41,875 nt of DNA, taken from Clostridia bacterium (lineage in GTDB: Bacteria; Bacillota; Clostridia; Christensenellales; Borkfalkiaceae). The stretch covers positions 1-41,875 of the forward strand of contig JAFTPU010000006.1 in NCBI GenBank assembly GCA_017463105.1, given 5' to 3'. This document shows, piece after piece, positions 1 through 41,875 of this stretch (positions are counted from its first letter, which is position 1; each line of letters opens with the position of its first letter). The position numbers were made by a program, and so were the translations under genes. Below the pieces are notes generated by a model. That model was not told the DNA's origin, made no database searches, and was given only the letters and a program-made list of their open reading frames with translations.

Positions 1-1
1 A

Positions 2-196
2 CGAAAAACTTTATTTCAAATAATGCAAACCGTTTTGCAAAAAGCACCTGCGGATAATCCCGTATTTCAATTTATGGACAAGAAACGTTTTGAAGGGAAA
101 CATTTCTATGTCTATATGACCGCTGCCGCCAACAAGTTTTTGAGAATTTATTATGCTCGTGTGACGGAGCATCTTAATTCTTTACAAGTCGCTTAA
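2..196 (+). pseudogene. IS110-family transposase, C-terminal fragment (5' end off window)
   Basis: An open frame enters from the left edge and stops at 194-196, giving about 64 residues. It contains PVFQFMDKKRFEGKHFYVYM and then TAAANKFLRIYYARV. The pattern GK.....A..NK.LRI.Y is typical of the end of IS110/IS116/IS902 transposases (DEDD N-terminal domain plus a C-terminal serine-recombinase-like domain). Only the C-terminal end is visible, so I cannot tell whether the gene is complete to the left. It reads rightward, opposite to the neighbouring element genes, as expected for an insertion within the element. The family call rests on remembered pattern only. Confidence 0.6.
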
Positions 197-218
197 CTTT
201 CCTTTATTTAGCCTTTCC

Positions 219-244
219 CAAGTCAACGCAATTGCGCTGACTTG
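219..244. terminator. Hairpin just after the transposase fragment
   Basis: Arms CAAGTCA and TGACTTG enclose ACGCAATTGCGC, which can itself pair partly. It lies 22 nt after the transposase stop. The downstream T content is modest, so it could be an intrinsic terminator or the structured end of the IS110-type element. Confidence 0.4.
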
Positions 245-297
245 CTTTTGCTTGCAGATTTTACGCTTAAAAATTTTTTTGAAATTTCTTGTTTATT

Positions 298-1587
298 TTA
301 CTTGACTTTTATTTGCAGGTCTTTTTCGTGATATTTTTCATAATTTTCTTTGATAATTTCCCCAAGCGCGGCGATAACAGGCACTGTCACCGCGTTCCCT
401 GCCATCTTATACAGATGTCCGTCTTTTAAGCCCGTTGCCTCCGCTTTATAAAACTGCTCGTCGGTGAAACCTTGCAAACGCCAACATTCTATCGGCATCA
501 GCCGTCTTACCTTGCCGTATCGGATAATGCCGTGCCTGTCGCATACCGTCAATGCAAACATAGGCTCGTTCGGTCCTTTATAACGTCTGCCCTGTTGCCG
601 AACGTAGTCTTTTGTAGGCGTCAATATCGCGCGCGGTTCGTCTTCAATGAACACACCCGAGTGTTCGCCCTTTCGATTGCTTATCCCAGAATCTTGTCTT
701 GCCGTGATACATCTTGCCGTTTCCGTTAAATTCGGCGGTGGGTTCATGTCAATAAAAAAGTAGCCTTGCGAACTGCTCGTCGTAAGCGTGTGCGCCACCT
801 TTTCTCCTACCCGTCCGCGCCGTGAATTCATACCTGGGTATGCCAAATCAATGCTATCCCCAGGATACGCAAGCTGATAGCCTTGCTTGGTTTTGACCTT
901 TATCGGCAGGTTTACGTCATACAATCCTGTCTTTCCGCCAAACCCGCCTGCCTCGCTCGTAAGCGTTATTCCGACTCCTCTTGGGGTGTAGATTCTATTC
1001 CCTTCTCTGCCGGGGATAATTTGCTCAGTAGTCTTTCCATTTGCCTCTGTGAAAGAAAATATTTTTCCGGTGCGTCTTTCTCCAAGATATCCGATAATAT
1101 ACACTCTTTTTCGGGCTTGGGGGACACCGAAATCCTTGCTGTTAAGCACCTGCCAGCAGACATCGTACCCCAACTGAGAAAGCGCGCCGAGGATGGTTGC
1201 AAACGTTTTGCCACCGTCGTGCGACAGCAAGCCGGGTACGTTTTCAAGGAAAAGATATGCAGGTCTTTTAATGGCAGCGATTCGAGCGATCTCAAAGAAA
1301 AGTGTTCCCCTTGCATCTTCAAATCCTCCCCGCTTTCCAGCGAGTGAAAAAGCCTGACAAGGGAATCCTCCGCAAATAACGTCGATATCCGGCATATCGT
1401 ATGGGTTGATTTTGGTTGCGTCATTGAAATATACCTCCTGTGGTTTTATATCGTAAATTGCGTTGTACGCTTGGTTTGCGTGTTTGTCTATTTCGCAGTG
1501 TCCTACGCATTCAAAACCACCGATTGATTCGAGTCCGCTTCTAAATCCGCCGATGCCTGCGAACATATCAAAAAAGCGAATTGCCAT
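298..1587 (-). CDS. DNA (cytosine-5)-methyltransferase
   Basis: It would transfer a methyl group from SAM to carbon 5 of cytosine. The C5-methyltransferase motifs appear in order (numbering from the upstream TTG): motif I FAGIGGF at 11-17, motif IV GGFPCQ with catalytic Cys at 79, motif VI ENV at 117-119, motif VIII QARKR at 159-163, a long target-recognition region of about 190-355, motif IX RRLMPIECWRLQGF near 366, and motif X GNAV near 398. Length (429 aa) is normal. Two starts compete: TTG at 1593 and ATG at 1587; an AAAGGGTG sequence serves either, and I chose ATG. No restriction endonuclease is next to it, so it looks solitary, either protecting the element from host restriction or acting as an orphan regulator. 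The recognition sequence cannot be read from the protein. Confidence 0.93.
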   Translation of the reverse strand: MAIRFFDMFAGIGGFRSGLESIGGFECVGHCEIDKHANQAYNAIYDIKPQEVYFNDATKINPYDMPDIDVICGGFPCQAFSLAGKRGGFEDARGTLFFEIARIAAIKRPAYLFLENVPGLLSHDGGKTFATILGALSQLGYDVCWQVLNSKDFGVPQARKRVYIIGYLGERRTGKIFSFTEANGKTTEQIIPGREGNRIYTPRGVGITLTSEAGGFGGKTGLYDVNLPIKVKTKQGYQLAYPGDSIDLAYPGMNSRRGRVGEKVAHTLTTSSSQGYFFIDMNPPPNLTETARCITARQDSGISNRKGEHSGVFIEDEPRAILTPTKDYVRQQGRRYKGPNEPMFALTVCDRHGIIRYGKVRRLMPIECWRLQGFTDEQFYKAEATGLKDGHLYKMAGNAVTVPVIAALGEIIKENYEKYHEKDLQIKVK

Positions 1588-1642
1588 ACGCAATCCGCAC
1601 CCTTTCGTTTATTCTTTTCTATCTATCCTTTTCTTCATCACC

Positions 1643-2119
1643 TCACATTGTTATTGCTATGCTTTCGGCCTCGTCCTCGTCTTCGGGTTCATCTCCCTCA
1701 AAGGAACCTTCTCTTTCTGCTAGCGATTCGTCTTCATCTTCACCGTCGCCTTGTTCTTCGTCGCCGTTGCCCTGTTCTTCGTTCTGTTTCTTCGCAAGCA
1801 CTTCCATTTCAAGCGACTCTCTGTCCAACTCTTGCTTGATTAAGTTGTACATAAACCGATTCTGTCGCAAGCTGTTTCTTTCCAAGTAATCTTTTACTTT
1901 TTCGTAAAAACTTTCCGGTACTTGAAACGCTATCGTGCGTTGCTTTTCGGGTTTCTGAATTTCTTGCGTTTGCTCTTTTGCATTTACCAAGCTGTCAATC
2001 GCTTTCGTGATAAATTCCTCCATTTTCATGTCGCCGTGTTCCGACATATACTTTCTTGCTTTTGCGTGATGTTCCAAGTCCACTCTTGTGGTAATGCCTT
2101 TCTTTTCTACGTTTTCCAT
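1643..2119 (-). CDS. Ribbon-helix-helix-like element protein with acidic tail
   Basis: A 158-aa protein of unknown function. Residues about 8-45 (TTRVDLEHHAKARKYM, then a helix ending in a Val/Asn-rich stretch) and about 60-95 (RTIAFQVPESFYEKVKDYL) each resemble a strand-helix-helix unit, as in small ribbon-helix-helix DNA-binding or accessory proteins of plasmids and conjugative elements. From about residue 110 the chain becomes a low-complexity Glu/Asp/Gly tail. The start has a clear AAGGAG site. It lies 13 nt downstream of the DUF4314 gene and about 55 nt upstream of the methyltransferase, so all three are probably co-transcribed. A role in DNA binding is inference; no family could be named with confidence. 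Confidence 0.6.
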   Translation of the reverse strand: MENVEKKGITTRVDLEHHAKARKYMSEHGDMKMEEFITKAIDSLVNAKEQTQEIQKPEKQRTIAFQVPESFYEKVKDYLERNSLRQNRFMYNLIKQELDRESLEMEVLAKKQNEEQGNGDEEQGDGEDEDESLAEREGSFEGDEPEDEDEAESIAITM

Positions 2120-2131
2120 AATTTTTTCTCC

Positions 2132-3295
2132 TTATACAATATTCATGCCGTCTTCTTCGGCAATGTCTTCCGTTTCGTCTTGCTCGAACTTAAACTGTAC
2201 GCCCGCCTCTTGCAACAGTTCCACGATTTTATCCTGTACGCCTTTCGCCACGTAATCGCTCATAGGTTCTTCCCCGTCTTCGTTTGGCAAAAGTTCTATG
2301 CCGAACTTCGCAAGATAGCCCTTTACCAAGTCCCAACACTCGCCTTCCAGCTCGTCGAAATAACCGAGCTTTGAACAGTCTATCGGCTCTTTCGGGATAA
2401 CGATTTGACAATCGTCGCCAAAGTCCACCACTTGCCCGTTTTTGATGCGTGCTTCTTGTACGAGTTCTTCTTCCGTCAGCGTTCTAAAACTGTCTTGTTG
2501 CGGTACTAACGCCAAGCCTCTGCCGTTATCCCACTTCACGTGTATTTGCGCACCATCGTCTACGAATTCCACCGTTCCGCGCGTTCCGCTTTCTACAGGC
2601 GCATACGGGTCCTCCATAGAGATTAATTGCAATCTCGTGCCGGGCGGATACTGTTCCTTATACCGCTTTGCTTGCCGTCTTACTTTTTCCCATTCGTTCA
2701 TATCCTTTTCTCCTTTTTCATTTTCTACTTTCCGTTGCATAGGAAGTAATATTTTTTCTAATTCTTTTCCATAGCGTTTGTCCGCTATCTCTTTCACATA
2801 TATCCCGTTCGTTTTCAAAAACGGCATACCGTCTTTATACTTAATTCTCAAATCCCCGTACTGTCCGTCGCTTACGATAAACTCCGCCACTTCTTGCATA
2901 CTACGCAATTTTTTATTCCTTACGTTGGACGAACCCATAAGCGTTGGGTACGGCTTTTCGTCTTTATACTCGCCGTCGGTGTATATGAGCTTAAAACCTA
3001 TATCGCCCCAAAACTGACAACGCGCCTGTAAAAAATCTTCTCGCCGTTTTATTCGCTCGTACATATACGCAACTTCTTCCACCGTTGCGTTGACAAACTC
3101 GCCATCACCGTAAAGATAGATTTTTCCTTGAATATTGACTTCGCTTGCGCCTTGAACTTTTTGCATAAATTCTTCATACGCCGTCCAGCCGTTTAGGTCG
3201 TTTTTTATTCTCGGTATCCCACCCACTAAAAACCTTGATTCTGCCTCCCCTGACTTCATCGTCACAACCGAAAATAATATTGCCATTCCTATCAC
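2132..3295 (-). CDS. Element protein with C-terminal DUF4314 domain
   Basis: The frame is 387 codons. It opens with GTG at 3295, overlapping the ardA stop by 4 nt; an ATG follows three codons later. Residues about 205-275 (YPPGTRLQLISMEDPYAP ... GTRGTVEFVDDGAQIHVKWD) match the DUF4314 pattern, a small SH3-like domain common in clostridial conjugative elements. The first 200 residues are not recognised. A second, very good start lies inside: ATG at 2701 preceded by AAAAGGAGAAAAGGAT, which would give a separate 189-codon DUF4314 protein. The gene may therefore make two products, or may be an in-frame fusion of two ancestral genes. The C-terminal end is Glu/Asp-rich. Function unknown. Confidence 0.75.
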   Translation of the reverse strand: MIGMAILFSVVTMKSGEAESRFLVGGIPRIKNDLNGWTAYEEFMQKVQGASEVNIQGKIYLYGDGEFVNATVEEVAYMYERIKRREDFLQARCQFWGDIGFKLIYTDGEYKDEKPYPTLMGSSNVRNKKLRSMQEVAEFIVSDGQYGDLRIKYKDGMPFLKTNGIYVKEIADKRYGKELEKILLPMQRKVENEKGEKDMNEWEKVRRQAKRYKEQYPPGTRLQLISMEDPYAPVESGTRGTVEFVDDGAQIHVKWDNGRGLALVPQQDSFRTLTEEELVQEARIKNGQVVDFGDDCQIVIPKEPIDCSKLGYFDELEGECWDLVKGYLAKFGIELLPNEDGEEPMSDYVAKGVQDKIVELLQEAGVQFKFEQDETEDIAEEDGMNIV

Positions 3296-4428
3296 ATTCC
3301 CCCAAACGACATACCCATGTCTTTGTCTATTATATCTTCCAACTGCCTTCCCGATGGAATATATACGAACCCACCTCTAACGAACATACCATGACCATTG
3401 CGCCGAACTTGCTCACCTAATTCTTTATAATTGATAAAATCCCGTAAGTTTTCCGAACACTCGTACTCATCGTCGTTGTCCACTAAATACTCTCCAAATT
3501 CATAATCAGAATCCACGTTTCCCACATACTCGAACTCGTCCAAATTTTGAGCGATTAAAGCCATTTCCTTTACGTCTTCCGTTTCTGCATATTCCACCAC
3601 GGCAAGAAATTTATCCGTTTCCGTTAAATCTTCAAGTTCTTTTGCAAGGTTATTGATATCATATATATCTTCTCCTTCCACCGAATTAAACAAGAGCTTA
3701 GCCAACCTGTTGTTGTCAATACGGTCAAAATCTACGCGCAGTTTGCAATGCGACGTACTTTCTACGCCCAACCGCGCAAGCGCTTTTTTGATTGCCGTTT
3801 CTCCACAAGGCAAGTACACGTATTCTTCCGCGTTCAAAAAATTGATTGCCACGCCTAATAAGCAGTTCCCGTCGTAATCAAACTCGGGGAACGTTTCCCC
3901 GTTATAGATTGTTTCTTCGGGAATATCATCATTAAAAAACAATAGTCCTTTTTCCGTCCATTTCCCTTTGTTTGATGTTATCAATTCCCTGCCTATTTTC
4001 GCATACTCCGCGTCCCTGCTATCATCGGCAGGTATTGCCAGTTCGCGCGTAAGCGTATGCATTCGTCCTACCGCCGTCATATCTCCAATATTTTGGATTA
4101 ACGTATATTTATTCAAATTGTACGTTAAGTTAATAAAATCTTTCGGTTCGTCCAAGCCTTCCATTTGCGCCACGACGGAAAACTTATCTAATTCCGGCTT
4201 TGTCAAACTATCCAAACGCTTCGCCAAAAAATTGATTTCGTCCAAGTCTACTTCTTGCCCTTCCAACAGCGAGAGACTTTCAAAATCTACCACTTCGCTC
4301 ACTATTTGCTTGGTATCCATTTCATCGGTTACACCTATCGTTTTTAATGCCTCCGTCAAGACTTTTTCACTGCAAGGAAATCGTATATCTACGTGTTCCC
4401 CGTCCTTTTTAATATTTAGCGTTATCAT
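3292..4428 (-). CDS. ardA: Antirestriction protein ArdA, long tandem form
   Basis: ArdA proteins mimic bent B-form DNA with a strongly acidic surface and block type I restriction enzymes when an element enters a new host. This 378-aa protein is acidic and ends in HGMFVRGGFVYIPSGRQLED, the tail typical of the clostridial ArdA family. It appears to hold two copies of one module: IRFPCSEKVLTEALKTIGV near residues 15-33 recurs as VYLPCGETAIKKALARLGV near 205-223, each followed by an acidic alpha/beta stretch. It overlaps its neighbours on both sides by 4 nt (ATGA), indicating translational coupling. E. coli-type ArdA is about half as long. Confidence 0.85.
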   Translation of the reverse strand: MITLNIKKDGEHVDIRFPCSEKVLTEALKTIGVTDEMDTKQIVSEVVDFESLSLLEGQEVDLDEINFLAKRLDSLTKPELDKFSVVAQMEGLDEPKDFINLTYNLNKYTLIQNIGDMTAVGRMHTLTRELAIPADDSRDAEYAKIGRELITSNKGKWTEKGLLFFNDDIPEETIYNGETFPEFDYDGNCLLGVAINFLNAEEYVYLPCGETAIKKALARLGVESTSHCKLRVDFDRIDNNRLAKLLFNSVEGEDIYDINNLAKELEDLTETDKFLAVVEYAETEDVKEMALIAQNLDEFEYVGNVDSDYEFGEYLVDNDDEYECSENLRDFINYKELGEQVRRNGHGMFVRGGFVYIPSGRQLEDIIDKDMGMSFGGM

Positions 4429-4799
4429 GCGTTTTCCCCCTTATAGTGTTGCAACGGTGCAAGCCCGATTCTACGGATTTCTATTGCCGTATAGATGATT
4501 CGCCAAAGCCTTGTTGATACAAGTTCCTTATCCGTTAAATCGTTCATCGTTAAATGTTTCGTGCCGAGCGCAAGGTCCTTCGCTACACAAAACAATGTGT
4601 AGCCTTCTTCCGTGCATTTGCCTACCCGCACTCTATGAATAGGGATTTTATTATCTATCATATAAATTTTACACCTATTCCAGAGTTTCTTGTCCCCCGT
4701 CAACAAATAGACTACGCACATTTGTACGTTGTCTTTCTTGTCCATTTTCTTGGTTGCGTCCTTGAATAACTCTCTATGCTTCTCGCTTCTAAAATACAT
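4425..4799 (-). CDS. Small conserved element protein (DUF6075-like)
   Basis: A 124-aa protein starting FRSEKHRELFKDATKKMDKK and containing CVVYLLTGDKKLWNRCKIYM. From memory this resembles the DUF6075 family of clostridial conjugative elements; the function is unknown. It has no signal peptide or membrane segment. The ribosome site AAAGGAG lies 9 nt before the ATG. The start is only 30 nt downstream of an intrinsic terminator, so a conventional promoter of its own does not fit in between. It overlaps ardA by 4 nt and is probably translated together with it. Confidence 0.65.
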   Translation of the reverse strand: MYFRSEKHRELFKDATKKMDKKDNVQMCVVYLLTGDKKLWNRCKIYMIDNKIPIHRVRVGKCTEEGYTLFCVAKDLALGTKHLTMNDLTDKELVSTRLWRIIYTAIEIRRIGLAPLQHYKGENA

Positions 4800-4820
4800 C
4801 TTTATTGCTCCTTTTTATTG

Positions 4821-4859
4821 AAATAAAAAAAGCCGACTGTTTCGGTTAACAATCGGCTT
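4821..4859 (-). terminator. Intrinsic terminator in front of the DUF6075-like/ardA genes
   Basis: On the minus strand AAGCCGATTGTT pairs with AACAGTCGGCTT (12 bp), followed by TTTTTTATTT. One pair is G-U only when read on the minus strand and becomes a C-A mismatch on the plus strand, which argues for leftward use. Confidence 0.8.
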
Positions 4860-4934
4860 GTTTTTCCCTTGCGGGTTCTTATTCGGTTTTTACGCTTTCG
4901 CGCGAATTTCGGGCGGTTTTGCCCTTATAACGCT

Positions 4935-5597
4935 CTACTGCTTTGGCGTTATATCTTGGCTTGGTTCAAAATGCGTACTCATCACAGAAAAATCCTTTTC
5001 GGGATACCCATGTATCAAATTTTCCATGATTCCGTCCATTTCTTTGTCTTGGTCGTAGATTACGTGTTCGCAATTATCCCTTGCGTAATTTACACTTTTG
5101 AATATGAGTTCGGCCTGTTCTTGGGTGAATACCTTATTCTTATTGATAAGCCCTGCTCGAACGGCAAAATTTTCTTTGGCCTTTTCATAGCTGTTCATAT
5201 AATGTCCGTACACCAAATATGTGCCGTCTTGATTTTTATTCCACGTTGCGAATTTGAAACCATATTCTTTATCATACGCCCCTGCAAGTATCGTTTCTCC
5301 GAACTCTAAAAACTTATGGTAATTAGATACCGCCCCTACTTTCATTGGTTCGCCTTTTTCATATAACGCTACGCAGTCCTTTACGCTTACCGCCTCTTTT
5401 GCAATCGGCGTAGATATCTCATAAAAATTTTGCAATGCGTATGCGTCACGCGTAAAATGCAAATTGCCATTTTTATCTTGATCGCAAAGAAAAACGCCGT
5501 TTTGATAAATTTTCAGCATACCCGTTTCTTCATCATAAAGTGCGCCGTGACCCTGTTCCCTTAGCCTTCGTTTGAGTTCTTCTTGATAAATCGTCAT
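4935..5597 (-). CDS. Hypothetical element protein
   Basis: A 220-aa soluble protein with no recognised domain. Around residues 120-150 it has a Gly-His-Tyr stretch followed by KAKENFAVRAGLINKNKVFT, which recalls a segment seen in long multi-domain proteins of clostridial conjugative elements; this is a memory-based and weak link. It starts 12 nt after the stop of the upstream ADP-ribosyltransferase-like gene with a GGAGAAAAAAG ribosome site, so the two form one transcription unit that ends at the terminator at 4821-4859. A partner or immunity role for the upstream enzyme-like protein is possible but is only a guess from adjacency. Confidence 0.65.
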   Translation of the reverse strand: MTIYQEELKRRLREQGHGALYDEETGMLKIYQNGVFLCDQDKNGNLHFTRDAYALQNFYEISTPIAKEAVSVKDCVALYEKGEPMKVGAVSNYHKFLEFGETILAGAYDKEYGFKFATWNKNQDGTYLVYGHYMNSYEKAKENFAVRAGLINKNKVFTQEQAELIFKSVNYARDNCEHVIYDQDKEMDGIMENLIHGYPEKDFSVMSTHFEPSQDITPKQ

Positions 5598-5608
5598 CTT
5601 TTTTCTCC

Positions 5609-6349
5609 TTACATTGTTAATTTTATTACTTGCTCAACTTCTTCTACCATAGTTATGTTTTGCAATCCTTTCGGATCGACAACCACTTCTGACTCTCCAC
5701 GGCTGCCGAAATATGCGTACACATCCTTTTTATCTATCTCCGCAGAGTAAACCTTTCCGTTCTCCCCGAAGCGCTCTGCAAACCATTTCGCTTTTTCTTC
5801 GTCCAACGTCCACGACATTGCTTTTCTATCAAACCCATTGTAAGTCGTCACCCCACGATAGACCGTCACTGTTTGTTCTAAATTTTTCCACGTTTGATAT
5901 TCGTCTTTCGTCATAAGATACGTTGGTGCGGCTTTTTTGAATAAGTCCAATAATTCTTTCTTCGTGAAATTCTTATCCATATTTGGATTCTCCGAACGAA
6001 TCCAAGCGTCCGCAAGAAGTTTGGAATAATCTTTGCTTGATAAATACGGTGTTGCGTATTTCAAAAACGCAAGTCTGTACGGGCCATTCAGCAACGCATA
6101 TACGCGCCACAAGTCCGTTGCGGAATTTATCCGTTCTTTCATAAACTCTTGCCAGCGTTCAACGTTTCTTTCTTTTTTCGTTAAATCTAAAAAGTTGGTT
6201 CTTCCGCCTTTGTCATCAATTACGACAAAACCCGTTGCCGTAAACGGGTGTTGTACCACCGCAGGCGAATACGGCGTTTTATGAACGGGTGTCATTAGTA
6301 AAATTCTCGCCATTGATTTTACTTTCTCCAAGTTCGTTTCTTTTTGCAT
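5609..6349 (-). CDS. Putative mono-ADP-ribosyltransferase (R-S-ExE type)
   Basis: A 246-aa protein whose C-terminal half carries the signatures of arginine-type ADP-ribosyltransferases in the right order: VYRG with Arg165, AMSWT with Ser179 and Thr181 in the place of the STS motif, a helix EEKAKWFAERFG, a strand pair with DVYAYFGSRGE, and ESEVVV giving Glu219-x-Glu221 (ExE). Such enzymes move ADP-ribose from NAD+ to protein or nucleic acid. The first 150 residues are helical and unrecognised and may bind the target. There is no signal peptide, so it should act inside a cell, possibly the recipient after transfer. The ATG has an AGGAG site. The enzyme call is inferred from the motif set and needs a fold comparison. 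Confidence 0.55.
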   Translation of the reverse strand: MQKETNLEKVKSMARILLMTPVHKTPYSPAVVQHPFTATGFVVIDDKGGRTNFLDLTKKERNVERWQEFMKERINSATDLWRVYALLNGPYRLAFLKYATPYLSSKDYSKLLADAWIRSENPNMDKNFTKKELLDLFKKAAPTYLMTKDEYQTWKNLEQTVTVYRGVTTYNGFDRKAMSWTLDEEKAKWFAERFGENGKVYSAEIDKKDVYAYFGSRGESEVVVDPKGLQNITMVEEVEQVIKLTM

Positions 6350-6368
6350 ATTTTTCTCCTCATTTTTT

Positions 6369-6407
6369 GCAATAAAAAAGCGCGTAGATTTTTATTTCTA
6401 CACGCTT
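6369..6407 (-). terminator. Intrinsic terminator/attenuator in the leader of the ADP-ribosyltransferase gene
   Basis: Minus-strand arms AAGCGTGTAGA and TCTACGCGCTT (11 bp with one G-U pair that exists only on this strand), then TTTTTTATTG. The hairpin's 3' base is 29 nt from the ATG at 6349. Confidence 0.75.
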
Positions 6408-6510
6408 GATTTTTCTATTTTTTTATTTCGTTTGAGTTCAACTCCCTGTAAAATCGAAAAAAACCTGTTTTATATCTACGTTTTTGTAAAAAAATATTCA
6501 GCTTCAAAAA

Positions 6511-6545
6511 ACGAAAAAAGCCTTGAAAAATCAAGACTTTTTCGT
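6511..6545 (-). terminator. Intrinsic terminator downstream of tRNA-Leu
   Basis: On the minus strand AAAAAGTCTTGA pairs with TCAAGGCTTTTTT around a TTTT loop; the U-G pair in it exists only on the minus strand. It begins 27 nt after the tRNA 3' end and fits as the terminator of the tRNA transcript. Confidence 0.75.
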
Positions 6546-6571
6546 GCAATATCTTTTTTATTGCCAATTTA

Positions 6572-6656
6572 TGGTGCGGACGAAGGGACTTGAACCCATA
6601 CGGAGTTACCCACAGGAACCTGAAACCTGCGCGTCTGCCAATTTCGCCACGTCCGC
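6572..6656 (-). tRNA. tRNA-Leu(CAG)
   Basis: Minus-strand cloverleaf of 85 nt with CCA encoded. Acceptor GCGGACG (6656-6650) pairs with CGTCCGC, discriminator A, then CCA at 6574-6572. The anticodon loop TTCAGGT gives anticodon CAG, and there is a long class II variable arm and a T-loop GGTTCAAGTCC. The anticodon stem CAGGT/TCCTG has a T-T mismatch at 31-39, where other CAG leucine tRNAs usually have A-U. The element-derived genes begin immediately past its 3' end. Confidence 0.95.
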
Positions 6657-6745
6657 ATTATAATAGCTCTTTTCATTTTTACACGGTGAGAACCGAACAC
6701 CGAGGCGGGCAATTAAGCTGATCCGCGTTATCTATCGACAATCGG

Positions 6746-7450
6746 TCAGATATTCACTATCTCTGTTTTCGCCAATTTGCCGTCCTTACTCTCCAAAAGC
6801 CACGCTTTCCCGCCGCTCGATACGCTTCCGACGATCTCGCCGTCCTCGATAATGAGCGCCGCGTTGTCCTCAACCCCGTAAGCACGTGTATAATTATAAC
6901 ACACAATTTTATCAAAGTCAAGCATTCTTGCGCCATAATGGGGAGAAATTACGCCTTTTTTCCAATTTAATCCCGTAAACATGGCGTATTTTTCCTCGCC
7001 CTCGCCGTTCGCCAAAGCAGAATCGGTATAGATATCCGAAAACCAACAGATCGCCCCTGCGGACAAGCCCGCAAGCACGACGCCGCGATTGTACGCGTCC
7101 TCGATCAGGGGCAAAAGTCCCGTCTTTTTCCATTGTTCGATCATAAACATGGTATCGCCGCCGCCCACGTAGATCATATCCGCCTTTTCGAATTTGGCTT
7201 TCATTTTCTCCATATCGGGTTCTTTGAACACGGTAAGCGCGACGTCCGTTTTGATATCGAAAACGCCCGTATACACTTTATGGAAAGTATTATAATAGGG
7301 CATAAAATCGTGGCTTGCCGTAGGAATAAACAGCGCGTTGGCGCGCCTGTCGCCCGCCCGCGCTTTCGCCAGACCCGCGATATACTCGTCGATCTTCAAC
7401 GTCGTTCTTTCGCGGAGCTCGCCCCCGCCGATCGCTATGATACGTTTCAT
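6746..7450 (-). CDS. Peptidase E-like serine peptidase (family S51)
   Basis: A 234-aa cytoplasmic peptidase of the class I glutamine amidotransferase-like fold. Family members cleave dipeptides with N-terminal Asp (PepE) or cyanophycin. The nucleophile elbow GLSAGAICWF puts the serine at 130; DMIYVGGGDTMF at 91-102 and SPHYG near 169-173 (candidate His) are also typical. The length fits PepE. It is the last gene of a leftward unit after rpiB, separated from it by 56 nt holding a stem-loop. Substrate specificity (Asp-X dipeptides or other) cannot be told from the sequence. Confidence 0.85.
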   Translation of the reverse strand: MKRIIAIGGGELRERTTLKIDEYIAGLAKARAGDRRANALFIPTASHDFMPYYNTFHKVYTGVFDIKTDVALTVFKEPDMEKMKAKFEKADMIYVGGGDTMFMIEQWKKTGLLPLIEDAYNRGVVLAGLSAGAICWFSDIYTDSALANGEGEEKYAMFTGLNWKKGVISPHYGARMLDFDKIVCYNYTRAYGVEDNAALIIEDGEIVGSVSSGGKAWLLESKDGKLAKTEIVNI

Positions 7451-7472
7451 ACCCTATCCTCTTCTATGGTAC

Positions 7473-7497
7473 AAACGGCGGTTTTTCACCGCCGTTT
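7473..7497. terminator. Stem-loop between rpiB and the peptidase gene
   Basis: AAACGGCGGT and ACCGCCGTTT form a perfect 10-bp stem with a 5-nt loop. On the minus strand only TTT follows, so termination would be weak; it may instead be a processing or stability element between the two genes. Confidence 0.5.
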
Positions 7498-7506
7498 CTC
7501 CGTTTC

Positions 7507-7959
7507 TTATTTGCCGTATTTTTCTTCCAACGCTTTGATCTTGGCAATACGTCTTTCGTGGCGTTCCCCGCCCTCGAATTCCGTCGTCAAAAACGTATAC
7601 ACGATCTCCTGCATCATACCCTCGCCGAGCACCTTCTCTCCGAACGCGATCATATTCGCGTCGTTGTGCAAACGGGTGTATTTCGCGCAATAGGTATCGT
7701 GACAATGCGCGCAACGGATCCCCGGCACCTTATTCGCCACGATCGAAACACCGATCCCCGACGAACAAACGACGATCCCGCGATCGCATTCGCCGCTCGC
7801 CACCGCTTCCGCGGCAGGTCCCGCGAAATCGGGATAGTCGCAGGAATCGGTGCTGTTCGTACCGAAATCCTTCACCGTGTGTCCGAGCTTCTCCACGTAC
7901 GCGATCATGGCTTTTTTTAAATTCAAGCCACCGTGATCGCAAGCCACTGCAATTTTCAT
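7507..7959 (-). CDS. rpiB: Ribose-5-phosphate isomerase B
   Basis: It interconverts ribose 5-phosphate and ribulose 5-phosphate in the pentose phosphate pathway. At 150 aa it has the normal length. Family motifs: CDHGG near the N-terminus (His9), the anion-binding loop VVCSSGIG with active-site Cys65, and HDTYCAKYTRLHNDANMIAFG with His98. It sits downstream of sua5 and the low-molecular-weight phosphatase gene, the same order as ywlC-ywlE-ywlF in Bacillus subtilis. A separate consensus-like promoter overlaps the end of the phosphatase gene, so rpiB can be transcribed alone. Start is set by AAAGGAG before the ATG. Confidence 0.95.
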   Translation of the reverse strand: MKIAVACDHGGLNLKKAMIAYVEKLGHTVKDFGTNSTDSCDYPDFAGPAAEAVASGECDRGIVVCSSGIGVSIVANKVPGIRCAHCHDTYCAKYTRLHNDANMIAFGEKVLGEGMMQEIVYTFLTTEFEGGERHERRIAKIKALEEKYGK

Positions 7960-7974
7960 AACTTTTTCTCCTTT

Positions 7975-8022
7975 GCGGTTTTTTCCGCCGTCTGTATTTT
8001 TCGGGCGGTTTTCCCCGCCGTC
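7975..8022 (-). promoter_or_regulatory. rpiB leader with two tandem GC hairpins
   Basis: Downstream of the promoter, the minus-strand leader holds GGCGG GGAAAA CCGCC and then GCGG AAAAAA CCGC, each introduced by GACGGCGG. Together they fill almost the whole leader up to the AAAGGAG ribosome site. Role unknown; compare the leaders at 13071-13190, 32975-33010 and 39077-39112. Confidence 0.5.
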
Positions 8023-8028
8023 GTTACT

Positions 8029-8057
8029 ATTATAACACGTATCCGCTTTCTTTTCAA
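8029..8057 (-). promoter_or_regulatory. Sigma-A promoter of rpiB
   Basis: Minus strand TTGAAA (8057-8052), 17-nt spacer, TATAAT (8034-8029). It overlaps the last codons of the phosphatase gene and would start transcription near 8022. Confidence 0.75.
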
Positions 8058-8659
8058 GCGTTTGCCGTCGTTTTCTTCCGCGGCGGCGTTTTTTTCTTCG
8101 GCGAGGGTTTCTTCTTCGTCGCCGCCGTCGCCTTTTTCTTCGGCGCCTCCCGCAGCTTTTTCCTTATCTCCTCGGGCAACAGCTTGTCCGCAAGCACAGG
8201 CACCGCCCCCGCGATCAGCTCGTATACGTAGCGATAACAATCGATATCCTTACCGTACGGATCGAGCACCTCGTACCCCGCAAGCTCGGAAAAGGAATAC
8301 ACGTTGTTTTCGATCTCCTCTTCCCCCTTCTCGCGCAGGACTTTCCAGCGCATCTCCATCAGAAGATCGCGTTGCGAATCGGTCATGCAGACCACGGCAA
8401 GCGAACGTTCGAGCGTTTTTCCGTCGATCTGTTTCGAGGAAAAATCGCCGACCTCGATTCCCTTTTCCGCGAGCGTCTGCGCCGATTTTTCGTTCATTTT
8501 ATCGCCCTTTTTCGCGTGCGTGCCCGCCGAACAAACCTTGAGCTTGACAAGCCCGAGTTCCTCCGCTTTTTTGCGGAAAACCGCTTCCGCCATCGGGGAA
8601 CGGCAGGTATTGCCCGTGCAAACGAACACGATCAGTTTTTTCAGCGTTTTTCGTTTCAT
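8054..8659 (-). CDS. Low-molecular-weight protein phosphatase (YwlE-like) with basic tail
   Basis: Members of this family remove phosphate from tyrosine or, for YwlE, from arginine of cytoplasmic proteins. The P-loop VCTGNTCRS near the N-terminus has Cys14 and Arg20, and the general-acid loop LDPYGKD lies near residue 130. The reading frame is open further upstream, but the start at 8659 is chosen because it begins with the conserved core, has an AGG-rich ribosome site and avoids overlap with sua5. After the catalytic domain the chain ends in about 30 residues rich in Lys, Pro, Ala and Thr, similar in composition to histone H1 tails; this is not part of the usual family length. The position between sua5 and rpiB supports the YwlE relationship. 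Arg versus Tyr preference is undecided. Confidence 0.88.
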   Translation of the reverse strand: MKRKTLKKLIVFVCTGNTCRSPMAEAVFRKKAEELGLVKLKVCSAGTHAKKGDKMNEKSAQTLAEKGIEVGDFSSKQIDGKTLERSLAVVCMTDSQRDLLMEMRWKVLREKGEEEIENNVYSFSELAGYEVLDPYGKDIDCYRYVYELIAGAVPVLADKLLPEEIRKKLREAPKKKATAATKKKPSPKKKTPPRKKTTANA

Positions 8660-8688
8660 CTCGTACCTGCCCCTCTCCTTTCGTGCTT

Positions 8689-9711
8689 TTACTTGCGTGT
8701 ATGCGGGATATCCTCGGACGCGCAAGCTTTCCTCAGCCTGTTCAAAACGCCCGTCATCACGCCGTCTTTTTCTTTCGGCTCGACGGCGATCAGCGTATCG
8801 CAGATCGTTTCCGCCTCACGCAAAAGTCCGTACAGCTTCGCCGCCATTTCCGTTTGCGTTTTTCCGAGGTCGAGCACTGTGACGCCTGTCCCGACAAACG
8901 CGCTTACGCTTGCGTTTTCGCAGAGCACGGCAACACGCGCGCCCGCTGTTCTTTCCGCCGCCGCCCGTTCCTTCGCCGCGTTTCCGTCGGTGAACAACAA
9001 CGTTTTACAGCGGGGGGAATAATGCTTGTACAGCACCCCCGGACTTTTCACTTTTTCGCCCGAAGCGAGATCGGGAACGTATTCTCCGCAAGCGCCGACG
9101 ACCTTTTCGATCATCTCTTTCGTGACGAGTCCCGGGCGCAGGATCACGGGGATATCGCCCGTGCAATCGCACACCGTGCTTTCGATCCCGCCCGTGCAAT
9201 CGCCGCCGTCCAAAATAAGGGGTATCTTACCATTGAAATCGTCGAAAACGTGCCGTGCCGAAGTGGGGCTGACGTGTCTTGACAAATTCGCGCTGGGCGC
9301 GACGATGGGAATAGCGACTTCTCTCAAAAATGCCTGTGCGCCCGTATGCGAGGGCACGCGCACGGCGAGCGTATCGAGCCCGCAGGACACGAACGGACTG
9401 ACCTTACCCGTCGAGGGATAGACGAGCGTGAGAGGTCCCGGCAAAAAAGCTTCGCGCAGTTTTTTCGCGTACGGCGGATCGTAATCGATGATCTTCGACA
9501 GATCATAATCCGTATGTACGTGCGCGATCAGCGGGTTGTCGTTGGGTCTGCCCTTGACCTCGAATATACGTTTCACGGCAAAATCGTCGAATGCGTTGCC
9601 GCCGAGTCCGTACACCGTTTCCGTCGGGATCGCGACCACGCCGCCTTCGAATATGATATTTTTCGCCTCTTGTAAGCTTTCGGGCGTGATCTTTTTTATC
9701 TGTGTGTTCAT
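8689..9711 (-). CDS. Threonylcarbamoyl-AMP synthase (Sua5/TsaC type)
   Basis: It makes threonylcarbamoyl-AMP from threonine, bicarbonate and ATP, the first step of the t6A modification at position 37 of ANN-decoding tRNAs. The YrdC-like domain covers about residues 10-205, with GGVVAIPTETVYGLGGNAF, the K.R....P binding motif (KGRPNDNPL), PGPLTLVY and the SPTSA loop. A linker (KSPGVLYKHYSP) leads to the C-terminal Sua5 Rossmann-like domain, so at 340 aa it is the two-domain form. It lies 9 nt downstream of dnaB and is probably in the same transcript, followed by the phosphatase gene. Confidence 0.95.
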   Translation of the reverse strand: MNTQIKKITPESLQEAKNIIFEGGVVAIPTETVYGLGGNAFDDFAVKRIFEVKGRPNDNPLIAHVHTDYDLSKIIDYDPPYAKKLREAFLPGPLTLVYPSTGKVSPFVSCGLDTLAVRVPSHTGAQAFLREVAIPIVAPSANLSRHVSPTSARHVFDDFNGKIPLILDGGDCTGGIESTVCDCTGDIPVILRPGLVTKEMIEKVVGACGEYVPDLASGEKVKSPGVLYKHYSPRCKTLLFTDGNAAKERAAAERTAGARVAVLCENASVSAFVGTGVTVLDLGKTQTEMAAKLYGLLREAETICDTLIAVEPKEKDGVMTGVLNRLRKACASEDIPHTRK

Positions 9712-9720
9712 ACTCGGTTA

Positions 9721-11235
9721 TTATTCGAAAGGAAGCTCGTCGTCATCGCTTACGCTCGGTTTCAGATCGCCCTTACGCATAGGCGGTTCGGGCGGCTCGT
9801 AATCGTCCTCGGGAGCAACGTATTCGTCCTCTTCCTCCTCATAGGTCTGCGGTTGCGTGCCGTACTGCGGGGGTTCGTCGTCGCGGTTCTGTTCGTCCAC
9901 GTCCACGAATTTCGTACATTCGCCGATGAATTTCAACGATACGCGACCCTGTTCGCCGCCTCTGTGCTTGGCGAGGATAAGCTCCGCCGCGCCCTTGACG
10001 ATCTTGCCCGCGTCGATCTCCTCTTTCGTCGCGATCGCTTCGGGACGGTTGATGAACATTACGATATCTGCGTCCTGCTCGATCGCGCCCGACTCACGAA
10101 GATCGGAAAGCTGCGGCTCTTTGGATTGAATACGGCGAAGCTGAGAAAGCGCGATCACGGGCACGCCCAGCTCCTTTGCCATAATTTTCAGATCACGGGT
10201 GATCGACGCGATCTCCTGCTGTCTGTTTTCCGCGCCCGCCATTTTCGAATCTCCGCTCGACATGAGCTGGATATAGTCGATCATGATGAGGTCTACCCCG
10301 CCCGCCGTCGTTTTCAAGCGGCGGCATTTGGACAAGATCTCCGCAGGCGTTACGCGCGAAGAGTCGTCTATATAGATGTTACTCTTTTTCAGCTTATCGC
10401 CCGCAAGCATCAATTTTTTCCATTCCTTGGCGGAAAGCTCGCCCGAAAGCGCCTTACTCATGCTCACGTTCGCATACGAACAGATCAGTCTTTGCACGAT
10501 CTCGTTTCTCGGCATTTCGAGCGAGAACACGGCGCAAGTCTTACCCGCGCGAAGCGACGCGTTTTCTACGAGGTTCATAGCAAGCGAGGTCTTACCCATA
10601 CCGGGACGGGCGGCGAGGACGATCAGTGCGCCCGCCTGTAAGCCGTGCGTCATTTTATCCAAACGTTTATAGCCCGTGGGGATACCCTTGAACGAATCGG
10701 GATCCGATTGCAGCTGTTCGAATTTATGCAATACCTCGCCGATGATATCTCCCTCGTTCATGCCCAAAAGTGCCGAACGTTCCGTCTGCTTGGAGATATC
10801 GTAGATTGTCTTTTCCGCAAACGCGAGCGCGGTGTTACCGTCGGTGGCTTCCATCGACGATTCGATAATTTTGCGGGAGGCGCGAATGAGCTTTCTGTTC
10901 ACGCTGTCGCGGGCAATGATATCATAATACGATTTATAATTCGCCGCGGACGGCGTGATCTGCGCCAATTCGGTGAGATACACGATCCCTCCCGCCTTTT
11001 CGAGTTGTCCTTCTCCGTCCAACTGATCGGACACGGTGACGAGGTCGATGGGTTTTCTGTCGTTGAAAACCTTCTGCATCGCATGCAGAATGAATTTATG
11101 CGACTCCTGATAGAAATCCTCCTCGGAAAGCTTTTCCACGAGCTCCGCCGCGATATCGTTATCGATCAGAAAACAGCCGAGAAGCGCCATTTCCGCGTCG
11201 CGGTTATAGGGCATCGTATTGACGGGTGTTGCCAT
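9721..11235 (-). CDS. dnaB: Replicative DNA helicase DnaB with acidic SSB-like C-terminus
   Basis: The hexameric fork helicase (DnaC in Bacillus nomenclature). The N-terminal DnaB domain spans about residues 8-110; after a linker the RecA-like domain has Walker A ARPGMGKTS near 210, Walker B DLIMIDYIQLM near 320, SQLRRIQSKEP and the arginine-finger region near QDADIVMFINR. The canonical helicase ends near residue 450 (LKFIGECTKF). Here a low-complexity Glu/Asp/Pro tail of about 55 residues follows and finishes DDDELPFE, close to the DDDLPF-type tip of single-strand-binding protein. It lies 30 nt downstream of pepF. Confidence 0.96.
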   Translation of the reverse strand: MATPVNTMPYNRDAEMALLGCFLIDNDIAAELVEKLSEEDFYQESHKFILHAMQKVFNDRKPIDLVTVSDQLDGEGQLEKAGGIVYLTELAQITPSAANYKSYYDIIARDSVNRKLIRASRKIIESSMEATDGNTALAFAEKTIYDISKQTERSALLGMNEGDIIGEVLHKFEQLQSDPDSFKGIPTGYKRLDKMTHGLQAGALIVLAARPGMGKTSLAMNLVENASLRAGKTCAVFSLEMPRNEIVQRLICSYANVSMSKALSGELSAKEWKKLMLAGDKLKKSNIYIDDSSRVTPAEILSKCRRLKTTAGGVDLIMIDYIQLMSSGDSKMAGAENRQQEIASITRDLKIMAKELGVPVIALSQLRRIQSKEPQLSDLRESGAIEQDADIVMFINRPEAIATKEEIDAGKIVKGAAELILAKHRGGEQGRVSLKFIGECTKFVDVDEQNRDDEPPQYGTQPQTYEEEEDEYVAPEDDYEPPEPPMRKGDLKPSVSDDDELPFE

Positions 11236-11265
11236 ATATTTTTCCTCTTTTCGTTTTTTGTAAAA

Positions 11266-13050
11266 TCAATCAAGTAAGCTCTTGAACTCGTCGAGAGTTG
11301 CTTTGAATTCGGACATCGCCGCCTCGAACGGCGCTTTGGTCGTAAGATCGACGCCCGCTTTCTTTAAAATGGATACGGGGTCTTTACTTCCGCCCGCGGA
11401 CAGAAATTCGAAATAGTCCTTCACCGCGCTTTCGCCTTCCGTCAAAATACGCTTTACGATCGAGATCGCCGAGATGATACCCGTCGCGTACTTGTACACG
11501 TAAAACGCATTGTAGAAATGGGGGATCCGTGCCCATTCGTATCGGATACGCTCGTCGTGGACGATACCGTCGCCGTAATACTGCTTGTTCAAGTCGTAGT
11601 ACAGCTCGCAAAGGCTTTCCTTCGTAAGCGCCTCGCCCGCTTCCGCTTTCCCGTGCGCAAGCTGTTCGAACTCCGCAAACTGCGTCTGACGGAACAGCGT
11701 CGCGCGAATGGTATCCATATAATAATTGAGCAGATATTTTTTCATATCCTTGTCTTTGCTCTCTTTATACAGATATTTCAGAAGCAATACCTCGTTGACC
11801 GTGCTGGCGATCTCCGCCAGAAAAATCGTATAATTCGCCTTCGAATACGGTTGCGTTTCCGTCGATTTATACGTGTGCAGGGCATGCCCCATTTCGTGCG
11901 CGATCGTGAATACGTCGTTCATCGTTTTTTGATAATTCAAAAGCACGAAGGGATGCGGCGCGTCGTAACAACCCGTGCTGTACGCCCCGTTCCGTTTGCC
12001 CTCGTTTTCGCAAACGTCGATCCAGCGTTCGCTCCTGCCCTTTCTCAAAAGGTCCTGATAATCCTTGCCCAAAGGCGCGAGCCCCTTGATCACCGTCTCG
12101 TACGCTTCCTCGAACGGCAAAGCCATTTCCGCGTTTTCGACCAGCGGAACGTAGAGGTCGTAGATATGCTGTTCGGACATATTCAAAACTTTTTTTCTCA
12201 GCGAAATATATTCGTGCATAGCGGGAAGCGCGCCGTGCGTGGCTTCGATGAGGTTGTCGTACACTTTCGGGTCTACGTCCTCCCCGTCCATCGCCATTGC
12301 CATACAGCTTTCATATCCGCGCACCGTTTTATAAAATACGTTCTTTTTCACGTTGCCGTAATACGTCTGCGTGATCGCGTCGATCAAGCGGATATACGCG
12401 TCGTAATATTTCTCGAACCATTCCTTTCTCTCTTCCGCCGTGCCCGTGTGCAAGATCACCCCGTACATGCCGTGGCTCATCTGCACCTCCTCGCCTTTAT
12501 AGCTTGCCTTGGGCAGGTTCAAATTGGCGTTATCCAGCATCATGAACACGTCCTGAAATCCGCCCATGATATCGCTGCCGAGCGTCAGGAGCTTTTCCTC
12601 CGCCGCGCTCAATACGTGCGATTTGCTTCTCGCCACTTTATCCAAACGGTAATCGTAGTCCTTGAAATCGGGATCGGCGATAAACGTGTTCAACGTCTCG
12701 TCGGGAAGCGCGGTGAGCTGAGGTTCGATAAACGAAAGCTCGGCGAATACCTTAGAGTACAGCGCAGTCACGCGGGCGAGCGCGGAGGTGCGCGCCGAAA
12801 CGCGGACGTCCTCGTCGTGGCGCAGGTGCGCGTAAATATAGAGCTTTTCCAATCTGCGCCCGACCGTGTCGCTTAAAGTCAAACATTCGAGCAAGGTCTG
12901 CTTGTCCGAAAGCTTGTTGTCGAAACGGGAATAATCGTACGAACCGTACTCCGTTTCCACCGCTTTGAATTCCGTTTCCCAAGCCTCGTCGCTCGCGAAA
13001 ACGTCCTCCGTTTTCCATTTGAGATTTTCCGCTATTTCTTTTCTTTCCAT
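11266..13050 (-). CDS. pepF: Oligoendopeptidase F (M3 family)
   Basis: A cytoplasmic zinc metallopeptidase that cleaves oligopeptides of roughly 7-17 residues. The zinc motif HEMGH (HEXXH) lies near residue 384 and the expected downstream glutamate region (LAEIASTVNEVLL) about 25 residues later. With 594 aa it has the usual length. The frame is open further upstream to 13110, but those codons read through stem-loops of the leader, and the conserved start MERKEIAENLKWKTEDVF at 13050 matches other PepF proteins. The ribosome site is weak (AGGAAAT). The leader in front is an array of five hairpins. Confidence 0.94.
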   Translation of the reverse strand: MERKEIAENLKWKTEDVFASDEAWETEFKAVETEYGSYDYSRFDNKLSDKQTLLECLTLSDTVGRRLEKLYIYAHLRHDEDVRVSARTSALARVTALYSKVFAELSFIEPQLTALPDETLNTFIADPDFKDYDYRLDKVARSKSHVLSAAEEKLLTLGSDIMGGFQDVFMMLDNANLNLPKASYKGEEVQMSHGMYGVILHTGTAEERKEWFEKYYDAYIRLIDAITQTYYGNVKKNVFYKTVRGYESCMAMAMDGEDVDPKVYDNLIEATHGALPAMHEYISLRKKVLNMSEQHIYDLYVPLVENAEMALPFEEAYETVIKGLAPLGKDYQDLLRKGRSERWIDVCENEGKRNGAYSTGCYDAPHPFVLLNYQKTMNDVFTIAHEMGHALHTYKSTETQPYSKANYTIFLAEIASTVNEVLLLKYLYKESKDKDMKKYLLNYYMDTIRATLFRQTQFAEFEQLAHGKAEAGEALTKESLCELYYDLNKQYYGDGIVHDERIRYEWARIPHFYNAFYVYKYATGIISAISIVKRILTEGESAVKDYFEFLSAGGSKDPVSILKKAGVDLTTKAPFEAAMSEFKATLDEFKSLLD

Positions 13051-13070
13051 ATTTGATTTCCTATAAGTCT

Positions 13071-13190
13071 TTCGCCATAGCGAATAACGCCTGACGGCGT
13101 ATGGGCGCAAAACTTCGTTTTGCTTTCTTGGGGCTGTTTTCGCAGGGGCTTCCGCCCCCGCACCCCTGACAAGGAACTAAGTTCCTTGTC
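13071..13190 (-). promoter_or_regulatory. Array of five tandem short hairpins before pepF
   Basis: Reading the minus strand: GACAAGGAAC-tta-GTTCCTTGTC (13190-13168); GCGGGGGC-ggaa-GCCCCTGC (13161-13142); GCAAAAC-gaa-GTTTTGC (13123-13107); ACGCC-gtca-GGCGT (13100-13087); TTCGC-tatg-GCGAA (13084-13071). All have loops of 3-4 nt and stems of 5-10 bp. None is followed by a good T tract. The first starts 6 nt after the UPF0210 stop and could still act as its terminator or as a 3' stabiliser. Confidence 0.65.
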
Positions 13191-13196
13191 CTCTGA

Positions 13197-14552
13197 TCAG
13201 TTTTTAAAGCTGTGAATAGGCGCGGGAATATTCCCTCCGCGATTGATGATACGCGAGGAATCGCAATTATGCACGGGCATAATGGGCGCGCGACCGAGTA
13301 ACCCGCCGAAGCTGACCTCTTCGCCGACGCCTTTGTTCGGCGCGGGGATGATTCTTACCGCCGTCGTCTTGTTGTTGATCATACCGATCGCCGCTTCGTC
13401 TGCAATCATCGCCGCGATCGTCGTTGCGGGCGTGTCGCCGGGGATCGCGATCATATCCAATCCCACGCTGCATACGCAGGTCATCGCCTCCAACTTATCC
13501 AGCGTGATCGCGCCCTTCTCCGCCGCGCGGATCATACCGATGTCTTCGGATACGGGAATGAACGCGCCCGAAAGTCCGCCCACGCGCGAGGACGCCATAA
13601 CGCCCCCTTTCTTCACGGCGTCGTTTAAAAGTGCCAGCGCCGCCGTCGTGCCGTGACCGCCCACCGTTTCGATACCCATTTCCTCGAGTATCTGCGCCAC
13701 CGAGTCGCCCATAGCGGGCGTGGGCGCAAGCGACAGGTCGACGATACCGAACTGCGCGTTGAGTCTCTTCGCCGCTTCCTTCGCCACGAGCTGACCCGCG
13801 CGGGTAATTTTGAACGCCGTGCGTTTGATCATCTCCGCCACGTCGGTGAGATCGGCGTTCGGTATCTGTTCGAGCGCGTGTTTGACGACGCCGGGACCCG
13901 AAACGCCTACGTTCACCACCGTATCCGCTTCGCCGACGCCGTGGAACGCACCCGCCATAAACGGATTGTCCTCCACCGCGTTACAGAACGCCACCAGCTT
14001 TGCCGCGCCGATACCGTCCTTTTCCTTCGTTAAATACGCCGCTTCCTTGAACGCTTCGCCAAGCATTTTTACGGCTTCCATATTGATACCCGATTTCGTG
14101 GAGCCCACGTTGACGGACGCGCAAAGGCGTTCGGTCGTCGCCAACACTTCGGGGATCGTGCGGATAAATTTCCGTTCGTAATCCGCCGTCGATTTATGCA
14201 CGAGCGCGGAATATCCGCCGAGGAAGTCGATCCCCAACGTTTTCGCCGCGTTGTCGAGCGCCTTACCCACGAGCGGCGCTTTTTCGGGGAACGCCGCCGT
14301 AATGAGGCTGACGGGCGTGACCGACACGCGCTTGTTTACGATGGGAATACCGTACTCGCCCGAAAGATCGGACGCCGTCTTTACGATATTTTCCGCCTTT
14401 TTACAAACGAGATCGTACACTTTTGCCGCCGTTTCCTCCGCCGTGTCGCGGATACATGTCAGAAGGGATATCCCCATCGTGATCGTACGAATGTCAAGGT
14501 GTTCCTTTTCTACCATTGCAATGGTTTCCAGAACGTCGTTCTTACTGAACAT
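13197..14552 (-). CDS. UPF0210 (DUF711) family protein
   Basis: A 451-aa cytoplasmic protein of the PFL/UPF0210 family, related in fold to glycyl-radical enzymes of the pyruvate formate-lyase group, but with no established function. Conserved stretches include [14 protein letters not shown], the [10 protein letters not shown] region, [20 protein letters not shown], and [20 protein letters not shown] near the end. The length is normal. It lies 36 nt downstream of the UPF0237 ACT-domain gene; this two-gene pair is conserved across many Firmicutes and Archaea, suggesting joint action with the ACT protein as a possible ligand sensor. Confidence 0.93.
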
Positions 14553-14588
14553 AATACTGCTTCTCCTTTTCTTCCGTTACTCTCGCGC

Positions 14589-14858
14589 TTACACGTTGTG
14601 CATTGCGTTGAAAATGTCCTCGTGTTGCATATACACCGACATTCCGATCTTCTTGCCCAATTCGTTACATTCCTTTGCCAACACGGACAATTCCTCCGTG
14701 ATCGAGGAAATATCCACAATCATGATCATCGCGAAATATTCGCCCAAGATCGTCTGGGAAATATCCTCTATGTTCGCGCCCTTTTCCGAAAGGAAAGTGC
14801 TGATCTTTGCGATAATACCTTTTTTGTCTTTGCCCGTAACGGTTACGACTGCTCTCAT
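14589..14858 (-). CDS. UPF0237 ACT-domain protein
   Basis: An 89-aa single ACT domain: RAVVTVTGKDKKGIIAKIST at the N-terminus (strand plus the GxI ligand loop), then GANIEDISQTILGEYFAMIM. ACT domains bind amino acids or similar small ligands and regulate partner proteins. It is the usual upstream partner of the UPF0210 gene. Its start overlaps the stop of the membrane-protein gene by 4 nt (ATGA), so translation is coupled. The ligand is unknown. Confidence 0.93.
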   Translation of the reverse strand: MRAVVTVTGKDKKGIIAKISTFLSEKGANIEDISQTILGEYFAMIMIVDISSITEELSVLAKECNELGKKIGMSVYMQHEDIFNAMHNV

Positions 14859-15487
14859 TGTTCTTCTTCTCCTTCTTTTATATTCTCTTTCGTATTTTCC
14901 TGCGTTTCCGCTTCGTTTTCTTCTTCGTATTCTTCGTCGTCCTCTTCGTACTCCGTAAACTCGTACGCGTGACGCTCCAATATCTCGTACTGAATGATAA
15001 AGTTACTCTGCGCGATATAGCGAACGAGATCCCCGCTCCCGAAATCGGGCAGCGGTTTTTCGGGGTCGAAATACACCTCGCGCTCCATCCACTCGCTCTT
15101 TTTTCTGCTCCACGTTTCGAACACGCACCCCACGACGTCTACGTTGTCCTTTTGCAGACTCTTTTCGCGGAAGATGTAGAAATAGTTCGTCTCCTCCGCC
15201 TTCAAGCCCTCGTTTATATAGGTAAGGATCTTGAAATACCGTCTCACGCGGCTGTACTTGATCGCCATAAACGGGAACATGAGCAAAACGTAGACAGCCG
15301 AAGCCACGTATACGACCGCCTTGGGGATCGCGTCCTGCGGATCGGCGTACGGCAACGAAACGTGGAAAACGAGCATAGCGATACATAATGCAAGATATAC
15401 CGCCGTCACCGCCGCAAATACCGCGAAAATTTTTTGTTTCTGTTTGTAAGCCGCCATAAAATCGGCGTCGTTGTAAATGGATACCAT
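14855..15487 (-). CDS. Two-helix membrane protein with acidic tail
   Basis: A 210-aa protein with two transmembrane segments, about residues 19-43 (IFAVFAAVTAVYLALCIAML) and 56-77 (KAVVYVASAVYVLLMFPFMA), joined by a short loop. A soluble domain of about 100 residues follows (FYIFREKSLQKDNVDVVGCV ... EREVYFDPEKPLPDFGSGD) and then a run of Glu/Asp residues. I do not recognise the family. It lies between degV and the ACT gene, spaced 12 nt from the first and overlapping the second, so it belongs to the same operon. An envelope-associated role is likely but unproven. Confidence 0.8.
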   Translation of the reverse strand: MVSIYNDADFMAAYKQKQKIFAVFAAVTAVYLALCIAMLVFHVSLPYADPQDAIPKAVVYVASAVYVLLMFPFMAIKYSRVRRYFKILTYINEGLKAEETNYFYIFREKSLQKDNVDVVGCVFETWSRKKSEWMEREVYFDPEKPLPDFGSGDLVRYIAQSNFIIQYEILERHAYEFTEYEEDDEEYEEENEAETQENTKENIKEGEEEQ

Positions 15488-15499
15488 TGTGTTTTTCCT

Positions 15500-16345
15500 T
15501 TATTTGTTATAAACGAACAGTACGCCCAGCGTACCCTTTCCGCAATGGCTCGTGATGATCGAGCCCGCCACCGTTTCGATCACCTCGTCGAAATCGAACA
15601 GCTCCTTTACCTTTGCTTTCGCTACGTCCACCACGGACTTGTCCGCCGAGGAATGGGTAACAAAGCAACGCTTCTTATCGTAATCGGGATACGTGGTTTT
15701 CAGTTCCTCTACGTATTGCGCGATACAACGTTCCATATGTCCGCGGTATTTGCCGCCCTGTATCAATTGTCCGTCGTCCATAACGATCTTCGGGTGTATC
15801 TTCAGCGCGTTCGCCACGAACATCGTCATGCCCGAGCAACGCCCGCCTTTATGCAGATAATCCAACCTGTCGGGTACGAACGAGGTGTTGACGTGCGTTT
15901 TCATCTCCTCCAACCGTTCCACGATCTCGTCCATCGACTTGCCCTCGTCGCGCATATCCGCCGCCTCGAGCACCAAAAGCCCCTGACCCGTCGAAAGCGC
16001 TTTCGAATCGATCACGCGCACCTTGCCCTTAAAACTCTCCGCCGCCATTTTCGCGAAATTATGCGAACCCGAGCTCTTCGAAGAAATATTGATATGCAAA
16101 ACCTCGTCGTACGATTTGAGCTGTTCCGCGAAAAACTCCTCGTATTCCGCCACGCTTGGCGCGCTGGTCTTGGGTAATATCTTCGTTTGCGCCACGAAAT
16201 CGAAAATTTCCTGCGGCGTGATATCCACACCGTCGCGATACGCTTTCGAATCGAGATTTACCTGTAACGGCAGGATCCCGATATCCCGTTCCTCCACCAA
16301 ACGGTTGAGGTCGCAAGTACTGTCCGAAGTAATTTTGATCGCCAT
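15500..16345 (-). CDS. DegV family fatty-acid-binding protein
   Basis: DegV/FakB proteins bind a fatty acid and present it to FakA for phosphorylation before phospholipid synthesis. Family signatures are the N-terminal ITSDSTCDLN, the KTSAPSVAEYEEFF segment, INISSKSSGSHNFA, and KGGRCSG near the middle, plus the end SHCGKGTLGVLFVY. It is 281 aa, the standard length. FakA is not in the window. It sits between signal peptidase I and the membrane-protein gene on one leftward unit. Which fatty acid is bound cannot be read from the sequence. Confidence 0.93.
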   Translation of the reverse strand: MAIKITSDSTCDLNRLVEERDIGILPLQVNLDSKAYRDGVDITPQEIFDFVAQTKILPKTSAPSVAEYEEFFAEQLKSYDEVLHINISSKSSGSHNFAKMAAESFKGKVRVIDSKALSTGQGLLVLEAADMRDEGKSMDEIVERLEEMKTHVNTSFVPDRLDYLHKGGRCSGMTMFVANALKIHPKIVMDDGQLIQGGKYRGHMERCIAQYVEELKTTYPDYDKKRCFVTHSSADKSVVDVAKAKVKELFDFDEVIETVAGSIITSHCGKGTLGVLFVYNK

Positions 16346-16392
16346 AATAATTTATTCTCCTTTCTCTCTGTGTTTATAGGTTTATATGAAAA

Positions 16393-17070
16393 TTATTCTC
16401 CGTCGAAAAGCTTGGGCGCGAAAAATACCCATTCGAATATTTTCTGATGTTCGATCGCCCACTGCGGAACGACCCCGTAAATATCTTCCTCTTTATACAG
16501 CCTGTCCTCGAACGAGGAATGTCCTTCTTTATAACGGCTGTCCTTGCTGTTGAATCGGTTGTCGCCGAGGAAGAATACCTCGCCCGCCTTTACCTCGTAT
16601 TCCGCGAAATCGTATAATTCCTTCGAGCGCGAATAATACGCGTACGCCGATTCGTCCAAAGCCCGATATCCCTTTTCCGGCTGATCGGCGCGGAAAAGAT
16701 AGATCACGCCGTCTTGACAATACAGCTTATCCCCCGCCGTCGCGATCAACCGCTTGATGAGAAAGCCGCTTTCCACGCCGGAACATTCCTCGTAGCCTCT
16801 TACGTCCACCACGATCACGTCGCCGCGCTCCGCCTTATGCTTTTCGTTTGTGCGACGCATCAATAGCTGTTCGCCGTCGTACAGCGTCGTATTCATCGAC
16901 GATCCGTCCACGATCACCCCGACGAAATTATTCGAAACGTACAGCCGTACGCCGAGGAAGGCGAGGAACAACAGCAGGATAACGAGAAGAAATCGGCGAG
17001 TGGAGCGCTGTTCTTTATATCCGTAAGTTGCCTCGTACAGCTCGCTGTCCGAAAACTTCTTTTCCGTCAT
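16393..17070 (-). CDS. lepB: Signal peptidase I
   Basis: It cleaves signal peptides from exported proteins on the outer face of the membrane. One N-terminal transmembrane helix at about residues 26-45 (FLLVILLLFLAFLGVRLYV) is followed by the catalytic serine motif DGSSMNTTL (Ser58) and the lysine motif FLIKRLIATAGD (Lys106), then FFLGDNRFNSKDSR, the conserved GDNR box. The frame extends upstream to 17199 but the start at 17070 is chosen because it overlaps the DUF951 stop by 4 nt and removes an Arg/Lys-rich extension that is the shadow of that gene. The 225-residue length is in the family range. Confidence 0.95.
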   Translation of the reverse strand: MTEKKFSDSELYEATYGYKEQRSTRRFLLVILLLFLAFLGVRLYVSNNFVGVIVDGSSMNTTLYDGEQLLMRRTNEKHKAERGDVIVVDVRGYEECSGVESGFLIKRLIATAGDKLYCQDGVIYLFRADQPEKGYRALDESAYAYYSRSKELYDFAEYEVKAGEVFFLGDNRFNSKDSRYKEGHSSFEDRLYKEEDIYGVVPQWAIEHQKIFEWVFFAPKLFDGE

Positions 17071-17258
17071 ACGCCCTCCCCGTCCTTTTTGACCAACGCT
17101 TTCGCGCGTTTTTTTAATTCGTCGCGCGTTACGTTGAGAAATCTGCCGCAGGTCAGACAGCGGAGCTTGATATCCGCGCCGACGCGTACGATCTCCCATT
17201 CACGCCCCCCGCAGGGATGCGGCTTTTTCAGCGTTACGCGATCGTTCAATTCATACAT
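17067..17258 (-). CDS. DUF951 family protein
   Basis: A 63-aa protein: ELNDRVTLKKPHPCGGREWE followed by IVRVGADIKLRCLTCGRFLN. The pattern D.V..KK.HPCG...W.......D.....CL.CGR is the DUF951 signature, a small beta-barrel-like protein widespread in Firmicutes, often near DNA-maintenance genes. Three cysteines could bind a metal. The reading frame is open to 17348, but the start at 17258 is set by the family N-terminus and AAGGTGG. It is coupled by a 4-nt overlap to signal peptidase I. Function unknown. Confidence 0.9.
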   Translation of the reverse strand: MYELNDRVTLKKPHPCGGREWEIVRVGADIKLRCLTCGRFLNVTRDELKKRAKALVKKDGEGV

Positions 17259-17268
17259 AGCCACCTTC

Positions 17269-18969
17269 TTACAACCAAAGAATATTCGTGATCGCAAATT
17301 CGACGCCGTCGTTTTCGCAATTGAAGGTGAGCGCTCTGCCAAACGCAAAGCTTTGCAACGGCTTATTGCAGCTTTCGCCCTTGAAATCGGCGGCTTTCAA
17401 AATGATCCTCTTCCATTTTCCGCCGCCGCGCACCTCCGTCAAACACGTATAACGTTCCGCTTCGTTTTCTACGTCGCCCACGTCGATCGTGATCTTCAGA
17501 CAGTCCGTCTCCTTGAAATACGCGTCGAATTCAAGCAGTGCGTTTTCGTCGGGAATATACATGGGCGAGCTGATCTTATAGGTCTTGATCCCGCTCACCG
17601 AGAACGCCCCCTTCACGCCGCCGTAACCCGTCGTTACCTTGGGTACGGCTTCCCGTTCGAGAAAGACGTTTCCGATCGAGTATTCGTCGTTGAGCGCAAC
17701 GCCGAAGGTGTCCATTTCCTTGCCCGAAAACAACATTCTGCCCTTCACCGCGAACGGATCGGGGGAAGAAAGCTTCTTTGCCGTGATCTTGGAAACGACC
17801 CTAAAACCGTTGATATATTTTGCGTACGCGTATACGAACGCCGCCGTCGCGCCCGCAAACGGTTTCACCTGACATTCGAATTTGCCGTTCTTCACCGTTT
17901 TGCCGTTGATCTTGTATATCTGCCGCCAATCGCGATAGGCGCACTTCGTGCGTACGTCCGCTTCTGCGTAAAACACGCCCGCTTCTTCGAGGATCCCCTC
18001 TTTGTCGCTTTCCACCTCAACGTTGAGAACGTCGGGCGTTTCCTTTACCGAAACGTTCAGCGTATCGGGGATATAGATCTCTCTGCCTTTGAGATTCTTC
18101 TCCAAAAAAAGATCCATATCGTTGAGTCCGTTCGGACCGATACACGCGCCGCTCTCCGCCGAATACACGAGCGCGTTTCCGTACTCGTTCCCGATACGGG
18201 AAAAGGTATCGTACGCGCGGTCGCAATCGAAACAGTCGTCGCGGAGCGCGCAAAGCATGAGCACGGGGCATTTCACGTACGGCGCGTACGACTGCGCCTC
18301 CACAGCCGCGATATATCTGTGTCTGTCGTCGCTTAAATTATGCGCCACGTTCGCCCCGAATTTGGCGATCCCCGAAAAGGATTTCCAGCCCACGGCGTTG
18401 ATGGGCACGCCGCATTTCACGTCGGGGGAAAGCATCGTCTGCCAAGCGATATCGCCGCCCGTACGAACGCCGACTACGCCGATATTCCCCACGTCCTCGC
18501 GCGTCGTCAGATAACGTACGCAAAAGAGTGCGACGTACGTCCATTCGAACCACGCCGTCTTATCCGCCTCGAGGTCTTGCATATCCGAAAGCCCGCGTGC
18601 GCGCTCGTAGTTGGCGTAATCGAGCGAAGCGGGATAGATCGTGCGGAGCACGTTCTCCGCGTCGTCTGCCTGCTTGCCCGAATAATCGGGCATAAGAACG
18701 GCGTAGCCTTTATCGAGAAAATACCCCATCAATTCCTCGTCGACGGGCTTTCCTGCCTCGCCGAGAAGAAGCACGACGGGTGATTTTTCCACGCCGAGCG
18801 GGCGCATGAACCGCGCGTAGATACGCACGCTCCCGTCCGTCATGGCATGCCCCGAGAAAGAAACGTGGCTCACCCGAACGCCTTTGCGCTCTTCGATCCC
18901 CCACTCGCTTGCGCCCAGCGAGGTTTTCAAATTAAATTTTTTCCATAAGGACACTGCGCTTACGATCAT
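17269..18969 (-). CDS. Degenerate acetyl-xylan-esterase-like alpha/beta hydrolase with C-terminal beta domain
   Basis: Residues about 40-290 have an alpha/beta-hydrolase layout: SPVVLLLGEAG, AVLMPDYSGKQADD, a helix leading into NIGVVGVRTGGDIAW, and CPVLMLCALRDDCFD. The nucleophile elbow, normally GxSxG, reads G167-V-R-T-G171, with Arg where the serine should be; the loop that normally holds the catalytic histidine reads GACIGPNGLND and has none. The enzyme is therefore probably inactive as a serine esterase. The last 200 residues form a beta-rich region ending in a jelly-roll-like domain (LLEFDAYFKETDCLKITIDV ... FAITNILW) similar in style to carbohydrate-binding or CIA30-type domains. There is no signal peptide, so it is cytoplasmic. 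It lies 10 nt upstream of the DUF951 gene. Confidence 0.7.
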   Translation of the reverse strand: MIVSAVSLWKKFNLKTSLGASEWGIEERKGVRVSHVSFSGHAMTDGSVRIYARFMRPLGVEKSPVVLLLGEAGKPVDEELMGYFLDKGYAVLMPDYSGKQADDAENVLRTIYPASLDYANYERARGLSDMQDLEADKTAWFEWTYVALFCVRYLTTREDVGNIGVVGVRTGGDIAWQTMLSPDVKCGVPINAVGWKSFSGIAKFGANVAHNLSDDRHRYIAAVEAQSYAPYVKCPVLMLCALRDDCFDCDRAYDTFSRIGNEYGNALVYSAESGACIGPNGLNDMDLFLEKNLKGREIYIPDTLNVSVKETPDVLNVEVESDKEGILEEAGVFYAEADVRTKCAYRDWRQIYKINGKTVKNGKFECQVKPFAGATAAFVYAYAKYINGFRVVSKITAKKLSSPDPFAVKGRMLFSGKEMDTFGVALNDEYSIGNVFLEREAVPKVTTGYGGVKGAFSVSGIKTYKISSPMYIPDENALLEFDAYFKETDCLKITIDVGDVENEAERYTCLTEVRGGGKWKRIILKAADFKGESCNKPLQSFAFGRALTFNCENDGVEFAITNILWL

Positions 18970-19030
18970 TTTTCGCTTTTTCCTTTATCAGCGTTCGATT
19001 TTCCCGCTTTCGTATTTTTGCCGATCCCGT

Positions 19031-21625
19031 TCAGAAACATTCGACGCGAACGCACGAACCGTGTTTGTCGTTCGCCCCCGTCACGAGGATCTTGTTGTCT
19101 ATTCTGTGCTTTAACTCTTCCACGTGAGAGATCAGCCCCACCGCGAACGATTTACTTAATTTTCCGAGTACGTCCATCACCGTTTCGACAAGCTTTTCGT
19201 CCAACGTTCCGAACCCCTCGTCGAGAAAGAAAAACTCGATCGGACGAAGCGATTTCAGACAGATCGCCGCGCTCAGCGACAATGCGAGCGAAAGGGAAAC
19301 GAGGAACGTTTCGCCGCCCGAAAGCGTTTTCACTGCGCGGAGATTCCCCCCGTCGAAATTGTCTCCCACCTTGAAATCTTTGTCGTATTGCAGGAAGTAT
19401 CTTCCGCCCGTGAGCGACAACAGCGTTTTGCTTGCGGACACGCATATCTCTTGCAAATATTCGCTGGCGATAAACTCGAGAAAACGGTTGCTTTTGAGAA
19501 GCGATCTCAGCTCGTCGCAGAGATCTTTCCGTTTCTCCTTTTCGGCAAGCTCTTTTTCCAATTCCCTGTATTTTTCCCGAAGTCCGAGAAGATGTTTCAG
19601 CTTGTTTTCCCCCGAACCGATCTCCTGCAACAACGCTTCCTGCGCTTCCCGCGCCGCCCGTCTCGCCTCTTCCGTGCGAGCGACCGCGCCCTCGTCGTAG
19701 CCGTCGAATCTGCTTTTATCCGTCTGTTCGAGCTGCTTTTTACACGACCCGTATTCGTCGAAAAAGTCCTTGTTTTCCCTTTTCGCCTTTTCCCCGTCGC
19801 CCAGCCTTTCGATCAGTGCGAACGCTTCCGTCTCGTCGCAAAAACCGTTCTCCGTCAACGCCCGCGCCAACGCGCTTTCCAGCTCCTTTTCCTGTTTTTC
19901 GCAAAGCGCGAACACGCCTTCCTGCTTCTGCGCCTCCGCGAAAAATCCGTTCGCCTTTTCCTGCGCTGCGTCGATCGCGCTCTGCGCCGCAAGCTGCTGT
20001 TTTTTCAAAGCCTCCAGCCTGTCGGACAACGTCTTTTCCGTACCCAGCTCTTTCACCGCCGCCGTCTTTTCCGCCGCCAGCTCGTAGTTCTTCCTTAATA
20101 TCTTACCCTGTTCGACGAGCAGCTTTTTCTTTCCCTCGATCTCCTCGTACGCACGCTGCCGCTTTTCCAGAGTCTCCAACTCCGCTTTCAACGCCTTGCG
20201 TTTCCGTTCGAGCTCCTTGAACGCCAAATTCACCGCCGCGATATCGAACTCCCTGTCCGCGTTCGCCTTGGGCGTATATTTAATAACGAGCGCCTCGATA
20301 TCCTCGCGCGTTTGGGGATATTTCTCCCCGATCACACGCAGGTCGCCGCGTATCTCGCCGTACGTATCGCCCAGCAAAACGTCCTTGTAGTTGTGTTTCA
20401 GATAAGAAAGCAGGGAATCGTCCTCGCCCAGCGCGGCGATCTGTTCTTCCAATCCCGCGCGCTTTCCCGCGAAGTCCTCCTCGAGCGTGTTTTTTCGGAG
20501 CTCGTTATACGAAACGATACAAGCGTCCAGCTCGTTTTTCGCCTTGCGTTCCGCCTCGAAATCCTTTTCCGCGTCCCGTACCTTTTGCAGATCGACGGAA
20601 GCCTCGACGATCCTTTCCTCGAACTTTCCGTCCGCAAGCGCCGTTTTCGCCGCCGTCAGCTTTTCGAGCGCAAGCGTCCTATCCGCTTTCGCCTTTGTCG
20701 CCGCGCTTTCCGCCGCCAGTTTTTCGTTCCTCGTTTTTCCGAGCGATCGCGATTTTTCCGCCACCGCAAGCGCGCGGGGAAGCATTTCCAACGAACGCCG
20801 CGTTTCCTCCGCTTCCGCCAGCCCTGCCGTCAGCCTTTCGAGCTTTGCGCAAAGCGCGTCGAACGCCCGCTTTTCCTTTTGCAACGCGACCTCTTTCAAA
20901 TACGCTTCTTCCGCTTTCGTAAGCGACTCTTTCGTTTCCGTCAACGCGGCTTTGTCGAAATCGAGCTTTTTTCGAAGCTCCTCGATGAGTTCCTCCCCAC
21001 CGCCCTCGTTTTCGCCCATTTTGGCTTTCACGAGACGGACTTCTTCCTCCGCGCGATAGTATTTATCGTTGACGGCGTGGGACAGCCGCTCGCCGTACTT
21101 CTCGAGATCGAACAGCCGCGCCACGAGCTTTACCCGTTCGGAAGGGGTCGACTTAACGAGCGCCGCAAAATCCCCTTGTGGCAAAGCGATGCACGTTTTG
21201 AAATCGGCGAAGCTCAGCCCGACGATCCGTTCGACCCGCTCGTCGACGTCGCGCGTGCCCTCGGCAAGCGCAAGCCATTCTCCCGCGTCCGTTTTTTCGT
21301 ACAACCACGCCTTCGTCGAACCGCTCTTACGTTTTCTCTCCCGCCGCACGCGGTACGTTTTTCGCACGCCGTCCGTCGCCAGCTCGAACTCGAACTGCAC
21401 GTACGCCTGCTCGCTGTGGTAATTGATACAGTCGTTAAACGCCTTGGGCGCACGGTCGATCTCGCCGTATAAAGCGAAATGGATACTGTCCAAAATCGTA
21501 CTTTTTCCGCTCCCCGTATCGCCGAAAATACCGAATACGCCGCCGCGAAGCAGCGCGCGGAAATCGATCTCCGCTTTTTCGGAGAAGCTGTTGATTCCGC
21601 AAAATTCGAGGTATACGGGTTTCAT
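19031..21625 (-). CDS. sbcC: SbcC (Rad50-like) nuclease subunit lacking a zinc hook
   Basis: The ATPase of the SbcCD complex, which opens and cuts DNA hairpins and protein-blocked ends. Walker A GDTGSGKSTILDSIHFALYG lies at about 35-55, the Q-loop in ALPQGDFAALV, the signature motif VKTLSGGETFLVSLSLALSL near 760 and Walker B FFLDEGFGTLDE near 800; between them are two long coiled-coil arms. At the apex (about residues 405-465), where most SbcC proteins have CxxC for the zinc hook, the sequence is LLSYLKHNYKDVLLGDTYGE followed by a basic/acidic linker with no cysteine pair. At 864 aa it is shorter than E. coli SbcC. It follows sbcD by 25 nt. Confidence 0.92.
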   Translation of the reverse strand: MKPVYLEFCGINSFSEKAEIDFRALLRGGVFGIFGDTGSGKSTILDSIHFALYGEIDRAPKAFNDCINYHSEQAYVQFEFELATDGVRKTYRVRRERKRKSGSTKAWLYEKTDAGEWLALAEGTRDVDERVERIVGLSFADFKTCIALPQGDFAALVKSTPSERVKLVARLFDLEKYGERLSHAVNDKYYRAEEEVRLVKAKMGENEGGGEELIEELRKKLDFDKAALTETKESLTKAEEAYLKEVALQKEKRAFDALCAKLERLTAGLAEAEETRRSLEMLPRALAVAEKSRSLGKTRNEKLAAESAATKAKADRTLALEKLTAAKTALADGKFEERIVEASVDLQKVRDAEKDFEAERKAKNELDACIVSYNELRKNTLEEDFAGKRAGLEEQIAALGEDDSLLSYLKHNYKDVLLGDTYGEIRGDLRVIGEKYPQTREDIEALVIKYTPKANADREFDIAAVNLAFKELERKRKALKAELETLEKRQRAYEEIEGKKKLLVEQGKILRKNYELAAEKTAAVKELGTEKTLSDRLEALKKQQLAAQSAIDAAQEKANGFFAEAQKQEGVFALCEKQEKELESALARALTENGFCDETEAFALIERLGDGEKAKRENKDFFDEYGSCKKQLEQTDKSRFDGYDEGAVARTEEARRAAREAQEALLQEIGSGENKLKHLLGLREKYRELEKELAEKEKRKDLCDELRSLLKSNRFLEFIASEYLQEICVSASKTLLSLTGGRYFLQYDKDFKVGDNFDGGNLRAVKTLSGGETFLVSLSLALSLSAAICLKSLRPIEFFFLDEGFGTLDEKLVETVMDVLGKLSKSFAVGLISHVEELKHRIDNKILVTGANDKHGSCVRVECF

Positions 21626-21650
21626 AAAGTACGCTCGTTCGCTCCTTGGT

Positions 21651-22814
21651 TCATTGTTTTTCCTGTAATTCGTTCAGCGTCGAAAGGAACAGCTCTTTTA
21701 GCTCCGCTTTCGGCTCGGCGTTGTAATTGGCTTTGTAATATGCGTCGAACAGCGCGGAATCGGACAACCCTTTACGGGATTGAAATTCCATTTCCGCCTC
21801 CGTGCGCACCTCGGTGAGAAGCGAAACGAGATTCTCGTTCGCCGTTAATCGCGCCGAGTCCGTCGCCGTGAGCGGCGCGGACAAGATCAGCTTCATCTCC
21901 ACGAGATTGTCGGGATAGCTTTGCAGCAACGCCGCCGCCGTATCGACGGATTCCGCCTCCAAACGGAGCAGCTTTCTGCCCTTTGTCAGCGGTATATCGC
22001 GCAGATTGCGCACACCGCCTTTCGACAGCTCGAACACCTTCACACCCTTATCCGCCGTTTCGTCGAAGGAATATTGCAGGGGCGAACCGCTGTAATAGCA
22101 ATTTCCGCTTCCCATATGCTGTTTTTTATGCAGATGTCCGAGCGCAATATAATCGCTTTGCGGCAACGCCGCCACGGGTACGGCGCGCGCGCCGCCGAGG
22201 TCGATCTCGCGTTCGCTCTCCGATACCTGCCCGCCCGCCACGAAGATATGGGCGAGGAATACGGACGGGAGCTTTTCGACGTTTCCGCGCTCCCCCTCAT
22301 CTATCCATTGTTTCATGCGCTCGACGTACGGCAGATCGGAACGCTCCTCTTTAAAACGCGCCTCGTTCGGATAGGGCAGGGTCGAAACGAACGCCCGTTC
22401 CCCGCTCGCGTTTTCGAAGATCACGAACCCCTTTCCCGATTGCACGGGTCGGGTCTTTCTCGGCGTATCCTTTATACGGATCGGCGTCCTCGCGTTGCCG
22501 ACGATGTACACGCCCTGTTCTTCGGAAAGGGGCGACACCGCCGAAAGGCGCACGCCGTCGTCGTGGTTGCCGCTGATGATGAGCACCGCGCGATCTTCGC
22601 CCGCTACCAGCTTGATCTTGGAAAAGAAAAGCTCCTCCGCCTCCGAGGACGGCGTGTACGTATCGAATACGTCCCCCGCCAGGAGCACGAGTTCGATCGC
22701 CTCGTCCTCGCAGATACGGACGATCTCGTCGAGAACTTCCGCCTGTTCGTTCAGCCGTTCGCGCCCCATCAGGCGTTTGCCGACGTGCCAATCGGACGTG
22801 TGCAGGATCTTCAT
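21651..22814 (-). CDS. sbcD: SbcD (Mre11-like) nuclease subunit
   Basis: The manganese-dependent nuclease partner of SbcC. Phosphoesterase motifs: SDWHVGK at 7-13 (D8, H10), LAGDVFDTY near 45, ISGNHDDGVRLS near 80, an HIF motif near 188 and YIALGHLHKKQ near 228. The C-terminal capping region (about 285-387) is present, so it is full length. The gene starts the leftward unit with GGAGGGAGCG before the ATG; its promoter is at 22939-22967 and faces the promoter of the neighbouring rightward gene. Confidence 0.95.
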   Translation of the reverse strand: MKILHTSDWHVGKRLMGRERLNEQAEVLDEIVRICEDEAIELVLLAGDVFDTYTPSSEAEELFFSKIKLVAGEDRAVLIISGNHDDGVRLSAVSPLSEEQGVYIVGNARTPIRIKDTPRKTRPVQSGKGFVIFENASGERAFVSTLPYPNEARFKEERSDLPYVERMKQWIDEGERGNVEKLPSVFLAHIFVAGGQVSESEREIDLGGARAVPVAALPQSDYIALGHLHKKQHMGSGNCYYSGSPLQYSFDETADKGVKVFELSKGGVRNLRDIPLTKGRKLLRLEAESVDTAAALLQSYPDNLVEMKLILSAPLTATDSARLTANENLVSLLTEVRTEAEMEFQSRKGLSDSALFDAYYKANYNAEPKAELKELFLSTLNELQEKQ

Positions 22815-22869
22815 TCCGCTCGCTCCCTCCTTTTCTTTTTTCTATTTTTCAAAAACCTTTCGTTTCGGC

Positions 22870-22898
22870 TTGCATTTCCGTCCGAAAAAAGGTATAAT
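22870..22898 (+). promoter_or_regulatory. Sigma-A promoter of the dnaD-like gene
   Basis: TTGCAT (22870-22875), 17-nt spacer, TATAAT (22893-22898). Expected start near 22905, giving a leader of about 127 nt. Confidence 0.8.
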
Positions 22899-22907
22899 GT
22901 TTTTACA

Positions 22908-22922
22908 CGCCGCAAAACGGCG
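22908..22922. promoter_or_regulatory. Small hairpin shared by both divergent leaders
   Basis: CGCCG-CAAAA-CGGCG. It lies 3 nt after the predicted rightward start and about 10 nt after the predicted leftward start, so it sits near the 5' end of both transcripts. Confidence 0.5.
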
Positions 22923-22938
22923 GTGGCTATACTATTTT

Positions 22939-22967
22939 ATTATACACTATTTCTTCCAAGAAAGCAA
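22939..22967 (-). promoter_or_regulatory. Sigma-A promoter of sbcD-sbcC
   Basis: Minus strand TTGCTT (22967-22962), 17-nt spacer, TATAAT (22944-22939). Expected start near 22932, downstream (in the rightward sense) of the other promoter, so the two transcripts overlap at their 5' ends. Confidence 0.65.
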
Positions 22968-23031
22968 GGAAAGTAAACTTAAAGATTAAAATTTTTCCGA
23001 ATTTACACAATGAAAAAACGGAGGCGGCGTT

Positions 23032-24765
23032 ATGGCGTTTTGTTCTTTTTCCAAGGACTGCGACGGCAATTCTTACGTGACGGTCGAAAACAAATTTATC
23101 ACCAAATATCTGCCCGAAGCAGACGGTTTTGCCGTAAAGGTCTATCTTTACGGTTTATATCTTTGCGAAAACGCCGATTCCGACTTCGGCTTGAAATCGA
23201 TGGCGGAGGTGCTTAAAACCACGGAAACGAAAATTGCGGAAGCCTTCGAATTTTGGGAGGATTACGACCTTGTGCAAGTGGTCTCCAAAGCCCCCTTCGC
23301 CGTACAGTATCTGCCCGTACGTTCGGCTGTCGGCAGACCGAAAAGAGTGCGCTATGAACAATACGCCGATTTCAACAAGGAATTGCAACGCAAAATGCAG
23401 AAGGTGGGCAAGTTCGTTTCCTCGGGCGACTATCTCAAATATATGCGTTTTCTGGAAGAAAATGCCATACAGCCGCAGGCGCTTTTGCTGGTCGCCGAAT
23501 ACTGTATCAACAAAAAGGGCGACGCGGTGTCCCCCTCCTATATTTTTAATAAAGCGAAAAAACTTTTGGCGGGCGGCGCAAGCACCTATGAACAGGTGGA
23601 ACGCGAGCTGTCCAATTATAACGAACACGAAAGCGAGCTCGTCGCCGTGCTCGCCGCGCTCGGCGGTTATCAGCGCGCCCCCGACGAAACCGATTATGCC
23701 CTCTATCGCAAATGGACGGAAACGCTCGGTTTCACAAAGGACGGCGTGATCGCCGCGGCGAAAAAGTCCAAACGCGGGAGCATGACCGCGCTCGAGATCA
23801 CGCTCGAGGATCTGTACGAAAAGGGCAAGACGGACGCAAGCGAGGTCGAAACGTATCTCGCCGAGCGGGAAACGCTGGCGAACCTGACCTTCCGTATCGC
23901 GCGGAAGCTGGGCGTGAAAGTGAGCAACCCCGCCACCTATATCGACGAGTACGTGGAAAAATGGTTCACCTACGGTTTCGAGGACGGCTCCCTTCTCGAT
24001 ATCGCACTGTTCTGTTTAAAGACGGAGCGCGGGAGCTTCGATTCGATGAACGCGATCGTCAACCGACTTTTCGCGAACGGGATCGTAACGAAAGAAAGCG
24101 TAAAGGCGTTTTTGAAGGAAAAGAACGACGAGCTGAAGCTGTTTGAAAAGATCAGGGATATTTGCGGAACGATCCGCAAGAACGCGACGAACGTTTCCCT
24201 TATCCGCACTTGGCGGGATTGGAATTTCAGCGACGAGATGATCCTCGAAGCGGCAAAGCGGAGCGCGACCAGCTCGAATCCCGTGCCGTATATGAATAAA
24301 ATTTTATCCGATTGGAAGCAAGCGGAAATATTCCAAGTGAAAAATATTCCCGACGCCGCGCCGAGCGCAAGCAATACGGCGGGCGCGGCGCGCGGTTACG
24401 TCAGCCCCGCGATCGAGGCGGCGAATGCTAAGGCGGACAGAGAACGCTATTATGCGTTGCTTAGAGAAAAAGCGCAATCGCGCGCGGATAAATACGTGCG
24501 GAAAGCCAACGGCAACGTACGTTTCAAGGAACTGACGGCAGAGCTTTCCACTATGGAAATTTCGCTCGCGAAGGCGGAGGTATTCGATCCGAAAAAACTC
24601 CCCGCGCTTCTCGAGAAAAAGACCTCGCTACTCGGCGAACGCAGGGAATTACTTGCGGAAATGGGCATTGCGGAAGAAGATCTGTTGCCGAAATTCACGT
24701 GCAAGAAATGTTCGGACACGGGATTTTTGAAAAACGGCGTCGCTTGCGATTGCTATAAAAAATAA
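23032..24765 (+). CDS. DnaD-domain primosome protein fused to a DnaI/DnaC-type N-terminal zinc domain
   Basis: The N-terminal part (to about 110) looks like a winged-helix DnaD/DnaB-type initiator domain (LPEADGFAVKVYLYGLYLCE). Two DnaD C-terminal-like helical units follow, near 195-270 and 285-345 (YRKWTETLGFTKDGVIAAAK; VEKWFTYGFEDGSLLDIALF), and a third at 390-425 (LIRTWRDWNFSDEMILEAAK, then YMNKILSDWK). Residues about 455-577 resemble the N-terminal domain of the helicase loader DnaI/DnaC: a helical region and then FTCKKCSDTGFL..GVACDC, a four-cysteine zinc site. The AAA+ ATPase half of a loader is absent; the frame stops 6 nt before a tRNA-derived repeat. The ATG has a GGAGG site. A role in loading DnaB is inferred. 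Confidence 0.85.
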   Translation: MAFCSFSKDCDGNSYVTVENKFITKYLPEADGFAVKVYLYGLYLCENADSDFGLKSMAEVLKTTETKIAEAFEFWEDYDLVQVVSKAPFAVQYLPVRSAVGRPKRVRYEQYADFNKELQRKMQKVGKFVSSGDYLKYMRFLEENAIQPQALLLVAEYCINKKGDAVSPSYIFNKAKKLLAGGASTYEQVERELSNYNEHESELVAVLAALGGYQRAPDETDYALYRKWTETLGFTKDGVIAAAKKSKRGSMTALEITLEDLYEKGKTDASEVETYLAERETLANLTFRIARKLGVKVSNPATYIDEYVEKWFTYGFEDGSLLDIALFCLKTERGSFDSMNAIVNRLFANGIVTKESVKAFLKEKNDELKLFEKIRDICGTIRKNATNVSLIRTWRDWNFSDEMILEAAKRSATSSNPVPYMNKILSDWKQAEIFQVKNIPDAAPSASNTAGAARGYVSPAIEAANAKADRERYYALLREKAQSRADKYVRKANGNVRFKELTAELSTMEISLAKAEVFDPKKLPALLEKKTSLLGERRELLAEMGIAEEDLLPKFTCKKCSDTGFLKNGVACDCYKK

Positions 24766-24771
24766 ACGAAA

Positions 24772-24821
24772 AGAAGAGGATTCGAACCTCCGGATACGTT
24801 CCCGCATCACACGATTTCCAA
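24772..24821. repeat. Left attachment repeat (50 bp, 3' half of tRNA-Ser)
   Basis: Identical over 50 bp to 29738-29787 inside the complete tRNA-Ser gene, in the same orientation. It covers the anticodon loop, variable arm and T arm but stops before the acceptor end; the bases beyond (TTTCG on the minus strand) do not restore an acceptor stem. Confidence 0.85.
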
Positions 24822-24857
24822 GCTTTAAATAGCTTACGGAAAAAGTGTGATTTTTTT
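24806..24857 (+). terminator. Terminator of the dnaD-like gene, half built from the tRNA repeat
   Basis: ATCACAC-gat-TTCC-AAGCT, loop TTAAAT, AGCTT-ac-GGAA-aaa-GTGTGAT, then TTTTTT. The left arm up to 24821 is tRNA-Ser sequence; the right arm is not. It lies 40 nt after the stop codon and reads rightward. Confidence 0.75.
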
Positions 24858-24996
24858 CGTGGGCAGGCGGAGCACACCCTTAAACCGCCTTATAAAATTA
24901 GGTCAGGTTTTGCGTAGCCACTGCCATAAAATGCGCATAATACGTCGTGGCTGGCGACGTTGAAAAAAATATAAATAATCAAGTGGTTGTGGTGCG

Positions 24997-25766
24997 CGTT
25001 GCGCCGAGAGGCGCAAGCAGATTTACATAATTCCATACGTCGGGCGTGCAGACGGTGAGGAATTATGACATAAACGAAAGCGGAGGCGGGAGAAGTCAAG
25101 CCGATTGCGTTTTATGGTTTTGCCTTGTCAAAGGCAGAACCACGCCCCAAAACAGAGAGCCTGAAAAAGTCAAGCAAGGAGCGCGGCGTAAGCCGTGCAG
25201 GTCGAAAAAAATCCCCCTCGCAAGGGCGAGGGGCAGAGACACCGCGCGGGAAGTTAGTTGCATGGCAACTCACTTGACGTGAAGTGTGCCGCCGTAGGCG
25301 TAAAAAAGCAGGGGGGACGGGTTAAGGCACGGTATGCACTCTTACCCCTTCCCCGTGGCGGGCGTTCCCGTGGGCGCACAGACGAACAGGAGGCGTGCGT
25401 GCGGCGCGTGTGCGTCTAATAGCTTTGCGTATTTACCCGACACAGTCGGGCATTTCGCGGAAAAACTTTTTTTCCTGTTGTTTGGCATACGATCAGGCAG
25501 GAGCGGTGCGGTAAATTCGGGGGCGGATTTGCAACGACGCGCAGTTGCGCGGACTGCAAGCCGCCCGAAAACCCGCTTGCCCGTGTGCCCGACACAGGAA
25601 AAAACCCGCGAAATGCGGGGCGGGGTAAGCCGTATAAATAATGTCGCGGGAAGCGCGCGCCGTCTCCTTTTGCTAAAATTTTTGCTTGTCGAAAATTTTG
25701 GCACGCCGAATTTTTGCCCGAAAACCCCAAAAATTTTTTTGGAATTTGGGGGAAGCTCGCGCCGAT
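24997..25766 (+). ncRNA. Candidate large structured non-coding RNA of the island
   Basis: About 770 nt with no credible gene but many strong stems. Examples on the plus strand: TTGCGCC-GAGA-GGCGCAA (24999-25016, GNRA loop); CATAATTCC with GGAATTATG around CGTC/GACG (25026-25067); TGGTTTTGCCTT-GTCA-AAGGCAGAACCA in continuous pairing (25115-25142, one G-U); CCCCTCGC-AAGG-GCGAGGGG (25214-25233); AGTTGC-ATG-GCAACT (25256-25270); CCCGAC-ACA-GTCGGG (25436-25450); a three-tier stem GGGCGG/TTGCA/CGCGC at 25521-25566; CCCGC-GAAAT-GCGGG (25605-25619). Open frames here lack ribosome sites and show repetitive Arg/Ser/Pro composition. Size and setting recall large phage-associated RNAs such as GOLLD and ROOL, often near tRNA genes, but I cannot match a consensus by eye. 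Ends are approximate. A structured DNA origin is the main alternative. Confidence 0.45.
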
Positions 25767-25795
25767 CAGCGCGCACGGTACCGCAAAAGAGCGCA

Positions 25796-25826
25796 AAAAT
25801 GCCCCCGTTCATCTCCGAACGGGGGC
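25796..25826 (-). terminator. Terminator of the toxin-antitoxin operon
   Basis: Perfect 10-bp stem GCCCCCGTTC/GAACGGGGGC with loop GGAGAT on the minus strand, followed by ATTTTTGCGC. It lies 11 nt after the toxin stop. A weak T tract (GTAATTTGTTTT) also follows on the plus strand, so it may end the putative RNA too. Confidence 0.8.
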
Positions 25827-25836
25827 GTAATTTGTT

Positions 25837-26121
25837 TTAGCTGTCGTATACGTTTTTCCTGTGTCCTACTTCCAAGATAAAAATAGTAACGATCTTTTCC
25901 TCGATTTTGGCTATCAAGCGGTAATCTCCTATCCTATACCGCCACTGTCCCGAACGGTTGGCGACCAACGCCTTGCCGTGCTGGCGTGGATTTTCGCAAT
26001 TTTCAAGGTTTTTTGCAATCCAATTTGTAATGATAATAAAGCGTTGCTTATCCAATTTATGCATTTGCTTCATTGCGCGTTCGGTAAATCTTACCGTATA
26101 CCGTACCGTTTCATTCCCCAT
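25837..26121 (-). CDS. RelE/ParE-superfamily toxin
   Basis: A 94-aa protein with the RelE layout: VRYTVRFTERAMKQMHKLDK, then a helix with IITNWIAKNL, the middle loop NPRQHGKALVANRSGQWRYR, IGDYRLIAKIEEKIVTIFIL, and the ending EVGHRKNVYDS. Family members are ribosome-dependent mRNA endonucleases or gyrase poisons; the basic residues in HGKALV...WRYRIGDYR and GHRKNVY are the usual active-site region. Its start overlaps the antitoxin stop by 11 nt, giving tight coupling. It probably stabilises the island. RelE versus ParE activity is undecided. Confidence 0.92.
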   Translation of the reverse strand: MGNETVRYTVRFTERAMKQMHKLDKQRFIIITNWIAKNLENCENPRQHGKALVANRSGQWRYRIGDYRLIAKIEEKIVTIFILEVGHRKNVYDS

Positions 26122-26329
26122 AACGCGCTATGACCTCTTGCAAGCTGTAAGTTTTAGGGTTTTGGGCAAATTCTGCCGTTGCTTCCTCGTAGGCTCTCAA
26201 ATCGAATTCGTCCTCGATACGCTCCATAACGATTTTACGGATATATTCCGAAACGTTTAAACCGTACAGCCCCGCAAACTCTTTGATCAATTCTTGCTCT
26301 TTTTCGTTTACTCGCATTGTAATAGACAT
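26111..26329 (-). CDS. Ribbon-helix-helix antitoxin (RelB/DUF6290-like)
   Basis: A 72-aa protein beginning MSITMRVNEKEQELIKEFAG, a ribbon-helix-helix DNA-binding unit, then YGLNVSEYIRKIVMERIEDE and a C-terminal toxin-neutralising region ending LQEVIARYGE. The frame is open ten codons further upstream, but the start at 26329 has AGGAGGGG at ideal spacing and the conserved N-terminus. It should bind its own promoter together with the toxin: two ATTGTAA half-sites flank the -10 box just upstream. It is the first gene of the two-gene operon. Confidence 0.9.
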   Translation of the reverse strand: MSITMRVNEKEQELIKEFAGLYGLNVSEYIRKIVMERIEDEFDLRAYEEATAEFAQNPKTYSLQEVIARYGE

Positions 26330-26358
26330 AATAACCCCTCCTTTCTTATTGTAAGACA

Positions 26359-26387
26359 ATTGTAATACATAATATGCAATTTGTCAA
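26359..26387 (-). promoter_or_regulatory. Promoter/operator of the toxin-antitoxin operon
   Basis: Minus strand TTGACA (26387-26382), 17-nt spacer, TACAAT (26364-26359). On the plus strand ATTGTAA occurs at 26348-26354 and 26359-26365, the likely antitoxin sites overlapping the -10 and start region. Confidence 0.8.
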
Positions 26388-26414
26388 GGGGTTTTTGCAA
26401 AATTTTTTAAAATT

Positions 26415-26783
26415 TCACATTATTCGTCCTTTTCTATCGCCTTGCTCTTCAAGCCGTATTTCTGCGTATGTCGATACGTGCAAGCGGTTTTTTATATCCA
26501 ATTTTCTATACACTTCGACAAGCCGCCGCTCATCTTCGGTTATGGCAAAGCCTTCTTTTTGTAGCGTTATCACGCCGAAATCGTCTTCACGCCCCACTAA
26601 ATAATCTATGGAACATTCGAAAAAGTCCGCCATCAGGGCAACGGTCTCGATATTTGGTTCAGTTCTTCCGCATTCCCAATCACATATACTGCTATTATTA
26701 GTTTTGAGAATATCAGCAAGCTGTTTTTGACTTAAATTGTTATTTTTGCGGAGTTCTTTTAACCGCTCTCTAAATATCTTCAT
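26415..26783 (-). CDS. XRE-family repressor of the island
   Basis: A 122-aa protein. The N-terminal helix-turn-helix is clear: FRERLKELRKNNNLSQKQLA, then DILKTNNSSICDWECGRTEP, then NIETVALMADFFECSIDYLV. The C-terminal 55 residues (TEDERRLVEVYRKLDIKNRL) form the short helical dimerisation region seen in many phage and ICE repressors; there is no LexA-type protease or ImmA-type partner. It reads away from the integrase operon, and three similar operators lie in the gap of about 220 bp between them, so it likely represses the rightward promoter and its own. Start is taken at 26783 (KIFRERLKEL), three codons inside the open frame. Confidence 0.92.
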   Translation of the reverse strand: MKIFRERLKELRKNNNLSQKQLADILKTNNSSICDWECGRTEPNIETVALMADFFECSIDYLVGREDDFGVITLQKEGFAITEDERRLVEVYRKLDIKNRLHVSTYAEIRLEEQGDRKGRIM

Positions 26784-26793
26784 ATAAATCATT

Positions 26794-26871
26794 TTAGGGA
26801 TTTTACCTAAAAATAGTTGACATTAGGGAAAATACCGATTATAATATTTAATAATTAGGGATTATCCCTAT
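26794..26871. promoter_or_regulatory. Three XRE operators around the rightward promoter
   Basis: Three 17-bp sites: TTAGGGATTTTACCTAA (26794-26810), TTAGGGAAAATACCGAT (26823-26839) and TTAGGGATTATCCCTAT (26855-26871). The third contains a perfect 15-bp palindrome. Centres are 29 and 32 bp apart, about three helix turns. The middle site fills the promoter spacer exactly. Confidence 0.75.
26817..26845 (+). promoter_or_regulatory. Rightward promoter of the island operon
   Basis: Perfect consensus: TTGACA (26817-26822), 17-nt spacer, TATAAT (26840-26845). The -10 lies in ATTATAAT, which is nearly symmetrical, so a leftward promoter for the repressor may share it. Confidence 0.9.
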
Positions 26872-26949
26872 TTTCTCCCAAGTACAATTTAAGCGTATCA
26901 AAGCGGCGAGCGACCGAAAGCGCAGCCGAAGAGATAAAAAACAGAGAAA

Positions 26950-26993
26950 AACAGCTTTTAAGGTTTGGGAGAGCCTTTAAAGGCTGTTTTTTT
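26950..26993 (+). terminator. Leader terminator (attenuator) of the island operon
   Basis: AACAGCTTTTAA pairs with TTAAAGGCTGTT around a GC-containing loop, directly followed by TTTTTTT; GGAGGTG, the ribosome site of the first gene, begins 2 nt after the T tract. It lies about 100 nt after the promoter with no other promoter in between. Confidence 0.75.
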
Positions 26994-27006
26994 CGGAGGT
27001 GTAGAA

Positions 27007-27276
27007 ATGGAGCAAGAGAAGGAAAGGCGTTTACTTACGCGCGCGGACTGTTTGGAACGGTTGCGGGAGTGCTGGGAAGAAGCGGACTTGAAAAAGGGCG
27101 AATTAACGCAGGCGGGGAAGGAGTTGATAGAGCTTAATCTTTCCATTATCCAAACGTGGGAGCGCATCGAAGAGACCGACGAATGCAAGGATCACGTCGA
27201 CGTGATCGGCTTTCATTATGACGAAAGCGACGAGGAAGACGAGGACGAGGACAACGAAAGCGAGGAAGACGAGTGA
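27007..27276 (+). CDS. Small acidic protein, first gene of the island operon
   Basis: An 89-aa protein of unknown function. Residues 1-55 are helical and charged (RLLTRADCLERLRECWEEAD, KKGELTQAGKELIELNLSII), and the last 25 are almost only Asp, Glu, Ser and Asn. The start at 27007 is fixed by TTCGGAGGTGTAGAA; the longer open frame upstream runs through the terminator hairpin and is rejected. Its stop overlaps the next start by one base (TGATG). The acidic tail could mimic nucleic acid, as in phage-encoded inhibitors, but this is speculation. Confidence 0.7.
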   Translation: MEQEKERRLLTRADCLERLRECWEEADLKKGELTQAGKELIELNLSIIQTWERIEETDECKDHVDVIGFHYDESDEEDEDEDNESEEDE

Positions 27277-27746
27277 TGACGGACGGCGCAGCTGTAAAAG
27301 GATTTGAAGTTGATTTCGAGCAATTGGTTGAAGCGGCACGCCAAAGGAAGAGGGAAAAAGCGGCGAAAAACTTTTCGCTTGTCGAGGAGATCCCCGCGGG
27401 GGAGAGCCTCACGTGGGCGGTAACCCCCGAACAGGTGGCGAGAATTAACGCCAGAAATCGGGAAGCGTTGGACGGATTTTATTTTGCCAACCTGCGGCGG
27501 CTTACTTTTAGCGCGTACCGATTTATGAGAAATAACGCATACTTGCAGTCGGTTATATCATACGAGGATTTATTGCAGCAAGTGTATTTTGATTTACGGA
27601 CGGGTGTATTAAAGTTGCGCCCGTTTGATAGCGCGATATCGTCGGCGGTGTATCATAGTTTTCGATATGCAGCGGTAGGCGGAGACGACGAGGTATACAT
27701 ATATCAAGTAAAGGAGAAGCGGAAATGTCAAAAAGCGGAGAATTAA
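27276..27746 (+). CDS. Sigma-70-like region 2 protein (first half of a split sigma factor)
   Basis: A 156-aa protein. Residues about 70-140 read FYFANLRRLTFSAYRFMRNN, then ISYEDLLQQVYFDLRTGVLK, then a segment ending VYHSFRYAA. The YEDLLQQVYFDL stretch is close to the DLIQEG..GL helix of sigma region 2.2, and the neighbouring Arg/aromatic-rich helices fit regions 2.1-2.4. No region 4 helix-turn-helix is present; it is found in the next gene. The N-terminal 65 residues are unrecognised. The start ATG at 27276 overlaps the previous stop. The assignment is by eye and needs a profile search. Confidence 0.55.
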   Translation: MTDGAAVKGFEVDFEQLVEAARQRKREKAAKNFSLVEEIPAGESLTWAVTPEQVARINARNREALDGFYFANLRRLTFSAYRFMRNNAYLQSVISYEDLLQQVYFDLRTGVLKLRPFDSAISSAVYHSFRYAAVGGDDEVYIYQVKEKRKCQKAEN

Positions 27747-28753
27747 GAATACTTCGATACGGTTACAGTGTAGACGCGCCGATAAACTATCGCCACCGCA
27801 CGGGCGACAGTGAGGGCGACGGCGGGAGTATGTTAGATTTATACGTACAGGAAAAGGGCGTTGAGGAAGTCCTCTTCGAAGCGGACGACGAAACGGCGAA
27901 GGCGGTTTTCCTGAAAGGGTTTTCGGGGTATCTGCGCAAGGTATTTTCCAAAACGGAGCGAGAGTTTTTAAAGCGTTTGATGTCTGGTAACGAGAAATTG
28001 CAAGACGTCGGGCGCGCGATGGGCGTTGACTGGTTTAAATATATGCAGGCGATACAGCGGAAAGCGTACAAGAAGACCTTACCGCTTTTGAAGCTGTGCG
28101 AGCTGTCGGGGTGGTCGCGTGCGGAAGAGTTTACAACGCAAGTATTACGTCGTTTGTCTTTAATGGAAGACGGCGCGATGTTGGAAGATTTTTTACCGCA
28201 AAAAGCGCACCGTGCGCGCGTTCGGGAGGCGTTGAAGCAAGCGAAAGCCGACAACGCCGCCTTGACGGTAAGAGAAAAGAAAGCTTATAATGCTTTATGG
28301 CGTGAAAAGCACCGTGAGCAAGTAAAGGCATATAGTGAAAAGCACCGCGAAAAGAAAAAGTCTTACTACGAAGCGCACCGCGAAGAAATAAAAGCAACTC
28401 GACGAGCTTATCGAAAAGCAAACCGCGAAAAAATAAAAGCATATAACAAAGCGTATCGTGAAGCGCACCGCGAAGAAATAAAAGCAAATAAAAAAATATA
28501 TCGCGAGGTAAACCTTGAAGAGAGGAAAAAATATCATAGGGTATACAACGCAGCGCACCGTGAAGAAATAAACGCACAAAACAAAGTATACAGAGAGACC
28601 CACCGCGAAGAGCTGAGAGAATACCGCGAAGCCCGCCGCGAAGAGATGAAAGCATATCAAAAGGCATACCGTGCGCGCAAGAAGGCGGAGAAGCTTGCCG
28701 CCATTGAGGCGGCGCGCGCTGTTCAGGGCGCAAGCGCGGAGGGAAATGTATGA
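27725..28753 (+). CDS. Sigma-70-like region 3/4 protein with long basic repeat tail
   Basis: A 342-aa protein. RYGYSVDAPINYRHRTGD near the start resembles the region 3 entry (SLDAPI) of sigma factors, and LRKVFSKTEREFLKRLMSGN plus LQDVGRAMGVDWFKYMQAIQ forms a region 4-type helix-turn-helix (about residues 72-118). Residues about 190-330 are some ten degenerate 11-15-residue repeats, e.g. YREAHREEIKA, strongly basic and helical, of the kind seen in phage DNA-binding proteins. Overlaps the region 2 gene by 22 nt in the -1 frame, with its own AAGGAG site; overlaps the integrase start by 4 nt. With the preceding gene it could rebuild one sigma factor for island transcription. Confidence 0.6.
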   Translation: MSKSGELRILRYGYSVDAPINYRHRTGDSEGDGGSMLDLYVQEKGVEEVLFEADDETAKAVFLKGFSGYLRKVFSKTEREFLKRLMSGNEKLQDVGRAMGVDWFKYMQAIQRKAYKKTLPLLKLCELSGWSRAEEFTTQVLRRLSLMEDGAMLEDFLPQKAHRARVREALKQAKADNAALTVREKKAYNALWREKHREQVKAYSEKHREKKKSYYEAHREEIKATRRAYRKANREKIKAYNKAYREAHREEIKANKKIYREVNLEERKKYHRVYNAAHREEINAQNKVYRETHREELREYREARREEMKAYQKAYRARKKAEKLAAIEAARAVQGASAEGNV

Positions 28754-29622
28754 ACGGGAAACAATGGACACTCGGCGAGTGGCTATGGGAATGGTACGAA
28801 ATTTACAAACGCCCGAACCTTGCGCCCTATTCCCTGCGGAATATCGAGCAAATGATACGGTTGCATATATCCGAACCGCTGAAACGGTTGCAGCTTGCCG
28901 AGCTGGACGCGTACACAATCGAGCGCGAGCTTGTCAAGCTGGGTAGAACGCGGACGGCGGTTTATGCCCGTCAAGTCCTCTTTTCCGCTATTTCTAAGGC
29001 GGAAAAGTTGGGGTTTATCTCAAAAAACGTAATGGAAAGCGTAGATAAAATACGGTATAAAAAGCAACCGAGCAAGGCGTTGACGTTATCTGAACAGGCG
29101 GATTTTTTGCGCGCGCTGGAAAGCTCGCGCTATAAATGGCTTATGATGTTTTATATCCATACGGGGGTACGCAGGACGGAAGCCTTAACGATCGAATGGG
29201 CGGACGTAGACTATGACGGCAAAACGATTTTAATAAAAGGAACAAAAACCGAAGAAAGCTACCGTTATATACCGATGACGGAAGAAGTAGCGGCGATTTT
29301 GGAGGGACAGCGGCGACAAAACAAGCAGGAAAGGAAGATCCGAAAGAGCGGGCAATATCGAGGCGCGCCCTCTTCCGTGGTGTTTCCCTTTTCGAGCGAG
29401 CAGACAAGCCGAGCCTTTAAAGCTCTTTGTCCCGCCCATCACTTGCACGATCTGCGCCATACGTTTATAACGCGCTGCGCGGAAAGCGGTGTTAATATTT
29501 CCGTGTGTCAGCAGATAGTCGGGCACGCGACGGCAGATATGACGTTAAACGTGTATACGCACGTAATGGACGAATTCAAGAAAAAGGAGATGCAAAAATT
29601 TACAATAAACCCGAAAATTTGA
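28750..29622 (+). CDS. int: Tyrosine site-specific integrase
   Basis: A 290-aa recombinase of the lambda-integrase family that would insert and excise the island at tRNA-Ser. The N-terminal SAM-like core-binding domain spans about 1-95 (EWYEIYKRPNLAPYSLRNIE). Catalytic residues in order: Arg in HTGVRRTEAL (about 140), Lys in LIKGTKTEESYRYIP, His and Arg in HDLRHTFITR, His in IVGHATADMTL and the nucleophile Tyr in NVYTHVMDEF. It lacks an N-terminal arm-binding domain of the AP2 type, so it is a short form. It overlaps the preceding gene by 4 nt and ends 108 nt before the tRNA. No excisionase is recognisable. Confidence 0.95.
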   Translation: MNGKQWTLGEWLWEWYEIYKRPNLAPYSLRNIEQMIRLHISEPLKRLQLAELDAYTIERELVKLGRTRTAVYARQVLFSAISKAEKLGFISKNVMESVDKIRYKKQPSKALTLSEQADFLRALESSRYKWLMMFYIHTGVRRTEALTIEWADVDYDGKTILIKGTKTEESYRYIPMTEEVAAILEGQRRQNKQERKIRKSGQYRGAPSSVVFPFSSEQTSRAFKALCPAHHLHDLRHTFITRCAESGVNISVCQQIVGHATADMTLNVYTHVMDEFKKKEMQKFTINPKI

Positions 29623-29682
29623 CGGGTTTTATGATAATGACAATAAGCCGAAAAATCAAGTGATGGGGAAGCAATCCCCGCC

Positions 29683-29723
29683 AAAAAAGAAAAAGACCCC
29701 CGAAACAATTTCCGAAAGTCTTT
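29683..29723 (-). terminator. Terminator downstream of tRNA-Ser, supplied by the island
   Basis: Minus strand AAAGACTTTCG pairs with CGGGGGTCTTT using three U-G pairs that exist only on this strand, followed by TTCTTTTTT. It lies 7 nt past the tRNA 3' end. Confidence 0.65.
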
Positions 29724-29729
29724 CAATTT

Positions 29730-29819
29730 TGGCGCAGAGAAGAGGATTCGAACCTCCGGATACGTTCCCGCATCACACGATTTCCAATCGTGCTCCTTAA
29801 ACCGCTCAGACATCTCTGC
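29730..29819 (-). tRNA. tRNA-Ser(GGA), integration target
   Basis: Minus-strand 90-nt gene with encoded CCA. Acceptor GCAGAGA (29819-29813) pairs with TCTCTGC (29740-29734), discriminator G, CCA at 29732-29730. The anticodon loop GATTGGAAATC gives GGA, and the class II variable arm and T-loop GGTTCGAATCC are present. Its 3' half is the right attachment repeat; the final 8 bases lie outside the repeat and so come with the island side. Confidence 0.96.
29738..29787. repeat. Right attachment repeat inside tRNA-Ser
   Basis: Perfect 50-bp match to 24772-24821, offset 4966 bp. The repeat ends in the anticodon loop, a typical crossover zone for tyrosine integrases. Confidence 0.85.
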
Positions 29820-29863
29820 ATTTCTTTTATTCAACGCTTATCTATATTACTTTATTTTTAGAA

Positions 29864-29891
29864 AAAATGCAAGCGTTTTTGCTTGCATTTT
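29864..29891. terminator. Perfect hairpin upstream of tRNA-Ser
   Basis: AAAATGCAAGC-GTTTTT-GCTTGCATTTT, an 11-bp perfect stem flanked by A and T runs on both sides. It could end leftward transcripts from the lipoprotein region before the tRNA. Confidence 0.7.
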
Positions 29892-29933
29892 AAAAAAATC
29901 TCATAATTTATTTTATCGACCGTTTAATTTATA

Positions 29934-29960
29934 GGGGGCTTGAAAAAATTCCAAGCCCCC
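29934..29960 (-). terminator. Terminator of the PPC lipoprotein gene
   Basis: GGGGGCTTG on both sides as an inverted repeat (GGGGGCTTG/CAAGCCCCC) around a 9-nt A/T-rich loop, 10 nt after the stop codon. The following T tract is weak (TATAAATTAAA on the minus strand), and the hairpin at 29864 may back it up. Confidence 0.6.
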
Positions 29961-29970
29961 CTGTTGTTTG

Positions 29971-32949
29971 TTACGAATATGTACGCATATTGAGATAAGT
30001 CCCGCCACTATTCGTCGTGCTCGTGTATTTTACTTCAATGTAATACGTAGAATAACGACTTAAATATGGACTGGCAGATCCGTTTCTGGAAAGGTCCAGT
30101 TCATCTACCTTAACGTTACCGTATTCATCGTAAATCGTTATCGTAATAGAACCGCCACTTGGATAAGACGAATTTCCGTTATAGAAATACACGTAATAAT
30201 AGGTCTGCGTAGTAAACTTACAATATATTGCCTCTCCTTCGGAAAGATAAAGATAATTCGCCGTTACACTGCTGGAACTGTTACTCGACGACATTCCCAA
30301 GCTCGTTAAATCGCTTGCGTACGAAACGTTTAACGAATATTCGTAAGAAGTCGTCGCATTTACTACAACATAGTAGGTTTCCCCAGAATTGCAATACGAT
30401 TGAATAAAGCTTCCGGCGTTGCTATCAGAATCCGAGGCACAGCAATAGTCGTACGTATCGTAAAGTGCTATCCCCGAATTAAAGGTCGTATTATTGACAG
30501 TAAATACATAATAATTACTATCTGTGGGCACAAACTTAAACCATACGTCTATACTGTAATTATCGCTCGGCGCAGTATACGTACCAGTCGAATATATTTC
30601 AATTGCACTCGTGCGAGAAGCACCCACTTTCTCTACTTCAATATTCGTATAGAACGTTCCCGTGTGGTCATCGCTCCACATTTTCGACACCAAATAATAG
30701 GTTTCGCCCGCGCGGATTGTATACGTGATTTCGTATTGTCTGTATTCACTACCACTATCGTCATCAGAAGCAACTTGCTCGTTCAATGCATTATACAAAA
30801 TCCCATACGTATCGTATTGCGTGGAATATATAGACGAATAGAAGGTATACTGTCTATCATACGAGCTGTCGTTGGTTATCTTGTAATAAACGATTTGTCC
30901 TGCTGTAGCGATGTTCGTTTCATACTGTCCAGCAGTAGCCTCGATCGCCGTTCCGAAGCTGTTACCGTTCAATATCACCGCGCTCATTTCAAAGCTGAAC
31001 GTGCCCGTGTTACCGCCTAAATGCACGCGAATATAATACGTTTGACCTGCTTCCAAATCACGCGTAAGCAAGAAATTCGGATATTCCGCGCTGTCGTCAT
31101 CACTATCGATTTGATTATACTCCGAATCGTACAATACGATACGGGGATCGTTGTTATTTGCTTGCGAAGTAAAGGTATAAGCGCCGCTTGCCGTCGGTCT
31201 GAATACGTAATACGTACCGTCCGCGTTGCTTACGGTAACGTTATTCGTGCCCATAACCGCTTCGATCGCCGTTTCAAACGTTTCGCCTGCAACCGATTCT
31301 CTGTCAATAGTGAAATCAAACGAGCCCGAATAACCGCCGCTACAATACCCCACTTTAATATAATAGGTGTTACCCGCCGACAATTCGTAAGAAATTCTGA
31401 AATCGCCGTTCCCGCCGCCTTGATCATCGTAGTCTAATTCATATTGATTGTAATCGTACAAATACGCGTCCGTATCGCTATACGCCGACGAATAAATATT
31501 GTAGGTAGCGGTTACTTCGGGGGTAAACGCGTAATACTTATATCCGTAATTTTCAATCTCTACCGTATAAGTTCCAAGTTCTGCCTCAATCGCCGTTTCG
31601 AACGTTTCGCCCTCGGCGTATTCTCTTTCGATAGTAAACGTAAACGAACCGTAATTATTACTCATACAGGTTGCAATATAATACGTTTCGCCAGCCGTTA
31701 ATTCGTAAAAGATAGAAAACTGCCAATTGTTTGCGCCGTCATCGTCATACACAAGTTGGGTATACTCAGCATTATACAAATAGCCTTTCGTGTCGTAATC
31801 AGTGCTGGGCATCGTGCCGTAAATATTATACGTACCGCTTACGCTCGGCGTAAATACGTAATATACAAGCTGACCGCTCTGATTGATATATGCGCTGTTT
31901 TCACCGATAACAGCCTCGATCGCCGTTTCGAAGGTTTCGCCCGCGACCGTATCGGGATATAAATTGAACGTAAATTCGCCCGTTCTCGAAGCGGATTGAT
32001 ACCCAACTTCAATATAGTAAATTGCATTAGTCGAAAGCCCTTCGATATTCAGCGTAGAGTTTGCGGAAATTTGCTGTGCGTTTATTTCCACGCCAACATT
32101 GCTCATCCAAATATGCCCGTCGCAATCGTAAATCGTAACTACTACCGTTCTGCTTGCGTTGTTTACAAACGTCCAAGTTGCGCCGTTTACACCGTTCGTT
32201 TCAAAGCGGTAAATTTTCTTTTGACCGCTTTCTTCGATTTCTACGGTATTTGTATTATACTCGCCAACGCTCGCCACGATCACGTCGTCGAAAGGATCGT
32301 CCATATCCGTATCGCCGCTGTCGCTGTCGGTGTCACTACCGTCGCTGTCACTACCGTTGGTGTCGCTGTCGCTGTCACTACCGTCGGTGTCACTACCAGT
32401 GTCACTACCGTCGCTGTCACTGTCGTCTTCACTGTCCGAGGGGCTTTGCGGATTACCGCCCATAATATCGGCAAATTCCTCTCCCAAAATATCCTCTGCC
32501 ATATCCTCGTTTTCTTCACCCAAAACGAACAAAGAACATTCGGAAACGTCCTCGGAAATAAGTTCAAGCGTATATTTTTCGCCCTCTTCCAAATCGCCCG
32601 CAATCGCGATCGGATTACCGCAATCGCTACCGAAAGCGTACTGTCCGACTTCTTCGTCGTCCTCGTCGTAGAGATACATGTACAGCTCGCCTGCGTCTCC
32701 CAGCAGCATATCCTCCACGCTTCCCGCGTACGCCATAAACACGTAATTATCCTCACGCTTTGGTGTGAAGGTATAGATCGCCGTATCGTTTTCTTCAAAG
32801 CTGACCGTGATCTTCTCCCCCTCGATAAGCTCGTTCGAAGACTTTTTCGAACCACCGCTACTACTACCCTTGTCGTCGCCGCAAGCCGTCAAGCCGAACG
32901 CAAGACCGAAGCCCGCCAACAGCATCAGAGTTTTCTTCCACAGTTTCAT
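29971..32949 (-). CDS. Large surface lipoprotein with repeated PPC-like beta domains
   Basis: Begins with a lipoprotein signal peptide, MKLWKKTLMLLAGFGLAFGL followed by the lipobox cysteine of LTAC. The open frame extends 15 codons upstream, but GGGAGGATCGGGA fixes the start at 32949. After a Ser/Gly linker and a first beta domain comes a low-complexity Ser-Asp-Gly stretch (about residues 175-212), then a series of domains of about 110 residues, each opening with GETFETAIEA or a variant (at least five units) and containing YYIKVGY/TYYIATC-type strands. These resemble bacterial pre-peptidase C-terminal (PPC) domains: calcium- or glycan-associated beta sandwiches. There is no catalytic domain. 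At 992 aa it probably projects from the membrane as an adhesin or matrix component; that role is inferred. Confidence 0.8.
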   Translation of the reverse strand: MKLWKKTLMLLAGFGLAFGLTACGDDKGSSSGGSKKSSNELIEGEKITVSFEENDTAIYTFTPKREDNYVFMAYAGSVEDMLLGDAGELYMYLYDEDDEEVGQYAFGSDCGNPIAIAGDLEEGEKYTLELISEDVSECSLFVLGEENEDMAEDILGEEFADIMGGNPQSPSDSEDDSDSDGSDTGSDTDGSDSDSDTNGSDSDGSDTDSDSGDTDMDDPFDDVIVASVGEYNTNTVEIEESGQKKIYRFETNGVNGATWTFVNNASRTVVVTIYDCDGHIWMSNVGVEINAQQISANSTLNIEGLSTNAIYYIEVGYQSASRTGEFTFNLYPDTVAGETFETAIEAVIGENSAYINQSGQLVYYVFTPSVSGTYNIYGTMPSTDYDTKGYLYNAEYTQLVYDDDGANNWQFSIFYELTAGETYYIATCMSNNYGSFTFTIEREYAEGETFETAIEAELGTYTVEIENYGYKYYAFTPEVTATYNIYSSAYSDTDAYLYDYNQYELDYDDQGGGNGDFRISYELSAGNTYYIKVGYCSGGYSGSFDFTIDRESVAGETFETAIEAVMGTNNVTVSNADGTYYVFRPTASGAYTFTSQANNNDPRIVLYDSEYNQIDSDDDSAEYPNFLLTRDLEAGQTYYIRVHLGGNTGTFSFEMSAVILNGNSFGTAIEATAGQYETNIATAGQIVYYKITNDSSYDRQYTFYSSIYSTQYDTYGILYNALNEQVASDDDSGSEYRQYEITYTIRAGETYYLVSKMWSDDHTGTFYTNIEVEKVGASRTSAIEIYSTGTYTAPSDNYSIDVWFKFVPTDSNYYVFTVNNTTFNSGIALYDTYDYCCASDSDSNAGSFIQSYCNSGETYYVVVNATTSYEYSLNVSYASDLTSLGMSSSNSSSSVTANYLYLSEGEAIYCKFTTQTYYYVYFYNGNSSYPSGGSITITIYDEYGNVKVDELDLSRNGSASPYLSRYSTYYIEVKYTSTTNSGGTYLNMRTYS

Positions 32950-32974
32950 TCCCGATCCTCCCGATAAAGTTTTT

Positions 32975-33010
32975 ATTTGTCGTATCTGCGACAAATAGCC
33001 CCGCGGGGCT
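32975..33010 (-). promoter_or_regulatory. Paired leader hairpins before the PPC lipoprotein gene
   Basis: Minus strand: AGCCCCGCGGGGCT (33010-32997) immediately followed by ATTTGTCG-cagata-CGACAAAT (32996-32975). It begins about 14 nt after the predicted transcription start. The 14-mer palindrome is identical to the one at 39098-39111. Confidence 0.7.
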
Positions 33011-33030
33011 GAATATACCTATACGATTAT

Positions 33031-33059
33031 ATTATATAGTAAATAGCTTTACTTGTCAA
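33031..33059 (-). promoter_or_regulatory. Strong promoter of the PPC lipoprotein gene
   Basis: Minus strand TTGACA (33059-33054), 17-nt spacer, TATAAT (33036-33031): full consensus. Predicted start near 33024. Confidence 0.9.
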
Positions 33060-33087
33060 CCAAAAGTCAAGCTTTCGCCAAAAAAAG

Positions 33088-33124
33088 CCAAAAAACAAAG
33101 CTCGGGAATGCTCCCAAGCTCTGT
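33088..33124 (-). terminator. Terminator of the zinc-ribbon/PPC membrane protein gene
   Basis: Minus strand ACAGAGCTTGGGA pairs with TCCCGAGCTTTGT (13 bp, two G-U pairs that exist only on this strand), loop GCAT, then TTTTTTGG. It begins 26 nt after the stop. Confidence 0.85.
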
Positions 33125-33149
33125 TTTTGTTTACGTTATAAAAGGTTGA

Positions 33150-36100
33150 TTACGCTTCGTAAAGGTTGAAGGAGAAGCTACCCGTTTTGGTGGAAGATTT
33201 GTAAGCCACTTCAACGTAGTAGGTCGAGCTTCTCGAAAGACCGCTGATTTCAAGCGTGCTACCCGAAGAAACGGATACGCCGTCGTATTCCTCTACAACC
33301 TCCTTGTCTTCGTCATAAATCGTAACCTTTATGGAAGTAGTCGCGTTGTTTACGAGATTCCAAGTTGCATTTCTCGTGGAAGTCGTTTCGAAGCTGAACA
33401 ATGCGCTCGCACCTTTTTCTTCGATATCCACGCTATTTTTCTTGCTTGAAGAACTACCCGTCTTTGCAACGGACGCGTCCGCAAACTTATCGTTCGCACT
33501 GCTGTCGCCGCCCATAGCCGTGGTTTCGCCGATGATGTAAAGATTACATTCATGAGATTTATCGTCGGGATCGTATTCGGTGCTGATCGAAATATAATAC
33601 GTTTGTTCCGCTTCGAGGTCTATCTGAAGCATTACGGGATTACCGTAATTGGTGCCCGAACCGACAGAATTTTCTTCCTCGTCGTAAACGTAAACGTAAA
33701 GCTGGCGAGAATCATATTCCTGAGTTTCCACGTCGCCGTTCCAAACAACGATCCTATGCGTTTCCGAACGTTCGGGGGTATATTTATACCATCTGTCGAG
33801 ATTGCTGTCGAGGCTGACCTCGATCGCGTCCTCATACGTAGCGGTTTCTTTTGCCTTGATAGCGTTATCTTTGCTGCTACCGGGAAGTTTCACCGCACCG
33901 ACGATACCTACCACCAGCATAAATACTGCCAACAGAACGTACAGAATACCTGTCTTCTTCTTACCCGAAAGTTTCGCAACAGGCAAAATTCCCAAGCAAG
34001 CTAAGGCAACAGCCGCGGAAATAAGGGCGAATACAAACGAAAGGATCACCGCAACAAGCGAAGCGCCCATTCCCAAGAAGGAAATTCCCATCGAGAGAAG
34101 CATGATTGCCACTACTACCAACAGCGCGCCAAACATCGAGCCCTTTGCGCCCGAGCTCTTCTTTGCTTTCGGCGCGGAAGCCGATTTCTTCGTCAGCTTA
34201 TTCTTCAACGAGCCGAACAGACCGCCCACAGTGGAAACCACCGACGAAACCGTGCTTGCGGGCGCACCGTTCTGTTCCGCATATACGGAACCCGCTTTCG
34301 CAAGCCCTTTACGCTTGAAGGTGCGCACTTCGGGAACGGGTTCGTAGATGATCTCTTTATCCGTCTTTTTCTTGCCGAAGCACCCGCCCTTCTGCGATAC
34401 CTTACCGCTGGGCAGACCGAGCGTCAGAATAAGCTTGCTCTTTTCGGTGTTCTTGTTGTATACGAAGTATCTCTTAACGTGATAGGTCGCATAGGAAACC
34501 GTAGGCTCGCCGTTTCTCTTTTCGGAGGGCGTCGTAACCTTATAGCGCAGGTCTTCTTCCTTCGAATAGTAAAGCGAATTTTCGTCGAAATTCTTCATGC
34601 GGGCGATATTGAACACCAATTTCTTGACGTTTCTGCCCTGCATATCCATCTTGTAGAGGGAGCGGGAAACCACGTCGTCGTCCACGAGCTCTTTGCGTTC
34701 GTAGCAGATCGAATCCTTGTTGATGATGATACCGTCGTTGCCCTTCGTATTGCGTTCCATATCGTTTGCGATAACGCGGTTTTCTCTGCCGTCCGTGCGA
34801 ACGATGTGCAGATTGTCCCAGCAATCGAGGTAGTAGAGATAGTTTTCGGTAAATTCGACGATCTCTTTAAACTGCGTGCAGATGACCACGCGGGTCTTGC
34901 CGTCGCCGCTTAATTTTACGAGAACGGAGTTGTAGCCGCCGCCCTTCTTCACGTACAGCCAGCCTGCGCGTTCGCCGACGATGTTTTCAACGTTACGCAT
35001 GATCTCCATACGTTCCGTACCGTCGAGGTTATTGCGCATAAGCGGGCAATATTCGTCGTTACCGATCGTGTAGTAGATCTTATCCTTCGCCACGCAGAAG
35101 TAGTCGAGGATATTGTCTTCGATAAGGACGTCCTGACCGTTTTCCACGTTGTATACGCGCAGGTCGCGGTTGTAAGCGTTGGGCTTCCACAGCGAATAGA
35201 TAACGTGCCCCTTGAGTACGTTATGAATCTGACAATCCTCGTCGAGTATCTTCGAGTTGGTACCCTTCACCACGTCGCAGACCATAAGGCGGGTCTTATC
35301 CTTATCCTTTTCGGTGGGCGCGGAGATCGTGTAGAAGAGTTCGTCCTCGTAATAGTCGGCGATATCCACCATTTCGGGAATGATCGGACGGGAAGAATTG
35401 CTCTTCATGTCGACGAGAATTACCGTGAAATTGTTCTTGCGTTCCACAGGCTCTGCCTTCTTGAAGAAGGAGAAGCAGCCCTTCTTTTCCTCTTTGAGCG
35501 AAAGCTTCTTCTTGAAGAAGAAACCCGAACCGTTGCGGAGGAAGCGAAGATCGTACTCTTCGCCGTCGCAAAGGTAATCTTCCTTCTTACCCGAATCGAG
35601 CGCGGTTTCGATCTTGGAGAATACGTCGTAGCAGGTAATGCCTTTGTCTTTCTTGAAATAGTACAAACGGCTTGCATAGCAGGTAATGATCTGTTCGATG
35701 CCTTTTACGATCGGTTCGTCTGCGGGTACGCCGTTTACGACTTCATACAGCGAAAGCGCGGTCTGCACTTCCATGTCCGTCTGCTGATCCTTCTTCAATA
35801 TCTTGGACACGTTGAGTGCCGCGGGCATGATCGACTCTTCCTTGAAAATGAAGGTCTTGCCCATGAAGCGGAAGAACTCGAAGTTATAATTGAAATATCT
35901 GTTGATCTTCTTTATGTATTCGATACTGTCCGCATAGCCGCGAATGGATTCGAACATCGCGAGCGCTTCGCTCTTGTTGGGATTCGCGTCGGCGAGCTTA
36001 TCGCAAGCGGACTGATACACGCTTGCCGCGTCGATGCCCATCTGGCTGAATTCAAGGCTCTTTTTGCGGTTGAGTTCTTCTTTTGCCGCCGCATAAGAAG

Positions 36101-36773
36101 GAACCTCCGCGATCTCCTTCACTTCGCGCACCTTTGCGTCGAACGCCTTTTTGAGATCGGTAAGATCCTTCTGCATTTCCGTGAGCTTATCTGCGGAAAG
36201 GCTGAATTTCTGCGCGTATTTCACGTCGGAATCGAGCTGCTTGAAGATCGCCGCCTTGTTCTTTTCGAGCGCCGCAAGGATCTTACAGTACGTGTCGAAG
36301 GAAGCATACGCCTCGGTGTTATCCTCGGGGTTATACGCTTCGCCGATCTTCTTTTCAAGCTCGGCAAGACCTTCGAGTTTTTTACGAAGGGGGATCGCAA
36401 GTCCCTTATAATCAAGATACCACGACTGACCGTTCGCGCCGTTCTTGATCTTGTTCTTTTCGATGATCTCGGCGATTTCGGAAATCACGATCTCCGTAGT
36501 GCCCTGATATTCCTCCCAATCGTAATTTTCGAAATAGTTTTCGACGTATACGATGCCCGATTCGGGGTTATCGAAGCCCATCATCATCGACAGAGCCGCC
36601 GCGCTCGACGCGCCGACGCCCCCTACGCTACCGTTCGACGATGCTTTGTCGCTGAACATGGACGTATCGACAGAGCTGTCGCATGCATTACAAAACACCG
36701 TTGCGTCGCCTTTGCCGTACACCAATTTGTTGCCGCAATTGGGACAAAGACCCGTTAAACTTGTTTCACTCAA
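33150..36773 (-). CDS. Zinc-ribbon membrane protein with propeller-like and PPC-like domains
   Basis: A 1207-aa multi-domain protein. A zinc ribbon (C10, C13, C28, C31; CPNCGNKL ... VFCNACDSS) opens it. Residues about 90-330 are helical, perhaps coiled coil. Residues about 430-800 contain repeated YYT/LYY...NLDGTER-type strands resembling DUF5050 beta-propeller blades. Hydrophobic segments at about 875-960 form three to four membrane helices. After them come two PPC-like beta domains, about 985-1090 and 1115-1207. The last one (ATWNLVNNATTSIKVTIYDE ... YYVEVAYKSSTKTGSFSFNL) is clearly homologous to a domain in the next gene's lipoprotein. The N-terminal ribbon and propeller are thus cytoplasmic and the C-terminal domains outside, or the reverse. 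The ATG has AGGAGG. Function unknown; a sensor or envelope scaffold is a guess. Confidence 0.75.
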   Translation of the reverse strand: MSETSLTGLCPNCGNKLVYGKGDATVFCNACDSSVDTSMFSDKASSNGSVGGVGASSAAALSMMMGFDNPESGIVYVENYFENYDWEEYQGTTEIVISEIAEIIEKNKIKNGANGQSWYLDYKGLAIPLRKKLEGLAELEKKIGEAYNPEDNTEAYASFDTYCKILAALEKNKAAIFKQLDSDVKYAQKFSLSADKLTEMQKDLTDLKKAFDAKVREVKEIAEVPSYAAAKEELNRKKSLEFSQMGIDAASVYQSACDKLADANPNKSEALAMFESIRGYADSIEYIKKINRYFNYNFEFFRFMGKTFIFKEESIMPAALNVSKILKKDQQTDMEVQTALSLYEVVNGVPADEPIVKGIEQIITCYASRLYYFKKDKGITCYDVFSKIETALDSGKKEDYLCDGEEYDLRFLRNGSGFFFKKKLSLKEEKKGCFSFFKKAEPVERKNNFTVILVDMKSNSSRPIIPEMVDIADYYEDELFYTISAPTEKDKDKTRLMVCDVVKGTNSKILDEDCQIHNVLKGHVIYSLWKPNAYNRDLRVYNVENGQDVLIEDNILDYFCVAKDKIYYTIGNDEYCPLMRNNLDGTERMEIMRNVENIVGERAGWLYVKKGGGYNSVLVKLSGDGKTRVVICTQFKEIVEFTENYLYYLDCWDNLHIVRTDGRENRVIANDMERNTKGNDGIIINKDSICYERKELVDDDVVSRSLYKMDMQGRNVKKLVFNIARMKNFDENSLYYSKEEDLRYKVTTPSEKRNGEPTVSYATYHVKRYFVYNKNTEKSKLILTLGLPSGKVSQKGGCFGKKKTDKEIIYEPVPEVRTFKRKGLAKAGSVYAEQNGAPASTVSSVVSTVGGLFGSLKNKLTKKSASAPKAKKSSGAKGSMFGALLVVVAIMLLSMGISFLGMGASLVAVILSFVFALISAAVALACLGILPVAKLSGKKKTGILYVLLAVFMLVVGIVGAVKLPGSSKDNAIKAKETATYEDAIEVSLDSNLDRWYKYTPERSETHRIVVWNGDVETQEYDSRQLYVYVYDEEENSVGSGTNYGNPVMLQIDLEAEQTYYISISTEYDPDDKSHECNLYIIGETTAMGGDSSANDKFADASVAKTGSSSSKKNSVDIEEKGASALFSFETTSTRNATWNLVNNATTSIKVTIYDEDKEVVEEYDGVSVSSGSTLEISGLSRSSTYYVEVAYKSSTKTGSFSFNLYEA

Positions 36774-36807
36774 TTTTGTGTCCTCCTACACTTTTTCTTT
36801 TTATATT

Positions 36808-37182
36808 TCAAGGATAATCCTCGCCGCCGTTCGGCGGATGGCACCTCGTTATACGACGAATACCCTTGATAATACCGTAAATGAGTCCGTATTTTTTGAT
36901 CGCCATGATCATATACGTCGAGCACGTGGGCTGAAAACGGCACCTGTCGCGCACCTTAAGCGGCGCGAACGCCTTATAACACAGCACGACGCCGATGACG
37001 AAGCGTTTGACGAAAAAATACGTTGTTATCCCGCCGAGCGTATAAAATATCCAGCCTTGGATCGGGATATATTCCACCGCCGCGGGAATACCGAGCGCCC
37101 ACAAAAGGACGGTCAGTACGGGCGGAAGAACCGCGTACGTAACGAGATCGAGCGTCCTGACCTCGCGAAACTGTTTTTTCAT
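36808..37182 (-). CDS. yidD: YidD-family membrane protein insertion factor with N-terminal membrane extension
   Basis: The C-terminal half has the YidD signature: CYKAFAPLKVRDRCRFQPTC, SxY, then AIKKYGLIYGIIKGIRRITR and CHPPNGGEDY. YidD helps YidC-dependent insertion of membrane proteins. The usual protein is 70-90 aa and its gene lies between rnpA and yidC; here it is 124 aa, with two extra hydrophobic segments at about 13-32 and 42-60, and sits among envelope genes. Its start overlaps the upstream membrane-protein gene by 4 nt, so it is translated together with it. It may be a second, specialised copy. Confidence 0.88.
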   Translation of the reverse strand: MKKQFREVRTLDLVTYAVLPPVLTVLLWALGIPAAVEYIPIQGWIFYTLGGITTYFFVKRFVIGVVLCYKAFAPLKVRDRCRFQPTCSTYMIMAIKKYGLIYGIIKGIRRITRCHPPNGGEDYP

Positions 37183-37895
37183 TTCAGCAGCAAACAGCGG
37201 CTGTTTCTTCTTTCCAACTGAAGCTCGCCCTTCTTCACGAGCTCGACCGCTTCTTCCTCCGCGCCCTCCGCGATCTTCGCGACGATCTGTTCGACGGTGG
37301 CGGAAAGCTCGGCTTCCACGCCCGCGAGCGCCGCATGGCTCATCGGATCGCTGAAACGGATTTTGTCGGCGAAATCCTGTAACGCCTTTTTCGTTTCAAC
37401 GCCCTTTGCCGCCGCCGCGCAACCGTCGACGTCCGATTTCAAAAGACGGATAAAGAGCACCTTTTGTTTGACGTGGCGTTCGTTACGCGCGATGTACGCC
37501 GCGCCGAAGATCGAATATCCCGCCACGAGGATATGCGCCGCCATAAGCACGATCTCGATGACGAGCGGAATCGTCACGTTGTTTACGACGTCCTCGTAAA
37601 CAAGGGGAATTTTATAGATAAACAGACACGCCACGGTGATATACGCGCCGCCAAAAAGATAGCAAAGATAATACGCGATCGGCATCTGCACGATTTCGTC
37701 GCCGTTTTTCTTGCTTGCCCAAAGGTGCAACCCGACGCACCAGATCAGGTTCCACGGCACCGCGAACGCCCACGTGACCCAAAACACGGGCGTGTATATG
37801 CTGCGCTCGGGCGCGGTGAGGAATACGATCGCGTTGAGCGCGAACGCCACCAGCACGAACGCCAATAAAAGAAGTATTCTACCCGTTTTTTTCAT
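37179..37895 (-). CDS. Four-helix membrane protein
   Basis: A 238-aa protein with transmembrane segments at about residues 6-28, 38-60, 72-95 and 107-132 (VIEIVLMAAHILVAGYSIFG), then a cytoplasmic helical tail of about 100 residues with charged repeats (EAELSATVEQIVAKIAEGAE) ending in LERRNSRCLLLK. The family is not recognised. It lies 18 nt after the SPFH/zinc-ribbon gene and overlaps yidD by 4 nt, so the three form one operon. A role with the SPFH protein at the membrane is plausible from context only. Confidence 0.8.
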   Translation of the reverse strand: MKKTGRILLLLAFVLVAFALNAIVFLTAPERSIYTPVFWVTWAFAVPWNLIWCVGLHLWASKKNGDEIVQMPIAYYLCYLFGGAYITVACLFIYKIPLVYEDVVNNVTIPLVIEIVLMAAHILVAGYSIFGAAYIARNERHVKQKVLFIRLLKSDVDGCAAAAKGVETKKALQDFADKIRFSDPMSHAALAGVEAELSATVEQIVAKIAEGAEEEAVELVKKGELQLERRNSRCLLLK

Positions 37896-37913
37896 AACAA
37901 AACCTCTTTACGA

Positions 37914-39041
37914 TTATTCGAGCTTCGTGCCGCAATTGGTACAGAATTTACCGCCTGCGGGTGCGGGAGAGCCGCATTCGGGACAGAATCTCTGTTTGGG
38001 CTCCTGTTTCTGTCCGCAATTAGGGCAGAATTTCGCGCCCGCCGCGATCGGCTGACCGCAACCCGAGCAAACGGAAGCCACCGCGACCGATTGCTGTGCG
38101 TTCGGCTGTCCTGCCGCGCGCATTTCGTTGGTCATCTGACCGACGTCGCGAGCAACGCCCACGCCGACGCCCATGCCGACGCCCATATTGATAAGACCGC
38201 CCGCCGCGCCTTCGTTCTTCGCCGCGTTTTCGAGCACGTCGAAGCGGCGTTCGTCGTAATAGGAATACCCTTCGACCGAACGTGCGTACGCTTTCGCTTC
38301 GCTCATCATACGCACCTTCTGCGCCTCGAGCTCCATCTCCGTCGTCATTTCCAGCCGTCTTTCCTTCGCTTCGCGGAGCTTGACGAGGTCCTGATCGCCC
38401 GCAAGAATGGAATTGATCTCGAAATGCTCGATCTCGATACCGAGATCCTCGACCTTCGCGTTCATCTTCGCCTGTACGCGCGCGCCCAGCTCGCTGAGCT
38501 TGGTCGCGATCTCGAGGATACTCATGCCCTGTTCGACGATAGCGGAGGCGATCGTTTCCTTGATCGAGGACATCATCGCGCCCTTGATCGCACGGCGTAC
38601 GGTGTCTACGTTGACTTCGCGGAGCTGACCGACCACCTTTACGACGAAACGGCGGGAATCCTTGATACGGATACCCGTCTGACCGTTCGAACGCACGTTG
38701 ATAAGCAAATGGTATTTGGGGTCTTCCAACGCGATAGGCATATCCGTACCCCAAAGGATATCGAGTACGCTGACCTTATTGATGAAGAAAACTTCGCAAG
38801 GAAAAGGCGTCGCCCCGCCGAATATTTTACCGAAAATGCGTTTTAAGAAGGGCAGATTTTCGGTGTCGAGCGTATGTTTGCCCGCCGCGAACAGATCGAG
38901 CGCCTGTCCGTTTTTGAAGAACAACGCTTCCTGCGATTCGTATACGATAAGCTGAGATTTCGTGTTGAAATCTTCTATGTAGCTTTTAAAGACCAATTGA
39001 TCGTTCGTCATTTCCTGACTGATAACGTTTAACTGTGCCAT
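37914..39041 (-). CDS. SPFH-domain protein with C-terminal double zinc ribbon (YdjI-like)
   Basis: Residues about 20-235 are an SPFH (band 7) domain of the YdjI/virion-core-like group: QLIVYESQEALFFKNGQALD, ADP-like loops DTENLPFLKRIFGK, and the helical stretch MSSIKETIASAIVEQGMSIL. A Gly/Val/Met-rich linker (GGLINMGVGMGVGVGVARDV) leads to two zinc ribbons: CSGCGQ...CPNCGQ and CPECGS...CTNCGT. Such proteins assemble into large membrane-associated oligomers and in Bacillus YdjI acts with phage-shock-like stress proteins. The frame is open to 39095, but the start at 39041 has GGGAGGGG and the family N-terminus AQLNVI. Transcribed from the promoter at 39159-39187 through paired leader hairpins. 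Confidence 0.9.
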   Translation of the reverse strand: MAQLNVISQEMTNDQLVFKSYIEDFNTKSQLIVYESQEALFFKNGQALDLFAAGKHTLDTENLPFLKRIFGKIFGGATPFPCEVFFINKVSVLDILWGTDMPIALEDPKYHLLINVRSNGQTGIRIKDSRRFVVKVVGQLREVNVDTVRRAIKGAMMSSIKETIASAIVEQGMSILEIATKLSELGARVQAKMNAKVEDLGIEIEHFEINSILAGDQDLVKLREAKERRLEMTTEMELEAQKVRMMSEAKAYARSVEGYSYYDERRFDVLENAAKNEGAAGGLINMGVGMGVGVGVARDVGQMTNEMRAAGQPNAQQSVAVASVCSGCGQPIAAGAKFCPNCGQKQEPKQRFCPECGSPAPAGGKFCTNCGTKLE

Positions 39042-39076
39042 TGGAAACCCCTCCCTGTTTTTTTCGATAATATCTT

Positions 39077-39112
39077 TGTTTGCCGAATACGGCAAACAGC
39101 CCCGCGGGGCTG
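39077..39112 (-). promoter_or_regulatory. Paired leader hairpins before the SPFH gene
   Basis: Minus strand: CAGCCCCGCGGGGCTG (39112-39097) overlapping by two bases TGTTTGCCG-tatt-CGGCAAACA (39098-39077). Same order, spacing and 14-mer as at 32975-33010. On the plus strand TTTTTTT follows, so it might also stop rightward transcripts. Confidence 0.7.
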
Positions 39113-39158
39113 TTTTTTTCGTTAAAATTCCCGCGTGGTCGTTATGGTTATTTTCTTA

Positions 39159-39187
39159 ATTATACAATATCATATCTTAAAAGTCAA
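39159..39187 (-). promoter_or_regulatory. Promoter of the SPFH operon
   Basis: Minus strand TTGACT (39187-39182), 17-nt spacer, TATAAT (39164-39159). Predicted start near 39152 and a leader of about 110 nt. Between 39190 and 39329 I see no gene. Confidence 0.85.
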
Positions 39188-39329
39188 CAGAATACAACGT
39201 TTTTTTACACACAACGAACACATTTTTTTCAAAAAAGGCTTCCTTTGCTCTTTCGTTGACAAACCGATGAGTACCCTTCTCATCGCCGCAAGCGTGCTGT
39301 TGATCCCGTATTCGAGCAGACTGTAAAAG

Positions 39330-39365
39330 AAAACGGCGTTTCGGAAAATTCCGAAACGCCGTTTT
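39330..39365 (-). terminator. Terminator of the solute-binding protein operon
   Basis: AAAACGGCGTTTCGGAA and its exact reverse complement around a 2-nt centre (AA) give a stem of up to 16 bp, 12 nt after the stop at 39378, with TTTTCTTTTAC following on the minus strand. Confidence 0.85.
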
Positions 39366-39377
39366 CGCAAAAGGGAG

Positions 39378-39872
39378 TCAATACATTTCTTTTAACGTTT
39401 TGGGCTCGTTTTTGGAAACGTAGCAAAACAAAACGGGAATAGTAACGACGAGCAGGGACAGGAGGGTGAACGCCCCTTCTCTTTTCACGTTAAACCGTCG
39501 ATAGATTTTCTTTGCCGACAACACCAGCGTGACGTAGGCAAGAAAGGCACAAAATACGACGATTACCGTCATGATCTGTTTCAAAGGACCTGCCGAAAGC
39601 TCGGGCAGGTTTTTCTGTCCCCAAAAGGTATACGCGCAAGCCGCCAAGATCACGGCGGTAAGGGCGATCAGCATTCCGTGCATTTTACGCACGGGGATAC
39701 TGAGTACGGTAAAGCCGCCCGTCATGCGGTTTATCACGTAAAACGCATAGAAGGGAATAAAGCATTTTTTCCAGTCCTTTTCTCCGCACTTTCTCGCGGC
39801 TGCCGCCGCGCCGATCGCGTACAGCTCGACGAACGCGAGTACGCCGAGCGCAATATAAAGAAGTTTACTCAT
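39378..39872 (-). CDS. Four-helix membrane protein
   Basis: A 164-aa hydrophobic protein with segments at about 5-26 (LYIALGVLAFVELYAIGAAA), 68-86 (MLIALTAVILAACAYTF), 100-121 (IMTVIVVFCAFLAYVTLVLS) and 135-153 (AFTLLSLLVVTIPVLFCYV). The first loop WKKCFIPFYAFYVINRMTGG is reminiscent of small DUF5684/YIP-like membrane proteins of Clostridia, but I cannot name the family. Its ATG overlaps the stop of the solute-binding protein gene by one base (TAATG), so it is co-translated. It does not look like an ABC permease (no EAA loop). Confidence 0.8.
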   Translation of the reverse strand: MSKLLYIALGVLAFVELYAIGAAAAARKCGEKDWKKCFIPFYAFYVINRMTGGFTVLSIPVRKMHGMLIALTAVILAACAYTFWGQKNLPELSAGPLKQIMTVIVVFCAFLAYVTLVLSAKKIYRRFNVKREGAFTLLSLLVVTIPVLFCYVSKNEPKTLKEMY

Positions 39873-41551
39873 TATTTACCACTCAACGCCTTATAAAGCT
39901 GATACATATATTTACCGTACGAGTTTTCGCTGTCGTACGCCGCCGCCTTAAGATACTCCGCGCGGTTGTTCGCAAAGCCCGCTTTCACGTCGATATTCGC
40001 GCCGCTCCAAACCTGCGTCTGACAGAAATTGTACATATAACGACGACCCGTATCCAATTCCGTGTTCATCTGCATATTGTCCGTGAGCAGGAAGTAATCG
40101 ACCGTATCGTTATCGATATAATTCGATTTATCCTGCGCCGTAGCGATCCACGACAGCTCCTCTTCCGTATATCCCGCGTACGTATAATTCGCCACGTTCT
40201 GATTTTCCACAAGGCTCAAAACGCCCGAATAAGGCGGATTGATATAATCGGATTCGTTTGCGTACGAATAGGTATTGTCGCCGTTATCGATCCAATGCTT
40301 CCCCTCCACGCCGTATTTGCAAAGGAGGTAGTTTGCGGGATCCTCGTACATCCAATTGATAAACTGCACGATCTCTTTCGCACACTGCGAGGTCTTACTC
40401 ACGCATGCCGCAAAGGTCGCCACCGAGTTACGCATAAAGCCTTTCGCCGTCGAGTTTGCGTCCTTCGTGAGTGCGCCGAGTACGGTAAATTCCGCTTCGG
40501 GATTTCTCGCTTTCGCCTTTCTCGCCACCTGAATGAGGTGATTGATGGACGGGTCTTGTACGAAGATCGCGGTCTTACCGCTGATGAAATTGTTTTCGCC
40601 GTCGGAGAGAAGGATCGTATCCGCTTCGCCCGAGATCACGCCGTTTTTCGCCCATCTGTTTTCCAGCTCGAGCACGTCGCCGTAGCCTTCCTTCATGAAG
40701 CCCGCGCCGAACGTTTCCGTCGCCTCGTCGACGGTGCTCGTGTAATACCCCGCGTCCAATCCGTACGCGCCGAGAAGCCCTGCCTTTTCCAAATCGAAGA
40801 TCGCGCCCGTCGTAGCGTATTTGACGTCGTCGTTGGGGTCTGCGTTGACGATCGCAAGCGCCATTTCCTCGAACGTTTCCAAATTATCCACGAGCTTATA
40901 GCCTTCCGAAACCTTCGCCGCGTCGTCGGTGTAGCCCGCCGCTTCCATGAGGTCTTTTCTCACGAGAATACCGAATTTATACGGATTGATAACGGACGGA
41001 ATACCGACGACCTGCTTATCGAAAGTCGTCAAACGGGTGAGCGCGTCGAGCGATACGTCGCCCTGCGTCCACGTGGAATATTGGTAGATATTCGCGCCGT
41101 ATTCGTCGATGAGATCGTACAGATCGTAATACTGATCGTTGTTGAACATCCAATCGTCGATCCCGTCGCCGCCGCCCGTATGGGACATCACGACGTCGAC
41201 CTGTCCGCCCGCAGTGAGCTCGGCGTTGATCTTGTCTTTCATATCCTTGCCGTAAAAGTTGACTTGAAAATCGACGTTCACGGCATAATCGTTATAGAAC
41301 GCCTCCTCAACGGCGTCCCAAACCTCCTGCTCCTTCGTGCCCGCGGACCAGAAGAATTCGCTCGAACCGCCCGTATAGATAACGATCTTTTTCGCCTTGG
41401 AGGGATCGCGTTCCACGGTGGGCTTGCTCCCGCCCGTAGAATCGGTGTTGGTCGAGCCGCCGCCCGTCGAGCCCGTATTGCCGCCTCCGCCGCAAGCGGC
41501 GAAGGAAGCAACGAGCGTAAATGCCATAATAAGTGCCAAAACCTTTTTCAT
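39872..41551 (-). CDS. Extracellular solute-binding lipoprotein (ABC sugar-type)
   Basis: Signal peptide MKKVLALIMAFTLVASFAAC with lipobox cysteine, then a Gly/Thr/Ser linker. The mature part has the type 1 extracellular solute-binding layout: KKIVIYTGGSSEFFWSAGT, YAVNVDFQVNFYGKDMKDKI, VGIPSVINPYKFGILVRKDL, and a helical second lobe with FISGKTAIFVQDPS and AKEIVQFINWMYEDPANYLL. Such proteins deliver sugars or similar ligands to an ABC importer. No permease or ATPase is next to it; downstream is only the four-helix protein. The frame is open to 41572, but AAAGGAG and the signal peptide place the start at 41551. The ligand is unknown. Confidence 0.9.
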   Translation of the reverse strand: MKKVLALIMAFTLVASFAACGGGGNTGSTGGGSTNTDSTGGSKPTVERDPSKAKKIVIYTGGSSEFFWSAGTKEQEVWDAVEEAFYNDYAVNVDFQVNFYGKDMKDKINAELTAGGQVDVVMSHTGGGDGIDDWMFNNDQYYDLYDLIDEYGANIYQYSTWTQGDVSLDALTRLTTFDKQVVGIPSVINPYKFGILVRKDLMEAAGYTDDAAKVSEGYKLVDNLETFEEMALAIVNADPNDDVKYATTGAIFDLEKAGLLGAYGLDAGYYTSTVDEATETFGAGFMKEGYGDVLELENRWAKNGVISGEADTILLSDGENNFISGKTAIFVQDPSINHLIQVARKAKARNPEAEFTVLGALTKDANSTAKGFMRNSVATFAACVSKTSQCAKEIVQFINWMYEDPANYLLCKYGVEGKHWIDNGDNTYSYANESDYINPPYSGVLSLVENQNVANYTYAGYTEEELSWIATAQDKSNYIDNDTVDYFLLTDNMQMNTELDTGRRYMYNFCQTQVWSGANIDVKAGFANNRAEYLKAAAYDSENSYGKYMYQLYKALSGK

Positions 41552-41582
41552 TTTTTTATAACTCCTTTTCACAAAAGCGTAT

Positions 41583-41873
41583 TTATGCGTTTACGTAATC
41601 GGTTTTCCACGTGTCGTTGCGATAGTAACGGATATTGTCGAAATACCACGTATTGTTTGCCGTACCGTTGAAGCTCACGTTCGGATTGGAAGCGTTCAGC
41701 GCGCCCGAAAGATCGATCACTACCGTATACCACGCGCCCTTTGCGATCGTATCCGAAGTCGTCAGCAATACGCCGTCCTTATAGAACTTGATAACCTCGC
41801 TTTCGGGAACTGCGTTCGCCGCCGTGCCGTTCGTTGCAAGATTGAAGCTTGCGCCCGCCGAAGTGCCGTCGGG
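41583..41873 (-). CDS. C-terminal part of a secreted or surface protein (5' end off window)
   Basis: An open frame enters from the right edge and stops at 41585-41583, giving about 96 residues. Short strands such as SEVIKFYKDGVLLTTSD, KGAWYTVVIDLSG and NNTWYFDNIRYYRNDTW are typical of the last strands of a jelly-roll or carbohydrate-binding-like beta sandwich. It lies 31 nt upstream of the solute-binding protein start and probably belongs to the same transcript; it may be part of a glycan-binding or exported partner protein. Family and full size cannot be judged from this end. Confidence 0.6.
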   Translation of the reverse strand, partial: PDGTSAGASFNLATNGTAANAVPESEVIKFYKDGVLLTTSDTIAKGAWYTVVIDLSGALNASNPNVSFNGTANNTWYFDNIRYYRNDTWKTDYVNA

Positions 41874-41875
41874 AT

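Follow-up and report, generated by a model that had tools for sequence, protein, structure and literature searches.

Comparative sequence analysis of the window (the whole 41,875-nucleotide stretch of clostridial DNA examined here) indicates that it contains a conserved folded module of small mobile elements, A-B, which is unmatched to a known family. The core of the module is non-coding and spans roughly 440 bases (24866-25303; stem P0, block A and block B). By our searches it is present in six copies, in one clostridial genus only, and five of these share one integrase lineage. Such elements may use A-B to spread, as a signal of a new kind in RNA or single-stranded DNA. We tentatively favour, at somewhat less than an even chance, the reading that A-B stands in for a rep gene and, folded as a plus strand of either RNA or ssDNA, acts in propagating the element after excision, with block C, a conserved block separate from A-B, as the tie to a phage-like helper.

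The hairpin-dense stretch that contains A-B is the non-coding left end of a 5-kb integrated element (24767-29787) at the 3' end of a tRNA-Ser gene. With an integrase and att repeats at the tRNA, the window element has the features by which an integrative mobile element is recognized, and a second copy of the tRNA end is present in 9 of 12 further related loci tested. The stretch occurs once in the own genome (G000; 1.29 Mb, 80% complete). The att repeats enclose a ParE/DUF6290 pair, an XRE protein, another three ORFs and, adjoining the tRNA, a tyrosine integrase:

24767-24821, no strand assigned: left attachment copy at the left border, a 55-nt repeat of the tRNA-Ser 3' end with 96% identity to 29733-29787 in the tRNA gene
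25837-26121, minus strand: ParE-like toxin, cargo (PF05016)
26111-26359, minus strand: DUF6290 antitoxin-like protein, cargo (PF19807)
26415-26792, minus strand: XRE-type repressor-like protein (PF01381)
26965-27276, plus strand: orf4, acidic protein with a relative in locus L028
27273-27746, plus strand: orf5, resembling sigma region 2 by eye, conserved in 4 elements (alignment A5), no Pfam match
27725-28753, plus strand: orf6, whose start resembles sigma region 4 by eye, with charged repeats (alignment A4; 45-bp tandem repeats), no Pfam match
28750-29622, plus strand: tyrosine integrase (PF00589)
29730-29819, minus strand: tRNA-Ser(GGA), the integration target

By eye, orf5 and orf6 together (27273-28753) have the look of a split sigma factor, with regions 2 and 4; the tandem repeats of orf6 are at 28370-28503. 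The ParE/DUF6290 pair (25837-26359) is 93-94% identical to that of L027/L010, compared with 77% for the integrase, and the cargo was therefore possibly exchanged more recently than the element backbone.

The interval 24997-25766, singled out in the preliminary description as a hairpin-dense candidate for a large non-coding RNA, has a plus-strand minimum free energy (MFE) of -337 kcal/mol, compared to -282.9 kcal/mol in 20 dinucleotide shuffles (z = -6.7), and the minus strand folds as strongly against its own 20 shuffles (z = -7.15). It contains 14 of the 16 stems with at least 7 Watson-Crick pairs found in 24860-25840, in line with the at least eight strong stems described there. The hairpin-dense stretch thus held up, whereas its borders shifted: the conserved unit starts about 130 nt upstream, with P0 (24866-24889) and block A (24892-24996), and the covarying part ends near 25303. 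Calculated by part with 60 shuffles, z was -5.6 (-5.62) on the plus strand and -4.3 on the minus strand for 24866-25303, -4.4 and -3.8 for 25304-25636, and -3.1 on both strands for 25637-25836. As controls, 27 pieces of 438 nt were taken elsewhere in the 41.8-kb window (20 shuffles each, against 60 for the module). Their median z was -0.25; a single one, 39001-39438, came near the module's value (z = -5.18), so that low folding energy alone is not unique to the module. Over the six homologous regions, simple Watson-Crick stems add up to 680 bp, whereas 30 rounds of shuffling averaged 378 and peaked at 447. The parts of the module and the sequence that follows it are:

24866-24889, plus strand: P0, stem GGCGG/CCGCC, set by eye from six upstream sequences and uncounted statistically
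24892-24996, plus strand: block A, with GGTCAGG, stems P1 and P2 and an A-rich tail ending AATCAAGTG (model R1)
24911-24916/24932-24937, plus strand: stem P1 of block A
24942-24947/24955-24960, plus strand: stem P2 of block A, with a possible loop-loop pairing by eye
24999-25016, plus strand: hp1, loop GAGA of GNRA type (stem search, sequences compared)
25026-25067, plus strand: stem CATAATTCC/GGAATTATG (helix 7; 5 of 9 pairs changed on both sides)
25115-25142, plus strand: hp3, a 12-bp helix with one internal T.G pair and no two-sided change in four aligned copies
25183-25196, plus strand: hp4 (helix 9; two-sided changes in 2 of 5 pairs, with 85% of cells paired)
25209-25303, plus strand: late block B (model R2), with hp5 (25215-25232), the long stem P6 (25239-25287) and hp7 (25290-25300), the last outside the model pairs of R2
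25304-25627, plus strand: variable hairpin-rich part that differs between elements (alignment; z = -4.4 for 25304-25636)
25628-25712, plus strand: block C, TATAAA-like, with a GC hairpin (CGCGGGAAGCGCG) and a second hairpin, common with prophage-like elements

At the place of P0, the relatives seemingly have different stems (by eye). The GAGA loop is found at 25006-25009 and a GAAA-containing loop at 25717-25727, both as first described; the T.G pair of hp3 had been taken to close the helix and is internal to it. Repeats with the motif GTCAAGC (25083-25101 and 25157-25175) flank hp3, and similar pairs are seen in L027 and L013; together they possibly form a paired binding site.

To the extent that a consensus drawn from the sequences on which it is counted allows, covariation indicates that the structure of A-B is under selection. 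In alignment A1 (the window, L027, L026 and L013), the consensus has 76 pairs in 11 helices, of which 22 changed on both sides, compared to a shuffle mean of 7.7; neither this count nor the covariation score was reached by any of 500 shuffles, and slid controls of the structure gave at most 4 two-sided pairs, over which a structure derived from the same sequences has an advantage. Helix 3 (P2) is invariant in A1 and shows two-sided changes once L015 is added (alignment A2). In block A, 6 of 11 pairs changed on both sides (A2), which 1 of 500 shuffles reaches, and in late block B 9 of 26 (alignment A7), which none of 500 reaches; all of these counts come from 4 to 6 sequences. The conclusion of selection is drawn from the 22 two-sided pairs together with matches outside the building set of a model. 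Model R2, built from four copies, was searched against 18 loci and matched L012 (E = 3 × 10−4; the same element as L028) and L015 (E = 2.4 × 10−3), neither of which had been used to build it. At E 0.5 that search gave nothing else. Both matches lie downstream of block A, so that all six copies have block A and a late-B match in the same order.

A search with model R1 gave 6 clear copies in 398 genomes of the family and 3 weak matches that we take for chance: one inside a gene (L045), presumably for dephospho-CoA kinase, one intergenic among unrelated genes (L044), and one rejected from the alignment only (L046). Among 396 genomes of the order, a draw that holds few of this genus, R1 found only the copy of the own genome at E 0.003. 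Above 40 genomes these searches used strict filters, with which distant copies may be missed. Since R1 was built from the six copies, independent support comes from the DNA of the window stretch by itself, searched against 301 genomes of the family. It matched in 8 genomes, own included: G222 (L027; 2.6 × 10−87), G162 (L026; 8.2 × 10−66), G299 (L028; 6.7 × 10−14), G182 (1.8 × 10−10), G207 (6.8 × 10−6), G157 (6.1 × 10−7, block C only) and G287, the last a chance match to a terminator, as was that of L016. Further related elements were found by integrase searches. R2 gave matches at E ≤ 0.5 in 82 of the 398 genomes; beyond the 4 builders and G299 we regard these as chance, because E is calculated per genome and 398 were searched, and 8 of those loci had no R1 match at E 1. 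Records of phages (50,697) and plasmids (72,556) contained no similar DNA at E 0.01. The exact P2 17-mer occurs in 17 viral contigs, of which R1 matched 15, only over P2, and these were rejected as chance; a longer pattern gave 0 matches.

The strand that folds, in single-stranded form, is probably the plus strand. Its consensus energy is -87.5, compared to -68.2 for the minus strand, and among internal mismatches in stems chosen without strand bias there were 14 G.T, 3 A.C and 21 others (binomial p = 0.013, a value that is too small because related copies share some mismatches), compared to a G.T:A.C ratio of 142:131 in shuffles. Energy and mismatches (G.T over A.C, 14:3) both favour the plus strand. 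Against it, the 52 pairs predicted on both strands have 7 G.U and 6 A.C, with no strand preference, a count that we set aside because selecting pairs seen on both strands removes the asymmetry. A strand control with RNase P gave few mismatches, with 3 of 8 loci badly cut.

Whether that strand would act as RNA or as DNA bears on the main rival, according to which the mobile element makes A-B as a structured non-coding RNA that acts in trans, much like ROOL or GOLLD but of a new family, and that has no replication role. We consider this reading possible but rather doubtful. The loops lean to RNA: in the four copies with an identified hp4 loop (GTAA in the window, GCAA in L027, GCAA in L026, GAAA in L028) all are GNRA and vary only at N and R, as do the hp1 loops in two of the six copies, the L026 version having GAAA and two G.T pairs in its stem. 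GNNA loops are favourable in DNA too. The excess of G.T over A.C on the plus strand and the conserved linkers between stems inside A-B also agree with an RNA, and tblastx hits fell in all six frames with none favoured across relatives, as would be expected of a non-coding sequence. Two of the outcomes that would have counted against the preliminary description, an absence of covariation among homologues and protein conservation in one frame, were thus not seen. A folded plus-strand ssDNA signal would explain most of the same data, and hp4 is not formed in L013 (nor was it identified in L015), hp1 being replaced by a different hairpin in L027 (an insertion) and in L013, with none identified in L028 and L015. 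A promoter scan found no conserved plus-strand promoter before block A and one weak minus-strand candidate (24966-24937), and comparison by eye of the six upstream sequences before block A showed no common promoter, which also counts against a trans-acting RNA.

Large hairpin-rich non-coding RNAs of the GOLLD and ROOL type are described in mobile or prophage-like elements near a tRNA gene (PMC12286853), and the stretch in the window, large, hairpin-rich, non-coding and in a mobile element near a tRNA gene, has a similar setting. The likeness proposed at the outset therefore holds for a mobile element at a tRNA gene, but here the tRNA is the integration site of a 5-kb element and not part of a phage tRNA island. 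Neither model matched at gathering score: in Rfam searches of the stretch and the loci of six relatives, tRNA was the only family to do so, in keeping with the preliminary description, which claimed no identity with a known class. At E ≤ 10, 24760-25850 gave ten weak matches to unrelated families, all far below gathering, with GOLLD and ROOL absent among them. A trans-acting RNA also leaves the absence of a rep gene in all six carriers unexplained.

That absence was assessed with 12 Rep queries, which matched in 0 of 6 A-B loci, compared to 18 of 23 other related loci (Fisher p = 0.00097); 12 of the 18 matches are self-matches, as the Reps served as queries, and the loci, several of them contig ends, are not independent. 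With five of the six A-B copies in one integrase lineage, the six do not stand for six independent events. The window element, one of the six, had no match to the 12 queries, so that no Rep of its own, the mark of a rolling-circle element, is recognised in it. Five tRNA-Ser elements without A-B (L029, L030, L032, L034 and L035) carry a PF23343 Rep. Prophage-like loci are of two kinds: in one, a DNA-binding protein of ~360 aa follows a winged-helix gene (7 loci, and L107 by similarity), and in the other a PF23343 Rep lies downstream of an ATPase gene (5 of 5 tested: L105, L106, L108, L089 and the viral contig L113, with one ORF between ATPase and Rep in L106). Five loci have neither Rep nor A-B (L098, L109, L110, L111 and L112), and no Rep-bearing element carrying A-B was found. 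Four of the Rep-bearing elements (L029, L030, L032 and L035) are 2.5-3 kb long and contain little beyond the Rep and an integrase, with an XRE-like ORF at the left end in three.

Block C recurs in the satellites L028, L026 and L027 and was not identified in L015. It is also present in 8 prophage-like loci (L013, L014 and L099-L104), namely the ATPase loci with a winged-helix gene that were examined out of 19 ATPase loci, with the match set by eye for most. There it lies between a gene for a membrane P-loop ATPase of ~740 aa and a winged-helix gene of ~80 aa, with other small ORFs possibly in between, for example in L101. BLAST with the window sequence alone matched L014 (2.3 × 10−10), L102 (0.013) and a stretch of L013 in the equivalent place (0.013). 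In 57 genomes of the genus, a 23-nt block C pattern with up to 2 mismatches gave three matches, all in context (window, G299 and G157); at 3 mismatches there were 9 more, one of them in context (G167, which is L102), compared to 4 for the reversed control. The satellite L027 has a winged-helix homologue after its block C (blastp 2.9 × 10−8 to L103, the best of a nine-sequence set). The order is A, B, C in the satellites and C, winged-helix gene, A, B in L013, the sole prophage-like locus found with A-B. There A-B sits where 7 related loci have the gene for the ~360-aa DNA-binding protein (in L014 after one more ORF), although L013 has uncertain borders and may have lost its rep.

From the HUH Rep and from secreted proteins that are pIII-like by eye (a signal peptide and a C-terminal membrane segment), we infer that the ATPase elements are filamentous-phage-like; one of them, the 7.8-kb L104, is flanked by copies of a tRNA-Pro end. 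Inoviruses whose ATPase has N-terminal membrane segments have been described (Roux et al., PMC6813254). Comparison of the ATPase with Pfam, with PDB sequences and, by hhalign, with the pI-like Orf8 of phage B5 and the Zot-like protein of L034 gave no link (0.6% probability for the pI-like protein, each hhalign comparison being of single sequences and thus a weak test). An unannotated 'Bacteriophage sp.' record from human faeces (MT835493.1, L156) contains an ATPase relative (33.7%). The ATPase family occurs in 21 of the 57 genus genomes, own included, and accompanies A-B in 4 of 6 A-B genomes, compared to 17 of 51 other genus genomes, a difference that is not convincing.

These elements suggest a further reading, that of a phage-type intergenic region: in the virion strand of filamentous-phage-like elements, the stretch would serve as packaging signal and as origin of the complementary strand, and the window element would be a helper-using satellite. 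It accords with the position of block C between ATPase and DNA-binding or replication genes, with a sister branch of the ATPase elements in which the ATPase is followed downstream by an HUH Rep of the ORF2/G2P family (5 of 5 tested), and with the presence in the own genome of another element with the ~740-aa membrane ATPase (L098; G000:C14:155397-157526), a possible helper. In 16 ATPase loci, however, the best R1 match (E = 0.72) was not convincing, and a search of 11 with R2 gave nothing at E 0.5, which argues that A-B is not the signal of the ATPase helpers, and the profile comparison that tied the ATPase to neither the B5 nor the L034 protein, weak as a test, points the same way. We regard this reading as unlikely.

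Inovirus satellites such as RS1 of CTXphi and pDolos are known (PMC11389934). Like inovirus prophages and such satellites, the window element is small and tRNA-integrated, elements related to it carry an HUH Rep of the ORF2/G2P family, and a non-coding block, block C, is common to small and larger elements; it differs in its lack of a recognised Rep and in an ATPase family that neither Pfam nor hhalign links to pI/Zot.

Two other readings are very improbable. If the stretch were accessory DNA with arm sites for the integrase, placed at the end of the element, it would account for AATCAAGTG near both ends of the window element, but with up to 1 mismatch this sequence is missing from the right end in the other 4 of 5 A-B elements at tRNA-Ser, and L013, next to which a remnant of a serine recombinase was all that was seen, has it as well. 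If the stretch consisted of terminators and GC-rich repeats and did nothing more, the 9 terminator-like sites in 24760-26420 (2.7 in shuffles) would fit, but this reading, already unlikely from the covariation, sits poorly with the conserved internal linkers and with hp5, whose stem covaries while the T-tract of its minus-strand terminator is not kept in relatives.

In the reading that we prefer, propagation by A-B in place of a rep gene, A-B would act in cis on the excised circle, either as a structured primer RNA made from the circle or as an ssDNA origin on the displaced strand, and block C would be a signal linking the element to a phage-like helper. For propagation we count the 0 of 6 A-B loci with a Rep and the location of A-B in L013 at the place of the DNA-binding gene, and for the role of block C its ATPase/winged-helix position in 8 loci and the winged-helix homologue in L027. 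Against propagation we count the restriction to one genus and one main integrase lineage, the Rep self-matches, the 7:6 mismatches and the borders of L013. In ColE1-type RNA-primed origins, a structured RNA of several hundred nt stands in place of a Rep protein, a likeness to A-B that we treat as an analogy only. Rather improbable, in our estimate, is the version in which A-B is a protein-free replication module. As a structured RNA, perhaps produced from the circle after excision, it would prime or control the replication of small integrase elements, having taken over from replication genes of both the HUH type and the winged-helix type in elements of two kinds.

Literature searches of titles and abstract openings found no paper describing A-B. 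If A-B is a new class of conserved folds in rep-less elements, it would offer a way into the replication and movement of 'orphan' islands and into the sharing of signals between small-phage satellites and their helpers, and the A-B alignments and models make the class directly testable.
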